Part shown: positions 1 through 64,000 of the stretch, in pieces
How positions within the stretch are numbered: position 1 is the stretch's first letter
Layout: each line of letters opens with the position of its first letter
Origin: Rhodopseudomonas boonkerdii
GTDB taxonomy: Bacteria; Pseudomonadota; Alphaproteobacteria; Rhizobiales; Xanthobacteraceae
DNA: 64,000 bases
Direction of reading: 5' to 3'
NCBI RefSeq assembly: GCF_021184025.1
Contig: NZ_CP036537.1
Span: 1,674,001-1,738,000 of the forward strand
The notes under the pieces: model-generated
Told to the model about the DNA's origin: nothing
Seen by the model: the letters and a program-made list of their open reading frames with translations, nothing else
Database searches by the model: none
Translations under genes and position numbers: made by a program

Positions 1-265
1 GATCCCGCTGAATCAGGTCTTCCCAGCGAAGGAAGTCGTAATTGGTCCTTGTCTGCCAGCCGTCGCCGGCGGTCTCGATGGTCCAGGAGGCGGATTCGTG
101 AGCAAATTCGCCGCCCGCGTGTTCCTTCGGACGCCCGACCGTGGTCGTCAGGCCATACAGGCGGCCAAACTTGCGCAGTTCCGTGCGGAACATGCGGTAA
201 TATTGCGCGAGGCCCCGCGGGTCGTATCCCTGCACATAGATGACATGACGGTGCTCGACGCGCAC
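1..265 (-). CDS. hypothetical protein, N-terminal part (runs off window)
   Basis: An open frame on the minus strand runs from a GTG at 265 to the window edge without a stop, giving about 88 residues. The start is supported by a GGGGAA ribosome-binding site nine bases upstream. The protein begins VRVEHRH and continues VIYVQGYDPRGLAQYYRMF, then a basic stretch and an EFAHESASW segment. The short hydrophobic strand followed by QGYDPRG resembles the first strand and loop of alpha/beta-hydrolase-like proteins, but that is only a visual impression. No ATG exists near the start, so an automatic ATG-based call would miss it. Function not recognised. Confidence 0.6.
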   Translation of the reverse strand, partial: MRVEHRHVIYVQGYDPRGLAQYYRMFRTELRKFGRLYGLTTTVGRPKEHAGGEFAHESASWTIETAGDGWQTRTNYDFLRWEDLIQRD

Positions 266-397
266 GCTGGTTCCCCGAACTGACAGCGGACTATAGCAGG
301 GTGCGCCACAGGCCAAGCTCTAAAATCGACGCATAACGCCGTCTGAGGGTTGTGGGAGGTTGCACGAACTCATCCGGGCAGCTGGGCGGCGGCGCGT

Positions 398-649
398 CTA
401 TTCCACGTCCAGCGGCTCCATGCCGACCGGCTGGCCGTTCGCATTGGTGGTGATCTTGTCAACGCGTGCTTCGGCCTGGCGCAGTAACTCGTCGCAACGG
501 CGTTTCAAAGCTTCGCCACGTTCATAGATCGCGACCGATTCCTCGAGTGGCACCTTGCCTTCTTCCAGGCGGCGCACGATCGATTCGAGCTCTTCGATCG
601 CCGTCTCGAAAGTCAGTTTCTTGACGTCGGCGTGGATGTTCTCGGCCAT
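398..649 (-). CDS. xseB: exodeoxyribonuclease VII small subunit
   Basis: The 83-residue protein is a typical XseB. A short N-terminus is followed by the family core LTFETAIEELESIVRRLEEG, then KVPLEESVAIYERGEALKRRC and a charged tail. XseB binds in several copies to the large subunit XseA to form cytoplasmic exonuclease VII, which degrades single-stranded DNA to oligonucleotides and acts in repair. The length matches the family (about 80 residues). It lies 86 bases downstream of the HDAC-like gene on the same strand, so the two are probably co-transcribed. xseA is not in the window. Confidence 0.95.
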   Translation of the reverse strand: MAENIHADVKKLTFETAIEELESIVRRLEEGKVPLEESVAIYERGEALKRRCDELLRQAEARVDKITTNANGQPVGMEPLDVE

Positions 650-735
650 TCGCTCTTCCGTGTGCGTTCGGGACGCGCAATTCTATAGAGATGTTTGCGG
701 GCGCAATGTGGCGACCCGGTTGCATTGCACACGCG

Positions 736-1677
736 CTATGCCGATGTTGGCTTGCCCATCAGTGCAGTCACATGCGCTGCAACCGATTCCTGCAGACCCT
801 GTAGATCGTAGCCGCCCTCGAGCACCGAGACAATGCGGCCGCCGGCGGTCTGATCGGCAAGATCAAGTAGCTTGCGCGTCACCCAGCCGAAATCGGCCGC
901 ATCGAGTTCGAGCGAAGCGAGCGGATCGCGGCGATGCGCATCGAAGCCGGCCGAGATGATGATCAATTCGGGAGAAAATTTCTGAAGCTGCGGCAGGATC
1001 AGGTTATCGAAGGCCGCGCGGAATTTGGCGCTGCCGTCGCCGTCGCGCAGCGGAGCATTGACGACAGTGTCGTGCTCGCCGCGTTCCTGCGTGGCGCCAG
1101 TGCCGGGAAAGAGCGGCATCTGATGAGTGGAGCAGTACATCACGCTCTTGTCGGCCCAAAAGATCTCTTGTGTGCCGTTGCCGTGATGCACGTCGAAATC
1201 GACCACTGCGGCACGGCTGATGCCATACGTGCGCTGCGCATATCGCGCGGCGATGGCGGCCTGATCGAAAAAGCAGAAGCCCATCGCCTTGTTGCTCTCG
1301 GCGTGGTGACCGGGCGGACGCGTCGCAACGAAGGCGTTGCTGTGCTCGCCCTTCATGACAGCGTCGGTGGCCGTAATGGCCCCGCCGACCCCGCGCATCA
1401 CGGCCTCCCAGGTGCCCGGCGAAAGCGATGTGTCACCATCGATATAGACCAGGCCGCTGGCTGGCGCGATGTGCCTGAGTTCATCGATATAGTGATTGTC
1501 GTGGCAAAGGCTGACGTGATCGAGGCTGCCTTCAGGCGCGTCCGCCCGTACCAGCGCATCGAAGCTGGTATCGCCGAGCGCCTGTGCAACCGCGCGCATG
1601 CGGTCCGGCCGTTCGGGATGGCCGGGTGGCGTGAGGTGATTGAGCGAGGCCGGATGCGAGAGAAGGAGCGTCGTCAT
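736..1677 (-). CDS. histone-deacetylase-family amidohydrolase (class II HDAC-like)
   Basis: This is a 313-residue zinc amidohydrolase of the HDAC / acetylpolyamine amidohydrolase superfamily. Visible family motifs, in order, are GHPERPDR near residue 20, TRPPGHHAE (the active-site His pair), DFDVHHGNGTQ (zinc-binding Asp and His), SAGFDAH (second zinc Asp) and LEGGYDL near the C-terminus. Nothing in the catalytic set appears to be missing. Bacterial members remove acetyl groups from small molecules such as polyamines or from protein lysines; the substrate cannot be read from sequence. It has no signal peptide and should be cytoplasmic. It lies directly upstream of xseB on the same strand. Confidence 0.9.
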   Translation of the reverse strand: MTTLLLSHPASLNHLTPPGHPERPDRMRAVAQALGDTSFDALVRADAPEGSLDHVSLCHDNHYIDELRHIAPASGLVYIDGDTSLSPGTWEAVMRGVGGAITATDAVMKGEHSNAFVATRPPGHHAESNKAMGFCFFDQAAIAARYAQRTYGISRAAVVDFDVHHGNGTQEIFWADKSVMYCSTHQMPLFPGTGATQERGEHDTVVNAPLRDGDGSAKFRAAFDNLILPQLQKFSPELIIISAGFDAHRRDPLASLELDAADFGWVTRKLLDLADQTAGGRIVSVLEGGYDLQGLQESVAAHVTALMGKPTSA

Positions 1678-1746
1678 GCAATGGTCCCGGTGCGGGAGAT
1701 GTCGGTTGCGACAACCTAACGCGTCAGGACGAGTTCCGATAGCCTT

Positions 1747-2556
1747 CTAGTCCGGCAACTCATTTACCTTGCTCACCCACAGGCGTACGTCTGCGAGGAC
1801 CTGAGGCAACAGGGCACGCACCTGCTGCACCGTCATGCCCGCCTTGATCCGCGGATCGTACAGGATGTTGAGCAGATACTGGTCGTAGATGTCGAAGAAG
1901 CCCATCGAGACATTGTCGTTGAACATCGTCCAGGGGACGGAATTGGTGTCGTTGATGGGGCCTAGCGACTGCAACATCTCCTCATAGGCGCAGTCGTAGA
2001 ATGTGAAGTCGCCGTTGTCGGTGGTGAGGATCACGTCGGAACGTTCGATCTCGAATTGATCGTTCTTTCGAAAACCCGACAGGCACTGCGGATCGAGCGA
2101 GGTGCGAATCTCGTTGGCGCGATCCTCGCCGTAAAACGAAGCAAGGGTCGGGTACAGGTCACGGTCGCGCACCAGCTTGACGGTGACATTGGCTTCCGCG
2201 CTGCTCTCCACCATGGCGATATTGAGATGCTGCACGCGGCGGCCGATATCGGCGACGACCTTGCCGATCTGCTTCTTGCGCACAGCGGTACCGCCATCGG
2301 CGAAGACACGGACCGGAATCTCATATTTGCGAATCCGATCGACCCGTCCGGCGAGATGATATTCGGCGCCGAAGGCGGTCTTCAGAAAGCCGTCGATGAT
2401 CTGACTGTCGGTAAAACTCTTCTTCTGGTGCTTTTGATGGGCGGCGATGATCGCAGGCTCGCCGGCGCCGGCAGGCAAGGGGACGACAACGAAACTCAGG
2501 CTCGCCAGGGCGAGGAAAGCAGGCCGAAGGCCGCGCTGGAATGGAGAAGGGTGCAT
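1747..2556 (-). CDS. DUF2927-family secreted protein
   Basis: An exported protein of about 269 residues. After a basic start (MHPSPFQRGLR) comes a hydrophobic stretch ending LPAGAGEP, which looks like a signal peptide. The mature part contains the features I associate with DUF2927: a PVRVFADGG segment and the motif FYDCAYEEMLQSLGP followed by NDTNSVPWTMFNDN. Function is unknown; a periplasmic location is inferred. The start is uncertain: the frame stays open to a GTG at 2613, but the ATG at 2556 gives a better signal peptide. It lies downstream of the L,D-transpeptidase gene on the same strand, separated by a strong stem-loop. Confidence 0.8.
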   Translation of the reverse strand: MHPSPFQRGLRPAFLALASLSFVVVPLPAGAGEPAIIAAHQKHQKKSFTDSQIIDGFLKTAFGAEYHLAGRVDRIRKYEIPVRVFADGGTAVRKKQIGKVVADIGRRVQHLNIAMVESSAEANVTVKLVRDRDLYPTLASFYGEDRANEIRTSLDPQCLSGFRKNDQFEIERSDVILTTDNGDFTFYDCAYEEMLQSLGPINDTNSVPWTMFNDNVSMGFFDIYDQYLLNILYDPRIKAGMTVQQVRALLPQVLADVRLWVSKVNELPD

Positions 2557-2630
2557 TGCACCGAAACTCGCGCACAAGGCGCAGGGGCGCAAGCGTTCAA
2601 TGGCCGCACCCACGCATAATTGAAGGTCGA

Positions 2631-2668
2631 GCCCTGAAGGTCTCGCACCGAGGCGAGACCTTCAGGGC
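2631..2668 (-). terminator. 16-bp perfect stem-loop after the L,D-transpeptidase gene
   Basis: GCCCTGAAGGTCTCGC at 2631-2646 pairs perfectly with 2653-2668 around a six-base loop. It sits seven bases beyond the stop codon of the L,D-transpeptidase gene. On the minus strand it is not followed by a strong T-run, so it could act as a weak terminator or as an mRNA-stabilising hairpin. Confidence 0.6.
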
Positions 2669-2674
2669 GGCCGA

Positions 2675-3283
2675 TCAGTTCTTGACGATCACCGTCGCGC
2701 CGACCTGGACGCGATTGTAGAGATCGGTGACGTCCTCATTGGTCATGCGGAAGCAGCCCGACGATACGGCCTGTCCGATGGTCTCTGGCTCGTTGGAGCC
2801 ATGGATGCGGTACAACGTTGACCCGAGATAGATAGCGCGCGCGCCGAGCGGGTTGTCCGGGCCGCCTTCCATGAAGCGCGGAAGGTCGGGGCGGCGGCGA
2901 AGCATCTGTGCCGGCGGCGTCCAGCTCGGCCATTCCTTTTTGGCGGTGACGCGGTGTACGCCGCCCCAGCGGAAGCCGTCGCGGCCGACGCCGATGCCAT
3001 AACGCAAAGCGCTGCCCCCCGGCTGGACGAGATAGAGACGGCGCTCCGCGGTGTTCACCACGATGGTGCCGGGTGCGTAATTGCTCTGGAAACCGACGGT
3101 CTGGCGCGGAATCGGGCCTGAACTGTTACCGTTGCCGAAATTGGAGAAGAAATTGGATAGCGATGGGCCGTCATCGACCACAAAGTCGGGGGCGGCTTGT
3201 TGATTGCGGGTGCGGGCTTCCGCAGGCAACGCAACCGCAGTAATTGCGGTCAAAACGGACAGGGCAGCTAGAATACGCTTCAT
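2675..3283 (-). CDS. L,D-transpeptidase (YkuD family), periplasmic
   Basis: A 202-residue exported L,D-transpeptidase. The start at 3283 (MKRILAALSVLTAITAVALP) is chosen because GAGGAG lies three bases upstream and a clean signal peptide ending AEA follows. The YkuD domain occupies roughly residues 85-200: it starts TIVVNTAERRLYLV and ends with the catalytic block HGSNEPETIGQAVSSGCFRM, in which the His and the SxGC(F/I)R cysteine are intact. Such enzymes make 3-3 peptidoglycan cross-links or attach outer-membrane proteins to peptidoglycan in the periplasm. The gene appears to be single, with a hairpin after its stop. Confidence 0.93.
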   Translation of the reverse strand: MKRILAALSVLTAITAVALPAEARTRNQQAAPDFVVDDGPSLSNFFSNFGNGNSSGPIPRQTVGFQSNYAPGTIVVNTAERRLYLVQPGGSALRYGIGVGRDGFRWGGVHRVTAKKEWPSWTPPAQMLRRRPDLPRFMEGGPDNPLGARAIYLGSTLYRIHGSNEPETIGQAVSSGCFRMTNEDVTDLYNRVQVGATVIVKN

Positions 3284-3522
3284 AGTCTCCTCGCCAGATG
3301 GAAAATTGAGCCGCAGAGTGGCCATAATTCACGCTGCTCCGCAACCCACTGCTTGGTGAGAAGCGCTCGAAGTGCAGGGCGGCACTGGCGCAATCGTTCG
3401 GCGGCGTTGACCGCTTGCTGCGCATGTCTTGCGACGAAGCGTTGCGTGCGCCCCCTTTGACGGGCCCTCCGAACAATGGTTGATCAACTCCGCGATTTCG
3501 CAGGAAAACTTGGAGCTGGATA

Positions 3523-5067
3523 ATGAACGGTGCGGAGAGCCTGGTACGGACACTGGTGGCAGGCGGGGTGGATGTCTGTTTTGCCAATCCGGGAACGTCG
3601 GAGATGCACTTCGTCGCGGCGCTCGATCGTGTCGAAGGCATGCGCTGTGTGCTCGGCCTGTTCGAAGGCATCGTGACCGGTGCGGCCGACGGCTATTATC
3701 GCATGAAGGGCACTCCGGCCTCGACCCTGCTGCATCTCGGCCCTGGTCTCGCCAACGGTCTCGCCAACCTGCACAATGCCAAGAAAGCTAATTCGGGCAT
3801 CGTCAACATTGTCGGCCAGCATGCCGTCTATCACATCGAGCACAATGCGCCGTTGACTTCGGACATCGAAGGTCTGGCCCGTCCGATGTCGCAGTGGGTG
3901 CGTACCTCGCCGAGCGCCAAGACCGTGGCTGCCGACGGTGCTGCCGCGATCGCCGCTGCGAGCGGCGCCCAGGCTCAGATCGCCACTTTGATTCTGCCGG
4001 CCGACACCGCCTGGAACGAGGCCGACGGCATCGCCAAGGTACCGGCACCGGAGCAGCGCGCCAATTTCCACGCCCCGGCAGTGGATGTCGCCGCCAAGCT
4101 CGCCAAGGAGGGCGAGACCACGCTGCTGCTGCTGACCGGTTCGGCGCTGACCGAGCAGGGCCTTGCGCTCGCCGAGCAGATCGCCGGCAAGACCGGCTGC
4201 AAGGTGATCAGCCAGACCTACAACCCGCGCATGGCCCGTGGTCAGGGCCGCTTCTTCGTCGAGCGCGTGCCCTACGTGGTCGACTCGGCGCTGCCGGTGC
4301 TGAAGAACTTCAAGAACATCGTGCTGATCGAAGCCAACGACCCCGTGGCGTTCTTCGCCTATCCGAACAAGCCGAGCGTTCTGAGGCCGGAAGGCTGCAA
4401 CGTGCACCGCTTGACGGCGAATGGTGAGAATTCTGTGGCCGCACTCGAAGCGTTGGCCAGCGCCGTCGGCGCGAAGTCATCGGACGTCAAGCCGCAGAAG
4501 CATGCCGAACTGGTCAAGCCGACCGGAGCGCTGAACCACGCCACGGTGGCTGCGGCGATCGCCTGTGGCATTCCCGAGAACGGTATCGTCGTCGACGAAT
4601 CCATCACCACTGGCCGCGGCTTCTTCGCCCCGACCGCTGCTGCAAAGCCGCATGATTGGCTGCAGAACATGGGTGGCTCGATCGGTTTCTCGACGCCGGT
4701 CGCCACCGGCGCCGCTGTGGCCTGCCCGGACCGCAAGGTAATCTGCATGGTCGGCGACGGTTCGGCCATGTACACGCCGCAGTCGCTGTGGACCCAGGCG
4801 CGCGAAAACCTCGACGTTACCACCGTTGTATTTGCCAACCGCAACTACCAGATTCTGAAGGGCGAGTTCGACAATGTCGGTGCCGGTGCCATGGGCAGCC
4901 GCGCGCTCGATATGCTGACACTCGATCGCCCGCATCTCGACTGGGTGTCGCTGGCCAAGGGTATGGGCGTCCCGGGTGTGGCGGTGACCACTGCCGAGGA
5001 CTTCAACAAGGCGCTGGACAACGCCAACGCCTCGCAAGGTCCGAAGCTGATCGAAGTGATCATGTAA
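3523..5067 (+). CDS. thiamine-diphosphate-dependent enzyme, acetolactate-synthase large-subunit-like
   Basis: A 514-residue three-domain TPP enzyme. The N-terminal Pyr domain starts ESLVRTLVAGGVDVCFANPG and contains the GLFEGIVTGAADGYYR segment whose Glu would activate the cofactor. The central domain (about 190-330) is the usual nucleotide-like fold. The C-terminal PP domain has the Mg/TPP motif MVGDGSAMYT continuing to VVFANRNYQIL. It is shorter than true IlvB (about 570 residues) and lacks an adjacent small subunit, so it is more likely a benzoylformate/oxalyl-type decarboxylase or an orphan acetolactate-synthase-like enzyme than biosynthetic IlvB. Single gene with its own terminator; substrate unknown. 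Confidence 0.85.
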   Translation: MNGAESLVRTLVAGGVDVCFANPGTSEMHFVAALDRVEGMRCVLGLFEGIVTGAADGYYRMKGTPASTLLHLGPGLANGLANLHNAKKANSGIVNIVGQHAVYHIEHNAPLTSDIEGLARPMSQWVRTSPSAKTVAADGAAAIAAASGAQAQIATLILPADTAWNEADGIAKVPAPEQRANFHAPAVDVAAKLAKEGETTLLLLTGSALTEQGLALAEQIAGKTGCKVISQTYNPRMARGQGRFFVERVPYVVDSALPVLKNFKNIVLIEANDPVAFFAYPNKPSVLRPEGCNVHRLTANGENSVAALEALASAVGAKSSDVKPQKHAELVKPTGALNHATVAAAIACGIPENGIVVDESITTGRGFFAPTAAAKPHDWLQNMGGSIGFSTPVATGAAVACPDRKVICMVGDGSAMYTPQSLWTQARENLDVTTVVFANRNYQILKGEFDNVGAGAMGSRALDMLTLDRPHLDWVSLAKGMGVPGVAVTTAEDFNKALDNANASQGPKLIEVIM

Positions 5068-5097
5068 GCGCACGACATTGCTTTAAGCGAACGAAAG

Positions 5098-5128
5098 GCT
5101 CCGGAGCGATCCGGAGCTTTTCTCTTTT
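5098..5128 (+). terminator. rho-independent terminator of the TPP-enzyme gene
   Basis: GCTCCGGA at 5098-5105 pairs with TCCGGAGC at 5110-5117 around a GCGA tetraloop and is followed by TTTTCTCTTTT. It starts 30 bases after the stop codon at 5067. Confidence 0.9.
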
Positions 5129-5163
5129 AGGGATGTTTCAGGGAGAAGCGTCAGTCAGCTTTG

Positions 5164-5514
5164 CTAGTTGCCGCTACCTGCACCGCCAGCGCCACTTGCG
5201 CCTCCGCTGCCACCGCCGGACGTTCGGCCTTGATCGGCATTGCGGCCGCCCATGCCGGTCGTGCCTGCGGCCGAATTTGGACCACCCATGGAATTCGAGT
5301 TGTTACCTGCTTGCGAGCCTTTCGCACGCGGCATCGTCTTGGCGCCGCTTCGCTCAGGCACATCGACGGCAGTGCCGCGGCTGTTGGTGCCAGGCTGGGT
5401 GACGCCGGTTCCGGTGGAATTCATCTGCGGTGCATTCGGATTTGCGCCGCTCTGAGCGAAAGCAGGAGCCGCCATCAAAAGGGCTGCGGTTGTTACGAGA
5501 ATCGTTTTCTTCAT
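5164..5514 (-). CDS. small Gly/Ser/Asn-rich secreted protein, EcfG-promoter controlled
   Basis: A 116-residue protein with a clear signal peptide (MKKTILVTTAALLMAAPAFAQ). The mature chain is low-complexity, rich in Gly, Ser, Asn and Thr and ending GASGAGGAGSGN, with no Cys and no hydrophobic core, so it is probably disordered in the periplasm. No function recognised. A perfect GGAAC-N16-CGTT motif lies 39 bases upstream on the same strand, so the gene is likely part of the general stress response. It converges with the TPP-enzyme gene. Confidence 0.75.
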   Translation of the reverse strand: MKKTILVTTAALLMAAPAFAQSGANPNAPQMNSTGTGVTQPGTNSRGTAVDVPERSGAKTMPRAKGSQAGNNSNSMGGPNSAAGTTGMGGRNADQGRTSGGGSGGASGAGGAGSGN

Positions 5515-5552
5515 CGGGTTATCCTCTATGTAGGTTATCCCCCTGCACCGCC

Positions 5553-5577
5553 AACGTTGGGCTTGGCGACACGTTCC
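5553..5577 (-). promoter_or_regulatory. EcfG general-stress promoter
   Basis: On the minus strand GGAAC (5577-5573) is followed by exactly 16 bases and then CGTT (5556-5553). This matches the alphaproteobacterial EcfG/RpoE2 consensus at all nine positions. The -10 element ends 39 bases before the ATG of the small secreted protein at 5514. Confidence 0.8.
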
Positions 5578-5741
5578 GGATCAGAAACATGCATCGGTTC
5601 TTTGGCGCGGCATGAGCCTGTTGCGGAACTCGCACGGCGTCGGGGGCGATATCGTTTCCGCCATAATTAGAACTCGGGGCGCATGCGAAGTGAGAGACGG
5701 CCGGGAGCTGAATCCCGGTGGAAAAAGGAAATTCTGCCGAC

Positions 5742-5972
5742 GTGACGAGTGCTATCCAGGTGGTTGTCGCCGCCTATGTTCAGACCAATCAGCTTGATGC
5801 TCTGCTCGATCTCAAGGCGCATCGCGAACAGCTCGCCGCCTCGATCCGCGATCGCGACGATTTCGATTTCGGGGTTCTGCTCGGCCAGCTCGAAGGGGAT
5901 ATCGGTGCCATCGAAGCGGGTATCCGTCGTCTTCGCGCGGGGGCGGACTCGCGGGTGGATACGGATCTCTAG
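5742..5972 (+). CDS. small hypothetical protein
   Basis: A 76-residue frame from a GTG at 5742 (VTSAIQVVVAAYVQ), with AAGGAA about eleven bases upstream. A further GTG at 5718 is an alternative start. The sequence is helical and acidic (LDLKAHREQLAASIRDRDDF, then a Leu/Ile-rich helix and a DSRVDTDL tail), with no signal peptide or membrane segment. An open frame also exists on the opposite strand, but the plus-strand composition looks more like a real protein. Function unknown. Confidence 0.5.
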   Translation: MTSAIQVVVAAYVQTNQLDALLDLKAHREQLAASIRDRDDFDFGVLLGQLEGDIGAIEAGIRRLRAGADSRVDTDL

Positions 5973-6145
5973 GGTCGCGCTTGAGGTGGGCTTCCGATTT
6001 TGAGCAATTCCACTGGGGCATGGCTGCAATTGCCAGCATCATTGCTGATGGCGATGGTGCGGCGTGAAACTTGCTAGTTCCTCTCCACCGGTCAGGGGCG
6101 CGCAACCGCGACGTTCACTCTCGGCCGTGATCAAGGGGAACGGGA

Positions 6146-7732
6146 ATGAACAGACGTGAATTTGCGAAGCTGCTGGGGTTGAGTGCGGCCGCCTTGTCCG
6201 GCATTCCGCTTGGAGTGACCCGTGCCGTCGGCCAGACCAAGGGCGGCACGCTCAACACCATTATCCAGCCCGAACCGCCGATCCTTGTAACCGCACTGAA
6301 CCAGCAGCAGCCGACCCTCACTTTGGGCGGCAAGATTTATGAAAGCCTGCTGCGCTACGGTGCCGATCTCAAACCGATGCCGGGTCTTGCACAATCCTGG
6401 GACATGTCGCCGGACGGCCTCACCTATACTTTCAAACTCTTTCCCGGCATCACCTTCCACGACGGAAAGCCGCTGACATCGGAAGACGTAGTGTTTTCGG
6501 TGACAAAGGTGCTGACCGAAACCCATGCACGCGCTCGTGGCACCTTCCTGCGCATCGAAACAGCAGAAGCCCCGGATCCGCTCACGGTGGTGTTCAAGCT
6601 GAAGGCGCCTTTCGCGCCATTTCTCGGCTCTTTCGATTGCACAACCGCACCTATCGTGCCGAAGCACATTTATGAAGGTACTGATTTCCGCAAGAATCCA
6701 GCCAACGCGCAGGCCATCGGCTGCGGTCCGTTCAAACTGAAAGAGTGGGTGAAGGGATCGCACGTTCATCTCGTCAAGCATGAAGGCTACTACCGCAAGG
6801 GTGAGCCATATCTGGACGAAATCATCTATCGCGTGATTCCGGACGGCGCATCGCGCGCCGTTGCGCTCGAGCAGGGCAAGGTACAGCTGACGCAGTGGAC
6901 CGATGTCGAACTCTTCGATGTGGCGCGACTGTCGAAGCTGCCCAATGTGACGATGACGACGAAAGGCTACGAATTCTTCGCGCCGCATTTCTGGCTGGAG
7001 TTCAACCTCCGCGTCAAGCCGATGGACGACAAGCGTTTCCGTCAGGCTGTAATGTTTGCGATCGATCGCAAGGCGATGCTGCAACGGGTTTTCTTCGGGC
7101 TCGGGAAGGTTGCGACCGGCCCTGTGTCGTCGAAGACGCGTTTCTATGAAGGGGACGTCAAGTCCTATGACTACTCGCTTGACAGAGCGAAGACGCTGCT
7201 CGACGAAATGGGGCTCAAGCCCGGTGCGGACGGCAAGCGCGTCACGCTCAAATATCTGGTGCCGCCCTACGGTGAGTTGTGGCAGCGCAGCGCCGAGTAC
7301 TTCAAGCAGTCTCTCGGTCGTGTCGGCATCGACGTACAACTCGAGAATCTCGATATGGCTGGCTGGGCGGAGCGAGTCAGTAACTGGAATTACGAAATGA
7401 CCAGCAATCTGCTGTATCAGCTCGGTGATCCCGCATTGGGTGTAGCGCGCAGTTATGTATCGTCAAACATTCGAAAAGGTATCCTGTTTTCAAATGTCGC
7501 GGGCTATTCCAATCCTGAGGTAGACAGGCTATTCGAGGAAGCCGCCGTGGCGACCTCCGACGCCAAACGCCAGGAACTCTACACGGCCGTGCAAAAAATC
7601 ATCGTAGAAGAAGTCCCGATCGCATGGATGATCGAGCAAGACTTCCCGAACTTCATCGACAAGCGGTTGAAGAATGTCATCACCTCCGGCATCGGCGTGC
7701 ATGAAACATTCGGAGCCGTCACACTCGGTTGA
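6146..7732 (+). CDS. ABC transporter substrate-binding protein, family 5 (peptide/opine type), copy 1
   Basis: A 528-residue SBP_bac_5 protein. The N-terminus NRREFAKLLG followed by a hydrophobic stretch is a twin-arginine (Tat) signal, so the folded protein should be exported to the periplasm. The domain starts TKGGTLNTIIQPEPPIL and contains the family signature GKIYESLLRYGADLKPMPGL and the DGKPLTSEDVVFS segment. SD GGGGAACGGGA precedes the ATG. It heads a five-gene cluster (two binding proteins, two permeases, one fused ATPase) for uptake of oligopeptides or similar cationic or amide solutes. The adjacent gene is a close paralogue of identical length. Confidence 0.92.
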   Translation: MNRREFAKLLGLSAAALSGIPLGVTRAVGQTKGGTLNTIIQPEPPILVTALNQQQPTLTLGGKIYESLLRYGADLKPMPGLAQSWDMSPDGLTYTFKLFPGITFHDGKPLTSEDVVFSVTKVLTETHARARGTFLRIETAEAPDPLTVVFKLKAPFAPFLGSFDCTTAPIVPKHIYEGTDFRKNPANAQAIGCGPFKLKEWVKGSHVHLVKHEGYYRKGEPYLDEIIYRVIPDGASRAVALEQGKVQLTQWTDVELFDVARLSKLPNVTMTTKGYEFFAPHFWLEFNLRVKPMDDKRFRQAVMFAIDRKAMLQRVFFGLGKVATGPVSSKTRFYEGDVKSYDYSLDRAKTLLDEMGLKPGADGKRVTLKYLVPPYGELWQRSAEYFKQSLGRVGIDVQLENLDMAGWAERVSNWNYEMTSNLLYQLGDPALGVARSYVSSNIRKGILFSNVAGYSNPEVDRLFEEAAVATSDAKRQELYTAVQKIIVEEVPIAWMIEQDFPNFIDKRLKNVITSGIGVHETFGAVTLG

Positions 7733-7808
7733 AATCGAAAGTCAGGATAGGGCGGCGGTCGCCGGGCGTACCGCGCCTGGCGATCGCTGTTATAAAAAGG
7801 AAAAGACT

Positions 7809-9395
7809 ATGAACAGGCGTGAATTCGCAAAGTTGATGGGTGTCAGCGCGGTGGCTCTCTCGGGCATTCCGTTGGGCATAACGCGAGCTGCCGGGCAGAC
7901 CAAGGGCGGTACGCTCAACACCATCATCCAGCCGGAGCCGCCGATTCTGGTCACCGCGTTGAACCAGCAGCAGCCGACCCTCACGCTGGGCGGCAAGATT
8001 TATGAGAGCCTGCTGCGCTACGGCCCCGATCTCAAGCCGATGCCCGGACTCGCGCAGTCCTGGGAGGTCTCGCCAGATGGCCTGACCTATACATTCAAGC
8101 TCTTCCCCAACATCACTTTCCACGACGGCAAGCCGCTGACGTCGGAAGACGTTGTGTTCTCCATGACCAAGATGCTGCCGGAGACGCATGCCCGTGCGCG
8201 TGCGATTTATTCGCGCATCGAAAGGGCCGAGACGCCGGATCCGCTCACTGTGATCTTCAAGCTCAAGGCCCCGTTTGCTCCGTTCCTTACCGCGCTCGAC
8301 TGCACCACCGGTCCGATCGTGCCGAAGCATATCTATGACGGCTCGGATTATCGCAAGAATCCGGCGAATGCCCAGGCGATCGGCTCGGGTCCGTTCAAGC
8401 TCAAGGAATGGGTCAAGGGCTCGCATGTTCATCTCGTGCGCCACGAAGGTTATTATCGCAAGGACGAACCGTATCTCGACGAGGTCATCTATCGCGTTAT
8501 TCCGGACGCCGCCTCGCGCTCGGTGGCGCTGGAGCAGGGCAAGATCCAGCTTACGCAGTGGAACGATATCGAGTTCTATGATGTCGCACGCCTGTCGAAG
8601 CTGCCGAATTACGAGATGACCACCAAGGGCTACGAGTATTTCGCCCCGCATCAGTGGCTGGAGCTCAACAACCGCGTCAAGCCGATGGACGACAAACGTT
8701 TCCGTCAGGCCATCGCCCATGCGCTCGATCTGAAGTCGATGGCAGCACGCGTTTATTTCGGCATGCCGAAGATCGCAACCGGCCCGGTGTCGTCGAAGAC
8801 CAGGTTCTACGAGAAAGATGTCAAGCGCTACGACTACTCCGTCGAGAAAGCCAAGGCGTTGCTGGACGAAATGGGTCTCAAGCCCGGTCCCGACGGCAAG
8901 CGCGTTACGTTGAAATATTTGATCCCGCCTTATGGCGAGGTCTATCAGCGTGCCGGCGAGTTCATTCGTCAGTCGCTCGGTCGCGCCGGCATCGACATCC
9001 AGTTGGAGAACACCGATGTTGGCGGCTGGGCCGAGAAATTCTCGAATTGGGATTACGAGATCACCGGAAATCTCGTCTATCAGTACGGCGATCCGGCGCT
9101 CGGTGTGTCGCGCACGTACATCTCATCAAACATCAAGAAGGGCATCCTGTTCTCGAACACCGCCGGCTATTCCAATCCTGAAGTCGACCGACTCTTCGAC
9201 GAGGCTGCGTCGACTATCGACGAAGCGAAACGCCAGGAACTCTACAGCAAGGTGCAGAAGATCCTGGTCGAGGACGTGCCTGTGGTCTGGATGTTCGAAG
9301 CAGCTTATCCGACCTTCATCGACAAGCGCCTGAAGAACGTCACTTCGACCGGCGTCGGCGTGCATGAGTCGTTCAGCTCGGTGTATTTCGGATGA
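7809..9395 (+). CDS. ABC transporter substrate-binding protein, family 5, copy 2 (tandem paralogue)
   Basis: Also 528 residues. The start at 7809 is chosen over an in-frame upstream start because it has an AAAAAGGAAAAG ribosome-binding site and begins with the same Tat signal (NRREFAKLMG) as copy 1. The N-terminal hundred residues are nearly identical to copy 1, while differences such as ALDCTTGP versus SFDCTTAP and changes in the C-terminal half suggest altered specificity. The gap to copy 1 is 76 bases, and the stop overlaps the permease start by four bases (ATGA), so the genes form one operon. Confidence 0.92.
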   Translation: MNRREFAKLMGVSAVALSGIPLGITRAAGQTKGGTLNTIIQPEPPILVTALNQQQPTLTLGGKIYESLLRYGPDLKPMPGLAQSWEVSPDGLTYTFKLFPNITFHDGKPLTSEDVVFSMTKMLPETHARARAIYSRIERAETPDPLTVIFKLKAPFAPFLTALDCTTGPIVPKHIYDGSDYRKNPANAQAIGSGPFKLKEWVKGSHVHLVRHEGYYRKDEPYLDEVIYRVIPDAASRSVALEQGKIQLTQWNDIEFYDVARLSKLPNYEMTTKGYEYFAPHQWLELNNRVKPMDDKRFRQAIAHALDLKSMAARVYFGMPKIATGPVSSKTRFYEKDVKRYDYSVEKAKALLDEMGLKPGPDGKRVTLKYLIPPYGEVYQRAGEFIRQSLGRAGIDIQLENTDVGGWAEKFSNWDYEITGNLVYQYGDPALGVSRTYISSNIKKGILFSNTAGYSNPEVDRLFDEAASTIDEAKRQELYSKVQKILVEDVPVVWMFEAAYPTFIDKRLKNVTSTGVGVHESFSSVYFG

Positions 9396-10411
9396 GTTCG
9401 GCTGCAATCAACAAGGGCGGCCGTGCTGGCGCGGTCGCTCTCGCCCTTGCGAGTTGGGTAGTGAAATTCGTCGCGGTGGTGCTCGTCATCGCGACGTTCA
9501 ACTTCATTCTTGTTCATGCAGCCCCTGGCGATCCCGCTCAGGTCATCGCGGGTCAGAGTGGCGCGTCTGACGAAAAATTGCTGGAGCAGCTCCGCGCCGA
9601 ATACGGTCTGGACAAGCCCTATCCAGTGCAGCTCGCGAACTATCTCGGGCGTGTGCTCACCCTGGACCTCGGCTATTCCTATCGCCAGCAACGCACGGTG
9701 GCGTCGCTGATCCTGGAACGTTTGCCGGCCACGCTGCTGCTCACGGCGACCGCATTCATTCTGGCGCTGATCTCGGGCATCTTTCTCGGCACCCTCGCTG
9801 GCATTCGCGCCGGCAAGTGGTCGGATACGCTACTCACTATCGTGTCCCTTCTGCTGTATGCAACGCCCGTATTCTGGCTTGGCCTGATGCTGGTGCTGCT
9901 ATTCGCTGTCGAACTCGATTGGCTACCGGCATTTGGCTACGCCACTATCGGCGTGCAGATGACGACGTTCGAGCGCATGCTCGACATTGGCAAGCACATG
10001 ATCCTGCCGGTTGTCTCGCTGGCCGCCGTGTATCTGGCGATCTATACGCGCCTGATGCGTTCGTCGGTGCTTGACGTCACCCATCAGGACTTCATCAAGA
10101 CCGCCAAGGCTAAGGGCCTGAAGCAGGGCGCCATCATCATCCGCCATATTCTGCGCAACGCGATGCTTCCGATCGTGACGGTGGCCGGCATGCAAGCCGG
10201 TGCGTTGGTCGGCGGGGCGGTGGTGATCGAGACCGTGTTCGCCTGGCCTGGACTCGGCCGTCTCATCTATGACGCGCTGCTGCAGCGCGATTATCCGGTG
10301 CTGCTCGGTGTGTTCCTGGTGATGTCAGTGATCGTGATCGCACTCAACCTTCTGACCGACGCGATTTACCGGATGATCGATCCGCGTGTCTCCGTGCGTG
10401 CGGCATCGTGA
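9392..10411 (+). CDS. ABC transporter permease, DppB/OppB type
   Basis: A 339-residue inner-membrane permease. One N-terminal helix is followed by the periplasmic region typical of DppB (PGDPAQVIAGQ, LRAEYGLDKPYPVQLANYL) and five further helices. The cytoplasmic EAA loop is KTAKAKGLKQGAIIIRHILRN, which contacts the ATPase. It overlaps the second binding-protein gene by four bases and precedes the DppC-type permease. A few extra residues at the N-terminus (SSAAINKGGRAG) before the first helix are unremarkable. Confidence 0.93.
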   Translation: MSSAAINKGGRAGAVALALASWVVKFVAVVLVIATFNFILVHAAPGDPAQVIAGQSGASDEKLLEQLRAEYGLDKPYPVQLANYLGRVLTLDLGYSYRQQRTVASLILERLPATLLLTATAFILALISGIFLGTLAGIRAGKWSDTLLTIVSLLLYATPVFWLGLMLVLLFAVELDWLPAFGYATIGVQMTTFERMLDIGKHMILPVVSLAAVYLAIYTRLMRSSVLDVTHQDFIKTAKAKGLKQGAIIIRHILRNAMLPIVTVAGMQAGALVGGAVVIETVFAWPGLGRLIYDALLQRDYPVLLGVFLVMSVIVIALNLLTDAIYRMIDPRVSVRAAS

Positions 10412-10424
10412 ACGGAAGCTGGCA

Positions 10425-11255
10425 ATGACGACCTTCAAAGCTTTTCTCCGTCACCCCACCGGAATGATCGGCCTGTTCATTCTGCTCTGCGTGGTACTCC
10501 TCGCGGTGTCTGCGCCATGGCTGTTCCCCGACGATCCCTGGGATATGGTCGGTGCGCCGTTCCAGCCCCCGCTCAGCGAGGGACTCTGGCTTGGCTCCGA
10601 TATGCTCGGCCGCGACGTCGCGGCCGGCATCGCCCATGGTGCCCGCATCTCGCTGATCATCGGCGTGGTGTCGACCCTGACTTCCTTGATCATCGGCGTC
10701 ACCATCGGCGCCATCGCGGGTTATTTTGGCGGCAAGGTCGATGAGGTCATGATGCGCCTCACCGAACTCTTCCAGACGATTCCGGGTTTCGTGCTGGCGA
10801 TCCTGCTGGTGGCGACGCTGGGACCGAAGATTTCCAATGTGATCTTTGCGATCGGCATCGTCAGCTGGCCGCCGCTCGCGCGCCTGACGCGTGCGGAATT
10901 CATGCGCCTGCGTGGCCGTGAATTCGTGCAGGCCGCGGTGTGTCAGGGGCAGCGTGCGATCACCGTGGTGCTTCGCCGTATCCTGCCCAACGCGATCTCA
11001 CCGATCATCGTCACTGGTTCGCTAGCTGTCGCCAGTGCAATCCTGATCGAGAGTGCGCTCAGCTTCATGGGCCTCGGCGATCCCAATCTGATGTCCTGGG
11101 GTTTCATGATCGGTGCCGCGCGCACGGTGATCCGTCAGGCATGGTGGATGAGCGTGTTTCCCGGCCTCGCCATCCTGCTCACCGTGCTCGCCATCAATCT
11201 CGTGGGTGAAGGTCTCAACGACGTCATGAACCCGCGCATTTCACGTAGGCGATAA
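10425..11255 (+). CDS. ABC transporter permease, DppC/OppC type
   Basis: A 276-residue permease. The ATG at 10425 is chosen because the sequence then reads MTTFKAFLRHPTGMIGLFIL, the normal DppC N-terminus with its first helix; an in-frame upstream start would overlap the previous gene. It contains the family segments FQPPLSEGLWLGSDMLGRDV and the EAA loop FVQAAVCQGQRAITVVLRR. It forms the transmembrane heterodimer with the preceding DppB-type protein. The gap to the ATPase gene is five bases. Confidence 0.93.
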   Translation: MTTFKAFLRHPTGMIGLFILLCVVLLAVSAPWLFPDDPWDMVGAPFQPPLSEGLWLGSDMLGRDVAAGIAHGARISLIIGVVSTLTSLIIGVTIGAIAGYFGGKVDEVMMRLTELFQTIPGFVLAILLVATLGPKISNVIFAIGIVSWPPLARLTRAEFMRLRGREFVQAAVCQGQRAITVVLRRILPNAISPIIVTGSLAVASAILIESALSFMGLGDPNLMSWGFMIGAARTVIRQAWWMSVFPGLAILLTVLAINLVGEGLNDVMNPRISRRR

Positions 11256-11260
11256 TCCCG

Positions 11261-12910
<1,650 letters not shown>

Positions 12911-12967
12911 GCGGCCACGGCTCCAAGTCAGCAGACTATATAAGGCAATCAGACCATAGAGGCCGGC

Positions 12968-13948
12968 TCAGTCCAGTTTGACGCCGGCCTCTGTCACGAC
13001 CTTGCGCCAGCGGGCGACATCGGCTGAGACCATTTTACCAAATTCCGGACCGGCGACATCCGGCACGTCGGAGCCGTTGCGCTCCCACGCATCCTTGATC
13101 GCCGTTGTCTGCAGCGCTTCCTTCAGTTCCTTTTTCATGCGCTCGATGATGTCTGCCGGTGTGCCTTTCGGCGCGAACAGTCCGTACCAGGTAGCGACTT
13201 CGTAGTTCTGCAGTCCAGCTTCTGCGGCTGTCGGAATATCAGGGAAAGCCGGCACGCGCTTCGGCGCGGCGATGGCGAGGGCGCGCAATTGACCGGCACG
13301 GATCGGGGCAGCCGATGAGCCGAGGCCGTCGAAAACGACCGGGACATGACCTGCGATCAGATCCTGCATGGCGGGGCCTGCGCCACGATAGGGGACATGC
13401 TGGATCTTGGACTGGGTGAGGATCTTGAACAATTCACCGGCGAGATGATGCGTGGTGCCGGCGCCGGCAGAGCCGTAAGAGAGCTTGTCCGGATTGGCCT
13501 TGGCAAAGGCGATGAATTCGCCGAGCGTCTTGGCCTGTACCTTGTCCGGATTGACCACCACCACCTGCGGCGGCCGTGAAATCAGCGCCACCGGGATGAA
13601 GTCCTTTTCGATATCATAATCGAGATTGGGATAGAGTGATGGCGCGATCGCATGGTGCGCCGCACCCATGAAGAACGTATAGCCGTCCGGTGCCGCTTTT
13701 GCCGCAGCGGATGCGCCGACCGTGCCGCCCGCGCCAGCGCGGTTTTCGATGATCACCCGCTTGCCGAGCTGGCTATCGAGCTGGGCGGCGAGTGGCCGCG
13801 CAAACGCGTCGGTTCCGCCACCAGCTGCAAATGGCACGATAAAGGTGATCTGCTTTTGCGGCCAGCCCTGAGCGTGCGCATTGCCGGCAATGGTTGAAAA
13901 GCCAGCCATGGCAGCGAGCATGGCGATATGAACGGCTTTGATCCGCAC
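12968..13948 (-). CDS. tripartite tricarboxylate transporter substrate-binding protein (TctC/Bug family), orphan
   Basis: A 326-residue periplasmic binding protein. The GTG at 13948 is chosen because GGGAGG lies six bases upstream and the following VRIKAVHIAMLAAMAGF...GNAHAQ is a good signal peptide. The mature part begins GWPQKQITFIVPFAAGGGTD and contains the Bug-family segment RVIIENRAGAGGTVGASAAA. Such proteins bind carboxylates and either feed TctAB membrane proteins or serve signalling. No tctA or tctB gene is in the window, so this one is an orphan, as is common for expanded Bug families. It converges with the peptide transporter operon. Confidence 0.9.
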   Translation of the reverse strand: MRIKAVHIAMLAAMAGFSTIAGNAHAQGWPQKQITFIVPFAAGGGTDAFARPLAAQLDSQLGKRVIIENRAGAGGTVGASAAAKAAPDGYTFFMGAAHHAIAPSLYPNLDYDIEKDFIPVALISRPPQVVVVNPDKVQAKTLGEFIAFAKANPDKLSYGSAGAGTTHHLAGELFKILTQSKIQHVPYRGAGPAMQDLIAGHVPVVFDGLGSSAAPIRAGQLRALAIAAPKRVPAFPDIPTAAEAGLQNYEVATWYGLFAPKGTPADIIERMKKELKEALQTTAIKDAWERNGSDVPDVAGPEFGKMVSADVARWRKVVTEAGVKLD

Positions 13949-14044
13949 GTTAATCCTCCCGATATGCTGCGCCATTGGTGGCGCTTGTGTGCATGTTCGG
14001 CGAGATTTGACCTTCATGCAAGCCGGTCAGCCCTGTGCGGCGCG

Positions 14045-14794
14045 TCAAACGGGCTTGCGGGAGGCGTTTCCAAGTGCTGTGAGCACCGCATCTCCAGTCT
14101 TGCGCGTATGCTCGCTGAGCGCCGCCGAAAACCCGTCGGGGTCGCGTGCGCGCATCAGTTCCATGAATGCTTCATGTTCCTGCACGGATGCGTCCCATCG
14201 TCCCGCATCGGTGTTGGCTGCGGCACGGGCACGATAGATATTCACATTGAGCGTGGTCCAGATATTGAGAAGGACCGGATTGCCGGCGAGTCTTGTGATC
14301 TCGATATGGATGTCCTGATTGAGCCGGAAGTAGGCGACGCGTTCGGCTGCGCGATGCAGTTCGACCAGCTGTCGATGCATATGATCCAGGCGATCGATGT
14401 CGGTGTCCGTTGCCAAGGTCACCGCCGCATGGCCGGCGATGCGGTCCAGCGCCACCATGACCGAGAAACTGTCTGCGATTTCGTTGCAATCGATCGGGGT
14501 CACCACCGGTGTACGATGCGGGCGCAGTTCGATGAGCCCTTCGGACGCCAGAATTTTGAAGGCCTCGCGTAGCGGGGTCCGCGACACGGCGAATGTCTCA
14601 CACAGCATCCGTTCGGGGAGTGGCGCACCGGCCTGCAACTCACCTTCGACGATCATTTCGCGAACCCGGGCGAGCAACTGGTGATGCAGCGACATCCGAT
14701 CGAGTGGGCGCGCAGGCGTATCGGCGGCAAGCTTCAGCCGCTTGGGCTTGAAGCGCGTGCGGAGCACAGGGCGCGACGTGACGTCATTCATCAT
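14045..14794 (-). CDS. GntR-family transcriptional regulator, FadR/FCD subfamily
   Basis: A 249-residue regulator. Residues about 35-105 form the GntR winged helix (LHHQLLARVREMIVEGEL, then SRTPLREAFKILASEGLIEL). The C-terminal FCD domain carries the Asp/His metal ligands seen as NQDIHIEI, VQEHEAFMEL and SEHTRK. FCD members usually bind small organic acids and repress a nearby catabolic operon. It is transcribed divergently from the ABC transporter/hydantoinase operon starting at 14992, across a 197-base AT-rich region holding inverted repeats, so that operon is the likely target. Confidence 0.9.
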   Translation of the reverse strand: MMNDVTSRPVLRTRFKPKRLKLAADTPARPLDRMSLHHQLLARVREMIVEGELQAGAPLPERMLCETFAVSRTPLREAFKILASEGLIELRPHRTPVVTPIDCNEIADSFSVMVALDRIAGHAAVTLATDTDIDRLDHMHRQLVELHRAAERVAYFRLNQDIHIEITRLAGNPVLLNIWTTLNVNIYRARAAANTDAGRWDASVQEHEAFMELMRARDPDGFSAALSEHTRKTGDAVLTALGNASRKPV

Positions 14795-14832
14795 TCAATT
14801 CCAGCGTGTCCGTTGCCTTGGAAACAGTCCGA

Positions 14833-14862
14833 GCGCTTAAAAAAAGTGCGTTGTAAGCGCAC
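14833..14862. promoter_or_regulatory. nested inverted repeats, candidate operator or enhancer site
   Basis: Two perfect dyads overlap: GCGCTTA (14833-14839) with TAAGCGC (14854-14860), and GTGCG (14846-14850) with CGCAC (14858-14862). They lie between the divergent GntR and ABC-operon genes, about 90-120 bases upstream of the expected sigma-54 transcription start. That is a suitable position for an enhancer-binding activator, and they are also close to the GntR gene start. Confidence 0.5.
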
Positions 14863-14925
14863 ATAAAATAATATCTTCTAATTGAAATTACTAGATAAAA
14901 TAATGATTGGATATCGTATTAAATT

Positions 14926-14941
14926 TGGCACGTTGCTTGCT
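14926..14941 (+). promoter_or_regulatory. sigma-54 (RpoN) promoter of the ABC/hydantoinase operon
   Basis: TGGCACG-N4-TTGCT (14926-14941) matches the -24/-12 consensus with the invariant GG (14927-14928) and GC (14939-14940) ten bases apart. The expected start point near 14951 leaves a leader of about 40 bases before the ATG at 14992. Confidence 0.75.
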
Positions 14942-14991
14942 CTCCTGGGTGGGACTGCGAATTCCCCGCTTTCCTTCAGGAGATTGCGATC

Positions 14992-15996
14992 ATGCGGAAG
15001 TTCATTTCTGGTCTCTTTGTCTTGCTTGCCTTGTCGTTGTCGGCTCCGGCCGCGTTTTCTCAATCCGAGCCGGTGATCAAGGTCGGCTTTGCGAAATGTG
15101 CGCATTGCACGCCGATGTCGCTGACGCCGCAATATGCCAAGGGCGTGAAAATCGACGCGATCGCCTTCAACACGGGAACCGATGCGCTGACCGCTTTGGT
15201 GTCGAAGAATATCGACGTCGCGCAGGCCACCTACCTGCACTATGCCATTGCGCTCGATAAGGGCTTCGATGTCGTGGCCATTTCCGGGCAGGTGAATGGC
15301 GGCTCGGCCATGCTGGTGGCCAATGATCTGGCAGTCACGCCGAATGACTGGGCGTCGCTGAAGAAGGCCATCGCGGATTTCAAGGCGGCCGGTAAGCCGT
15401 TCCGCGTCGCTGCCTCGCGGGGCAATGCGCAGGACATCCATATGCGCGGCGCCTTCGCCAAAGAAGGCATCGACATCAACAAGGATGTGCAGTTCGTCAA
15501 TATTCCCAATCCGTCCGATCACCTGCAGGCGCTGCGCCGCGGCGAGGTCGAGCTGATCTGCACGGTCGAGCCTTTCGCGACGCAGATCCTGCAGAACAAG
15601 GCGGCCAAGCTGTTCGGGCTCCCTTACGATCAGGCGGCCGGCAAGCTGACCAACATCATTCTCACCCGCTCTGATGTCGTGAAGGACAAGCCGAAGCAGC
15701 TTGAGGAGGTCGTGCGCGCGGTCGTCAAAGTCGGTGATTTCATTGCGGCCGACAAGCCTGCCCTGATCGACGTGATTTCGAAGATCACCGGCCTCGACAA
15801 GAGCGTTGCGGCCGGCGCGGTCGACAACCTCGATCCGGATCCGAAGCTGTATCGCGCCTCGGCCCGCGCCATCGCCGTCATGATGCGCGACCTGAAATAC
15901 ATCAATGCCGACGTGTCCGCCGCGGTCGAGAAGAACATGGACTACCAGTTTCTCGAAGCCGTGACCGGCAAGCCGAAGACCGCGCTTGGTTACTGA
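14992..15996 (+). CDS. ABC transporter substrate-binding protein, NMT1/SsuA-like
   Basis: A 334-residue periplasmic binding protein with a signal peptide ending AAFSQ; CAGGAG lies eight bases before the ATG. The fold is that of the nitrate/sulfonate/pyrimidine-precursor binding proteins: NTGTDALTALVSKNIDVAQATYLHYAIA, GGSAMLVAND and RGNAQDIHMRGAFAKEGI are recognisable. Unusually, the first strand of the mature protein contains a C-x-x-C pair (FAKCAHCTPM). It is the first gene of a five-gene operon with a permease, ATPase, racemase-superfamily enzyme and dihydropyrimidinase, so the ligand is probably a ureide, imide or related nitrogen compound. Confidence 0.88.
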   Translation: MRKFISGLFVLLALSLSAPAAFSQSEPVIKVGFAKCAHCTPMSLTPQYAKGVKIDAIAFNTGTDALTALVSKNIDVAQATYLHYAIALDKGFDVVAISGQVNGGSAMLVANDLAVTPNDWASLKKAIADFKAAGKPFRVAASRGNAQDIHMRGAFAKEGIDINKDVQFVNIPNPSDHLQALRRGEVELICTVEPFATQILQNKAAKLFGLPYDQAAGKLTNIILTRSDVVKDKPKQLEEVVRAVVKVGDFIAADKPALIDVISKITGLDKSVAAGAVDNLDPDPKLYRASARAIAVMMRDLKYINADVSAAVEKNMDYQFLEAVTGKPKTALGY

Positions 15997-16004
15997 GGCA
16001 GGTC

Positions 16005-16820
16005 ATGCAGCAGGTTCTCTCGATGGTCAGGCGGCTGGATCGGTACATCGTGCCTGTATTAATCCTGGCGGGCTGGGAAGCGTTTTCGCGCACGGGCGCG
16101 TTGCCGGCAGCATTGTTGCCGGCGCCGTCCACGGTGCTGTGGGCCTGGGCTGACTGGGTGTTCGGCACCGACGGCAATGCGCAGACCTATAGCGGCCGCT
16201 GGCTGTTCGACATGTTGTCGAGCGTGCTGCGCGTCATCGCAGGCTTTTCCATCGCGACGGTGCTTGCAGTGTCGCTCGGCGTGGCTATCGGCTGGTCGCG
16301 CAGCATCGAGGTGATCATCGAGCCGACGCTGCAGACGCTGCGCCCGATTCCCCCGGTGTCGTGGATTCCGCTGGCGATCATCTGGTTCGGAATCGCCGAC
16401 AAGCCGGCGATCTTTCTGGTTTTTCTTGGTGCCTTCTTTCCGATCCTGCTGAATACGATTCACGGCGTGAAGTCGTGCGATCGCAATCTCATTCGCGCCG
16501 GGGCGATGGTCGGCGGTGGCAATCGGCAATTGCTGCGCTTCATCGTTTTTCCGGCGGCGCTGCCGAGTATCTTCGCCGGTCTACGCATCGGCATCGGTTC
16601 GGCATGGATGCTCACCGTGACCGCGGAGATGGTGGCGGTGAAGAGCGGCCTTGGCTATGTGCTGTGGGATTCCTACTACTTCCTGCGTTACGACCTGGTC
16701 CTTGCTGCCATGGCAAGCATCGGTCTGCTTGGCTTTCTCAGCGACTTCGGCATTCGACTGTTGATGGCACGCGTGCTCCACTGGCAGCGCAACACCACGA
16801 TCCGCAGCGGGGAGGGCTAG
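16005..16820 (+). CDS. ABC transporter permease, SsuC/TauC type
   Basis: A 271-residue inner-membrane permease of the BPD_transp_1 family. Recognisable parts are the N-terminal helix IVPVLILAGWEAF, PAPSTVLWAWADWV, the conserved PIPPVSWIPLAIIWFGI and the EAA loop GGGNRQLLRFIVFPAALPSI. It starts eight bases after the binding-protein stop codon and is followed after two bases by the ATPase gene, so it is translated as part of the same operon. Confidence 0.9.
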   Translation: MQQVLSMVRRLDRYIVPVLILAGWEAFSRTGALPAALLPAPSTVLWAWADWVFGTDGNAQTYSGRWLFDMLSSVLRVIAGFSIATVLAVSLGVAIGWSRSIEVIIEPTLQTLRPIPPVSWIPLAIIWFGIADKPAIFLVFLGAFFPILLNTIHGVKSCDRNLIRAGAMVGGGNRQLLRFIVFPAALPSIFAGLRIGIGSAWMLTVTAEMVAVKSGLGYVLWDSYYFLRYDLVLAAMASIGLLGFLSDFGIRLLMARVLHWQRNTTIRSGEG

Positions 16821-16822
16821 CC

Positions 16823-17611
16823 ATGGCGACGATCCAGATCTCTCACGTCTCCAAGGTGTTCAAGGACGCCAAGCGCAAGACCGATGTCACGGCACTGGAC
16901 GACATCAATATCGAGGTGGCGAAGAACCAGTTTCTCTGCCTGCTTGGTCCGAGTGGTTGCGGCAAATCGACTTTGCTGAACATGATTGCCGGCTTCGAGA
17001 AACCGTCGTCGGGATCGGTGACGGTCGATGGCCAGCCGATCACGGCGCCCGGCGCAGATCGCGGCGTCGTGTTCCAGCAAGCCAATCTGATGCCCTGGCT
17101 GCCAGTCTGGGAAAATGTCGGTTTCCATCTCCTGCTGCGCGGTGGCCAGAAAGCGGTGCGCCGTGAAATCGCGCAGCGCTATATCGACATGGTGGGCCTC
17201 ACCGGCTTCGAGAACCATTACCCTTCCGAGCTTTCCGGTGGCATGAACCAGCGTGTCGGCATCGCGCGGGCGTTGCTGATGAATCCCCAGGTCATCCTGA
17301 TGGACGAGCCGTTCGGCGCGCTCGACGAGCAGACCCGCATGGACATGCAGAACGAACTCGTCCGCATCTGGCAACAGCATCAGGGGACCATCGTCTTCGT
17401 AACGCATGGGATCGATGAAGCGCTCACGCTCGGCACGCATGTGGCTGTCATGAGCGCGCGCCCTGGCCGCATCCGCGAGATCATCCCGCTGGATCTGCCG
17501 CGGCCCCGCGACATCACGAGCCCGCAGTTCAATGAGATCAAGCGTCACATTCTCGATCTCCTGCGCACCGAGCGCGCAGCGCCCTCTCTCGCAACACTGG
17601 ATCACCCATGA
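16823..17611 (+). CDS. ABC transporter ATP-binding protein, SsuB/TauB type
   Basis: A 262-residue ATPase. The start at 16823 (MATIQISHVSKVF) is fixed by an SD-like GGGGAGG upstream and by the domain start; the frame is open much further upstream but overlaps the permease. Walker A is GPSGCGKST, the signature LSGGMNQR and Walker B VILMDEPFGALD. It energises the permease encoded just before it. Its stop overlaps the next gene by four bases (ATGA), coupling the importer to the catabolic enzymes. Confidence 0.92.
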   Translation: MATIQISHVSKVFKDAKRKTDVTALDDINIEVAKNQFLCLLGPSGCGKSTLLNMIAGFEKPSSGSVTVDGQPITAPGADRGVVFQQANLMPWLPVWENVGFHLLLRGGQKAVRREIAQRYIDMVGLTGFENHYPSELSGGMNQRVGIARALLMNPQVILMDEPFGALDEQTRMDMQNELVRIWQQHQGTIVFVTHGIDEALTLGTHVAVMSARPGRIREIIPLDLPRPRDITSPQFNEIKRHILDLLRTERAAPSLATLDHP

Positions 17612-18333
17612 CCAAACGAGTTCTGCTTGGAATGCTCACACCGTCGTCGAACACGGCGCTGGAGCCCATCACCACGGCGATGCTGAACGAGTTGCCGGAA
17701 GTCTCCGCGCATTTCTCGCGCTTCAGGGTGACCGAGATTGCCTTGTCTGATCGGGCGCTGGCCCAGTTCGACAACAGCGAGATCCTACGTGCGGCAGAGC
17801 TTCTGGCGCATGCCAAGGTCGATGTCATCGGCTGGAATGGTACCTCGTCCGGTTGGCTCGGCTTCGAGGCGGATCATCGCCTCTGTGAACAGATCTCAGC
17901 GGCGACCGGTATCCCCGCGACAACTTCTATGCTGGCGCTCAATGAAATTCTCGACGAGAAAAAAGTGCAGCGTCTCGGTTACGTCACGCCTTATCTGGAC
18001 GACGTGCAGGCCCGCATCATCGCCAATTATGAAAAGCTGGGATTCCCCTGCCATAGTGAGCGGCATCTCGGCTTGCAGGATAACTTCTCTTTCTCGGAAG
18101 TGCCGCTTTCGCAACTCGAACAGATGGCACGCGATGTGGCGCGTGACGGGGCAGACGCCATCACCGTCATCTGCACCAATCTGCGCGTTGCGACATCGGT
18201 CGCCAGGCTGGAGAAGGAGGTCGGCGTGCCGATCTACGACACCATTGCGACCGTGGTCTGGAAGAGCCTGAAGATGGCGGGAGTCGATACGCGGCGCATC
18301 ACCCAATGGGGCTCGTTGTTCCAGGAGTTTTGA
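17608..18333 (+). CDS. Asp/Glu-racemase superfamily enzyme with arylmalonate-decarboxylase-like active site
   Basis: A 241-residue two-domain protein of the Asp/Glu/hydantoin racemase, maleate isomerase and arylmalonate decarboxylase (AMDase) superfamily. Racemases and maleate isomerase use two cysteines. Here the first position is Gly78 in WNGTSSGW, while the second, Cys189 in VICTNLR, is kept, as are the TPY tyrosine (Tyr129) and the N-terminal LTPSSNTALEP loop. Gly-Thr-Ser at the first site with a single C-terminal Cys is the AMDase arrangement (Gly74, Thr75, Ser76, Cys188 in the Bordetella enzyme). A cofactor-free decarboxylase is therefore more likely than a racemase. The gene overlaps the ATPase gene and precedes a dihydropyrimidinase-like hydrolase. 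Confidence 0.8.
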   Translation: MTKRVLLGMLTPSSNTALEPITTAMLNELPEVSAHFSRFRVTEIALSDRALAQFDNSEILRAAELLAHAKVDVIGWNGTSSGWLGFEADHRLCEQISAATGIPATTSMLALNEILDEKKVQRLGYVTPYLDDVQARIIANYEKLGFPCHSERHLGLQDNFSFSEVPLSQLEQMARDVARDGADAITVICTNLRVATSVARLEKEVGVPIYDTIATVVWKSLKMAGVDTRRITQWGSLFQEF

Positions 18334-18378
18334 TCGTCCTCAATCGTCAAGGCGCTGCATCTGCGCAGGAGAGTTCTG

Positions 18379-19770
18379 ATGGCTGCTTTCGATACCGTCA
18401 TCCGTCACGGCACGATCGCCACGGCAAGCGAAACCTACAAGGCGGATGTCGGCATCCGCGACGGCCGGATCGTTGCCATCGGCGAGGCACTGACCGACGC
18501 GACGGTCATTGTCGATGCCGCGGGACTTCTGGTGCTGCCTGGCGGCATCGATAGCCATGTCCATATCTCGCAGCCATCCGGCGAAGGCATCGTGATGGCG
18601 GATGATTTCGAAAGTGCCACCCGTGCCGCGGCATTCGGCGGCAACACCTTTGTGATGCCCTATTGCCTGCAGCAGAAAGGGCAGCCGATCCGCGAAGCGC
18701 TGAAGGAATACCACGCGCTGGCCGATCGGAATTGTTACGTCGATCATTCCTTTCATCTGATCGTCGCCGATCCCACCGATGCCGTGCTGGGTCAGGAGCT
18801 TCCGGCGCTGATCGCCGATGGCTATTCATCGCTGAAGGTCTTCATGACCTATGCGGATCTCGCGCTCAGCGATCTGCAGATACTGAACGTGCTGTCGGTG
18901 GCGCGTGAATCCGGTGCGTTGGTTCAGGTGCACGCAGAAAATTACGACGCCATCCGCTTCCTGGTCGACAGACTCGAACGCGACGGCAATGTCGGGCCGT
19001 ATTTTCATGCCAAGTCGCGTCCGATCCCGGTGGAACGCGAAGCCACGCATCGCGCCATATCATTGGCTGAGCTGGTGGATGTTTCGCTGGTTGTCGTTCA
19101 CGTCTCCAACCGTGAATCGATGGAGGAGATCCGCCGTGCGCAAATGCGTGGATTGACGATCTACGGCGAGACTTGCCCGCAATATCTCGTGCTGACGGAA
19201 GAGGACCTCAAGGACCTCGGGATGCAAGGCGCGAAATATGTCTGCTCGCCGCCCCCACGCGACTTCGCGTCGCAGCTGGCCTGCTGGGAGGGCTTGCAGC
19301 AGGGCGTTTTCACGTTGTTCTCATCCGACCATTGTCCGTTTCGTTATGATGATCCGGCTGGCAAGCTGACGCCGCGTGCGCGCACCAGTTTCCGCTGGAT
19401 CCCGAACGGCATTCCGGGCGTCGAGACGCGATTGCCGATCCTGTTCTCGGAAGGTGTCAGCAAGGGACGCATCACGCTGAACCAGTTCGTCGCACTGACA
19501 TCGAGCAACCACGCCAAAACCTATGGATTGAAAGGCAAGGGGGCGATCGCTGTCGGATACGATGCCGACATCGCGTTGTGGGATCCGAAACGCAAAGCGA
19601 CGCTGACGCAGGCAAACCTTCATCACGGTGCGGACTACACACCTTACGAGGGCATCGAGATTACAGGCTGGCCAGTGGCAACCATGTTGCGGGGAAATTT
19701 CGTTGTGCGGGACGGTCAATTGGTCGGAACCAAACTGGGCGGACACTACGTCAACCGCGCGCCACGCTAG
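18379..19770 (+). CDS. dihydropyrimidinase/hydantoinase-like cyclic amidohydrolase
   Basis: A 463-residue TIM-barrel amidohydrolase. All binuclear metal ligands of the family can be placed: His60 and His62 (IDSHVHI), carboxylated Lys153 (YSSLKVFMTY), His185 (VQVHAENYD), His241 (VVVHVSNRE) and Asp317 (FSSDHCPF). SD AGGAGA precedes the ATG. The family opens cyclic ureides such as dihydropyrimidines, hydantoins and allantoin. As last gene of the operon with an NMT1-type importer and an AMDase-like enzyme, it probably opens the ring of the imported compound, but no carbamoylase gene follows, so the natural substrate remains open. Confidence 0.88.
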   Translation: MAAFDTVIRHGTIATASETYKADVGIRDGRIVAIGEALTDATVIVDAAGLLVLPGGIDSHVHISQPSGEGIVMADDFESATRAAAFGGNTFVMPYCLQQKGQPIREALKEYHALADRNCYVDHSFHLIVADPTDAVLGQELPALIADGYSSLKVFMTYADLALSDLQILNVLSVARESGALVQVHAENYDAIRFLVDRLERDGNVGPYFHAKSRPIPVEREATHRAISLAELVDVSLVVVHVSNRESMEEIRRAQMRGLTIYGETCPQYLVLTEEDLKDLGMQGAKYVCSPPPRDFASQLACWEGLQQGVFTLFSSDHCPFRYDDPAGKLTPRARTSFRWIPNGIPGVETRLPILFSEGVSKGRITLNQFVALTSSNHAKTYGLKGKGAIAVGYDADIALWDPKRKATLTQANLHHGADYTPYEGIEITGWPVATMLRGNFVVRDGQLVGTKLGGHYVNRAPR

Positions 19771-19939
19771 CATCTCGGTGGCATGGACATTCCCGTGCCA
19801 TGACCCTTGCGTGACATAAGCGGATACGGTGCAGTGAAGCACCGGTTCGCACCGCGAGGGTGGAAATATGATTATCAGCGGCGACCGGCGCATCGACTAG
19901 CCCGGCATCATGTAGCGTATCGCCAAAGCGGCGACTGGA

Positions 19940-20050
19940 TTTCAGGCACTTGGCGCGGGGCGGGACGCGCCCGGTCGCCATGATGCTGCGCAATGATTTC
20001 GCGCTGTTCGAGACTGGATTGCTTCGTCGCTGCGCTCCTCGCAATGACGA
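19940..20050. repeat. dispersed intergenic palindromic repeat
   Basis: The segment ending with GGATTGC...GCAATGACG (20016-20050) is the widespread rhizobial intergenic palindrome whose chance translation LDCFVAALLAMT is often mis-annotated as a protein. The preceding bases back to about 19940 are GC-rich and partly self-complementary (GGCGCGGGGCGGGACGCGCC). The rest of the 19771-20115 gap shows no gene that I can support. Confidence 0.6.
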
Positions 20051-20054
20051 CCTG

Positions 20055-20092
20055 TAACAAAAAAGAAGGCGCGGGGCTTATCATCCCGCGCC
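20055..20092 (-). terminator. rho-independent terminator of the aldehyde dehydrogenase gene
   Basis: GGCGCGGG (20068-20075) pairs with CCCGCGCC (20085-20092). On the minus strand the stem is followed by TTCTTTTTTG. It lies 24 bases beyond the stop codon of the aldehyde dehydrogenase gene. Confidence 0.85.
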
Positions 20093-20115
20093 TCATTCGT
20101 TTCATCCGCCAGGGA

Positions 20116-21609
20116 TCAGGTGTTGATCCAGACCGACTTGACGTTGAGATACTCGTCAATGTGGTGGACACCCGACTCGCGGCCGTAACCGCTCATCTTG
20201 TACCCGCCGAACGGCACGGCGGGGTCCATCGCTTGATAGCAGTTCACCCACACCGAGCCGGCTTGCAGGGCCTTGGCGAGGCGATGCGCCTTACTGACAT
20301 CCTTGGTCCAGACGCCGCTGCCGAGGCCGAACATGGTGTTGTTGGCGCGCTGCACGAGGTCGTCCATCTCCTCGAAGGCGATGGCCGAGATCACCGGCCC
20401 GAAGATTTCTTCCTGCGCGATCTTCATGCTGTCCTGTACGTCGGCAAACACTGTGGGCTGCACGAAGTAACCTTTGGCCAGATCGCCATCGGTGAGGCGG
20501 CCGCCGCCGGACAGTGCCTTGGCGCCTTCGCCGGCACCGGTGCTCAGATAGCCGGTGACGCGGTCGAGCTGTTCCTTGGAGACCAACGGTCCGAGCTGAA
20601 TGCTGGGGTCGACGCCGTTGCCGACCTTCAGCTTCTTGGCGAATTCAGCCACCTTGCCGACGAATTCGTTATAGATTTTTTTCTCGACGAACAGGCGGGT
20701 GCCGGCGCTGCAGATCTGGCCGGAATTGGCGAATACCGCCATGGCGGCGCCGGGAACGGCGGCATCAAGATCGGCATCGGCAAACACGATGTTCGGCGAT
20801 TTGCCGCCGAGTTCAAGCGACACGCGCTTGAGGTTGCCGGCCGAGGCGCGAATGATGGACTGACCGGTGAAGTGCGAACCGGTGAAGGCGACCTTGTTGA
20901 CGTCCTGATGGGAAGCCAAAGCCGCGCCGGCGGTCTCGCCATAGCCGGGCACGACATTGATCACGCCGGCCGGGAAACCGGCTTCGAGTGCGAGCTCACC
21001 GAGGCGCAGTGAGGTCAGCGGTGCTTCCTCGGCGGGCTTGAGCACGACAGTGCAGCCGGTCGCGATGGCAGGGCCGATCTTCCAGACGCTGGCGCTGAGC
21101 GGCGAATTCCAGGGAATGATCGCGCCGACGACGCCGACGGGCTCCTTCAGTGTGTAGGAGAAGATCTGGCCGGGCAGCGAGTTTTCGATGGTCTCGCCAT
21201 AGATCAATGTGGCCTGGCCGGCATAGAAGCGCAGCATGCCGAGGATTCGTTGTTTGCCGGCGAAGGTGCGACTGACCGGTGCACCCATGTCGAGGGTGTC
21301 TAGCAGCGCGAGCTCGTCAAAATGTTTTTCGACGAGATCGGCGAATTTCAGCAGCAGGGCCTGGCGCTCATAGGGCTTGGCCTTGCTCCAAGGACCTTCG
21401 AAAGCGCGGCGGGCGGCGGCAACTGTAAGATCGATGTCCCTGGCATCGCCTTCGGCGACGGTGGCGAGCAGCTCACCGGTAGCGGGGTTGTGTGTCTCGA
21501 ATTTTTTGCCGGACTGCGCATCGACCCATTTGCCGTCGATCAGCATCTGCTTGTAGGAGCCGTTCGCATACGGGTGCGACGTGGCGGAGATTGGCTGCAT
21601 CAAGCCCAT
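20116..21609 (-). CDS. aldehyde dehydrogenase family protein
   Basis: A 497-residue NAD(P)-dependent aldehyde dehydrogenase of the ALDH1/2-like group. Visible signatures are IIPWNSPLSASVWKIGPAIA (substrate and cofactor cleft), VAFTGSHFTGQSI (nucleotide loop), LELGGKSPNIVF (catalytic Glu), GQICSAGTRLF (nucleophilic Cys) and EEIFGPVISAIAF. GGGAGG stands upstream of the ATG at 21609. It oxidises an aldehyde to the acid in the cytoplasm; the substrate is not evident. It is a single gene with its own terminator, divergent from the aldo/keto reductase 424 bases away. Confidence 0.92.
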   Translation of the reverse strand: MGLMQPISATSHPYANGSYKQMLIDGKWVDAQSGKKFETHNPATGELLATVAEGDARDIDLTVAAARRAFEGPWSKAKPYERQALLLKFADLVEKHFDELALLDTLDMGAPVSRTFAGKQRILGMLRFYAGQATLIYGETIENSLPGQIFSYTLKEPVGVVGAIIPWNSPLSASVWKIGPAIATGCTVVLKPAEEAPLTSLRLGELALEAGFPAGVINVVPGYGETAGAALASHQDVNKVAFTGSHFTGQSIIRASAGNLKRVSLELGGKSPNIVFADADLDAAVPGAAMAVFANSGQICSAGTRLFVEKKIYNEFVGKVAEFAKKLKVGNGVDPSIQLGPLVSKEQLDRVTGYLSTGAGEGAKALSGGGRLTDGDLAKGYFVQPTVFADVQDSMKIAQEEIFGPVISAIAFEEMDDLVQRANNTMFGLGSGVWTKDVSKAHRLAKALQAGSVWVNCYQAMDPAVPFGGYKMSGYGRESGVHHIDEYLNVKSVWINT

Positions 21610-22033
21610 GATGATCCTCCCGGGGACTGAATTGTTCTGCCGTTGTGGCGCGCGGAATATATCGTTTCCGCCGGATGGGTAAAGCTTGGGAACACGCGCT
21701 GGGCTGCATGGGAGGTCTACGCACGCTATTCATCAGCGTGAATTCGCGCTGGGACTCATTCAGTCGAGCGCGCGACGCCGGAATCGCGCGCATGTCGAAG
21801 GGATGCTATAGGCAACGATCGCGTGCGATTTGCGTCGTGTATATCGGTGATGATCGCTTGAAGAACGCTGCAGGAAAGATCGTCGCAGCTGCACCCGAGC
21901 GTGTCGATGTGATGATAGCCAATGTCGATGTCGGCGATTTCGCTGCGATCTGCTACTGAACGATACCGACATCCAGGTGTCGATATTTTCGCCGAGTTCG
22001 TGAAGATCGAATAATCAGTCAGGGAGCGGGTGT
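21610..22033. other. intergenic region, no supported gene
   Basis: The 424 bases between the divergent aldehyde dehydrogenase and aldo/keto reductase genes hold promoters for both. A short plus-strand frame from about 21792 to 21959 ends with a protein-like stretch (VVYIGDDRLKNAAGKIVAAA, then APERVDVMIANVDVGDF) that could be a decayed gene. It has no good start and I do not recognise it. Confidence 0.4.
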
Positions 22034-23014
22034 ATGGATTACGTCAAATTCGGAAATACCGGTCTTGAAGTTTCGCGGTTGTGTCTGGGATGTATGACCT
22101 ACGGCGTTCCGGATCGCGGGTCCCATGCGTGGACGTTGGATGAGGAAAAGAGCCGGCCGCTGATCAAGCAGGCCATCGAACTAGGCATCAATTTCTTCGA
22201 TACCGCGAATGTTTATTCCGACGGCACCTCGGAAGAAATCGTCGGTCGTGCGCTGAAGGATTTTGCCAGGCGTGACGATGTCGTCATCGCGACCAAGGTG
22301 TTCAATCGCATGCGCCCGAGGCCGAACGGCGCCGGCCTGTCGCGCAAGGCGATTATGACTGAGATCGATCACAGCCTGCGCCGCCTTGGCACCGACTATG
22401 TCGACCTGTATCAGATCCATCGCCTCGACAAGACGACGCCCATCGAGGAGACGATGGAAGCGCTGCACGATGTGGTGAAGGCCGGCAAGGCGCGCTATAT
22501 CGGCGCTTCGAGCATGTATGCGTGGCAGTTTGCCAAGGCGGTCTACACGTCGCGGCTGAATGGCTGGACGCAGTTCGTCAGCATGCAGAACCACGTCAAT
22601 CTGCTCAACCGCGAGGAAGAGCGCGAGATGCTGCCGTTCTGCGCCGATCAGGGCATCGCGGTGATGCCGTGGAGCCCGCTCGCACGCGGTCGCCTGACCC
22701 GCGCATGGGACGAAACCAGCGAGCGCCAGAAGACCGACGAATTCGGCAAGGGGCTCTATGTCCAGGCCGAAGCGGCCGACCGCAAGATCGTCGAACAGGT
22801 CGCCGTGGTGGCAAAATCGCGTGGCGTCCCGCAAGCCCAGGTGGCGATGGCCTGGCTGCTGCAGAAACCCGTCATCACCTCGCCGATCATCGGGGCATCC
22901 AAGACGGCGCATCTGACCGATGCGGTTGCGGCGCTCTCGCTCAAGTTGACCAGCGAGGAGATCGCGTCGCTTGAGGCACCTTACGTTCCGCATGCAGTAG
23001 CTGGCTTCGGCTAG
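22034..23014 (+). CDS. aldo/keto reductase
   Basis: A 326-residue (beta/alpha)8 NADPH-dependent oxidoreductase of the large bacterial AKR group (YajO/YghZ-like). The catalytic tetrad can be placed: Asp56 and Tyr61 in FFDTANVYSDG, the Lys in VVIATKVFNR and the His in LYQIHRLD. The C-terminal cofactor-binding segment SPIIGASKTAHLTDAVAAL is complete. GGGAGCGGGTGT precedes the ATG. It reduces an aldehyde or ketone in the cytoplasm; the physiological substrate is unknown. It appears to be monocistronic. Confidence 0.92.
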   Translation: MDYVKFGNTGLEVSRLCLGCMTYGVPDRGSHAWTLDEEKSRPLIKQAIELGINFFDTANVYSDGTSEEIVGRALKDFARRDDVVIATKVFNRMRPRPNGAGLSRKAIMTEIDHSLRRLGTDYVDLYQIHRLDKTTPIEETMEALHDVVKAGKARYIGASSMYAWQFAKAVYTSRLNGWTQFVSMQNHVNLLNREEEREMLPFCADQGIAVMPWSPLARGRLTRAWDETSERQKTDEFGKGLYVQAEAADRKIVEQVAVVAKSRGVPQAQVAMAWLLQKPVITSPIIGASKTAHLTDAVAALSLKLTSEEIASLEAPYVPHAVAGFG

Positions 23015-23315
23015 CAGAAATATTTCGCCTCCATGCCGATCATGCGGGCGCGGAGGCTCTGTACCGGCATGCTGCAGTAATGCCTGTAAATCTCTGGTCT
23101 ACATCGCTTATTCGGAAATTGGAGCCGCGTGGCTTTGTTCGGCAGGTGTGCTGGATAGCCGAAAGTACCCTTGTGGATTCTGCAATCCCTGAAAGAAGCC
23201 CTTAACCGGTATTCATGCACGCTCAGGATGCAGCCGAGGACTCCGGTATTGTTTAATATTGATGCAAGACCTAGCCGATAATTGAAGCCATCCGAAAGCG
23301 TGGCAGGAGAATTTT
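23015..23315. other. intergenic region, no supported gene
   Basis: About 300 bases between the aldo/keto reductase gene and the next small gene. A 69-residue minus-strand frame (23011-23220) begins immediately after a stop and overlaps the reductase end. Its composition is not convincing. No repeat or promoter consensus was seen. Confidence 0.4.
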
Positions 23316-23498
23316 GTGACCCAGCTCGATTCCGAAATCGACGATCTGATTGTTGCCTGCCATGGTGATATCCGCGGCGTCGTTGGTGCGCTCATCATGG
23401 TCAATCGTCAGCTCGAAACTGAATTGGCCGAGCTGAAGGCGCAGCTGATTGCCGCGCGGGCCGTCGAGGCGCCAGGTCCTCACGCGGTCCTGCACTGA
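23316..23498 (+). CDS. small conserved-type hypothetical protein
   Basis: A 60-residue protein from a GTG preceded by CAGGAG at a spacing of six bases. The pattern DDLIVACHGDIRGVVGALIM followed by VNRQLETELAELKAQL resembles small alphaproteobacterial proteins with a GD-R-A-aL motif and a short amphipathic helix. There is no membrane segment or cysteine pair. Function unknown; regulatory or scaffold roles are possible but unproven. Confidence 0.6.
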   Translation: MTQLDSEIDDLIVACHGDIRGVVGALIMVNRQLETELAELKAQLIAARAVEAPGPHAVLH

Positions 23499-23576
23499 TC
23501 GCCGTTAGGATCGAAAGTCTTGCTGATAGCTTAGTAGTAAGCGCTGATCGCAGCAGGCGCGGAATACGTGGGAAAC

Positions 23577-23789
23577 CTACTTCTCATGTATGTTGATGGC
23601 CCGGAGGCCCGCTCTGGTCTCCCGGATTCCAGGGAAGTGACGCCCCAGCTGGCGGGCCATCTTTTGCACCGAAGCAGTGTTACGGTTCAGAGCGCCTGCC
23701 GCGCGGATCAGGGATGAGCCCTGTTCGGACAGCTCGATCAATCGGCCGATGTCTTGGTCGGTCCATTTGCGTGTAATTGGGCGGGTCAT
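23577..23789 (-). CDS. small Myb/SANT-like or GcrA-like helix-turn-helix protein
   Basis: A 70-residue protein starting at 23789 (MTRPITRKWTDQDIGRLIEL), chosen because AAGGAAGG lies close upstream; the frame extends further but into implausible sequence. The W-T-D-x-D-I start, a SSLIRAAGALNRNTASVQKM helix-turn-helix and the QLGRHFPG end resemble the small DNA-binding proteins of rhizobia that share the first helices of GcrA. It probably binds DNA. It has no nearby partner. Confidence 0.65.
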   Translation of the reverse strand: MTRPITRKWTDQDIGRLIELSEQGSSLIRAAGALNRNTASVQKMARQLGRHFPGIRETRAGLRAINIHEK

Positions 23790-24243
23790 GAGCCTTCCTT
23801 GGCGTAGTTGATTCAGGAAATTGAGATCGGCGTGCGACCAACGCGTTCGGGAACTGCATCGCAGAGCCGGGCACATGCCATGCACTGTGGGCTGAGTAGG
23901 AACCGCCCGCTTGCTTACGGCGTCATCGCCATGTCTCGATAGTTGCCGCATGGGACAACGGGCAGGGAGTGCCCTGGTTCAGCTGGAACAGCCAAAAGGT
24001 CTCGCGAGAACGGTTACGAAATGTGGCGCGATTGTTTCGCCTGCAAGCTGCCGAGGCACGTCATCTGCATTCGCAGATGTTCGCGACTGCAGAGCAGTAG
24101 TGCGCTGCGTCGAAACCGATCGTGCGCTGACAACTTGCCCCTCATCGAAGGAGCGGCAGCGGCAATGTCATTTGCGATCTGGAGAACAGTGAACTCCGCC
24201 GCTCCGCGCAACATCAAATAGGACGAGGGGCTGGAGACTTAGA
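23790..24243. other. intergenic region, no supported gene
   Basis: The 454 bases between the small helix-turn-helix gene and tRNA-Val contain only overlapping short frames of arbitrary composition. A small hairpin CATCTGC-ATTC-GCAGATG occurs near 24061-24078. I see no gene, repeat or consensus promoter here. Confidence 0.4.
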
Positions 24244-24318
24244 TGGTGGGCGCACAAGGGATCGAACCTTGGACCTCTCCCGTGTGAAGGGAACGCTCTC
24301 CCGCTGAGCTATGCGCCC
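24244..24318 (-). tRNA. tRNA-Val (anticodon CAC)
   Basis: On the minus strand a complete cloverleaf can be drawn. The acceptor GGGCGCA pairs with TGCGCCC, the D arm is GCTCAGCGGGAGAGC, the anticodon stem TTCCC/GGGAG encloses the loop TTCACAC (anticodon CAC), the T arm is AAGGTTCGATCCCTT, and CCA is encoded at the 3' end (24246-24244). It reads GUG codons. Confidence 0.93.
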
Positions 24319-24356
24319 GGACGTCGCGTGCGGCGTCAGTTATGAAACCGGACCGG

Positions 24357-24383
24357 AAACCAAAAGGCCGGGCGGGGCCCGGC
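24357..24383 (-). terminator. candidate terminator of the coiled-coil protein gene
   Basis: GCCGGGC (24367-24373) pairs with GCCCGGC (24377-24383) around GGG. On the minus strand CTTTTGGTTT follows. It lies about 115 bases after the stop of the coiled-coil gene and 40 bases before the tRNA. Confidence 0.5.
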
Positions 24384-24497
24384 GGTGCGTGACGTCAGTG
24401 GCGCGATTTAGGGAATTGGAGGTGGGGGTGTCAAGCACGCCCTGCCAGTTGGGACCACATTGTTGTCCCCCAGGGGTAAAACCGGGCCGGTTCAGCT

Positions 24498-25757
24498 TCA
24501 GCCCGGCTGGCGAACCCGGGAAGCATGGGATTGCAGCGCCCGGATACGGTCCGCAAGGGTGCTGTTGGGGGCAAAACCGGCGTCATTGGCCGGGCGTGGC
24601 TGGCTGGCGGTGGGATCCGCGGCCAGAATGGCCTCGATGGGAGAATTTGGTCCTTCCAGCGCCATCGCCATTTTGGCGACTTCGGCAGCGATGTCGTTGA
24701 TGCGCTCGCGGAGCAGGGCGTTTTCCATCCGCTCGGTGGCCCAGGCGCTCTCCGCCTGCTGGTGGATGGTGTTGAGGTCGCGTTGCAGCTTGCTACGTTC
24801 CTCGCGCGCGAGGCGAAGTTCCTGTTCCGCGCTCGCCTTCTCCGCCCGCAGTTGTTCGACCAGCGGAGAGCCCTTGCCGCCGGCATTGGCGGCAATCTCG
24901 ACACGCAGGTTCCTTGCCGTCTGCTCTGCGGCTTCATTGGCCTGGCGGAGCTGTGCATTCTCGAAATCGCGTTCGGCAAGCAGTTTGGTCTGCTCCAGCA
25001 ATTGGGTTTCGAGCTGATCGACGCGGGTGCTGAGCAGTTCCGCCTCATGCACCTGGATCGTCAGCTGCTGATCGAGATCGGTGACGCGGTGATTGAGGCT
25101 TTCAACGCGGGCGCGCGCTTCGGCGAGGTCGCGCGTGGCTGTCGCGGACTCGCCGCGCTGCAGTTCGAGCTTGTGCTGGGTCGATGAGAAGTCCTGCTCC
25201 GCAAGGCCGAGGCGGCTCTTCAGCTCCTCCACCTGCATGCGCACGGCCGTCAGCTCGACCTGCCGGCCCTCGGCAACCTGGGTGCGGTCGTCGCGTTCGG
25301 CGGTGATGCGCGCGAGTTCGTCCTGCTTGTCGGCGAGGGCACGCTCGGCAGCAGCGAGTGCTTCTGTCTTGGCTGCGAATTCGCTCTCCGTCGTCGCAAG
25401 CTTTTGCTTCACCGCCGCTTCGCGATTCTCCAGATCGAATATCGCAGCCGTCTTCTCGCTCAGCTCGACTTTCATCCGGTTGATGGCGTCGGTCTTCTTG
25501 CCGAGCTCGGCGAGCTGACCCGTCGTCTTGCCCTTGAGTTGTTCGACGCTCATTTCCAGGCGTCGTGCCGACATGGCGAATTCGGCGCGCAGCTGGTCCT
25601 TGTCAGCCTGGATCTCGGCCATCGACAGCGGCGTCGCGGCTTCCAGGCGGCGGGTGGTGAGGCGCACAGCCCGGTTATGCACCAGTGGCATGATCAGCAG
25701 GCTGCACAACATCGCGGCCAGAAAACCGATCGCCAGATACATGATCGGTTCGACCAT
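24498..25757 (-). CDS. membrane-anchored coiled-coil protein of unknown function
   Basis: A 419-residue protein. The ATG at 25757 (MVEPIMYLAIGFLAAMLCSL) follows GTGGAG; an in-frame GTG 15 bases upstream is possible. Residues about 5-27 form one membrane helix, then residues about 45-340 are almost continuous heptad-like coiled coil rich in Ala, Glu, Lys, Leu and Gln. A short C-terminal region has WATERMENALLRERINDIA and a disordered end. The layout is that of a cytoplasmic rod tethered to the inner membrane, such as RmuC or polarity proteins, but no catalytic domain is visible. A CtrA-like site lies just upstream. Confidence 0.75.
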   Translation of the reverse strand: MVEPIMYLAIGFLAAMLCSLLIMPLVHNRAVRLTTRRLEAATPLSMAEIQADKDQLRAEFAMSARRLEMSVEQLKGKTTGQLAELGKKTDAINRMKVELSEKTAAIFDLENREAAVKQKLATTESEFAAKTEALAAAERALADKQDELARITAERDDRTQVAEGRQVELTAVRMQVEELKSRLGLAEQDFSSTQHKLELQRGESATATRDLAEARARVESLNHRVTDLDQQLTIQVHEAELLSTRVDQLETQLLEQTKLLAERDFENAQLRQANEAAEQTARNLRVEIAANAGGKGSPLVEQLRAEKASAEQELRLAREERSKLQRDLNTIHQQAESAWATERMENALLRERINDIAAEVAKMAMALEGPNSPIEAILAADPTASQPRPANDAGFAPNSTLADRIRALQSHASRVRQPG

Positions 25758-25820
25758 GGCAGTATGCTCCACGCTGAAAAGTCGCGGTTAACATGCCATG
25801 CGTGCGCAGGCAAAGACAGC

Positions 25821-25835
25821 GTAACGCTTCGTTAA
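25821..25835 (-). promoter_or_regulatory. candidate CtrA-binding site
   Basis: Reading the minus strand, TTAA-N7-TTAC (25835-25821) differs from the TTAA-N7-TTAA CtrA consensus at one base. It lies 64 bases upstream of the coiled-coil protein start at 25757. Confidence 0.4.
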
Positions 25836-25863
25836 CCTTGATGTCGGCCGCGTTCTCGCGGGA

Positions 25864-26457
25864 TCAGAACGGGTTCCAGGTCGCCGTCGGCGTGTACTTG
25901 AGATAACCGATATTGGCGCCGAGGCGCAGGCCGAGGCCGGATCGGATCGGCACCAGCACGATATTATTGGCGGTCAGCGCGGTCATGCCGAAACCGCCGA
26001 TAATGTAGGCGGAGCCGTCGATGCCGCCGAAACGCTGATAGATCGCCTGGGTCGCTGGCAGGTTATAGACCAGCGTCATGGTGCGGGCACCATCGCCGCC
26101 CCAGTCGAAGCCGAGCGAAGGACCCTGCCAGTAGACGCGCAGATCACCGGCATTCTTTGTGTAGAGCGTGCCTTCGCCATATCGGAGGCCCGCGACGATG
26201 GCGCCGGAGCCCTCCTCGCCCAGAATATATCCGTTCGGCAGACCCCACTGGCTGACCGCCTTTTCGATCACTGAAGCGAGGCCGCGCGAAACGTTGCCGA
26301 AGAAGCGGTGGCCGGCAGTGACAAGTTCTTCCGACCGGTAGGTGTCGGGCGCCTCACGGCCGCGTTGCTGGGCCGAAGCTGGCGTGACCGCAGCCGGAAT
26401 CGTGGCGAGTGTGATCGCGGCGAGCGCCACCGCTGCCAGGCGTGATGCGAAGGTCAT
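25864..26457 (-). CDS. eipA: EipA-like periplasmic protein (DUF1134)
   Basis: A 197-residue exported protein with a signal peptide ending VTPASAQQ. The mature domain is a DUF1134 protein: LVTAGHRFFGNVSRGLASVI, then WGLPNGYILGEEGSGAIVAG, YWQGPSLGFDWGGDGARTM and a C-terminus LGLRLGANIGYLKYT. In Brucella the family member EipA supports envelope integrity and stress resistance and is under CtrA control. Here two TTAA half-sites occur in the 110 bases upstream but no full CtrA box. The coiled-coil protein gene follows on the same strand after 106 bases. Confidence 0.9.
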   Translation of the reverse strand: MTFASRLAAVALAAITLATIPAAVTPASAQQRGREAPDTYRSEELVTAGHRFFGNVSRGLASVIEKAVSQWGLPNGYILGEEGSGAIVAGLRYGEGTLYTKNAGDLRVYWQGPSLGFDWGGDGARTMTLVYNLPATQAIYQRFGGIDGSAYIIGGFGMTALTANNIVLVPIRSGLGLRLGANIGYLKYTPTATWNPF

Positions 26458-26570
26458 GAAAAGAACCCCTGGTATTCAATCTGAGGACCGCAGCTTTAAC
26501 CTGATGCTGAGAAGCACCACGTTTAATCGGCGGTCAGTGTCCCCGAGTTTGCATAATATCGGTATCAACT

Positions 26571-27059
26571 ATGACGGCACAACGGCGGGATTGGTGCGGG
26601 GGCGGCCGCGGAATTGCCTTGATCTTGCTCGTCTTGGGCCTTTGCACTCCGTTATGGGCTGGGACCAATGAACGCGTGGTCACCGACCGGTACAGCGGTT
26701 TGGCGATCGGAGGCTTCGATCCCGTCGCCTACTTCACTGATTCGGAGCCTTTGGCTGGCCTGCCGGATTTCGAGCTGACGGAGGACGGCGCGGTCTGGCG
26801 GTTCCGTAATGACGGTAATCGCACCGAGTTTGCCAGGCACCCCGACATATATGGTCCGCAATTCGGCGGCTACGATCCAGTGGACATGGCCCGCGGCGTT
26901 GCCGTTGCCGGCAATCCGCGTCTCTGGCTTGTTGCCAGTCAGAGACTCTATCTGTTCAGCCGTGAGGACAATCGGGACGCCTTCAAAGCGGCGCCGGTGA
27001 CTTTTTTACCTGCCGCACGGAAAAAATGGCCTGACGTTCAGGAGACGCTGGCGCGCTAG
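26571..27059 (+). CDS. YHS-domain-like secreted protein
   Basis: A 162-residue protein with a basic N-terminus and a hydrophobic segment (GIALILLVLGLCTPLWAG) that is a signal peptide or anchor. The mature part carries a YHS-family pattern: GLAIGGFDPVAYFTDSEP, VWRFRNDGNRTEFARHPDIY and FGGYDPVDMARG, ending in a SREDNRDAF segment. YHS domains of this exported type are linked to metal (often copper) contexts, but no Cys ligand pair is visible here. It overlaps cysQ tail-to-tail by four bases. The start is uncertain. Confidence 0.75.
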   Translation: MTAQRRDWCGGGRGIALILLVLGLCTPLWAGTNERVVTDRYSGLAIGGFDPVAYFTDSEPLAGLPDFELTEDGAVWRFRNDGNRTEFARHPDIYGPQFGGYDPVDMARGVAVAGNPRLWLVASQRLYLFSREDNRDAFKAAPVTFLPAARKKWPDVQETLAR

Positions 27060-27886
27060 CCTGGTGCGACACGATTACCCCAGGCGATGAACTCCGGAAC
27101 GATGAAGTCTTCCCGCCGACCGCCGAAATGCAGCGGATGGCCGTGGCTGTCGGCGACATGCCCGCCGGCGGCGACGACCACGGCGTGGCCGGCGGCCACG
27201 TCCCATTCGCAGGTCGGCGACAGGCGGGGATAGATGTCGGCCTGACCCTCGGCGATGCGGCAGAACTTCAGCGCCGAGCCGAATTCCTGGCGCACCGCAC
27301 CCGGCCGGCTGGAGATGAATGCTTCGCTGCGAATGTCGCCATGGGAACGGCTGACCGCCGCGATCCACGGCTGGCCGGCGGCAGGCATCCGGCGCGTCTT
27401 GATGGGGGTCGATTTGCCGATGGAACGGTCGGCCTTGATCTCGAGACGTTCGGCGCCGCGCCCGACAAGACCGCGCCAGACCAGCCCGAGCGCCGGAGCA
27501 CCGACAATACCGAGCAGCGGCACGCCATCAGCGATCAGAGCGATATTCACCGTGAATTCCTGCCGTCCGGCAATGAATTCCTTGGTGCCGTCGAGCGGAT
27601 CGATCAGGAACAGGGCGCCGGCATAGGGCGGTTCGGCAAGATGCAACCGTTCCTCGGACAATGTCGGGATGCCAGGGAATAGACGTGTCAGACCCTCGCA
27701 GATCACCCGATCGGCGGCAAGGTCGGCGAGCGTCACGGGAGAGCCGTCGGATTTACCTTCGACCGCCATCGCGTTGCGGTTCACGGTGAGAATGGCCGCG
27801 CCGGCTTGCACAGCTAGCTGTGTCAGGGGCTCCAGCAGCGCGGCGGCGTTCTCCATGTCGAGATGCGGAAGCGAATCGGTGGTCAT
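27056..27886 (-). CDS. cysQ: 3'(2'),5'-bisphosphate nucleotidase CysQ
   Basis: A 276-residue inositol-monophosphatase-superfamily enzyme. The metal-binding motifs are present: the Glu in LFPGIPTLSEER, the block LFLIDPLDGTKEFIAGR, and WDVAAGHAVVVAAGG near the C-terminus. CysQ hydrolyses PAP (3'-phosphoadenosine 5'-phosphate) to AMP in the cytoplasm and so limits build-up of the by-product of sulfate assimilation. Length fits the family (about 250-280). It is a single gene here; no cysDNC genes are in the window. Confidence 0.9.
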   Translation of the reverse strand: MTTDSLPHLDMENAAALLEPLTQLAVQAGAAILTVNRNAMAVEGKSDGSPVTLADLAADRVICEGLTRLFPGIPTLSEERLHLAEPPYAGALFLIDPLDGTKEFIAGRQEFTVNIALIADGVPLLGIVGAPALGLVWRGLVGRGAERLEIKADRSIGKSTPIKTRRMPAAGQPWIAAVSRSHGDIRSEAFISSRPGAVRQEFGSALKFCRIAEGQADIYPRLSPTCEWDVAAGHAVVVAAGGHVADSHGHPLHFGGRREDFIVPEFIAWGNRVAPG

Positions 27887-28041
27887 GGCAAGCTTTCGTG
27901 TCTCGCTCGTGATTATGGTTGTATCGTCTGTCCTGGCGGGCCCACGGCCCGGTGTGGCCGGGCTGATTTCTGCAGTGTATCAAACCAAAGAGCAAATGTT
28001 TGATTCGCCGTTCATGTCGCGCGGCTTCAGGAGCCTATCCC

Positions 28042-28689
28042 ATGTCTGATGCAACTTCGCCCGGTTCGGCACCCGACGCTCTCGAACTCGCCGCACTGCT
28101 GTCGTCGCGCGTTTGCCACGATTTGATCAGTCCGGTCGGCGCCATCGTCAACGGGCTTGAAGTGCTCGACGACAATCCGAAGCCCGAGGATAAGGAGTTC
28201 GCGCTCGACCTCATCCGCAAGAGCGCGAAGACGGCGTCGGCGCGTTTGCAGTTCTGCCGTCTCGCTTTCGGTGCCGCCGGTTCGGCAGGCGCACAAATCG
28301 ATCTCGGCGATGCGCAGAATATGGCGCGCGGTCACCTCGAAGATAACAAGACCAGGATCGAGTGGAATCTGCCGCGCCTCTTGTTACCGAAGAACAAGGT
28401 GAAGCTGCTGCTCAACATGCTGATCATCGCGCAGCAGACGATTCCGCGCGGCGGAGTGCTCAAGGTCGATCCGGTCGGGGAAGGCGAGCCGACAGGTTTC
28501 CGTATCACTGCCACGGGCATCAATGCGCGCCTGCCGCAAAACATCGTCGATATGCTCACGGTCGAACAGGTCGGTAATATCGACGGACATGCCGTGCAGC
28601 CCTACTATACCCGCCTGCTCGCGGAAGGCACCGGCCTGAAAGTGACAATGGTTCTGGATAACGAGGCCGCAGTGGTGACAGCGACCTGA
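28042..28689 (+). CDS. chpT: histidine phosphotransferase ChpT
   Basis: A 215-residue protein; the ATG at 28042 follows CAGGAG by eight bases. The N-terminal dimerisation helix has SRVCHDLISPVGAIVNGLEVLDDN, in which His26 is the phosphorylated residue. The C-terminal part is a degenerate GHKL ATPase-like fold (FRITATGINARLPQNIVDML, TRLLAEGTGLKVTM) without ATP-binding boxes, as is usual for ChpT. In Caulobacter ChpT passes phosphoryl groups from CckA to CtrA and CpdR, controlling the cell cycle and motility. ctrA lies 6.4 kb away in this window, and the chemotaxis operon follows directly. Confidence 0.92.
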   Translation: MSDATSPGSAPDALELAALLSSRVCHDLISPVGAIVNGLEVLDDNPKPEDKEFALDLIRKSAKTASARLQFCRLAFGAAGSAGAQIDLGDAQNMARGHLEDNKTRIEWNLPRLLLPKNKVKLLLNMLIIAQQTIPRGGVLKVDPVGEGEPTGFRITATGINARLPQNIVDMLTVEQVGNIDGHAVQPYYTRLLAEGTGLKVTMVLDNEAAVVTAT

Positions 28690-28724
28690 TGACGCGCCGC
28701 TGCAGCTAACTTAACAAACTCTTT

Positions 28725-28754
28725 ACGGGCCGCTCATTTGGGCGGCCCGTTTTC
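28725..28754 (+). terminator. rho-independent terminator after chpT
   Basis: ACGGGCCGC (28725-28733) pairs perfectly with GCGGCCCGT (28742-28750) and is followed by TTTCGTTTTC. It separates chpT from the cheA operon. Confidence 0.88.
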
Positions 28755-28895
28755 GTTTTCGTGTGTTGGTTCGATACCAGTCGCTCGGTCTTTCTCGGAA
28801 TGCTCAACCAATATTAAACGCTTTATGGCGAGAGTAGCACTACTTCGATAAGGGCGCGCGACGGCGCGGGCTCCGATTGTGTGAAGGCCTGGTTC

Positions 28896-31622
28896 ATGGA
28901 TGATCTTCTCCGCGAGTTTCTGACCGAAACCAACGAAAGCCTGGACACGGTTGACAACCAGCTTGTCCGTTTCGAGCAAGACCCGAACAACGCGAAAATT
29001 CTCGATAATATCTTCCGTCTTGTTCATACGATCAAAGGGACTTGCGGCTTCCTCGGCCTGCCTCGCCTTGAAGCGCTGGCTCACGCCGCCGAAACGCTCA
29101 TGGGCAAATTCCGCGACGGAATGCCCGTGACGGGAGAAGCGGTGACGCTCATCCTGACCACCATCGATCGCATTAAGGACATCCTCGCCCAGCTCGAGGC
29201 GACCGAAGCCGAGCCGCACGGTGTCGACGAGGACCTTATCGGCGAGCTTCATCACATGGTCGAAAGGGGCATGGAGACGATGAACAATCCGGCCCCTCCC
29301 ATCGCACCGGACGTTGCGCCCGAACCCGTCGTGGAGTCGCCTCCGCTGGTCGTACAGACGCTGGAGCGAGAGCTGCGTCCAGGCGAAGTTTCGCTCGATG
29401 AACTGGAACGCGCCTTCCGCGAAACCGAAACCGAAGTGCAGCCGGTCGTTGCGGCTCCGGCGCCCGTGGCCGCATCCGCTCCTGCGCCGGTCGCCGAAGC
29501 CCAGCCCGCGGCGAAGCCCGCGCCCAAGCCGGCAGCCAAGAAGACCGTGGTCGAGGTCGAACAGGCAGAGGCCGACAAGGTCGCCAACCAGTCGATCCGC
29601 GTCAATGTCGACACGCTCGAACATCTCATGACGATGGTCTCGGAGCTGGTGCTGACCCGTAACCAGCTGCTCGAAATCAGCCGTCGCCACGAAGACACCG
29701 AATTCAAGGTGCCGTTGCAGCGCCTGTCCACCGTAACGGCCGAGCTGCAGGACGGCGTTATGAAGACGCGCATGCAGCCGATCGGCAATGCCTGGCAGAA
29801 GCTGCCGCGCATCGTTCGCGATCTCGCCGGTGAACTCGGCAAGCAGATCGAACTCGAAATGCACGGCGCCGACACCGAACTCGATCGCCAGGTGCTCGAC
29901 CTGATTAAGGACCCGCTGACGCACATGGTGCGCAACTCGGCGGATCACGGCCTCGAAACCCCGGCCGAACGTGCCGCCATCGGCAAGCCGGAGCAGGGCA
30001 CGATCCGGCTCTCCGCCTATCATGAAGGCGGTCATATCCTGATCTGCATCGCCGACAACGGCCGCGGTCTGAACACCGAGCGCATCAAAGCGAAGGCGAT
30101 CCAGAACGGTCTCGCCACAGAAGCCGATATCGAAAAGATGTCGGAAGCACAGATCCACAAATTCATCTTCGCGCCGGGCTTCTCCACCGCGGCGGCTGTC
30201 ACCAGCGTTTCCGGCCGCGGCGTCGGCATGGACGTGGTGCGCACCAATATCGATCAGATCGGCGGCACCATCGACATCAAGTCGGTGGCCGGCGAAGGTT
30301 CCAGCGTCACCATCAAGATTCCGCTGACGCTTGCCATCGTCTCGGCGCTGATCGTCGAAGCCGGTGGTGATCGCTTCGCGATTCCGCAGCTCGCAGTGGT
30401 GGAGCTGGTGCGCGCGCGCGCCAATTCGGAACATCGTATCGAGCGCATCAAGGAGACCCCCGTTCTTCGCTTGCGAAACAAGCTGTTGCCGCTGATGCAT
30501 CTGAAGAAGCTGCTCAAGATCGACGACGGCTCGTCAGCCGATCCGGAGAACGGATTCATCGTCGTCACGCAGGTCGGCAACCAGACCTTCGGCATCGTGG
30601 TCGATGGCGTCTTCCACACGGAAGAAATCGTCGTGAAGCCGATGTCCACCAAGCTGCGCCACATCAACATGTTCTCGGGCAATACCATTCTCGGCGATGG
30701 CGCGGTGATCATGATCGTCGATCCCAACGGCATCGCGCAGGAACTGGGTGCGCAAGCCTCCAATCTGGGCGAGATCGCCGACGAGCACGCTGCGGCCCGC
30801 GCACTCGGTGCCGAGCAACTCACCTCGTTGCTGGTGTTCCGCGCCGGCTCGTCGCAGCCCAAGGCTGTTCCGCTCGGTCTGGTCACCCGTCTCGAAGAGA
30901 TCGGAATCGACAAGATCGAACTGTCGAACGGCCGTTACATGGTCCAGTATCGCGATCAGCTGATGCCGCTGGTGCAGATGGAGAACGTCTCCGTCCGCTC
31001 GGCCGGCACCCAGCCGATCCTGGTGTTCGCCGACGATGGCCGCTCCATGGGTCTCGTGGTTGATGAAATCGTCGATATCGTCGAAGAGCGCCTGCATATC
31101 GAAGTGGCCTCGAGCCGCGATGGCATTCTCGGTTCGGCGGTAATCAAGGGTCTTGCCACCGAAGTCATCGATGTCGGTCATTTCCTGCCGCAGGCCTTTG
31201 CGGACTGGTTCTCGCGCAAGGAGATGCGGGCGTCGTCTACGGCCCAGTCGGTGCTGCTGGTCGATGACAGCGCGTTCTTCCGTAACATGCTGTCGCCCGT
31301 GCTCAAGGCGGCCGGCTACAAAGTCCGCACCGCGACCAATGCCCACGAAGGCCTCACCGTTCTGCGCTCCGGCCAGGAATTCGATGTCATCCTTACCGAC
31401 ATCGAGATGCCGGATATGAACGGTTTCGAGTTCGCTGAGACCATCCGCGCGGATCAGAAGCATGGCCAGACGCCGATCATCGCGCTCTCTGCCATGATCT
31501 CGCCAGCTGCCATCGAACGCGGCCGTCAGGCCGGCTTCCATGATTATGTCGCGAAGTTCGATCGGCCCGGCCTGATTGCCGCGCTCAAGGAACAGACGGC
31601 AGACGTGCAGCAGGCGGCTTAA
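28896..31622 (+). CDS. cheA: chemotaxis histidine kinase CheA with two CheW domains and a C-terminal receiver
   Basis: A 908-residue hybrid CheA. The ATG at 28896 follows GAAGG. In order: HPt domain (1-105; phosphorylated His44 in LVHTIKGTCGFLG), an Ala/Pro-rich linker (about 125-225) where a P2 domain would be, dimerisation helices, and a kinase core with N box DPLTHMVRNSADHGLE, G1 ADNGRGL, F box FAPGFSTA and G2 SGRGVGMDVV. Two CheW-like domains follow (about 480-615 and 645-775). A receiver domain starts near 785 (SVLLVDDSAFF) with acceptor Asp about 835 in ILTDIEMPDMNG. It phosphorylates CheY and CheB; the fused receiver may act as a phosphate sink. Confidence 0.95.
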   Translation: MDDLLREFLTETNESLDTVDNQLVRFEQDPNNAKILDNIFRLVHTIKGTCGFLGLPRLEALAHAAETLMGKFRDGMPVTGEAVTLILTTIDRIKDILAQLEATEAEPHGVDEDLIGELHHMVERGMETMNNPAPPIAPDVAPEPVVESPPLVVQTLERELRPGEVSLDELERAFRETETEVQPVVAAPAPVAASAPAPVAEAQPAAKPAPKPAAKKTVVEVEQAEADKVANQSIRVNVDTLEHLMTMVSELVLTRNQLLEISRRHEDTEFKVPLQRLSTVTAELQDGVMKTRMQPIGNAWQKLPRIVRDLAGELGKQIELEMHGADTELDRQVLDLIKDPLTHMVRNSADHGLETPAERAAIGKPEQGTIRLSAYHEGGHILICIADNGRGLNTERIKAKAIQNGLATEADIEKMSEAQIHKFIFAPGFSTAAAVTSVSGRGVGMDVVRTNIDQIGGTIDIKSVAGEGSSVTIKIPLTLAIVSALIVEAGGDRFAIPQLAVVELVRARANSEHRIERIKETPVLRLRNKLLPLMHLKKLLKIDDGSSADPENGFIVVTQVGNQTFGIVVDGVFHTEEIVVKPMSTKLRHINMFSGNTILGDGAVIMIVDPNGIAQELGAQASNLGEIADEHAAARALGAEQLTSLLVFRAGSSQPKAVPLGLVTRLEEIGIDKIELSNGRYMVQYRDQLMPLVQMENVSVRSAGTQPILVFADDGRSMGLVVDEIVDIVEERLHIEVASSRDGILGSAVIKGLATEVIDVGHFLPQAFADWFSRKEMRASSTAQSVLLVDDSAFFRNMLSPVLKAAGYKVRTATNAHEGLTVLRSGQEFDVILTDIEMPDMNGFEFAETIRADQKHGQTPIIALSAMISPAAIERGRQAGFHDYVAKFDRPGLIAALKEQTADVQQAA

Positions 31623-31634
31623 GGGAATTCGCAC

Positions 31635-32111
31635 ATGACCACCACCAACGTGACCCACACCGCCGACGGTGCCGTTACCGAATATGTCACCACCATGATC
31701 GGCGGACAGCTGTTCGGCATGCCGATTTCGCGTGTGCAGGACGTCTTCATGCCGGAACGTTTAACCCGCGTGCCGCTCGCCTCCAGCGACGTCGCGGGTG
31801 TGCTCAATCTGCGCGGACGCATCGTCACAGCGATCGACATGCGTTCTCGCCTCGGATTGCCCAAGAACACCGACGGAAAGCCGCCGATGGCGGTTGGCGT
31901 CGAACTACGCGGCGAGTCTTACGGGCTGCTGATCGATTCCATCGGTGAAGTTCTCAAGCTCGCCGATGAGAGCCGTGAGGTGAACCCGGTCAATCTCGAC
32001 CCGCGCATGGCGAAAATGGCCGACGGCGTTCACCGCCTCGATGGCCAGCTGATGGTTGTGCTCGACGTCGATCGCGTGCTCGAAATCCCGACCGACAAGC
32101 TGGCTGCCTAA
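31635..32111 (+). CDS. cheW: chemotaxis coupling protein CheW
   Basis: A 158-residue CheW, twelve bases after cheA. It has the family pattern YVTTMIGGQLFGMPISRVQD, VPLASSDVAGVLNLRGRIVT and ESYGLLIDSIGEVLKL. CheW bridges CheA and chemoreceptors at the inner-membrane array. No chemoreceptor gene is in this window, so the receptors must be encoded elsewhere. Confidence 0.95.
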   Translation: MTTTNVTHTADGAVTEYVTTMIGGQLFGMPISRVQDVFMPERLTRVPLASSDVAGVLNLRGRIVTAIDMRSRLGLPKNTDGKPPMAVGVELRGESYGLLIDSIGEVLKLADESREVNPVNLDPRMAKMADGVHRLDGQLMVVLDVDRVLEIPTDKLAA

Positions 32112-32113
32112 TG

Positions 32114-32148
32114 CGATCCCGAAAAGCAACGACCGCTTTTCGGGATCG
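32114..32148. repeat. 14-bp perfect hairpin, dispersed-repeat type, between cheW and cheY
   Basis: CGATCCCGAAAAGC (32114-32127) pairs perfectly with 32135-32148 around AACGACC. No T-run follows, so it is not a standard terminator. The ATCCCGAAAAGC half resembles the short palindromic units scattered through intergenic DNA of Rhizobiales. It starts three bases after the cheW stop codon. Confidence 0.65.
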
Positions 32149-32235
32149 GGTCGATACTCGGGAAATGGTTCGGCAACTGGACGATCCTGTCCACGGAGGA
32201 AGTGTCCCGCCAGGGATATGACAAGTGAGGCTCAC

Positions 32236-32601
<366 letters not shown>

Positions 32602-32606
32602 TTTTT

Positions 32607-32646
32607 CGCGCCGGTACCGGATTCAGGTACCGGCGCGATTCTTTTT
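32607..32646 (+). terminator. rho-independent terminator between cheY and cheB
   Basis: A perfect 12-bp stem, CGCGCCGGTACC (32607-32618) with GGTACCGGCGCG (32626-32637), is followed by ATTCTTTTT. It lies six bases past the cheY stop codon. Confidence 0.88.
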
Positions 32647-32704
32647 GGTTAATGCCTTTCTGTTGAAGTGTGTACTCGTTGCGTGTGTTGCGTCTGGTGA
32701 GTTG

Positions 32705-33865
32705 ATGAGTGTTGCTGTGATGAGCCCGGCCGCGGCCGATTCGCGTTATGAGCCGCTGCGTGTCATGCTGGTGGATGACTCCGTGGTCATCCGCGGCCTG
32801 ATCGCGCGGTGGATCGAGGCCGAGCCGGACATGACGGTGGTCGGTTCGCTGCGCACCGGGCTCGATGCGGTCAACCAGGTCGAGCGCATCAATCCGGACG
32901 TCGCCATTCTCGATATTGAGATGCCGGATTTGGATGGCATCACGGCGCTGCCTCAGTTGTTGGCGAAGAAGCGTAGTCTGATCGTCATCATGGCCTCGAC
33001 GCTGACGCGTCGCAACGCCGAGATCAGCTTCAAGGCGATGTCGCTCGGTGCCGCCGATTACATTCCGAAGCCGGAGAGCACTCGCGAAATTTCCGCGGCC
33101 GACATCTTCAAGCATGATCTGCTGCAGAAGATCCGCAATCTCGGTGCTCGCGTTCGTCGCCTGAAGTCTGTGGCAAGTCCTTCGATCGCTCCGGCCACGC
33201 AAGCAACGCCTGCTTCCGTTGCGCGTCCCGCGCATGTCGCTGCCACGCCCAGGCCGGCGACGCGTCCGTTCAGCGCGAGCGTGCCGCGCGCATTGCTGAT
33301 CGGCTCCTCCACCGGAGGTCCGCAGGCGCTGATGGCGCTGGTAGCCGAGATCGGCCCGGTCATCGATCGCGTGCCGGTACTGATCACCCAGCACATGCCG
33401 CCGACCTTCACTACCATTCTCGCCGAGCATCTCGCCCGCGCCAGCAAGCGCCCGGCGCATGAAGGCATCGACGGTGAACCCGTCAAACCCGGCACGATCT
33501 ATCTGGCGCCGGGTGGCAAGCATATGCGCGCGGCGAAACAGGGAGCCAATATCGTCATCGCGCTCGATGACGGCCCTCCGGTGAATTTCTGCAAGCCCGC
33601 GGTGGATCCGCTGTTCACGTCCGGCATCGATGTCTGGCAGAGTGGGGTGCTCGCCGTCGTATTGACCGGCATGGGCTCGGATGGCATGCGCGGCGGCAAG
33701 GAAGTCGTCGCCGCCGGCGGCAATGTGATTGCGCAGGATGAAGCCACCAGCGTCGTCTGGGGCATGCCCGGCGCTGCCGCCAATGCCGGTATCTGTTCCG
33801 CTATTCTGCCGCTCAATCAGATCGGTGCGAAAATCACCCGCCTGTTCTCCGGAGATCGTTCATGA
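32705..33865 (+). CDS. cheB: chemotaxis protein-glutamate methylesterase CheB
   Basis: A 386-residue CheB. The receiver domain (about 15-135) has [14 protein letters not shown] and acceptor Asp70 ([13 protein letters not shown]). An Ala/Pro/Thr-rich linker (about 160-195) leads to the methylesterase domain with catalytic Ser in [12 protein letters not shown], His in [10 protein letters not shown] and Asp in [10 protein letters not shown]. It removes methyl groups from receptor glutamates during adaptation. The ATG at 32705 (preceded by GGTGAG) is preferred; ATG 32720 is an alternative. The stop overlaps cheR by four bases. Confidence 0.95.
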
Positions 33866-34740
33866 CGCCTGCCGATTACGATTTCCTCCGCAAATTCCTG
33901 AAGGAGAGATCAGGCCTCGATCTGTCCGCGGACAAGCAGTATCTGGTCGAGAGTCGCCTGGTGCCGCTGGCGCGCAAGGCGAATCTCAATGGCATCGACG
34001 ATCTAGTACAGAAGGTCAGGACCGGCAATTCCGTGCTTGGCGCGGACGTCGTCGAGGCGATGACGACCAACGAAACGTTTTTCTTTCGCGACAAGATGCC
34101 GTTCGATCATCTGCGCGATGTCGTGCTGCCGGAGATGATCCAGGCGCGCAGCGCCCGCCGCAGCTTGCGCATCTGGTGCGCGGCTGCATCGACGGGGCAG
34201 GAGCCGTATTCGATCGCCATGGTGATCAAGGAAATGAGCGCACAGCTTTCCGGCTGGCGCATCGAGATTATCGGCACGGATATTTCGCAGCAGGTGCTGG
34301 AGAAATCGAAGGCTGGCATCTACACCCAGTTCGAGGTGCAGCGGGGCCTGCCGATTCAGTTGTTGGTGAAGTACTTCAAGCAGATCGGCGACATGTGGCA
34401 GATCGCTCCCGAACTGCGCGCCATGGTCCAGTACAAGCCACTGAACCTGCTTGCCGACTTCTCACATCTCGGCAAGTTCGACATCGTGTTCTGCCGCAAT
34501 GTGTTGATCTATTTCGATCAGGAAACGAAAACGCAGATTTTCGGCCGGCTCGTCAGATGTATGGAGGCTGATAGTTTTCTTGCGCTCGGCGCGGCCGAAA
34601 CCGTCGTCGGCCTCACCGACGCGTTCAAGCCGCATGCGGACAAGCGTGGTCTGTATCGTCCGGCAGCCATGTACGCTGCACCGTCGATCGTACCGCCAAT
34701 GGTGCCGGCGGGCTCAAAAATCGCGATGCCTGCGCGATAG
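33862..34740 (+). CDS. cheR: chemotaxis protein methyltransferase CheR
   Basis: A 292-residue CheR starting in the ATGA overlap with cheB. An N-terminal helical domain ([20 protein letters not shown]) is followed by the SAM-binding domain: [34 protein letters not shown] (SAM loop), [15 protein letters not shown] and [14 protein letters not shown]. It methylates receptor glutamates using S-adenosylmethionine and balances CheB. It is the last gene of the chemotaxis set. Confidence 0.95.
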
Positions 34741-34765
34741 TCGTCGGGCGGATTCGGCCAAGCCG

Positions 34766-35010
34766 TCATCCGCCGGTATCGTCATCGAAATAGGCCGGCA
34801 GCAGGTTGGGATGGTTCGGAAACATCGTCCTGAGCGGCGGCAGGATGCCCTTGTTGGAGAGGATCGCCTTCCATGGCGGCTCGATTGATCTGCCGTTCGA
34901 TGGCCTGTTCAAGCCAGGTCCATTGAAGGACGGCGGCTTCAAACAGCGATGCCGGCTTGTCGGCATTGTATTCGTCTCGCCCGGCATGGGGAGAGTTCAC
35001 GCGTGCAAAC
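34766..35010 (-). pseudogene. decayed glutathionylspermidine-synthase-family fragment
   Basis: Minus-strand sequence from about 34990 to 34766 encodes [18 protein letters not shown] followed by [15 protein letters not shown], which matches the highly conserved C-terminal core of the glutathionylspermidine synthase (GSP_synth, ATP-grasp) family. It then hits a stop where the family continues for many residues. The residues expected just before this core (DKPASLF...W-T-W) appear in a different reading frame, so a frameshift is also present. Only about 75 residues of a roughly 380-residue protein remain. I infer a degraded remnant, not a gene. Confidence 0.65.
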
Positions 35011-35037
35011 AAAAACCCCGCCTTGCGGCGGGGTTTT
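35011..35037 (-). terminator. rho-independent terminator of ctrA
   Basis: AAAACCCCGCC pairs with GGCGGGGTTTT around a TTGC loop. On the minus strand the stem is followed by a T-run. It lies 26 bases beyond the ctrA stop codon and would also work on the plus strand. Confidence 0.9.
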
Positions 35038-35062
35038 CGTGAGAACGTTCGGGGAGAAAAGA

Positions 35063-35764
35063 TCAGGCCGGGATGCGAATCTCGTCATCGCTGGGTTCGC
35101 GGAGCACGTAACCGCGGCCCCACACCGTTTCGATGAAGTTGCGGCCTTCTGAGGCGTTGGCCAGCTTCTTGCGGAGCTTGCAGATGAAGACGTCGATGAT
35201 CTTCAGCTCGGGCTCGTCCATGCCACCATAGAGATGGTTGAGGAACATTTCCTTGGTGAGGGTGGTGCCCTTGCGGAGCGAGAGCAGCTCCAGCATCTGA
35301 TATTCCTTGCCGGTCAGATGGACGCGCTGACCGCCGACTTCCACCGTCTTGGTGTCGAGATTGACCACGAGATCGCCGGTCTGGATGACCGACTGGGCAT
35401 GACCCTTGGAGCGGCGCACGATCGCATGGATGCGGGCAACCAGCTCGTCCTTGTGGAAGGGTTTGGTCATGTAGTCGTCGGCGCCGACGCCGAGACCCTT
35501 GACCTTGTCCTCGATGCCGGCGAGGCCCGAGAGAATGAGGATCGGGGTCTTGATCTTCGACACCCGCAGCTGCTTGAGCACATCATAGCCGGACATGTCC
35601 GGGAGATTGAGATCGAGCAGGATAATATCGTAATCGTAGAGTTTGCCGAGATCGACGCCCTCTTCTCCGAGGTCCGTCGTGTAGACGTTGAAGCTCTCGG
35701 ATTTGAGCATCAGCTCAATCGACTGCGCAACAGCGCTATCATCTTCAATTAGCAAAACGCGCAT
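35063..35764 (-). CDS. ctrA: cell-cycle master response regulator CtrA
   Basis: A 233-residue OmpR-family regulator. The receiver domain has [20 protein letters not shown], acceptor Asp51 ([15 protein letters not shown]) and the switch [20 protein letters not shown] with TKPF. The DNA-binding winged helix (about 125-225) has [19 protein letters not shown] and [21 protein letters not shown], which is distinctive for CtrA. It is activated by the CckA-ChpT phosphorelay (chpT is at 28042) and controls cell-cycle, flagellar and polar genes. The C-terminus ends IRIPA rather than the Caulobacter AA degradation signal. The upstream region has CcrM-type GANTC sites. Confidence 0.97.
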
Positions 35765-35843
35765 GCCAGTCCCCTTTGGTCGCCGCTGCGGGCGTCAGGT
35801 CGGCCGCCATACTTGCGGCACCAATAAACGCCTACGAACAACT

Positions 35844-36012
35844 GATTCGGATCCTGACGAGATATGGTTAACAAATGCTGATTCTTCTCCGCAAGCGCTA
35901 ATCGTGCAAATTTTGCCGAATCGCCGTAAGATGTTGCGTCAAAGACTCTTTTTGTACCCGTATCCGCTCAAGTTCCACATGAGGAGAAGGCCGCGACCTG
36001 CTCCATCGATTC
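35844..36012. promoter_or_regulatory. ctrA upstream region: five GANTC sites
   Basis: GANTC (target of the cell-cycle methylase CcrM) occurs at 35844, 35880, 35918, 35944 and 36008, five times in 169 bases. In Caulobacter a GANTC in the ctrA promoter couples expression to replication. The block lies 80-250 bases upstream of the ctrA start and also within the divergent region before fliI. Confidence 0.6.
35864..35871 (-). promoter_or_regulatory. CtrA half-site TTAACCAT upstream of ctrA
   Basis: On the minus strand the octamer TTAACCAT, the CtrA half-site described in Caulobacter, lies 100 bases upstream of the ctrA start codon. It suggests autoregulation. Confidence 0.5.
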
Positions 36013-36082
36013 ACACCGTCTTTCTGCCGGCGCGAATGCTCTCAGTCATCCAAGACAGTGTGGGAATGATTAACGATGCGGG

Positions 36083-36097
36083 TAAACACAGGGTTAA
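36083..36097 (+). promoter_or_regulatory. weak CtrA-like site upstream of fliI
   Basis: TAAA-N7-TTAA (36083-36097) is one mismatch from the CtrA consensus, about 110 bases before fliI. A further TTAA lies at 36070. Support is weak. Confidence 0.25.
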
Positions 36098-36205
36098 GGG
36101 CCCGGCGGCAATGAGGCGAAACTTTAAAGCTTTCGCTACGAAGCATTCACGTTGAAGGCGACGATAAGGCAGTAAAGGCCGGACTTCCTTGAAAGCGCAT
36201 TGCTC

Positions 36206-37531
36206 GTGAAAGCACTTGCCGAACAGATCGCCGATATCGACGGCGTCAACATCTACGGACGCGTGGTCGGCGTGCGCGGTCTCATGGTGGAGATCGCCGG
36301 CCCCATCCACGCCATGTCCGTCGGCGCGCGTCTCGTCATCGAGACCGGCACCAACCGTTTCATCCCAGCCGAGGTGATCGGCTTCTCCGGCGACAATGCT
36401 GTCGTGATGCCCTTTGCCGGCCTCGAGGGCGTCCGCCGTGGCTGCCGTGCAGTCATCGCCAATGCTGCCAGCATGGTGCGGCCGTCGATCGGCTGGCTCG
36501 GCCGCGTGGTCAATGCCATGGGCGAGCCCATTGATGGCAAGGGCCCGCTGCCGCAGGGCCCGGCGCCGATGCCCTATCGTGCAGCGCCGCCGCCGGCGCA
36601 TGCGCGCAAGCGCGTCGGTGCGCCGCTCGATCTCGGCGTCCGTTCCATGAACACCTTTCTCACCTGCTGCCGCGGTCAGCGCATGGGCATTTTCGCTGGT
36701 TCGGGCGTCGGTAAGTCGGTGCTGCTCTCGATGCTGGCGCGCAACGTCGATGCGGATGTCTCGGTCATCGGCCTGATCGGCGAGCGTGGTCGCGAGGTGC
36801 AGGAGTTCCTGCAAGAGGATCTCGGCGAGGAAGGTCTCGCCCGCGCGGTGGTCGTGGTGGCGACCTCGGACGAGCCGGCGCTGATGCGCCGCCAGGCTGC
36901 CTATCTCACTTTGTCCATCTCGGAATACTTCCGCGACGAGGGCAAGGACGTCATGTGCATGATGGACTCGGTCACCCGTTTCGCCATGGCGCAGCGCGAG
37001 ATCGGCCTCTCCGTGGGCGAGCCGCCGACCGCAAAAGGTTATACGCCGACGGTCTTCACCGAATTGCCGAAGCTGCTGGAACGGGCAGGGCCCGGCACCG
37101 ACGAAGGTTCCATCACAGCGATCTTCACGGTGCTGGTGGACGGCGACGATCACAACGAACCCGTGGCCGACGCGGTGCGCGGCATTCTCGATGGCCATAT
37201 CGTCATGCAGCGCGGCATCGCCGAGCGTGGGCGCTATCCGGCCATCAATATTCTCAAATCCGTTTCGCGTACCATGCCGCGTTCCTGCGATCCGGCCTAT
37301 CTGCCGACCATCACGCGCGCGCGCCAGATCATGGCGACCTACTCGGATATGGAAGAGCTGATCCGCCTCGGCGCCTATCGCGCCGGTTCCAGCCCGGAGG
37401 TGGACGAGGCCATCGCGCTGCACGAGCCGCTCGAGGCGTTCCTGCGCCAGCGCAAGGACGAGGTATGTGGATTGCTGGAGGGATACCAGCAACTGCAACA
37501 AATCGTTGGTAGTTTGGCAACGGAACGCTAA
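36206..37531 (+). CDS. fliI: flagellar export ATPase FliI
   Basis: A 441-residue ATPase of the type III flagellar export apparatus. It starts at GTG 36206 ([20 protein letters not shown]); a TTG two codons upstream is an alternative. Walker A is [14 protein letters not shown] (about residue 170), followed by [15 protein letters not shown], the Walker B region [20 protein letters not shown] and [16 protein letters not shown]. Together with FliH and FliJ it docks at FlhA (also in this window) and helps unfold and feed flagellar substrates. The gap to fliJ is 109 bases. It diverges from ctrA. Confidence 0.95.
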
Positions 37532-37640
37532 CTTTGTCGCGGCATCATGATCGCCAGAGATGGAATTCGGCCGGCTGCTCCCGTTCGGGCTGCTGGCGTT
37601 GTCCCGCTTTGAGACCGGGACTTCTGGGGAGTATGAGTCG

Positions 37641-38060
37641 ATGAAGTCACGTGACACCCTGATCCGCCTGAAGAAGTTTCAGGTCGACGAGAAGCGCCGC
37701 CGGGTCAATCAGATCGAAGGCATGATCGCCGACTTCCAGCGCATGTCGGTCGATCTGGAGCGCGAGATCCAGACCGAGCAGGACCGCGCCGGCATTCAGG
37801 ATCCGTCCCACTTCGCCTATCCGACTTATGCCAAGGCCGCGATCCAGCGCCGCGAAAACCTGACCCGCTCGGCCGACGAATTGCGCGTCCAGCTCGAAGA
37901 CGCCAAGGCGCTGCTCGCCGAAGCCTTCGAAGAGCTCAAGAAGGTCGAACTGCTCGACGAGCGCGACCAGGCCCGGGCCCGCGAAGAGGAGAATGCCCGC
38001 GAGCAGGCCGATCTCGACAGCATCGGCCTGATGCGCGCCCGCATCGGTGCGGTCGCCTGA
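37641..38060 (+). CDS. fliJ: flagellar export chaperone FliJ
   Basis: A 139-residue, highly charged helical protein starting at 37641 (MKSRDTLIRLKKFQVDEKRR); the open frame begins earlier, but this start sits next to a GGGGAG-like site. Nearly the whole length is an antiparallel coiled-coil pattern (EIQTEQDRAGIQ, then ADELRVQLEDAKALLAEAFE). FliJ is the stalk-like subunit of the FliI ATPase ring and interacts with FlhA. The identification rests on position after fliI and on the length and coiled-coil form, because FliJ sequences diverge quickly. Confidence 0.88.
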   Translation: MKSRDTLIRLKKFQVDEKRRRVNQIEGMIADFQRMSVDLEREIQTEQDRAGIQDPSHFAYPTYAKAAIQRRENLTRSADELRVQLEDAKALLAEAFEELKKVELLDERDQARAREEENAREQADLDSIGLMRARIGAVA

Positions 38061-38091
38061 GACCGGATTACTTCGGTACGAAGCTTTCAAG

Positions 38092-38116
38092 CCCGGGCTG
38101 CAAGGTCCGGGTTTTT
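38092..38116 (+). terminator. terminator after fliJ
   Basis: CCCGG (38092-38096) pairs with CCGGG (38107-38111) around a ten-base loop and is followed by TTTTT. It lies 31 bases beyond the fliJ stop codon. Confidence 0.75.
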
Positions 38117-38244
38117 CATTGGCCTGTATCCACAGCGCGAACAACCATCATGGCTTGCGCGCCGGTATTCATGTTACGAGTCGGCAATACCGCTTCGCGA
38201 AGCCCATCACGTAGCAAAAGATATTTCCAGGTCGAGGAGACGGG

Positions 38245-38793
38245 ATGCTCACGCCGGCAGAACTGGTCTGGCTCATCGCAGCGGTTGCAAAGGGCGATGA
38301 GGCTGCATTCGAGCGCCTTTATACCGCCACGCGCGCGAAACTGTTCGGTGTCGTTCTCCGTATCTTGCGCAGACAGGATCTCGCGGAGGAAGTGATCCAG
38401 GAGGTCTATGTCAAGATCTGGAACAGCGCCGGCCAGTTCAACCCCGGCGTCGCGTCGCCAATCACATGGATGGCTTCGATAGCGCGCAATCGCGCGATCG
38501 ATGTCGTGCGCAAGAAGGGCGAGGTGTCGATAGAGGAAGAGCCGGCCGCCATGGACGTCGCCGCCGATACGCCCGATCCGCTCGCGCGCCGCGAGATGAC
38601 CGAAGAATTGCGGCGCCTGCTCGAATGCGTCGGGCAGCTCGAACCGGAACGGCAGAAGCTGGTGCTGCTCGCTTACTACAACGGCTGGAGTCGCGAACAG
38701 CTTGCGGCCAAATTCCAGACGCCCGTGAACACCGTAAAGACATGGCTGCGCCGAAGCATGTTGGATATCCGCGCATGTCTGGGGCTGGCATGA
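38245..38793 (+). CDS. ECF RNA polymerase sigma factor
   Basis: A 182-residue sigma-70 family ECF factor; GAGGAG precedes the ATG. Region 2 spans about 15-90 (FERLYTATRAKLFGVVLRIL, then EVIQEVYVKIWNSAGQF and PITWMASIARNRAIDVVRKK). Region 4 spans about 125-180 (LEPERQKLVLLAYYNGWSRE, then FQTPVNTVKTWLRRS). It is co-transcribed with, and overlaps, an anti-sigma gene with an RskA-like C-terminal domain, which places it in the SigK/RpoE-like type. It is not EcfG. The gene for EcfG, which would read the GGAAC-CGTT promoters found here, is not in the window. Confidence 0.92.
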   Translation: MLTPAELVWLIAAVAKGDEAAFERLYTATRAKLFGVVLRILRRQDLAEEVIQEVYVKIWNSAGQFNPGVASPITWMASIARNRAIDVVRKKGEVSIEEEPAAMDVAADTPDPLARREMTEELRRLLECVGQLEPERQKLVLLAYYNGWSREQLAAKFQTPVNTVKTWLRRSMLDIRACLGLA

Positions 38794-39662
38794 TGGACTA
38801 CAGCGAAGATCATATCGTACTCGCCGCGGAATACGCGCTCGGCACGCTCGATGCCGACGAACGCGCGCAGGTCGAGCAGATGATGGTGGTCGACAAGAAC
38901 TATGCGGCTGTCGTCGAGTCGTGGGAGCGCGCGCTCGCCGTGCTCAATCACATGGTCGGTCTTGTCGAGCCGCGTCCGCAGGTGTGGGACAGCATCCGCA
39001 GCACCATTGGCCTGTCGGGTCAGCAGGCGCCCCTCGTGCTGCCATCGGTGCCGGAGCCCGCAGCGGCGCCCGTTGCCGAAGCCGTGCGCGAGCCTGTGCA
39101 GGCCGACAGTTCCAATGTCATCGTCCTGATGCGCCGCGCGCAGCGCTGGCGCGGTATTGCTGCCGCGACGGGGGCCATTGCTGCCGCGCTGATTGCCCTG
39201 ATCGGCGTGCAGGCGACGCGTCCGGATCTTTTGCCGGCCGGTCTTCGTCCAAAGCCGATCGTGCAGGTCGTCCAGCAGGCGCCGGCACCTCAGCAACTCG
39301 CCGCGCAGTCGCAATATGTCGCTTTGCTGCAGACCGATGCGTCATCGCCGGCCTTCATTCTCACCGTCGATGCCGTGACCAAGAATTTCACGGTTCGCCG
39401 TGTCGGCGCCGAACCGCAGACGGGTAAGAGCTACGAGCTCTGGATCGTGTCCGACAAGTTTCAGAGCCCGCGTTCGCTCGGCGTGATTGGCGGCGATGAA
39501 TTCACCACCCGCGCCGCGCTTGCGACCTACGATCCGGAGACGGTCAATCAGGCCACCTACGCGGTGACCATCGAACCGGAAGGCGGCTCGCCGACCGGTT
39601 CGGCGACGGGCCCGATCGTGTTCACCGGCAAGCTGATCGAAACGGTACCGCCGCCGAAGTGA
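38790..39662 (+). CDS. membrane anti-sigma factor (RskA-like)
   Basis: A 290-residue protein whose start overlaps the sigma gene (ATGA). The N-terminal helical domain (MMDYSEDHIVLAAEYALGTL onward) lacks the HxxxCxxC zinc motif, so it is a non-zinc anti-sigma domain. An Ala/Pro/Val linker leads to one membrane helix (about 128-148, GIAAATGAIAAALIALIGVQ). The periplasmic RskA-type domain has ELWIVSDKFQSPRSLGVIGG. It should hold the sigma factor at the inner membrane until a signal triggers release, probably by regulated proteolysis. Confidence 0.9.
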   Translation: MMDYSEDHIVLAAEYALGTLDADERAQVEQMMVVDKNYAAVVESWERALAVLNHMVGLVEPRPQVWDSIRSTIGLSGQQAPLVLPSVPEPAAAPVAEAVREPVQADSSNVIVLMRRAQRWRGIAAATGAIAAALIALIGVQATRPDLLPAGLRPKPIVQVVQQAPAPQQLAAQSQYVALLQTDASSPAFILTVDAVTKNFTVRRVGAEPQTGKSYELWIVSDKFQSPRSLGVIGGDEFTTRAALATYDPETVNQATYAVTIEPEGGSPTGSATGPIVFTGKLIETVPPPK

Positions 39663-39670
39663 AACTCGAA

Positions 39671-39998
39671 CCCTCATCCTCAGTGTCTGACCGCAAACTC
39701 GCCCCCTCATGGTGAGGAGCGGCCACAGGCCGCGTCTCGAACCATGAGATGGCTTTGCAGGACCGTCTCGAAAGATATTTCGTAGGATGCCGGAGCTCCC
39801 GGTCCATCCTTCGAGACGCCATTTCTGACGAAATGGCTCCTCAGGATGAGGTTTGGGGCTTTTTCGGTCAGGTTCTGAGGAGCCGGGCAGAGCGCGGCGT
39901 CTCGAAGGGTGGCGGCCCTCTGGAGCCAAGCCAACTCATGGTTCGAGACGGCGCTCTCAGCGGCGCAATTGCACCGCTAGGCCTCCTCACCATGAGGG
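39671..39998. repeat. about 330-bp nested imperfect palindrome (intergenic repeat element)
   Basis: Inverted pairs nest around a centre near 39850. CCCTCATGGTGAGGAG (39704-39719) is perfectly complementary to 39983-39998, GTCTCGAACCATGAG (about 39734) to CTCATGGTTCGAGAC (about 39938), and CCATCCTTCGAGACGCC (about 39802) to GGCGTCTCGAAGGGTGG (about 39897). Such elements are scattered through Bradyrhizobiaceae genomes. It contains no gene that I would call. Confidence 0.75.
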
Positions 39999-40046
39999 AT
40001 TGAGTACGTAGTGCTCAACTACACAAACAGAGCACCCCACAAAAGA

Positions 40047-40073
40047 AAAACGCCCGTGGGGAGCGGGCGTTTT
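40047..40073. terminator. bidirectional rho-independent terminator
   Basis: AAAACGCCCG (40047-40056) pairs with CGGGCGTTTT (40064-40073). With A-runs and T-runs on both sides it can end the small membrane protein transcript on the minus strand and read-through from the anti-sigma side. Confidence 0.85.
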
Positions 40074-40161
40074 CCATTTAGCAGTCCACTTGGGGGGAGT
40101 GGGGTCTGCTGCGTCCGCATGACGACCTTGGGGGACATCGGCATGCGAATTCATAAAACTC

Positions 40162-40362
40162 TTAGCGGACCATGCTCGCGTTCGACGTTGCCGTCGTCAC
40201 CGGTGCGCCGGCCTTGATGGTGCGCGCGGTCTGCGTGAAGCTCTGATCCGAATTGATGCGCGACGAGATACCGACACCCGCCACGAAAATACCTGCCACG
40301 AGAGCCACGACGACCACTTTCAGGTGGGTCATGCGATCCGCGCTGTAAATCGAGTGGTTCAT
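40162..40362 (-). CDS. small single-pass membrane protein, EcfG-promoter controlled
   Basis: A 66-residue protein; AGGAG lies six bases before the ATG at 40362. Residues about 12-32 (MTHLKVVVVALVAGIFVAGVG) form one membrane helix or uncleaved signal, followed by a polar Ser/Thr/Ala-rich tail. An internal ATG at residue 11 is another possible start. The function is unknown. A perfect GGAAC-N17-CGTT motif 81 bases upstream suggests general-stress control. Confidence 0.75.
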   Translation of the reverse strand: MNHSIYSADRMTHLKVVVVALVAGIFVAGVGISSRINSDQSFTQTARTIKAGAPVTTATSNASMVR

Positions 40363-40442
40363 CGAACGCTCCTGCCGTTCTCTTCCTGACGACTCGTTGG
40401 TGTCGAGCTTCTGCCGTCAGGTTCACAATCTGTGTTGCAAGA

Positions 40443-40468
40443 AACGTAAAATCGAGGGCTGACGTTCC
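40443..40468 (-). promoter_or_regulatory. EcfG general-stress promoter
   Basis: On the minus strand GGAAC (40468-40464), 17 bases, then CGTT (40446-40443) match the EcfG consensus at all nine positions. It lies 81 bases upstream of the small membrane protein start. The rest of the gap up to flhA (40469-40746) is partly AT-rich and shows no gene. Confidence 0.75.
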
Positions 40469-40746
40469 GGATTGACGATCACAAGGCGGTGAGATTCCGT
40501 GATTGCATGCCCCGCAAACGGGCGGGTAAACCTGGATTTTGTAAAATATTCTCTATTTATCAAGAAGATAGATTGTTTTGTCGCAGCTTGTGGTGATCTG
40601 CCGGTGAAACATTACGAATCGGCAAGCCTCTTGTGTGTGATGAATTTGCATCGCCGGTCCTGAGGTGATTTGCCGGCCAGCAGCGTTTTCGAGCCGAGTA
40701 GCTATGGGTTTCTGCCTCGGATCGCGTCCGGAAGACAGGACTGAGC

Positions 40747-42903
40747 TCAGACGCTTCCGACCGTCTTCAGCCGGGCGCGGGGATGGATTTCCGCCTGCGA
40801 CAAAACGGTCGTCTGCGAGCGGAAACGCTCGACCAGCGAGCGCACGAACGGCCGGATCGCGGCCGAGGTGACGAGCACCGGCGCTTCGCCTTCACGTGCG
40901 GCCTGTTCGAAACTGTTGCGCACCGCGACCATGAATTCCGACAGCTTTGACGGCTGCATCGCGAGGCTGCGTTCCTCGCCGTTGCCGATGATGGACTCCG
41001 CGAAAGCTTGCTCCCAATGCGCCGAGAGCGCGATGAGGGGAAGATAGCCGGCATAGGACGTATTCTGCGCGCAGATCTGGCGAGCGAGGCGGGCCCGGAC
41101 ATGTTCGACGATGGTCGATGGATTGCGCGAATAGGCAAGTGCGTCGGCGATGCCTTCGAGAATGGTCGAGAGGTCTCGCACCGAGATGCGCTCGGTGAGA
41201 AGGAGCTGAAGTACGCGCTGGATGCCGGAGACGGTGATGAGCGCGGGAACGATGTCCTTGACCAGCTCGCCCTGTTCCTTCGGCAGATCCTTGAGCAGCT
41301 TCTGCACCTCGCCATAGGAGAGCAGGTCCGACATGTTGCCCTTGAGCAGTTCAGTCAAGTGCGTCGACAGCACGGTGGCGGCATCGACAACCGTATAGCC
41401 CTTCAAGGAGGCTTCTTCCTTCAGCGCGGCATCGACCCAGGTGGCGGGCAGGCCGAAAGTCGGCTCTGTCGTGTGGATGCCGGGCACGGTGACCTGCTGG
41501 CCGCCGGGGTCCATGACCATGAACTGGTTCGGCCAGATGCGGCCGGTGCCGGCTTCGACTTCCTTGATCTTGATGACGTAGGTGTTTGCCTCGAGCTGGA
41601 CATTGTCGAGGATGCGCACCGATGGCATCACAAAACCCATCTCGACGGCCAGCGACTTGCGCAATGCCTTGATCTGTTCGGTGAGACGATCGGTGCCGTC
41701 AGGTCCGTTGACCAGCGGCAGCAGCGCGTAACCGAGTTCGATCTTGAGGTCGTCGATCTTCAGCGATGCGGAAATCGGCTCTTCGGCAGCAGCAGCGCCC
41801 TGTGCGGCGCCGGCGGCAGTGGCCGGCCCGCCGGCGCTACCGGCTGCGGCTTGCTGAGCAGCTGCGGCCTTCTGCACCTTGTTGCGCTTGCTGGCGGTGT
41901 AGGCGAGCCAGCTGGCGCCACCGCCGAGGGCGATGAAGGGCAGCATCGGAATGCCCGGCAGCAATGCCAGCGTGAACATGACGCCGGCGGACATGCCGAG
42001 CGCCTGTGGATAGCCGGAGAACTGCCTCATCAGCGTCTTGTCAGCGGCGCCGGTGATGCCGGCCTTGGAGACGAGCAGGCCGGCTGCGGTCGAGACGATC
42101 AGGGCAGGGACCTGAGTGACGAGGCCGTCGCCAACGGTCAGCAGCGTGTAGGTGCGGCCGGCTTCGGAGAACGGCATGCCTTGTTGTGCAACGCCGATGA
42201 TGATGCCGCCGACCACGTTGATGGCGGTGATGAGCAGGCCGGCGATGGCGTCGCCACGGACGAATTTCGAGGCACCGTCCATGGCGCCGAAGAAGCCGCT
42301 TTCGTCTTCCAGCTCCTTGCGGCGTGCCTTGGCGGTCGCTTCGTCGATCAGGCCGGCGGAGAGGTCGGCGTCGATCGCCATCTGCTTGCCAGGCATCGAG
42401 TCGAGTTGAAAGCGCGCGGCGACTTCGGCGATACGGCCTGAACCCTTGGTGATGACGATGAAGTTCACGATCAGCAGGATCGCGAACACGACCACACCGA
42501 TGACGAAGTTGCCACCCATCACGAAATGGCCGAACGCCTCGATGACATGGCCGGCGGCGGCGGTGCCTTCATGGCCGTGCGAGAGGATCAGGCGGGTCGA
42601 GGCGAGGTTCAGCGACAGCCGCAGCATGGTCGAGATCAGCAGCACGGTCGGGAACGATGAGAATTCCAGCGGCGTCTGGGTGAACAGCGCCGTCATCAGG
42701 ATCAGCACCGACATGGTGATGGAGATCGCGAGAAAGACGTCCAGCATGAATGCCGGCAACGGCATGATCAGCACGATCAGGATGACCAGGACGCCGAGCG
42801 CGAGCGCGATATCGCCGCGCATGATCGTGCTCTTGAGCTTTTCGAGATCGAAGCCGCCGCCGTTCGGGCTGCCGATGCCTTGACCCGCCACCAAATCCGT
42901 CAT
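40747..42903 (-). CDS. flhA: flagellar biosynthesis protein FlhA
   Basis: A 718-residue inner-membrane core protein of the flagellar type III export gate. The start at 42903 (MTDLVAGQGIGSPNGGGFDL) gives the normal family length and is preceded by GGGGAAG. The N-terminal half carries about eight membrane helices (ALALGVLVILIVLIMPLPAF and others) with the conserved FHIPEP-type cytoplasmic loop AEVAARFQLDSMPGKQMAID. The C-terminal cytoplasmic domain (from about 370) binds export chaperones. It is separated from fliI/fliJ by 2.7 kb on the opposite strand. A CtrA-like box lies 160 bases upstream. Confidence 0.95.
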   Translation of the reverse strand: MTDLVAGQGIGSPNGGGFDLEKLKSTIMRGDIALALGVLVILIVLIMPLPAFMLDVFLAISITMSVLILMTALFTQTPLEFSSFPTVLLISTMLRLSLNLASTRLILSHGHEGTAAAGHVIEAFGHFVMGGNFVIGVVVFAILLIVNFIVITKGSGRIAEVAARFQLDSMPGKQMAIDADLSAGLIDEATAKARRKELEDESGFFGAMDGASKFVRGDAIAGLLITAINVVGGIIIGVAQQGMPFSEAGRTYTLLTVGDGLVTQVPALIVSTAAGLLVSKAGITGAADKTLMRQFSGYPQALGMSAGVMFTLALLPGIPMLPFIALGGGASWLAYTASKRNKVQKAAAAQQAAAGSAGGPATAAGAAQGAAAAEEPISASLKIDDLKIELGYALLPLVNGPDGTDRLTEQIKALRKSLAVEMGFVMPSVRILDNVQLEANTYVIKIKEVEAGTGRIWPNQFMVMDPGGQQVTVPGIHTTEPTFGLPATWVDAALKEEASLKGYTVVDAATVLSTHLTELLKGNMSDLLSYGEVQKLLKDLPKEQGELVKDIVPALITVSGIQRVLQLLLTERISVRDLSTILEGIADALAYSRNPSTIVEHVRARLARQICAQNTSYAGYLPLIALSAHWEQAFAESIIGNGEERSLAMQPSKLSEFMVAVRNSFEQAAREGEAPVLVTSAAIRPFVRSLVERFRSQTTVLSQAEIHPRARLKTVGSV

Positions 42904-43064
42904 CGTCACCGCTTCCCCGCGCGCATGACGATCATGCGCGCCGAACGTAGGCCTGGCAGCCGGAGGGCCGCCGATCCGCAAGTGAGGCACCGCACTGGCA
43001 TCCACGGGCATTCCCCCGATCGGCTGACGAGACGCGATATCACTCGGCAATTTTTGCCGTGTGT

Positions 43065-43083
43065 ATGGTTAGCAAAGGGTTAA
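43065..43083 (-). promoter_or_regulatory. CtrA-like binding site upstream of flhA
   Basis: On the minus strand TTAA-N7-CTAACCAT (43083-43065) matches the extended CtrA site TTAA-N7-TTAACCAT with one mismatch. It lies about 160 bases upstream of the flhA start codon. Confidence 0.5.
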
Positions 43084-43145
43084 TTTCACTTAACCGGAGG
43101 GAAGTTAGGGCAGCGTGACGCAGGGGTGCGGAGGCAGATCTGCTA

Positions 43146-43279
43146 CCTCTCCCGCTTGCGGGAGAGGGCTGGAGCCGTGTGCCGCGGTGAAGCTCGAAGA
43201 GCGAAGCCGGGAGCGGGGCCTCGCGGACGTACGAGTTGGGAGACACCCTCTCCCTGACCCTCCCCCCGAGCGGGGGAGG
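43146..43279. repeat. pair of GC-rich palindromes (REP-like intergenic repeat)
   Basis: CCTCTCCCGC (43146-43155) pairs with GCGGGAGAGG (43158-43167), and CCCTCCCCC with GGGGGAGGG near 43258-43279. The intervening bases are a conserved-looking spacer. This composite is typical of dispersed Bradyrhizobiaceae repeats, and open frames across it are artefacts. Confidence 0.7.
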
Positions 43280-43337
43280 GGACACCGCGGCCGTCGTGGG
43301 AAGAGGGGAAGAATGTTCTCCGCTCCCCCACTTCCGC

Positions 43338-44645
43338 ATGCCTAATCCTTCAGCAGGTCGGCTTGACCCAGCAGGAACTCCCCTTCAGTTTGCCGGCGTG
43401 ACGCCAGAAACTGCCATTCCGGAAACGCCTGCCTTCCAGCCCGACAGCCGTCAGGCATGGACCCGGCTTGCCTTGGCCCTCATCGTGGGCTCGCTTGGCT
43501 CGGTCGGCATGTGGTCGGTCGTGGTGATCCTGCCCGCCGTGCAGGCCGATTTCGCGGCCACCCGCGGCGCGGCGTCGTTGGCCTTCACCATGACCATGGC
43601 CGGCTTCGGCATCGGCGGCGTGATCGGCGGCAGGCTGACCGACCGCTTCGGCATCGTCGCCACCATCGCGCTGGCCACCGTCCTGATGGCGGTGGGCTAT
43701 GTGCTGTCGGCGCGGACCACGGCGCTGTGGCAGTTCAATCTCTTGCATATCGCCATCGGCGCAGGTTCATCCGCCACCTTCGCGCCGCTGATGGCAGAGG
43801 CCTCGCACTGGTTCGAGCGCCGCCGCGGCATCGCCGTCACCGTCGCGGCCACCGGCAGCTATATCGGCGGCACGTTCTGGCCGCCGCTGGTGAGCTGGTT
43901 CATGCTCACTTACGGCTGGCGCAGCAGCCAGATCGGCATCGCCGCCGTCGCTCTCGTATTCACGCTGGTCACGCTCGCGATCCTGCGCGCGCAGATGGGC
44001 GCCAATGAGCGCCGCAACCATGTCAACGCGCCGCCGCCGAAAGTCGATCTGCGGCTCGGCGACAATACGTTGACCGCGCTGTTGTTCGTCGCCGGCATCG
44101 GCTGCTGCGTCGCCATGGCGATGCCGCAGGTGCACATCGTCGCCTATTGCGGCGATCTCGGTTACGGCGTCGCCCGCGGCGCCGAGATGCTGTCGCTGAT
44201 GCTTGCACTCGGCATCGTCAGCCGCGTCGGCTCGGGCTTTCTCGCCGATCGCATCGGCGGTCTGCGCACGCTTCTGGTCGGCGCCATCGCGCAGGGCGTG
44301 GCGCTGACCTTCTATCTGTTCTTCGACGGCCTGACCTCGCTCTATGTGATCTCCGCGATGTTCGGCCTGTTCCAGGGCGGAATCGTGCCGGCTTACGCGA
44401 TCATCATCCGCGAGGCGATGCCCGCCGCGCAGGCCGCGACGCGGGTCGGCATCGTCATTCTCGGCACGGTGCTCGGCATGTCGCTCGGCGGCTGGCTGTC
44501 CGGCGTGATCTTCGATGCCACCGGCTCTTACCGCGCCGCTTTCGTCAACGGTGCCGCCTGGAACGTCTTCAACGTCGCCATCGTGGGCTGGCTGCTGCTG
44601 CGCGCCCGCAAGCGGGCGATGATGACGCTCCGCGCGGCGGAATGA
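43338..44645 (+). CDS. MFS transporter
   Basis: A major facilitator superfamily permease of about 435 residues with twelve predicted helices, starting with TRLALALIVGSLGSVGMWSV. The loop 2-3 signature is GGVIGGRLTDRFGIVATIAL. The start is uncertain: no clear ribosome-binding site precedes ATG 43338, and GTG near 43398 (VTPETAIPETP) is an alternative. The upstream region is a palindromic repeat. The general pattern fits monocarboxylate-type or YbfB/OFA-related transporters; the substrate is unknown. It converges with the CDF transporter gene, two bases apart. Confidence 0.85.
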   Translation: MPNPSAGRLDPAGTPLQFAGVTPETAIPETPAFQPDSRQAWTRLALALIVGSLGSVGMWSVVVILPAVQADFAATRGAASLAFTMTMAGFGIGGVIGGRLTDRFGIVATIALATVLMAVGYVLSARTTALWQFNLLHIAIGAGSSATFAPLMAEASHWFERRRGIAVTVAATGSYIGGTFWPPLVSWFMLTYGWRSSQIGIAAVALVFTLVTLAILRAQMGANERRNHVNAPPPKVDLRLGDNTLTALLFVAGIGCCVAMAMPQVHIVAYCGDLGYGVARGAEMLSLMLALGIVSRVGSGFLADRIGGLRTLLVGAIAQGVALTFYLFFDGLTSLYVISAMFGLFQGGIVPAYAIIIREAMPAAQAATRVGIVILGTVLGMSLGGWLSGVIFDATGSYRAAFVNGAAWNVFNVAIVGWLLLRARKRAMMTLRAAE

Positions 44646-44647
44646 GC

Positions 44648-45571
44648 CTACAGCCAGGCTTCGTCGCTGGTGAATTCGATATTGAGCCAGTGGCTCGGCG
44701 GCACGGCCTCGAGTCTCTCTGCGATCTCGCGCCGGATGCCGTCGAAGAAATCCACCTCCCGCGGCCCGAGATCGTCCGGCGCGAGGAAGGTGATATCGAC
44801 GAAACGCGCGCGCCCCATCTTGGCGACATAGCTCGAAAAATTCTCGAAGCCGTAACGCTTCTGGATGTCGCGCGCGATCTCGCGCACCTCTTCATCGAGA
44901 TCCACCGGCGCGACCTGGATGATATCCTTCACCGACCGCCAGCACGCCCGCAGCGGGAGCGGCAGCAGCAGCAGGCTGAGTGTCGCGAGTACTGCGGGAT
45001 CGAGATAGGGCACGAGATGATCGTAACTCGTCCCATGCATCCGCGCTGCGATCCAGAAGCTGATGCCAAGCGCCACGCTGACGAGGCCCGATGCGAACCA
45101 ATTGCGTGCGTCCATCAGCAGCAATTCGGAATCCAGTCGCTTCGCGCGCCGCCCAATGACATAGGCCATGAGCAACGCAAGCAATCCCGCGACGATGCCA
45201 TAGGCGGCGCCGGGCCCGAATGACACGGCACGTCCAACGCTGAACAAGTCGTTCAAGGCGCCGAGCAGCGCATAACCGCACGACAATGCCAGCACGACGC
45301 TGTTGAGCAGCACCAGCATCGGTTCGAACTGCCAGAAGCCGAACTGGAAGTAGCGAGTCGATCCTCGCGTCAGCAGTAGCGAGACGCCGACGGACAGGCC
45401 GGTCATCGCGGCGTCGATCACGGAGTACACGCCATCGAACACGATTGATGATGAATTGATGACAAGCCCCACCGAGATACCGACCGCAGCGTCGAGCGCG
45501 GTGACGATAATGGAATAAACGAGGGTCCTGCGCTCCTCGTGGCTGTCGGTGTCTTGCTGCAAGTTTGTCAT
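44648..45571 (-). CDS. cation diffusion facilitator family transporter
   Basis: A protein of about 307 residues with six predicted membrane helices and a C-terminal cytoplasmic domain. The CDF pattern is seen in helix II (SSSIVFDGVYSVIDAAMTGL) and in the helix V region (LLLMDARNWFASGLVSVALG), where Asp-rich sites would bind divalent metal. CDF proteins export Zn, Fe, Mn or Co in exchange for protons. The start at 45571 (MTNLQQDTDSHEERR) is preferred over one eight codons upstream. Metal specificity cannot be assigned. Confidence 0.87.
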   Translation of the reverse strand: MTNLQQDTDSHEERRTLVYSIIVTALDAAVGISVGLVINSSSIVFDGVYSVIDAAMTGLSVGVSLLLTRGSTRYFQFGFWQFEPMLVLLNSVVLALSCGYALLGALNDLFSVGRAVSFGPGAAYGIVAGLLALLMAYVIGRRAKRLDSELLLMDARNWFASGLVSVALGISFWIAARMHGTSYDHLVPYLDPAVLATLSLLLLPLPLRACWRSVKDIIQVAPVDLDEEVREIARDIQKRYGFENFSSYVAKMGRARFVDITFLAPDDLGPREVDFFDGIRREIAERLEAVPPSHWLNIEFTSDEAWL

Positions 45572-45634
45572 GGTGGGGACGCAAGAAGGCCACAAGGATA
45601 TATTGAAGAATCTGCCGAAACTAACGCATTTCGG

Positions 45635-46066
45635 CTATGGCGTCAGGTCCTGGACCGGCGGCATCGCGTGCGATCCATCGCGCGGCAGATCCTGCGGTTT
45701 GCGACTTTCCGTGCCGCTGCCGAACATGCATTGCATGGTCGGTTCGGCAATCGCCGTCATGGTGCCCTCGATCAGCGGCCATTTCTCAGCCGGCAGCCAG
45801 GCGCGGCTGAGCGTCGGCACGCCCCGCTCGGTGACACCGTAAAGCAGGGCGTCGAGAATTTCGGTGTCCTCGATCCGATTGAACATCGCGTTGCGCAGAC
45901 AATCGCACACTGCTTCTGGACGCGCGTAGCGTGCCGCCATGAACGGCGCGCACAAGCGGATGAATTCGCCGCGTGGATCCGGCATCAGCGACAATTGCCG
46001 CGCGTCGGCCCGTGCCGGTCCGGGTAGTGTACAGGTCAGGACGCCGCACAGCAGCGCCTGAATCAT
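45635..46066 (-). CDS. hypothetical secreted protein with paired cysteines
   Basis: A protein of about 143 residues, start taken at 46066 (MIQALLCGVLTCTLPGPARA), giving a signal peptide; a GTG at 46099 is also in frame. The mature part has FIRLCAPFMAARYARPEAVCDCLRNAMFN with cysteines positioned for a disulfide or metal site, a further Cys in MQCMFGSG, and a polar tail. I do not recognise the family. It lies 63 bases upstream of the CDF gene on the same strand, so a link to metal handling is possible but only inferred. Confidence 0.65.
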   Translation of the reverse strand: MIQALLCGVLTCTLPGPARADARQLSLMPDPRGEFIRLCAPFMAARYARPEAVCDCLRNAMFNRIEDTEILDALLYGVTERGVPTLSRAWLPAEKWPLIEGTMTAIAEPTMQCMFGSGTESRKPQDLPRDGSHAMPPVQDLTP

Positions 46067-46223
46067 CCAGATCGAACCGGAAATGTGCTTCGCAGTCACC
46101 AGAGACCAATCTGTGGGTGAAACCAGGTGAAGCTAACATGACCTGCACGGGCGCGCACCCGCAGCTGATCCGCGAGTCATCACATCACCCATGCGGGTGA
46201 AGCAAGTCTTGCACGACGGGCGT

Positions 46224-46859
46224 CTATTGCCGCGCCGCACGGTCATAGGACTCGACCGTTTTCCGCGCGGTCGCGCGCACCTCCGCGGTTGTCATTCCGG
46301 GGCGGTACAGGCTGCTGCCGATGCCGAAGGCCTGCACACCGGCGGCGACATAGTCGGAGAAGTTTTTGTCCGATACGCCACCGACGGCCCCGATCACCGT
46401 GTCGGGCGGCAGCACGGCGCGAATGGCGGCGATGCCGGAGGCGCCAAGCGTGGAGGCGGGGAAGAATTTCAGCGCGGAGGCACCGGAGCGCAGCGCGAGA
46501 AACGCCTCGGTCGGCGAGAACACGCCCGGCATGGTGACCATGCCCCGGCTCACGGCCATTGCCAGCACGTCTACGTCGACATTCGGGCTGACCATCAGGC
46601 GGCCGCCGGCATCGGAAACCCGTGCGCAGTCGGCTGCCGTCAGCACCGTTCCGGCGCCGATCAGGCTGTCCTTGCCGAAGCGTTTGCAGGCGCGTTCGAT
46701 GGAGACGAACGGATCCGGCGAATTCAGCGGCACCTCGATCATCTCGAAGCCGCCGTCGATCAAGACGTCGACGATGCCCTCCACTTCATCGGGTTTCACA
46801 CCGCGGAGGATGGCGACGAGCGGCCGTTTGACGGTGGGCCAATGGATCGGTTGTGTCAT
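46224..46859 (-). CDS. dgoA: 2-dehydro-3-deoxy-6-phosphogalactonate aldolase
   Basis: A 211-residue class I aldolase of the KDPG/KDPGal family. The pattern is PLVAILRGVKPDEVEGIVDV, then GTVLTAADCARVSDAGGRLMV and the Schiff-base Lys in ASALKFFPASTLGASGI. It splits 2-keto-3-deoxy-6-phosphogalactonate into pyruvate and glyceraldehyde 3-phosphate. It overlaps dgoK by ATGA, so kinase and aldolase are translationally coupled. The galactonate dehydratase and transporter are not nearby. Confidence 0.93.
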   Translation of the reverse strand: MTQPIHWPTVKRPLVAILRGVKPDEVEGIVDVLIDGGFEMIEVPLNSPDPFVSIERACKRFGKDSLIGAGTVLTAADCARVSDAGGRLMVSPNVDVDVLAMAVSRGMVTMPGVFSPTEAFLALRSGASALKFFPASTLGASGIAAIRAVLPPDTVIGAVGGVSDKNFSDYVAAGVQAFGIGSSLYRPGMTTAEVRATARKTVESYDRAARQ

Positions 46860-47800
46860 CAGAATTGCGTTCCCCAGAGATGGATGGCGGCCTTGACGAG
46901 GCCGCGTCGTGACGCCTGTTCGGCATCGATCAACGTGGCTTTGAAACCGATGTCGGCAAGCGCTGTTGCGTAGAGCTGGCCGAGCGTGCCGGCGCCGATC
47001 AGGCGCACCGGGTGCTCCCTGCCGTATTGCATCACTGCGTCGGCAAGTTCGGCGCCGATCAGCAGGCCGGACAGGTGCGCGGCGCCGTCGGTATGTTGTT
47101 CGAAGCCGAGCAATTGTCCGGCACGCAGACCGAACAGCGATGACGTCAGCCGCGTCGGCGCGCGGTACGCACGCTGCAGGCCGTCGCGGAAGGCGCTGCC
47201 CGTTGCGCCGAAGGGTGCGTCCGCCACGACCGCGTGTTTAAGAATGCTGTGCAGGGCGATGACCGAGAACAGTTCGCCAGTCATATACGTCGCGAACGAC
47301 GTTACGCTGCCGGCATCGATCCGGATCCATTTGCTGTGGGTGCCGGGGATACAGACGAGGCCGGTGAAATCCGGTTCGGTGACACCAAGTAACTGGGTTT
47401 CCTCGCCGCGCATTACGTCTGGCGCCGCGGCATCGGCTTGGGCGATACCTGGCAGGATACGGATGTCGCCGGCTGTTTCGACGCGGCGCGCGCCGCTATG
47501 CAGCGCATCGAGCCTGGTCGGTGTGTGCAGATAGGGCGCTTCGATCCAGCCCTGCCGTGCGCCGGCCATGCCGCAAATCAGCACGGGCAATTCCCGAGCT
47601 GCGCCGAGCCTGGCGAGATGATCCGCCAGCACCGGGGCAAAGCCGGACGTCGCGCAATGGAGCATGCCTTCATGCCCGCGCGTTTCCGCGAGCGAGGTGC
47701 CGTCGACCGTCATCAGCCAGCCACGGAAGCTGCTGGTCCCCCAATCCACCGCGACGAAAGCGGGTCTGCCCGATGTCACGTTCCCACCCCGATCTGCCAT
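46859..47800 (-). CDS. dgoK: 2-dehydro-3-deoxygalactonokinase
   Basis: A 313-residue sugar kinase of the DgoK family: FVAVDWGTSSFRGWLMTVDG (phosphate-binding loop), VLICGMAGARQGWIEAPYL and VCIPGTHSKWIRIDAGSVTS are characteristic. It phosphorylates 2-keto-3-deoxygalactonate, the product of galactonate dehydratase, for the following aldolase (De Ley-Doudoroff pathway). The start at 47800 is uncertain; a GTG seven codons in (VTSGRPAFVAV), with GGGTGGGA upstream, may be the real one. Confidence 0.93.
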   Translation of the reverse strand: MADRGGNVTSGRPAFVAVDWGTSSFRGWLMTVDGTSLAETRGHEGMLHCATSGFAPVLADHLARLGAARELPVLICGMAGARQGWIEAPYLHTPTRLDALHSGARRVETAGDIRILPGIAQADAAAPDVMRGEETQLLGVTEPDFTGLVCIPGTHSKWIRIDAGSVTSFATYMTGELFSVIALHSILKHAVVADAPFGATGSAFRDGLQRAYRAPTRLTSSLFGLRAGQLLGFEQHTDGAAHLSGLLIGAELADAVMQYGREHPVRLIGAGTLGQLYATALADIGFKATLIDAEQASRRGLVKAAIHLWGTQF

Positions 47801-47947
47801 GGCACGAATTCGTCCTGACCATAGCCGAACGCCTCGCTCTTGGAAGACTTCCCGGACGCGCGATTGATCATCATGCGGAAGATCTGCCCGCCCAGGCCGT
47901 CAATGGTTGCAGTGCCGTCGATAATGCAGGCGCAATGATTGAGGTTG

Positions 47948-48023
47948 TGGTGGGCCCGGCAGGACTCGAACCTGCAACCAGACCGTTATGAGCGGTCGGC
48001 TCTAACCATTGAGCTACAGGCCC
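47948..48023 (-). tRNA. tRNA with CAT anticodon, probably tRNA-Ile2
   Basis: A complete cloverleaf on the minus strand: acceptor GGGCCTG with CGGGCCC, D arm GCTCAATGGTTAGAGC, anticodon stem GACCG/CGGTC with loop CTCATAA (anticodon CAT), T arm GCAGGTTCGAGTCCTGC and encoded CCA (47950-47948). The body resembles the Ile2 type, in which C34 is changed to lysidine to read AUA, but elongator tRNA-Met also has CAT, so the identity is likely rather than certain. Confidence 0.85.
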
Positions 48024-48224
48024 GCCGGCGTCCCGTGGTCGGGAGTTGGGACGGCGGTGCCTGCTTTCCTTATATGGCTCGCCGCTGCCATTCAATGGCG
48101 GTGCGATATGCCACCAGACTTTGGCGATCCGGAGACGTTTTCGTTCGCTGTTTCGAGGCCGTCATTGGTATCGTGAGATCGTTGACGGGTGCTGCGGGCG
48201 CTGGTGGCGGCGAGGGTTTAACGT

Positions 48225-49211
48225 ATGATGGACGCCATGAAAGCCATGACGCTTGCCCTTGTCCTGTTTCTCGGTGGCACCGCATTGGCGCAACAAGGAA
48301 CCGCGCCGATGTCGCGCTCGGAAAATCCCGCCACCACCCTCAGCCTCGGCACCGCGACGCCGGGCGGCGGCTTTCCGCTCTATGGCGAGGCCTTTGCCGA
48401 GGTGATGAACGCGGCCGATCCGGGGCTGCAGTTGCGCACGCAAAACACCAAAGGCTCGACCGAGAACATTCCGCTGCTGGAAGAGGGCAGGCTCGATCTG
48501 GCGCTGGTGGCGGGCGAGCCGGCCTATGAGGCCTTCAAGGGCATCAAGCGGGTGCCAACCAGGCTGAAAATCCTGACGGCGTTGTATTCCAATCCCGGCA
48601 TGTTCGTGGTGCGCGCCGATAGCCCTTACAAGACCATCCGCGATCTCGTCGGCAAGCCGGTGGCCTTCGGCGCGAAGGGCTCCGGCCTTGTCTTCCTGTC
48701 GCGCTATGTGCTGGACGGGCTTGGGCTCGATCAGGACAAGGATTTCCAGGCCGTCTATCTCGACCGCGCAGGCGACGGCCCGGCGATGGTGCTGGATGGC
48801 CGCGTGGCCGCGCTATGGGGCGCGGGCATCGGCTGGCCCGGTTTCAAGACGATGAGCGAGAGCCCTGGCGGCGCGCGCTTCATCGCACCGGATGCCGCTG
48901 AGATCGCACAGATCCGGGCCAAGCACAGTTTCCTCAAGCCGCTTCTGATCGGCGCGAACAGTTATCCGAACCAGCCGGCGCCCATCGCATCGGTGGGCTC
49001 GTGGAGTTACATCCTGACGCGCGAAGCGCTGCCGGATGATGTCGCCTATCGGCTCGCGAAAACACTGCACGGGGCGGAGGCTTCGCTCGGTGCGAAGCTC
49101 GCTCAGGCGAAGGAGACGACGGCGAGCAATACCGTCGCCGCTGCGCCCGAGCTGACGATGATCCATCCCGGCGTGCTGAAATATTTTCGCGAGATCGGGG
49201 CTGTGAAGTAG
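48225..49211 (+). CDS. TAXI-family TRAP-type substrate-binding protein, orphan
   Basis: A 328-residue exported binding protein with a signal peptide ending GGTALAQ. The TAXI pattern is present: LSLGTATPGGGFPLYGEAFA, NTKGSTENIPLLEEGRLDLA, and the mid-domain KPVAFGAKGSGLVFLSRYVL. GAGGG lies eight bases before the ATG. TAXI proteins normally deliver a substrate to a fused DctQM-type TRAP permease, but none is encoded nearby, so it either uses a remote permease or is a sensor partner. It converges with a LivJ-like gene. Confidence 0.85.
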   Translation: MMDAMKAMTLALVLFLGGTALAQQGTAPMSRSENPATTLSLGTATPGGGFPLYGEAFAEVMNAADPGLQLRTQNTKGSTENIPLLEEGRLDLALVAGEPAYEAFKGIKRVPTRLKILTALYSNPGMFVVRADSPYKTIRDLVGKPVAFGAKGSGLVFLSRYVLDGLGLDQDKDFQAVYLDRAGDGPAMVLDGRVAALWGAGIGWPGFKTMSESPGGARFIAPDAAEIAQIRAKHSFLKPLLIGANSYPNQPAPIASVGSWSYILTREALPDDVAYRLAKTLHGAEASLGAKLAQAKETTASNTVAAAPELTMIHPGVLKYFREIGAVK

Positions 49212-49214
49212 CTC

Positions 49215-50423
49215 TTACTTCTTGATCAACCCGCATGCCGGGTCCGGTGGGCCGAAGGCATCCTCGCCGGAGATTTTGGCGAGTATCTTGTAGTAGTCCC
49301 ACGGATACTTCGACTCTTCCGGCGATTTCACCTGCACCAGCATCAGGTCGTGTACCATCAGCCCGTCCTCGCGCAGTTTGCCGTTGCGTGCGAAGAAGTC
49401 CTCGATCGGCTTCTCGCGCATCTTGGCAGCCACCTTCAGAGGATCGTCGGTGCCGGCCTCCTTGATGGCGTTGAGATAGACCATAGTGGAGGAATAGACG
49501 CCGGCCTGCCACATGGTAGGCATGCGCTTCGTCTTGTCGAAAAAGCGCTTCGACCATGCGCGCGTCTTGTCGTCCATGTCCCAATAGAACGACGTCGTCA
49601 GCAGTAGGCCCTGTGCGGTCTGCAGGCCGAGCGAGTCGATGTCGGTGATCAGCGCCAGCAACGCGGCCATCTGTTGTCCGCCCTTGAATACGCCGAATTC
49701 GCCGGCGGTCTTGATCTCGTTGATATTGTTCGGCGGGCCGCCGGCGATGCCGATGATCTTCGCCTTTGAGGCTTGCGCCTGCAGCACGAAGGAGGAGAGG
49801 TCGGACGCGCCGAAGGGCGGACGCACGGAGCCGATCACCTTGCCGCCGGTCTTCGTCACGACCGCTGCCGCATCGCGCTTCAGCGCATGCCCGAAGGCAA
49901 AATCGTCGGTGATGAAGAACCATGTGTCGCCGCCGCGCTTCACGACTTCCTGCGCGGTACCGACGGCAAGGGCGCGGGTATCGAACACCCATTGCATCGT
50001 GTAGGGCGAGCAGAACTTGCCGTGGAAATCAGCCGCGCCGGTGGAATGGGTGATGAAGAGACGCTTGCGGTCGTTGGCGACATTCTGCACGGCAAGGCCG
50101 ACGGCGGAGACGGGCACATCGACGATGATGTCGACCTGATCGACATCGTACCAGCGCCGCGCCAGCGAGGCGCCGACATCGGGCTTGAGCTGATGGTCGC
50201 CGACGATCACGCTGATCGGCTTGCCGAGCACGCTGCCGCCAAAGTCCTCCACGGCCATTTGCGCAGCCGTGACGGATCCCTGACCGGAGGGCGTGGCCGC
50301 CGGACCGTTCATGTCGGTGAGCACGCCGATCTTGACGACGTCGTCGGAGATTTGCGCTGATGCGGTGGAGGTGAAAAGGGCAAAGGCGAGCGACGAGATC
50401 ACGGACAGGCAGGTGCCGCGCAT
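49215..50423 (-). CDS. branched-chain amino-acid-type ABC substrate-binding protein (LivJ-like), orphan
   Basis: A 402-residue periplasmic binding protein (Peripla_BP_6). GGGAGG precedes the ATG, and a signal peptide ends STASAQ. The mature chain starts ISDDVVKIGVLTDMNGPAAT with the bilobed-domain segments QMAVEDFGGSVLGKPISVIV, WFFITDDFAFGHALKRDAAA and MWQAGVYSSTMVYLNAIKEA. The relatives most similar in style bind aromatic acids or other carboxylates. No Liv-type permease or ATPase gene is adjacent, so transport partners must be elsewhere. Confidence 0.88.
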   Translation of the reverse strand: MRGTCLSVISSLAFALFTSTASAQISDDVVKIGVLTDMNGPAATPSGQGSVTAAQMAVEDFGGSVLGKPISVIVGDHQLKPDVGASLARRWYDVDQVDIIVDVPVSAVGLAVQNVANDRKRLFITHSTGAADFHGKFCSPYTMQWVFDTRALAVGTAQEVVKRGGDTWFFITDDFAFGHALKRDAAAVVTKTGGKVIGSVRPPFGASDLSSFVLQAQASKAKIIGIAGGPPNNINEIKTAGEFGVFKGGQQMAALLALITDIDSLGLQTAQGLLLTTSFYWDMDDKTRAWSKRFFDKTKRMPTMWQAGVYSSTMVYLNAIKEAGTDDPLKVAAKMREKPIEDFFARNGKLREDGLMVHDLMLVQVKSPEESKYPWDYYKILAKISGEDAFGPPDPACGLIKK

Positions 50424-50480
50424 GAAAATCCTCCCGATTTAGCGCGGCACTTGCGACCGCGTATTGGAAGGAAGCTTAGG

Positions 50481-51116
50481 TCAGCCCTTGTCGTCTAGCA
50501 ATGCGAGGCGTTCGGCCTCGATGAGGTCATCGGCCGTGTTGGCATTGAAGAAGGGATCGAGGGGGGCGGTCGGCCAGTCGACTTTGGCGAGCCTATAGCG
50601 CGCCATGAAACGGCTGACCTGGCGGAGTTGTTCATTCATCAGCGCATGTCGCAGATCATGGCGCAATGCAACGTCCCATAGTCCGACGACAGGGTGAGTT
50701 TGTCCGGCCGAGGCGGCCACCGCCAGCTCCGCATCTTCGTCGCTCCGTGCACGATGCAAACTTGCAGCGAGATCGCGCGGCAGGAACGGGCAATCGCCCG
50801 GCGCGCTGAGCATCCACCTGATGTCAGGCCGATGCTGCGCTGTCCAGTCGAGCCCTGCAAGAACGCCGGCAAGAGGGCCGGGAAAATCCGTAATGCTGTC
50901 AGCGACGACCGGAAGGCCGAATACCGCAAACCGGGTCGTATCGCCATTGGCGTTAAGCACGAGCGCGTCGCATTGCGGCGCGATACGATCGATGACGCGG
51001 GCCATCATGCTGCGGCCGGCGATGACGCGCATTGGCTTGTCGCCACCGCCCATACGGCGGGCGAGACCGCCGGCAAGCACAAGGCCAAGCGTGAACTCAC
51101 GATCCTTCATCGTCAT
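50481..51116 (-). CDS. mobA: molybdenum cofactor guanylyltransferase MobA
   Basis: A 211-residue nucleotidyltransferase. The GTP-binding start is [20 protein letters not shown], followed by [20 protein letters not shown], the metal-binding [13 protein letters not shown] and [11 protein letters not shown]. It attaches GMP to molybdopterin to make the bis-MGD cofactor of DMSO-reductase-type enzymes such as formate dehydrogenase and nitrate reductase. Two start codons two residues apart are possible. It diverges from the TusA-like gene. Confidence 0.93.
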
Positions 51117-51181
51117 AAGCCTGCATATGACATTTGGCGTCGTCGGGATATATAACCCGCCGCATCACCCGGAACCTATGT

Positions 51182-51430
51182 GTGGCCGTAACCAAGCTCG
51201 ATCTCACCGGACTGAAATGCCCGCTGCCTGCGTTGATGACGCGCAAGGCAATGAAGATGCTTGCGGTCGGTGAATATATCGAAGTGCGCTGCACGGACCC
51301 CATGGCAGTGATCGATATTCCAGTGCTGGTGCAGCAGATCGGCGACCGCATCGACTGCTCGGAGCGATCCGGCGATGTGATGATATTCGTCATTCAAAAA
51401 ATGAATGCTGCGATAGCAAATGATGATTGA
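51182..51430 (+). CDS. TusA/SirA-family sulfur carrier-like protein
   Basis: An 82-residue protein from a GTG at 51182 (VAVTKLDLTGLKCPLPALMT). It has the hallmark C-P-x-P motif (CPLP) with the potential persulfide cysteine, and the usual two-layer fold (IEVRCTDPMAVIDIPVLVQQ). Family members pass sulfur for tRNA thiolation, Moco biosynthesis or formate dehydrogenase maturation. The neighbour mobA on the opposite strand is consistent with a Moco link, but this is inference. No ATG with a good ribosome-binding site exists. Confidence 0.88.
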   Translation: MAVTKLDLTGLKCPLPALMTRKAMKMLAVGEYIEVRCTDPMAVIDIPVLVQQIGDRIDCSERSGDVMIFVIQKMNAAIANDD

Positions 51431-51636
51431 GTCCCTGGTATACCACTGAGATAATTGAGAAATTTCGTAGATTGATACTTTTTCCCTATCGACTCCGGCG
51501 CCGGTCTTTGGTCCTGTCCCCAACAGCTGACGCGCGAGAATCTGTCGTCTGCACGCAGCCGGGGAATGAATTGACGACGCGACTGTTTCGTTAACGCAGG
51601 GCAGCTCAGAAGGGCTGACTGCTGGGGAGAATTTTA

Positions 51637-53295
51637 ATGACAACTGTTGGCAATGCCGGAAGTCTGTCTGGCGCAAGGCCAGGTTTGTTAGATCGCGAGC
51701 GCATTATCGCGACGGCAGGATTCAATCGCTGGCTGGTGCCGCCGGCGGCGCTTTGCATTCATCTTTGCATTGGCATGGCCTATGGCTTCAGCGTGTTCTG
51801 GCTGCCGCTGTCGCAGGCAATCCCCAATCCAGCATCGAAGGAAGTTTGCGACGGCATGTCGCTGATGACCGAATTGTTCACCACCAGTTGTAACTGGAAG
51901 GTCGCCAGCCTCGGCTGGATGTACACCCTCTTCTTCGTGTTGCTCGGTGTTTCCGCTGCCATCTGGGGCGGCTGGCTGGAGCGCGTCGGTCCGCGCAAGG
52001 CTGCCTTTGTCTCGGCGCTGTGCTGGTGTGGCGGTCTCGTGCTCGGCTCCATCGGCATCTATACGCATCAACTGTGGCTGCTGTGGATCGGCTCGGGCGT
52101 GATCGGCGGTGTCGGTCTTGGTCTCGGCTACATCTCGCCGGTGTCCACCCTGGTGAAGTGGTTCCCGGATCGCCGCGGCATGGCGACGGGCATGGCCATC
52201 ATGGGCTTCGGCGGCGGCGCGATGATCGGTTCGCCGCTTGCCAACATGCTCATGAACTATTTCAAGACGCCCACCGATGTCGGTGTATGGCAGACGTTCC
52301 TGGCCATGGGCGTGATCTATTTCGTGTTCATGACCATCGGTGCATTCTCCTATCGCATCACACCCCCGAACTGGAAGCCGGATGGCTGGACGCCGCCCGC
52401 CACAACCAACAAGATGATCACCACCGGTCACGTGCATCTCGACAATGCGCACAAGACCAAGCAGTTCTGGCTGATCTGGGGCGTGCTGTGCCTCAACGTG
52501 TCGGCAGGCATCGGCGTCATCGGCATGGCGTCGCCGATGTTGCAGGAGATCTTCGCCGGCAAGCTGATCGGGCTGCCCGATGTGTCGTTCAGCCAGCTCA
52601 CCGCTGCGCAGAAGACGTCGATTGCCGGCATTGCCGCCGGTTTCGCGGGCCTGATCTCGCTGTTCAACATCGCCGGGCGCTTTTTCTGGGCGTCGCTGTC
52701 GGACAAGATGGGCCGCAAAAACACCTATTACACGTTCTTCATTCTCGGCATCGTGCTCTACGCTCTGGTGCCGACGCTGGCGGCGACGGGCAACAAGGTG
52801 TTGTTCGTGTTCGCCATCGGCATCATCCTGTCCATGTATGGCGGCGGTTTCGCCACCATCCCGGCCTATCTCGCCGATATCTTCGGCACCCAGTTCGTCG
52901 GTGCCATCCATGGCCGTCTGCTGACGGCCTGGGCGACAGCCGGCATCATCGGCCCGGTGGTCGTGAACTACATCCGTGAATTCCAGATCGCCGCCGGCGT
53001 GCCGCGGGCGCAGGTCTATGACTTCACGATGTACATCCTCGCCGGCATGCTGGTGGTTGGCCTGATCTGCAACATGCTGGTGAAGCCTCTGGCGCAGCAC
53101 TGGTTCATGAAGCCGGAAGAGGTCGCGGCCTTGCAGGCCAAGGGCGCGGAGGCCGCTTCGATCGGTGGCGGTTCCTACGGCATCGGCAAAGGGGGGCTCG
53201 ATGCGTCCGCTGCGGCCTTCTGGCTGTTCGTCGGAGTCCCGCTGATATGGGGCGTCTGGCTCACGCTGCAAAGCGCCATCAAGATCTTCCAGTAA
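51637..53295 (+). CDS. OFA-family MFS transporter (oxalate/formate antiporter-like)
   Basis: A 552-residue permease; GGGGAG precedes the ATG. The OFA pattern includes FNRWLVPPAALCIHLCIGMAYGFSV at the first helix, then VGLGLGYISPVSTLVKWFPD and FGTQFVGAIHGRLLTAWATA. There are twelve predicted helices, and a long loop after helix 2 carries a pair of Cys (EVCDGMSLMTELFTTSCNW), which is uncommon. Such proteins exchange oxalate and formate or related anions. No oxalyl-CoA genes are adjacent. Its own terminator follows. Confidence 0.9.
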   Translation: MTTVGNAGSLSGARPGLLDRERIIATAGFNRWLVPPAALCIHLCIGMAYGFSVFWLPLSQAIPNPASKEVCDGMSLMTELFTTSCNWKVASLGWMYTLFFVLLGVSAAIWGGWLERVGPRKAAFVSALCWCGGLVLGSIGIYTHQLWLLWIGSGVIGGVGLGLGYISPVSTLVKWFPDRRGMATGMAIMGFGGGAMIGSPLANMLMNYFKTPTDVGVWQTFLAMGVIYFVFMTIGAFSYRITPPNWKPDGWTPPATTNKMITTGHVHLDNAHKTKQFWLIWGVLCLNVSAGIGVIGMASPMLQEIFAGKLIGLPDVSFSQLTAAQKTSIAGIAAGFAGLISLFNIAGRFFWASLSDKMGRKNTYYTFFILGIVLYALVPTLAATGNKVLFVFAIGIILSMYGGGFATIPAYLADIFGTQFVGAIHGRLLTAWATAGIIGPVVVNYIREFQIAAGVPRAQVYDFTMYILAGMLVVGLICNMLVKPLAQHWFMKPEEVAALQAKGAEAASIGGGSYGIGKGGLDASAAAFWLFVGVPLIWGVWLTLQSAIKIFQ

Positions 53296-53303
53296 GATCA
53301 TCA

Positions 53304-53341
53304 GGGACCGGCGGCGAAAGCTTCCGGTCCCTTTCTCTTTT
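53304..53341 (+). terminator. rho-independent terminator of the OFA-family gene
   Basis: GGGACCGG (53304-53311) pairs with CCGGTCCC (53324-53331) and is followed by TTTCTCTTTT. Confidence 0.9.
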
Positions 53342-53580
53342 CGGCATCGCGGTTCTCGCGATAACGAACATTCGGAGAAAAGGTCAAAGGAATCTCCAGA
53401 GCTGGTCCACCATTGAAAACTGCAAGGGCAAGAGCTGAGCCATGTACGCGGAGCTGCGGTTCTTTATGCCGTGCTTATGATGCGGCAGGGCGATCCCTCT
53501 CGCATTCCTATGGCTTTGTTCGCATCTTTGAAGTGTCCTGGTGTGTCTGGCCGGGGCACCTCATCAAGGCGGACAGCAAC

Positions 53581-53877
53581 ATGATAATGTTCCACAATCG
53601 CGAGACGCAGGCGCACGATCTCTCGGCCGATGGCGCCTATCGGGCCTATCTGATCAGCCGGAGCCAGACGCCGATCGCCCATCATTCCAATGGCGTGCGG
53701 TGGAAGCGCTTCTGCGTGGCCATACGCCGGGTGCGGAACGACATCAGGAGCTGCTTCGCGTCGATCCGCATGGCCCTCGTAGCCGACAAGATGCAGCGGG
53801 CACGGCATGAGCTGGCGCGCGTCGGCATGCGTCATGTGGAGACGCCGGCACAGCAGGATCGGAGACGCGTTTCATGA
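53581..53877 (+). CDS. small hypothetical protein (first of an overlapping pair)
   Basis: A 98-residue frame from ATG 53581 (MIMFHNRETQAHDLSADGAY); the frame extends further upstream, but that stretch is unlikely to be coding. There is no membrane segment. The C-terminal half is basic and helical (VRWKRFCVAIRRVRNDIRS, then MQRARHELARVGMRH), like short rhizobial proteins that end in a helix with R-x-E-L. Its stop codon overlaps the start of the next small gene (ATGA). Function unknown. Confidence 0.55.
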   Translation: MIMFHNRETQAHDLSADGAYRAYLISRSQTPIAHHSNGVRWKRFCVAIRRVRNDIRSCFASIRMALVADKMQRARHELARVGMRHVETPAQQDRRRVS

Positions 53878-54017
53878 TGGCGCGCGTGCTGGCATTGCTG
53901 GTGCAGATCTGGCGGATTGTGATCGGACCGGCGGTTTATCACCCGGCTGCTCATTATATGCGCGGCCCCGGCCCGAAAAGCCGTGAGAAGATGGAAAAGA
54001 CGTGTCCGCCGGTTTAG
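53874..54017 (+). CDS. 47-residue hypothetical peptide, overlapping start
   Basis: An ATG at 53874 within the ATGA overlap opens a 47-codon frame ending with TAG at 54015-54017. The peptide starts MMARVLALLVQIWRIVIGPA, a likely membrane helix, and ends with a basic tail (GPKSREKMEKTCPPV). Support is the tight translational coupling with the preceding frame and the plausible one-helix layout. It could also be noise. Confidence 0.4.
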   Translation: MMARVLALLVQIWRIVIGPAVYHPAAHYMRGPGPKSREKMEKTCPPV

Positions 54018-54042
54018 CGCAAGCTTCCTCCGACCGAGTCCT

Positions 54043-54993
54043 TCAAATCGCTCGGGACCTCACCTCGTCCGGCGAGGCCCAAATCGCTGCCAGGGCTGTC
54101 TCAACGCGGCGTTGCCAGGTCTCATCGAGCGGAGTGCGTGGCAGCCTCACATCGGCGTTTCCCAGGCCGCGTAAGCTCATCGCATATTTGATCACGGACG
54201 ATACCTGCGCTGACGACAATATGTCGGCGAGCGGCATCAGCATGTCCGAGATCGTGGTCGCGTAGCGCGGGTATCCCTTGCGGGCGGCGTCGTACATGCC
54301 GCGGCAGAGCTTCGGCGCAACATTCACAAGCGCTGAAATCACCCCATCGCCGCCGGCGAGCAGATAGGACAATGCCGTCGCGTCGTGTCCCGCGAGAAAT
54401 CGGAATTCTGACGGCAGCAGTGATCGCAGGCGGGAAAGCCGCAATGCATTATCAGTATCATCGCGCAGGCCGATCACCCGTGGCGAGGCCGCAAGATCGA
54501 TAATGACATCGTCTGTCAGGTCGCGCGCACAGCGTGAAGGTGCGTCATGCAGGATGATCGGCAGCGTTGTCGCGCCGAGAATGGCGTGAAAATGCGCGGC
54601 AATGCCGTCGGCTGTCGGTCTGTTGTAGTAGGGCACGACGGAGATCGCGGCGGCGGCGCCCGTGGATTGTGCCATGCGCGTCCATTCGATCGCTTGGGCC
54701 GTGCAATTCGATCCGGCGCCGACGATGACGCGCAGGCGGTTGCGTGCAACGCCGACCGCCGTGCGGATCAGCGTCGTTCGTTCGACATCGGAGAGAGTAT
54801 CGCCTTCTCCGGCGGTCGCGCCGATCACGATCGCGCTGGCTCCGGCGCAAACCTGACGTTCGCAGAGACGCGCGAAAGTGAGGAGATCGATCCTGCCATC
54901 GGAATGGAATGGCGTCGGCAGATCCGCGATCATGCCGTGCAGCCAGCCGTTACTGTGAAAGACTGCATGAACCGGGACGGAGAGTGCAGACAT
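54043..54993 (-). CDS. dihydrodipicolinate-synthase-family protein lacking the Schiff-base lysine
   Basis: A 316-residue (beta/alpha)8 protein of the DapA/NAL superfamily. The early strand GASAIVIGATAGEGDTLSDV and PYYNRPTADGIAAHFHAIL (Tyr123) align with DapA, but the active-site Lys of the G-(I/L)-K-(E/D)-x-T motif is Arg177 (VIGLRDDTDN). The second Thr of the GTTGE loop is Ala61. Without the lysine, normal class I aldolase chemistry is not expected, so it may act as a binding or regulatory protein, use another mechanism, or be inactive. The true lysine-pathway dapA should lie elsewhere. A second start at residue 21 is possible. Confidence 0.8.
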   Translation of the reverse strand: MSALSVPVHAVFHSNGWLHGMIADLPTPFHSDGRIDLLTFARLCERQVCAGASAIVIGATAGEGDTLSDVERTTLIRTAVGVARNRLRVIVGAGSNCTAQAIEWTRMAQSTGAAAAISVVPYYNRPTADGIAAHFHAILGATTLPIILHDAPSRCARDLTDDVIIDLAASPRVIGLRDDTDNALRLSRLRSLLPSEFRFLAGHDATALSYLLAGGDGVISALVNVAPKLCRGMYDAARKGYPRYATTISDMLMPLADILSSAQVSSVIKYAMSLRGLGNADVRLPRTPLDETWQRRVETALAAIWASPDEVRSRAI

Positions 54994-55002
54994 GATGCGC
55001 GA

Positions 55003-55269
55003 TCAGGCCGCGTGTCGTTGCGGCGGTTTGGCCGGCTGCGCGGATATGAAAGATGGTGCGCTCATATTGAGCTCGACAAGGTCAGCAGTTTCCACAATGG
55101 CCTTGGCGTCGTTCCCGGTCTCAAACATCGCATAGCGCAAAGCATGGATACGATTCTTGAACAGGCCTCCAAACAGGCCGCGTTGTTCTTGTGCGACCCA
55201 CTGGCCGCGGCTGTTCTGGCCAATCACAACAAGGAAGAATTCAGGCAAGGGAGGTTCAAAACGGCCCAC
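55003..55269 (-). CDS. small hypothetical protein
   Basis: An 88-residue protein from a GTG at 55269, chosen because CAGGAG stands six bases upstream; the frame extends 30 codons further without another convincing start. The core LPEFFLVVIGQNSRGQWVAQ followed by EQRGLFGGLFKNRIHALRYA resembles small conserved proteins of rhizobia with a beta strand, a GLFGGLF-type turn and a helix. Function unknown. It lies just upstream of the DapA-like gene (nine bases) and on the same strand. Confidence 0.65.
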   Translation of the reverse strand: MGRFEPPLPEFFLVVIGQNSRGQWVAQEQRGLFGGLFKNRIHALRYAMFETGNDAKAIVETADLVELNMSAPSFISAQPAKPPQRHAA

Positions 55270-55409
55270 GGTAGTCTCCTGCAACGTTACGCTCGCAAGC
55301 GTGTGAGTCCAACATGAACGGCAGGGCGTTTGAAAACGAGACAGGAGAAAGAACTGCATTATAAACGTAGCATAAAAGCCGGATTGCTGCAGGCGTGACG
55401 CGCTGGGCC

Positions 55410-55434
55410 GGAACCATCGTTTGGAATCACGGTT
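55410..55434 (+). promoter_or_regulatory. EcfG-like promoter with one mismatch
   Basis: GGAAC (55410-55414), 16 bases, then GGTT (55431-55434) instead of CGTT. It lies 31 bases before the ATG of the lysine-rich protein at 55465. Plausible but weaker than the other motifs. Confidence 0.4.
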
Positions 55435-55464
55435 AAAATCTCTGGCAATGTAAGGGAGCTTGTA

Positions 55465-55722
55465 ATGGCGAAATATTCCAGGAAAGCTGCGAAGAAAGTC
55501 GCGCGCGCCGTGAAGAAAGCCAAAGCTGGTACGCTCAAAAGTGGACGTTCCGGGAAGAAGGTCACGAGCCGAAAACAGGCGATCGCTATCGGCCTGTCAG
55601 AAGCGCGCGGCGAAGGCAAGAAGGTGCCAAAGGCACCCAAGAAAACAGTGAAGAAAGCTGCGGCCGGAAAAAAGACTGCGAAGAAAACGAAGAACGTTAG
55701 AAAAACAAAGAAGAAGTCATGA
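55465..55722 (+). CDS. small lysine-rich basic protein (DUF6496-like)
   Basis: An 85-residue, extremely basic protein (MAKYSRKAAKKVARAVKKAK onward). The segment VTSRKQAIAIGLSEARGEGK is typical of DUF6496-type proteins, and the Lys/Ala/Pro-rich tail resembles the C-terminal tails of histone H1-like DNA-binding proteins. AGGGAG precedes the ATG. It probably binds nucleic acid. It lies near ku and ligD and next to a weak EcfG-like promoter, so a role in stress or DNA protection is a reasonable guess but not shown. Confidence 0.8.
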   Translation: MAKYSRKAAKKVARAVKKAKAGTLKSGRSGKKVTSRKQAIAIGLSEARGEGKKVPKAPKKTVKKAAAGKKTAKKTKNVRKTKKKS

Positions 55723-55753
55723 TCGTGAGGGAAGGAAAACGGCGTTGAGAACG

Positions 55754-56008
55754 TCACTTCGTTTGCAGCGATGCCCTCAACAAGTGATCCTTGCACTCGT
55801 CCGTCTTGCCCAACGCCATTTTCTCGCTGGCAACGCTGATCTCATCCGATGCCGTTTGTTTCGGCCTGCCGTCCGGCATCTTCGATATGGCCTCAGCCAC
55901 GAAGGCAATGTTGGATGCATTGCATTCGCGGGCTTGCAGCTGCTGCGCTTGTATGGCGGATGCATACGGGAGTGCGGCTATCGCAATCACCGGACCCAGT
56001 GCTTTCAT
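55754..56008 (-). CDS. small secreted hypothetical protein
   Basis: An 84-residue protein starting at 56008 (MKALGPVIAIAALPYASAIQ) with a signal peptide and a polar mature part containing two Cys (ARECNASNIAF, DECKDHLLRA) that could form a disulfide. It begins five bases after the ku stop codon on the same strand, so it should be co-transcribed with ku. The function is unknown, and a periplasmic protein behind a DNA-repair gene is unexpected. Confidence 0.7.
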   Translation of the reverse strand: MKALGPVIAIAALPYASAIQAQQLQARECNASNIAFVAEAISKMPDGRPKQTASDEISVASEKMALGKTDECKDHLLRASLQTK

Positions 56009-56013
56009 CATGA

Positions 56014-56898
56014 TCAGCTGGCCTTGCGATGACGCGCTGCAGAATGCCTGACCTTCTTGCCGGGCCGCTTGCGCGCCGTTGGCCGGCGCGCGGCGACGGC
56101 GCGCTTGGTCGGTGTTTTGCCGCCTTTGAGGCTGGCCTTCAGTGCGTCCATCAGATTGATCACGTTATCAGGCTTCTCTTCCTTCGCCACGGCCTTCACC
56201 GGTTTGCCGGCTGCCTTGCGTTTCACCAGTGTCTTTAGTGCCGCTTCGTATTCGTCCTTGAATTTGCCGGGATCGAAATGCGATGCCTTGCTGTCGAGGA
56301 TATGTGTCGCGAGCTCGATCATGTCCTTGGCGATCTTCGGACTCTTGATGTCGTCGAAATAGTCGGTCTCGTCACGCACCTCGTAAGGATAACGCAACGT
56401 GGTGCCGAGCAGGCCCTTGCCGAGCGGCTCGAGGGCGATCACATGCTCGCGATTGGTCAGCACGATGCGCGCCAGGGCCACGCGATCCTGATCCTTCATC
56501 GCATCGCGAATCACCGCAAAGGCATCGGCCCCGGCCTTGCCGTCCGGCGCGATGTAGTAGGGATGGTTCAGGTAGCGGCGGTCGATCTCGTCGCGCGGGA
56601 CAAAGCTGTCGATGTCGATGGTGTGATTGCTTTCGATCTGTACGGCTTCGAGTTCTTCCTTCTCGATCTCGATATACTCGCCTTTGCTGATCTCGTAGCC
56701 GCGCGCTTTCTGATCCTTCTCGACCACGTCGCCGGTCTCGGAGTCGATCATCTGCTGTTTCAGACGATTGCCGGTTTCGCGATTGATCATATGGAATCGG
56801 GTTTTCTCCACGGTGGTGGAGGCCGGATAGAGTACGACCGGGCAGGTCACCAGCGACAGTTTGAGAGAGCCTTTCCAATAGGCGCGGGGCGGAGCCAT
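56014..56898 (-). CDS. ku: Ku DNA end-binding protein
   Basis: A 294-residue bacterial Ku. The start at 56898 ([20 protein letters not shown]) is the standard family N-terminus. The Ku core follows with [36 protein letters not shown] and [20 protein letters not shown], then a basic Lys/Arg/Ala-rich C-terminus that binds DNA. Ku homodimers encircle double-strand break ends and recruit LigD for non-homologous end joining. It is divergent from ligD, with an EcfG promoter interleaved with that of ligD. Confidence 0.96.
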
Positions 56899-56949
56899 GC
56901 GTCCTCCAACTCGGTACAATTGCTTGCAACGCCGATCGTTTGCGCGTGT

Positions 56950-56974
56950 GGAACTTCAACGGAAGCTCTCCGTT
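56950..56974 (+). promoter_or_regulatory. EcfG promoter of ligD
   Basis: GGAAC (56950-56954), 16 bases, then CGTT (56971-56974): a perfect EcfG consensus, 40 bases before the ligD start at 57014. It overlaps the divergent ku promoter. Confidence 0.85.
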
Positions 56975-56982
56975 TTGGTTCC
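56958..56982 (-). promoter_or_regulatory. EcfG promoter of ku
   Basis: On the minus strand GGAAC (56982-56978), 16 bases, then CGTT (56961-56958): a perfect EcfG consensus, 60 bases upstream of the ku start at 56898. It is interleaved with the ligD promoter on the other strand. Confidence 0.85.
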
Positions 56983-57013
56983 ATCCTACCCGGTGGCCTT
57001 TGGAGTATGCATC

Positions 57014-59665
57014 GTGGCCGATCGCCAACTATCGATTTACCGCAAGAAGCGCGATTTTGCGCAGACCCGGGAGCCGTCCGGCAAGATCGTGGTCACGCCG
57101 GCGAAGCGACCGCGCTTCGTGATCCAGAAACACGATGCCACGCGGCTGCACTATGACCTGCGGCTGGAGATGGATGGCGTGTTCAAGTCCTGGGCGGTGA
57201 CGCGCGGGCCCTCCCTCGATCCTGCCGACAAACGGCTGGCGGTGGAGGTCGAGGACCATCCGCTCGATTACGGTGATTTCGAAGGGACGATCCCGAAGGG
57301 ACAGTATGGCGGCGGCACGGTGCAGCTCTGGGACCGTGGCTATTACGACGCGGAAGATGCGGCCAAGGGTCTTAAGAAGGGCGATCTGAAGTTCACGCTG
57401 GACGGCGAGAAGCTGCATGGCGGCTTCGTGCTGGTCCGGATGAGGCGCGACCGCAATGGCGGCAAACGCGCCAACTGGCTGCTGATCAAGCATCGGGACG
57501 ACTATGCCGTGGATGGCGACGGAGAGGCGATCCTGGACGGGGACGCGTCGGTCGCTTCGGGGCGCAGCATGGAAGATATTGCCGAAGGCAAAGGACGTGC
57601 GCCAAAACCGTTCATGATTGGCAAGCGCGCGAAGATCAGAAAAGATGCCGTCTGGGATTCCAGCGAGGGCGAGGCGGCAGAAGCGCGCACCCGGAAGGGA
57701 GGCCGAACCAAAGCAGGTGTGGCGAGGAAGGCGAAGAAGGCGGTGACGATACCGGGCTTCGTCGCTCCGGAACTGTGCATTTCGGTGGACCGCCCGCCCG
57801 CGGCCGCGGGCTGGGTGCATGAGATCAAGTTCGACGGTTACCGCATGCAGCTTCGCGTCGAAACCGGCGAAGCGACACTGAAGACACGGAAGGGACTCGA
57901 CTGGACCGACAGTTTTCCGGTTATTGCGGAGGAAGCCGGCAATTTGCCGGATTGCATGATCGATGGTGAGATCGTGGGACTCGACAGCGGCGGTGCACCG
58001 GATTTCGCTGCATTACAGGCGGCCCTGTCCGATGGTGAAACCGATACGCTGATCTTTTTCGCATTCGACCTGTTGTTCGCCGATGGCGAAGACCTGCGCA
58101 GACTGCCGCTGTCGGAACGGAAATCGCGCTTGAAGACATTGTTGTCGCAAGCGCGCGGTCGCCGGAAGGAAGGCTTGATTCGTTATGTCGATCATTTCGA
58201 ATCCGGCGGCGATGCGATCCTGCAATCGGCCTGCAAGCTGTCGCTGGAAGGTATCGTGTCGAAGAAGCTCGCCGCTCGCTATACGTCCGGCCGCTCGTCG
58301 AACTGGACCAAAGCCAAGTGTCGTGCAGGACATGAGGTGGTCATCGGGGGCTGGAAGACCACCAAGGGCAAGTTCCGTTCACTGCTTGCCGGGGTCAACA
58401 AAGGCGATCATCTCGCTTATGTCGGCATTGTCGGCACAGGTTATGGTGCCGACAAGGTCAAACGTATCATGCCGGCATTGAAGAAGGCTGCCGCGGAACG
58501 GTCGCCGTTTGGTGGCGAGAATGCGCCGGCGGGCGGGCGTGATGTGCATTGGCTCAAGCCGGAACTCGTGGCCGAGATCGAATTCGCCGGCTTCACCGAC
58601 TCCGGTATGGTGCGCCAGGCATCGTTCAAAGGATTGCGTCAGGACAAGCCGGCGGAGGAAGTCGAGGCCGAGAAGCCGAAGAAAACAGCGCTCGCTGAGC
58701 CCAAGCCGAGGCGTGGCAGAACCAGGAAGGCAGCCAAAAAAACAGTGTCGAGATCGGTCGCGGGAAAATCCGCGGAGGTGATGGGCGTCACGCTCTCGCA
58801 TGCCGACAAGGCGCTTTGGCCGGACATCGATGACGGGGGAGCCGTCACGAAGCGGGATCTCGCCGAATATTTCGAGGCGGTGGGCGGCTGGATGATGCCC
58901 CATCTGAAGGGGCGGCCATGCTCCGTGGTGCGCGCGCCCGACGGGATCGACGGTCAACAATTCTTTCAACGCCATGCCATGGCCGGCACATCGAGTTTGC
59001 TGGAGCTCGTGAAGGTGTCGGGCGATCGCAAGCCGTATCTGCAGATAGACCGTATCGAGGGGCTTGCGGCGGTCGCGCAGATGGGCGGGCTCGAGCTTCA
59101 TCCATGGAACTGCGCGCCAGGCGAGCCCGATGTGCCCGGCCGTTTGGTCTTCGATCTCGATCCTTCGCCGGAGGTGACGTTTACCGACGTGATCGCTGCA
59201 GCTCGAGAGCTGAACGAGCGACTATCCGCACTGGGCATGGAAAGCTTTTGCAAGACCACCGGCGGCAAAGGTCTGCATGTGGTCGTACCGTTGAAGTATG
59301 GTGTGCGAGATCGCGTCGACTGGAAGATCGCAAAGACATTTGCTCAGACCATCTGCCAGCAGATGGCGGGAGATGACCCCGAGCGCTATCTCGTCAACAT
59401 GTCGAAAGCGAAGCGGAAGGGGAGGATCTTTCTCGATTATCTGCGCAACGATCGCATGTCGACAGCGGTATCGGTGCTGTCACCACGGGCGAGGAAGGGC
59501 GCCACGGTGTCGATGCCGGTGACGTGGGCGCAGGTGCGCGGCAATCTCGATCCGAGAAAATACACGCTGCGCAGCGTGCCGGGGCTGCTAAAAAGGAGCA
59601 AGGCCTGGATGGATTACGAGAAAGCCGCGTCGTCGATCAAGGCAGCGATCGGGAAGATGAAGTAG
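57014..59665 (+). CDS. ligD: multifunctional NHEJ DNA ligase LigD
   Basis: An 883-residue LigD. The GTG start at 57014 ([20 protein letters not shown]) is chosen for its GGAG site and because the phosphoesterase domain follows normally. Domain order is 3'-phosphoesterase (about 30-190, [20 protein letters not shown]), ATP-dependent ligase (about 250-560; adenylated Lys272 in EIKFDGYRM) and primase-like polymerase (about 600-880; metal Asp714/Asp716 in [20 protein letters not shown]). With Ku it joins broken ends. A Lys/Ala linker sits between ligase and polymerase. The gene is monocistronic. Confidence 0.96.
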
Positions 59666-59703
59666 TCGCGCCCGGACTATGCTGCTTTCATCCGGGTTAC
59701 AAA

Positions 59704-59728
59704 GGCGCGGTTCAGAGATGACCGCGCC
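59704..59728. terminator. stem-loop between ligD and the DUF3309 gene
   Basis: GGCGCGGT (59704-59711) pairs perfectly with ACCGCGCC (59721-59728). It lies between two convergent genes. T-runs are weak on both sides, so termination efficiency is uncertain. Confidence 0.55.
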
Positions 59729-59749
59729 TTCGAACGCGATTTCCGTCGT

Positions 59750-59914
59750 TTACAGCCGACCAAGCAACAAAAGGATCAGCAGAATCACGATCACCAGGCC
59801 GAGGCCGCCGCCGCCATAATAGCCGGTGCCGTAGAACGGGCCACCGCCGATGCCGCTGAATCCGCCAAGCAGTGCGATAATTAGAATGATCAGAATGATG
59901 GTACCGATAGACAT
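59750..59914 (-). CDS. DUF3309-family small hydrophobic protein
   Basis: A 54-residue protein; GGAG precedes the ATG at 59914. It starts MSIGTIILIILIIALLGGFS, continues through a Gly/Tyr-rich turn (GGGPFYGTGYYGGGG) and ends in a second hydrophobic helix LGLVIVILLILLLLGRL. This is the DUF3309 layout: two short membrane helices around a Gly-rich loop. Function unknown. A perfect EcfG motif upstream marks it as a likely general-stress protein. Confidence 0.88.
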   Translation of the reverse strand: MSIGTIILIILIIALLGGFSGIGGGPFYGTGYYGGGGLGLVIVILLILLLLGRL

Positions 59915-59960
59915 GTTGTTCTCCTCAGCCGTCGCATATGTCAGCTATCACCTGCGATAA

Positions 59961-59985
59961 AACGTCCGGACAACGGCAAGGTTCC
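59961..59985 (-). promoter_or_regulatory. EcfG general-stress promoter of the DUF3309 gene
   Basis: On the minus strand GGAAC (59985-59981), 16 bases, then CGTT (59964-59961). All nine consensus positions match, and it lies 47 bases upstream of the DUF3309 start. Confidence 0.83.
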
Positions 59986-60058
59986 CGTGGTGAAACCGCA
60001 TACGGAGCTGTCGCTTCACCGTCGATGTCACTATCTAACCGATGCGAGGATTTGTGCG

Positions 60059-60367
60059 ATGTCTGCACCGCTCACTGTATCCATTCCCCATTCGCTCGGC
60101 CGCGAGGAGGCGGTGCGCCGGCTCAAGGGCGGTCTCGCACGCGCCGCCGCCGGCGTCCCGATCGTGAAAGTGGAGGATGAGCGCTGGGATGGAGATCGGC
60201 TGGATCTTCGCGTGCGCGCGTTAGGGCAAGTGGCATCCGGACATGTCGATGTGCTCGACGATCGGGTCAATGTCGAAGTGACACTGCCGTGGCTTTTGCA
60301 GCGCTTTGCTGAAGCCGCGCAGGCTGTGATCAGGTCACGTGGAAAATTGTTGCTCGAGAAGAAGTAA
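60059..60367 (+). CDS. polyhydroxyalkanoic-acid-system family protein
   Basis: A 102-residue protein starting at 60059 (MSAPLTVSIPHSLGREEAVR). The family pattern is seen in VSIPHSLGREEAVRRLKGGL, DRLDLRVRALGQVASGHVDV and VNVEVTLPWLLQRFAEAAQ, ending LLLEKK. Members of this family (PHA_gran_rgn) are associated with polyhydroxyalkanoate granules; a molecular function is not established. It converges with treY. Confidence 0.85.
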   Translation: MSAPLTVSIPHSLGREEAVRRLKGGLARAAAGVPIVKVEDERWDGDRLDLRVRALGQVASGHVDVLDDRVNVEVTLPWLLQRFAEAAQAVIRSRGKLLLEKK

Positions 60368-60447
60368 TGCGGAGGTGGGAACTGAGGAATCTCCGGGCCA
60401 GCACGACATCCGCCAGCGTCCGATATCAATTCGGGGCGGCTTTGTCA

Positions 60448-63210
60448 TTACTGCAGCCGTGTCGAACGAATCCGTTTCGGTGCCGCCTTGGTCTTGATGA
60501 TCGCCGCGGGAAGATACTGCAGGTACTTGGAAACGGTGATCCCCGTGACGTCATAACCAGGCGCGTGCACGGTGGCGTCAAGCTTCGATCCGTCCAGCCA
60601 TTTGCGACCACCGTCGGTAAAGTCTGCAAGCGTGCGTCCGACGATGACGATGGCCGCGTCGCGCTGATGGCGACGTGCGAAGGCGATGATGTGAGCTGCA
60701 TGCGGGCCGGTAACATCGAGCGGATCATAGTCGCCATCGGTGAAGACATCGGCAAGCTCGCCCCGTAGTTTCAGAAGCTCACGCGTCCAGGCGAATTTGA
60801 TATGGCCGTTAGACCAGATTTCGGACAGCGCTTCCCAGTCGGGGGTTCTCGTCTTTTCCAGGATCGCGACGCGTCCGGCGAAATCCACCGGGCGGCGATT
60901 GTCGGGATCGACCAGTGACGTATCGAAGAATTCGGTGCCTTGATAGAAGTCCGGCATGCCGGGGATCGTCGCCTTCAGCGTAATCTGGCTGAGTGAATTG
61001 AGTGCGCCGATCAAGGCAGTGCGCCGGGCAAAGGCGTCGATCTGATCGATGAACTCCCTTGACGCGAGGGGATCGAGAATCCGGGCGAGGAAATCCTGCA
61101 AGCCTTGCTCATAGGCGGCATGTGGATTGAGCCAGCTCGTCTCTTCCTTGCCCTCGCGGGCGGCCTTGAGCGCATAGGCTTGCATGCGTTCGAGGAAAGT
61201 ATGGTCGTGTTCGTCCAACGGCCAGGCACCGATCAGTGCCTGATACAGCATGTATTCGAATGCAAACGAGGGTGAACGCATTTCGCCATCCACGATGATA
61301 TGCGGTGCGTTGAGAACTTTCCAGCGGCTTGCCGCGGTGGCCCATTCACCCGGCAGTTCAGCCAGAGCCAGCAGGCGTGCGCGAGCATCTTCGCCTCGTT
61401 TTGTGTCATGCGTGGCCGTAGAGGTCATGCCATGCGGGAATTCGTTGACGCGCTGGATCATCAGCTTGTGGAAGCGTTGTACCGGCATCGCCCCGGCGGC
61501 CGGCTCGCCGCCTACCTCGTTGAATGCGAGCAGCTTATGATAGCGATAGAAGGCGGTGTCCTCGAGCGATTTCGCCATGGTCGGGCCGGTGAACTGCTGC
61601 ACCTTGAAGGCAAAACGGCGTACGCGCAGCTTGCTGTGCGTGGGGCGGCCCGGCTTGAGAAGATCGAGCGTTAGTGCATCGCGCAAGAAGTCGAACAGGC
61701 CTTCGTCGGTGCCAAACCATTCGGCGCGTGCTTTGTCGATCGTGTTCGAGATAAGCGCGCGGTCGAGGGGGGAGGGACCAGCGGCGGTCAGATAGGTCCG
61801 ATAGACCGGGAAGTGAAGGACGTAGAGTTCAAAAGCCTGGCGGAGCGTGTCGGCAGAGAAATCGCGCGTCGAGTAGTGGCCGTTCGCGATGCGCGCCAGC
61901 AAGCGTGTTAATACGGTGAATTCGGAGAGCAGCAGTGTATTGAGCACGCGGCGCTTGGCTTCGACTAGCAATGGTTCAAATGTCGGCGACGTATTGCTGA
62001 CCTGCCGCCACGTTTCGCCGAGCGGTTTCAGGCCTTCGTCATCGGCCAGGACCTGGGTGATGGCATTGAGCCATTCGTAGCCTGTGGTGCCGTGCACTCC
62101 GGCGAAGGGCACCAGCTTCTCATCTTTACCGAGGATTTTCTCGACGACGAGATAGAACGGTTTGACCTTGCCCTGCGCCTCTCGGATCAGGCGGCGCAGA
62201 CGCTGAAAATATTGCGAGGGATCGCGCAGGCCGTCGATGTGATCGAGCCGCAAGCCTTGCAGCTTGCCCTCGGCGATCAGCCGTTTCACCTGGGTGTGGA
62301 TGGCCTCGAAAGTGTCACTATCTTCGACACGGAGGCCGGCCAGCGTGTTGACGTCGAAGAAGCGGCGATAGTTGATCTCGCTGGAGGCGAGGCGCCATTG
62401 GCCGAGCTTGTAATGCTGGCGCTCCAGCAGCATGTGCAGGGCCTGTATCTGCGCGGGACGATCCGGCGCGGCACGATAGGCATCGAGGCCGCGGGCGATG
62501 ACGGGGGCCGCCCCCTCGATTGCGGCGAGCTGCTTTTTGAAAGCCGGCGCCTCGTTGCGATTGGGATGGCGCAAGCCTTTGTGTTTGCCGGCCAATGTCA
62601 GGATCGCACGACCGGCGGCGGTGTCGCCAGCGCCGGCTTCCTTGACGATCGCGTGCAGCATCTCGCTATAGCGTTCGGGTGCAATAGGTAAGCGATGCTC
62701 ATAATACCAGGCTGAGAAACTGCCTTCGGAAGCATCGTATTTCAGCTCGATCTCACCATTCTCCAGCGCCTGGCCGTAAGAAGAGCCGATGATCGGCAGC
62801 AACAGGCCGCCACGGGCGCGATATGGCAGTGTCTCCCAATCGATGTCGAAAGAGACGGCGTGGGGCGAGGCTTGCCCCCATTCAAGGACGTCGAGCCACC
62901 ACGGATTGTCGGCGTAATGCACGCCGACATGATTGGGTACGAAATCGAGGATGAGGCCGAGGTCGTTCCTCTTCAGGGCGGCGCTGAATCGCTCGAATCC
63001 GGCATCGCCGCCGAGCTCGGGATTGAGTTCTGTATGGTCGACGACGTCGTAGCCATGAGTCGAACCGGCGCGTGCCTTCATAAAGGGCGAGGCGTAGACA
63101 TGGCTGATGCCGAGGGCCCTGAGATACGGGGCGATCAGCGCGGCGGCGTCAAAATCGAAGTCTTTCGTGAGCTGCAGGCGATAGGTGGCGGTCGGGATGG
63201 CCGGCGGCAT
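60448..63210 (-). CDS. treY: maltooligosyltrehalose synthase TreY
   Basis: A 920-residue GH13 enzyme. The start matches the family: PTATYRLQLTKDFDFDAAAL, then GISHVYASPFMKARAGSTHG. The catalytic region has LRLDHIDGLRDPSQYF (nucleophile Asp), LVVEKILGKDEKL (acid/base Glu) and STATHDTKRGEDARARL. TreY converts the reducing end of maltooligosaccharides to a trehalose unit, which TreZ releases, so trehalose is made from glycogen. It lies immediately after treZ (stop TGA and ATG adjacent), in one operon. Trehalose is an osmotic and desiccation protectant. Confidence 0.95.
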   Translation of the reverse strand: MPPAIPTATYRLQLTKDFDFDAAALIAPYLRALGISHVYASPFMKARAGSTHGYDVVDHTELNPELGGDAGFERFSAALKRNDLGLILDFVPNHVGVHYADNPWWLDVLEWGQASPHAVSFDIDWETLPYRARGGLLLPIIGSSYGQALENGEIELKYDASEGSFSAWYYEHRLPIAPERYSEMLHAIVKEAGAGDTAAGRAILTLAGKHKGLRHPNRNEAPAFKKQLAAIEGAAPVIARGLDAYRAAPDRPAQIQALHMLLERQHYKLGQWRLASSEINYRRFFDVNTLAGLRVEDSDTFEAIHTQVKRLIAEGKLQGLRLDHIDGLRDPSQYFQRLRRLIREAQGKVKPFYLVVEKILGKDEKLVPFAGVHGTTGYEWLNAITQVLADDEGLKPLGETWRQVSNTSPTFEPLLVEAKRRVLNTLLLSEFTVLTRLLARIANGHYSTRDFSADTLRQAFELYVLHFPVYRTYLTAAGPSPLDRALISNTIDKARAEWFGTDEGLFDFLRDALTLDLLKPGRPTHSKLRVRRFAFKVQQFTGPTMAKSLEDTAFYRYHKLLAFNEVGGEPAAGAMPVQRFHKLMIQRVNEFPHGMTSTATHDTKRGEDARARLLALAELPGEWATAASRWKVLNAPHIIVDGEMRSPSFAFEYMLYQALIGAWPLDEHDHTFLERMQAYALKAAREGKEETSWLNPHAAYEQGLQDFLARILDPLASREFIDQIDAFARRTALIGALNSLSQITLKATIPGMPDFYQGTEFFDTSLVDPDNRRPVDFAGRVAILEKTRTPDWEALSEIWSNGHIKFAWTRELLKLRGELADVFTDGDYDPLDVTGPHAAHIIAFARRHQRDAAIVIVGRTLADFTDGGRKWLDGSKLDATVHAPGYDVTGITVSKYLQYLPAAIIKTKAAPKRIRSTRLQ

Positions 63211-64000
63211 TCACTTGTCTCCCATCCACCACTGGATTGCCCATGGTGCGAGCACGTCGCCTTGACGGCCCCAGATCAAGGTGCCGCTGGTTGTGGATGC
63301 GGTAACTTGCTTGTCGGAGAGATTGGCGCGCAACAGCAGTCGTGTATCGTCGCCCATTCTCCAGTCCGCGATGAGCAGGCCCTCGATCTCCTCGACCTTC
63401 CCGAAGCGTGCGCCGACACTGCGCGGGACGATGTGTTGCTTGCGCATCCGGAGCAGGTCGCGGACCATCGCCCAGCGCCGCCTGCCGGCGCCGCCTCGCA
63501 TCTCCCAATCGATCTTGGCATGCTCGAAGGTCGCAGCATCGAGCGGATCTGGAACGTCGTCACCGTACTGCTCATAGGCGTTTGCGAATTCCTCGCGGCG
63601 GCCGCTGCGCACCGCATCGGCAAGATCGCCACGGAAATCGCAAAAGAACGGGAATGGCACCTTCGAGCCCCATTCCTCGCCCTGAAACAGCATCGGCACC
63701 ATCGGCGCCAGTAGAGTGATAGCGAGCGCGGCCTCGATGGCCAGTGGCTCGGCAATGGCCTCCAGGCGTTCGCCGAGGGCGCGATTACCGATCTGGTCGT
63801 GGTTCTGCAGGAAATTGACGAAAGCGGACGGCGGTAATGCGCCGCTCGGCTCGCCGCGCATCGCGCCATCACGGTGAGCTGACGGCTGGCCCTGATAGGA
63901 GAAGCCGGAGCCGAGGGCCTGCACGACATGGCCGACCGGTGTCGGCACATAGTCGCTGTAATAGCCTTTATCCTCGCCGGTTAGCAGAACGTGCCAGGCA
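63211..64000 (-). CDS. treZ: maltooligosyltrehalose trehalohydrolase TreZ, C-terminal part
   Basis: The frame is open to the window edge (minus strand) and gives the last 262 residues of TreZ. They begin AWHVLLTGEDKGYYSDYVPT and contain the GH13 end motif FVNFLQNHDQIGNRALGERL, GGAGRRRWAMVRDLLRMRKQ and a beta-sandwich C-terminus ending WMGDK. TreZ hydrolyses the linkage made by TreY to free trehalose. The 5' part lies outside the window. It ends directly before treY. Confidence 0.93.
   Translation of the reverse strand, partial: AWHVLLTGEDKGYYSDYVPTPVGHVVQALGSGFSYQGQPSAHRDGAMRGEPSGALPPSAFVNFLQNHDQIGNRALGERLEAIAEPLAIEAALAITLLAPMVPMLFQGEEWGSKVPFPFFCDFRGDLADAVRSGRREEFANAYEQYGDDVPDPLDAATFEHAKIDWEMRGGAGRRRWAMVRDLLRMRKQHIVPRSVGARFGKVEEIEGLLIADWRMGDDTRLLLRANLSDKQVTASTTSGTLIWGRQGDVLAPWAIQWWMGDK

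Follow-up and report, generated by a model that had tools for sequence, protein, structure and literature searches.

The divergent genes ku and ligD of Rhodopseudomonas boonkerdii are separated by a region that contains a 33-bp element, located at 56950-56982 of the 64,000-nt stretch of DNA that was analysed (hereafter, the window). Our comparative analysis indicates that this element is very probably a conserved two-way promoter, made of two interleaved promoters of the EcfG (ECF15 group) type, one directed towards each gene. The element reads GGAAC-N3-AACG-N9-CGTT-N3-GTTCC, so an exact GGAAC-N16-CGTT motif is found on both strands: at 56950-56974 on the plus strand, pointing to ligD, and at 56982-56958 on the minus strand, pointing to ku. 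Both motifs had been placed at these positions in the initial annotation and were recovered there. The predicted ligD promoter has its -35 box (GGAAC) at 56950-56954 and its -10 box (CGTT) at 56971-56974; the predicted ku promoter has the same boxes on the minus strand at 56978-56982 and 56958-56961, respectively. The whole 33-mer is symmetric at the promoter elements only, a feature absent from the initial annotation. Counted from the final -10 base, the ligD start codon (GTG, 57014) is 40 nt away and that of ku (ATG, 56898) 60 nt away, in agreement with the annotated distances. Transcription generally starts about 7 nt beyond the -10 box, and the transcript starts are therefore predicted at 56981 (plus strand) for ligD and at 56951 (minus strand) for ku. 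The ligD -35 box overlaps the predicted ku start, and the ku -35 box overlaps the predicted ligD start.

The identity of the divergent pair, proposed from the sequence, is borne out by curated models. The minus-strand gene (56014-56898) encodes the NHEJ end-binding protein Ku of 294 aa (TIGR02772 Ku_bact, E 1.6e-87, and PF02735), whose closest named matches come from Tardiphaga and other Bradyrhizobiaceae. The plus-strand gene (57014-59665) encodes LigD, a three-domain NHEJ ligase with the PE-ligase-Pol order (TIGR02776, TIGR02777, TIGR02779 and TIGR02778); its GTG start is a probable one, and the reading frame stays open farther 5′. The locus thus carries both parts of a bacterial two-component NHEJ system, Ku and a three-domain LigD. 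Adjoining ligD are treY and part of treZ (60448-63948, minus strand) for trehalose synthesis. In Bradyrhizobium diazoefficiens other trehalose genes are GSR targets according to the accessible part of PMC8092242, a part that gives no motif.

Assignment of the sigma factor

The GSR core is encoded in this genome (locus L141) and includes NepR (PF18557), PhyR (NF006623) and an ECF sigma factor (NF009192) whose gene directly follows nepR and so sits in the ecfG position. The EcfG consensus is given as GGAAC-N16-CGTT and GGAAC-N17-20-GTT in the available excerpts of two reports (PMC6599016, PMC7083833), and the -10 element is described as flexible in the published passages at hand. At the ku-ligD element the GGAAC -35 box of ECF15 sigma factors is present on both strands, and the N16 spacer and CGTT agree with a spacer of about 16-17 and a -10 of the (C)GTT type; relatives mostly have GGTT or CGTT. 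It had been claimed that ku and ligD are driven by interleaved EcfG promoters. The divergent interleaved motifs hold up on comparison (see below) and NepR, PhyR and the ECF sigma factor are all present, while the use of EcfG at the element is something we infer from the published consensus.

Upstream of nepR, inspection by eye revealed GGAAC-N16-CATT, so the -10 preference of the local EcfG is not fixed; the phyR/nepR-ecfG locus has no exact GGAAC-N16-SGTT. The intergenic region between phyR and nepR-ecfG (L141, 1226-1460) resembles that of ku and ligD in that both strands carry GGAAC boxes and the flanking GSR genes diverge; its -35 boxes, however, stand back to back and its promoters, judged by eye, do not overlap.

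Conservation of the doubled pattern

A lone motif is weak evidence, because GGAAC-N15-18-CGTT is not enriched genome-wide (156 matches versus 308 for a reversed control in the single 5.63-Mb contig); the weight comes from placement and conservation. In the window, the exact N16 motif was observed 4 times versus 0.48 expected from dinucleotide shuffles, and the N15-18 motif 6 times versus 1.69 expected. The latter value makes the earlier estimate of about one chance occurrence in 64 kb a fair one.

We therefore relied on a doubled pattern, GGAAC-N3-AACS-N9-SGTT-N3-GTTCC, where S is C or G at the outer -10 base. It was found in 120 of 391 genomes of the family, belonging to 5 of 47 genera, with one site per matching genome; its reversed control gave zero among the matches listed. 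In all 30 loci fetched from the 120 matching genomes the element lies between divergent ku and ligase genes. An order-wide sample contained the pattern in 15 of 397 genomes, all from the same family (a control match occurred in one genome), and none of the 373 sampled genomes from other families of the order had it. In a class-wide sample, a relaxed version matched 2 of 387 genomes, both again from the same family, with control matches in 3 genomes.

For comparison at the level of individual loci, 156 loci (L001-L110 and L155-L200) were reduced to 143 by removing 2 without a Ku N-terminus and 11 with duplicate upstream regions. Genomes for L155-L200 were picked mostly for absence of the exact pattern, so the set is biased against the motif. 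The ku orthologs (≥63% identity) comprise 113 with ligD no more than 200 bp away, 13 without it in that range and 4 of unknown arrangement. Of the 113 adjacent loci, 109 have a ligD-side GGAAC that keeps register with the ku-side GTTCC (107 with the window spacing and 2 with one extra base). The same was true for 71 of 71 adjacent loci among 76 distinct loci chosen regardless of motif. The conservation in close relatives that the initial annotation had proposed to check is thus observed, and its view that two so placed motifs are unlikely to be a product of chance is supported by the family-wide retention of the doubled geometry. A loose test for GTTCC at 38-125 nt upstream of ku is positive in 112 of the 113 adjacent loci. 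A ku-directed GGAAC-N16/17-SGTT is found in 97 of the 113 and is lacking in 16. Deviations among adjacent loci include replacement of the ligD-side GGAAC by GGAGC in L020, L181 and L182 and a damaged ku -35 in L158. One locus of the set, L035, is a Tardiphaga-like ku-ligD locus on a contig labelled Mucilaginibacter (Bacteroidota), which is probably mis-binned.

Fate of the element when ku and ligD are apart

Of the 13 ortholog loci with ligD elsewhere, only two (L024 and L046) have the ligD-side GGAAC in register, versus 109 of 113 when the genes are adjacent (Fisher 5e-11, uncorrected for kinship). Kinship-corrected adjacency contrasts left 5 independent pairs, too few for a firm reading, of which 3 agree, 0.1 disagree and 1.9 show no difference (p 0.25). 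Among the 11 apart loci that lack the ligD half, nine retain a ku-directed GGAAC-N16/17-SGTT, the exceptions being L174 and L185. These sequences suggest that the interleaved element tends to break into one-way promoters after gene separation.

Individual lineages illustrate how this may proceed. All five loci of a clade of close Bradyrhizobium relatives (L070, L162, L163, L166, L172) carry a separate GGAAC-N16-TGTT for ligD, which is 371-1444 bp from ku. In L024, ligD is 431 bp away and has no motif of its own; the interleaved element is retained. L046 and L157, which share the same upstream sequence, have about 950 bp between ku and ligD and a duplicated promoter: a second copy of the entire element lies next to ligD (the alignment to sister locus L064 scores 92, and the two copies within L046 align with a score of 55 versus a maximum of 40 in 1000 shuffles). 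This copy has kept the ligD elements and lost the ku -35, and the ku-proximal copy of L046 has both halves. Complementary losses are seen in the two separated copies of a genome from the same lineage (G220): GGAGC replaces the ligD -35 in the ku copy (L156), and the ligD copy (L248), on another contig, has lost the ku -35. For three loci with a short upstream stretch, the available sequence ends 521-550 bp upstream of ku, possibly at a repeat. In two of them ligD does not occur in this stretch (521-539 bp) and the ligD -35 is damaged (GGAGT in L040, GGAGC in L047); in the third (L061) it is intact.

Among 15 ligD loci surveyed in 13 genomes, ku is absent from the fetched flank of seven. An EcfG-like motif lies within 180 nt of ligD in five of these (L248, L249, L253, L254, L255); L245 and L257 have none within this distance. 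No EcfG-like motif was found in L256, L258 and L259 either, where ku lies upstream of ligD in the same direction.

A second ku/ligase pair and other ku types

In two genomes (G213 and G269) the doubled pattern also occurs between another ku, 45-52% identical to that of the window, and a gene for a ligase-domain LigD relative; the family search on this second pair covered G213. A tree of 38 chosen rows nests the second-pair ku in a clade whose ku genes have no ligD match beside them, and the AU test rejects its grouping with canonical ku (p 0.00013). An independent origin of the same geometry seems the simpler reading of these data, and we favour it over transfer of the promoter by recombination.

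In a more distant ku set, GTTCC was found upstream of ku in 13 of 13 rows, of which 11 have no adjacent ligD match; an SGTT-type -10 is present in only 1 of these 11. We also inspected the regions upstream of 39 ku genes belonging to other ku types and other genera. GTTCC occurs 38-125 nt upstream of the gene in 30 of 39, and a ku-directed SGTT at N16/17 in 12 of 39. Two of the 39, from two genomes of one genus (L208 and L226), have GGAAC 27 bp before the ku-side GTTCC, near register, with no ligD match within the fetched 1.5 kb. EcfG control of ku as the ancestral state is unsupported by these 39 regions.

Possible consequences of the interleaved arrangement

In the mechanism that we propose, stress would free EcfG from NepR, and EcfG-RNA polymerase could then dock in either orientation on the same DNA to transcribe ku leftwards or ligD rightwards. 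Since each predicted start falls inside the -35 box of the opposite promoter, simultaneous occupancy is unlikely, and mutual occlusion would leave room for only one polymerase at a time. Whether such occlusion sets the Ku:LigD ratio or its noise is a matter of speculation.

RpoE2 of Sinorhizobium meliloti reportedly controls NHEJ genes, as Dupuy and colleagues are said to have described in 2019. The ku-ligD genes of Sphingopyxis granuli are listed in the EcfG regulon in the available part of PMC7083833, and a table entry in PMC6599016 puts a Ku gene of Sphingomonas melonis under EcfG. Our locus would be similar to these systems in that ku, with or without ligD, is likewise under the alphaproteobacterial general stress sigma factor; the accessible portions of the two sphingomonad reports describe no interleaved divergent element at ku/ligD. 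No interleaved EcfG promoter at ku-ligD was found in the open-licence literature as represented by titles and abstract openings, and the accessible passages of the USDA110 start-site map (PMC4842269) yielded nothing on ku/ligD. EcfG control of NHEJ genes has thus already been reported; what looks new is a conserved, symmetric element of interleaved promoters, together with its splitting.

A close parallel is provided by E. coli bidirectional promoters, which, according to the available sections of Warman et al. (NAR 2026, PMC12825309), consist of pseudo-symmetric DNA that RNA polymerase binds in either orientation, one orientation at a time, giving rise to divergent RNAs. Pseudo-symmetry of the ku-ligD element appears from the inner -10 bases, which are complementary at mirror positions in 102-107 of 107 loci; symmetry of the -35 boxes follows from the selection of these loci for both boxes in register. 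The E. coli promoters depend on sigma70 and a shared symmetric -10, with starts mostly 18 bp apart (10 and 23 bp are also common; PMC12825309, same sections), whereas the ku-ligD element would use an ECF-type sigma factor, has both -35 and -10 doubled, has predicted starts about 30 bp apart and serves one functionally coupled gene pair in one clade. Starts in the E. coli class flank or lie within the shared -10; here, the two -10 boxes are separate (56958-56961 and 56971-56974). The element may work like such a promoter but, having no shared -10, is better regarded as a variant than as belonging to that class. Overlapping divergent promoters are also known from plasmid pLS20, where they serve as a switch; judging by the title of that report (PMC4207663), the switch works with DNA looping, and its available text shows no sign of a shared ECF-sigma element.

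It is an evenly balanced matter whether both promoters simply work and their interleaving has no regulatory consequence, being a compact way to place two neighbours under the same sigma factor. The accessible text of Warman et al. 2026 (PMC12825309) reports that at the five E. coli bidirectional promoters tested, basal transcription is too low for polymerases to compete. The ku-ligD arrangement has also been dismantled in two or more lineages in which both genes retain a motif. The same text states, however, that competition arises once one direction is strongly activated. By analogy, competition is plausible at ku-ligD, because induction of the GSR should activate both directions via the same sigma factor. 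Recurrence of the identical geometry at the second ku/ligase pair also seems to speak against an arrangement devoid of consequence. We tentatively entertain the further-reaching idea of a dedicated single-site two-way device, in which each docking would yield either Ku or ligase, and which would have arisen at least twice and undergone complementary decay on separation of the genes; we consider it possible rather than probable.

The two-way promoter that we favour offers a compact, conserved and naturally mutated model of one stress sigma factor serving two partner genes from a single site. It predicts that transcription of Ku and LigD is stress-linked and possibly mutually exclusive, which is relevant to when bacteria risk error-prone end joining, e.g. 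under desiccation or starvation. The natural variants (interleaved, split, or with one half decayed) are suited to a search for rules of bidirectional promoters beyond sigma70.

Footprint of the element and alternative readings

To derive the footprint we aligned 112 adjacent loci with the ku-side GTTCC as the anchor, so that this box is invariant by construction; when more than one GTTCC was present, the one with an in-register GGAAC was preferred. The ligD -35 box and the inner three bases of both -10 boxes have an IC of 1.7-2.0, and the outer -10 base is less conserved (0.52 for ku and 1.30 for ligD). Low IC is observed in spacer columns 14-20 (0.04-0.47) and in columns preceding the ligD -35 (0.04-0.54). 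Columns 26-27 (TT, IC 1.93) are as invariant as the boxes, yet lie outside the EcfG consensus, and columns 6-8, 13, 28 and 35 are also kept (IC about 0.9-1.2). On the ku side the -10 is CGTT in 58 loci, GGTT in 39, TGTT in 9, AGTT in 4, and CATT and CTGT in 1 each. On the ligD side it is GGTT in 97, ACTT in 4, TGTT in 4, CGTT in 3, AGTT in 2 and GGGT in 2. Only 2 of 112 loci have CGTT on both sides, as the window does. Apart from the inner -10 bases, the other eight mirror pairs are complementary in only 0-40 of 107 loci. Since most mirror positions are non-complementary, what is conserved is not a hairpin or an extended dimer site.

The strong conservation and the inverted symmetry at the elements, as well as the conserved columns 26-27, are also what one would see if the 33-mer were the operator of a dimeric DNA-binding regulator and its resemblance to EcfG promoters were secondary. 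We consider this very improbable. A dimer site should lose both halves, whereas 11 of the 13 apart loci have lost one half, with 9 of the 11 retaining a lone ku-directed GGAAC-N16/17-SGTT. In addition, the conserved blocks fit the EcfG -35 and -10 at the spacing given in the excerpts of PMC6599016 and PMC7083833, and the lack of complementarity at most other mirror positions also argues against an operator.

It is very unlikely that the ku promoter alone functions, with a ligD half that owes its presence to common ancestry and overlap. The consensus-like CGTT is indeed commoner on the ku side than on the ligD side (58 versus 3 of 112 loci), and GTTCC precedes ku in all 13 distant rows, though with an SGTT-type -10 in just 1 of the 11 that have no ligD match next to them. 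However, the ligD -35 lies outside the core of the ku promoter and is nevertheless in register in 109 of 113 adjacent loci, while the columns adjoining it vary (IC 0.04-0.54). Furthermore, the ligD -35 and -10 persist in ligD-proximal copies devoid of the ku -35, and 5 of the 7 ligD genes without a nearby ku have a motif of their own.

Finally, a chance occurrence or a local hairpin has a negligible probability: a lone motif is frequent genome-wide (156 matches), but only 0.48 were expected in the window, chance is refuted by family-wide conservation of the doubled pattern, and spacer positions that are mostly non-complementary oppose a hairpin.

Other occurrences of the motif

A palindrome with EcfG-like motifs on both strands and the -35 boxes inside is located upstream of a superoxide dismutase gene of the same genome (C1:1200121-1200149; about 822-851 of L240); its geometry is unlike that of the ku-ligD element. 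Further overlapping motif pairs in the genome, among the matches listed, are at 1113573/1113575 and 2267735/2267737. In the window, an N18 match at 2038-2064 (plus strand) lies within a long ORF of the opposite strand and is probably due to chance. An exact GGAAC-N16-CGTT at 5553-5577 (minus strand) is 39 nt upstream of an ORF at 5164-5514 (minus strand) for a protein of 116 aa with a signal-peptide-like N-terminus and no Pfam match. Another exact GGAAC-N16-CGTT, at 59961-59985 (minus strand), is 47 nt upstream of a 54-aa DUF3309 ORF (59750-59914, minus strand) located downstream of ligD, and this DUF3309 gene looks like a putative further GSR target.
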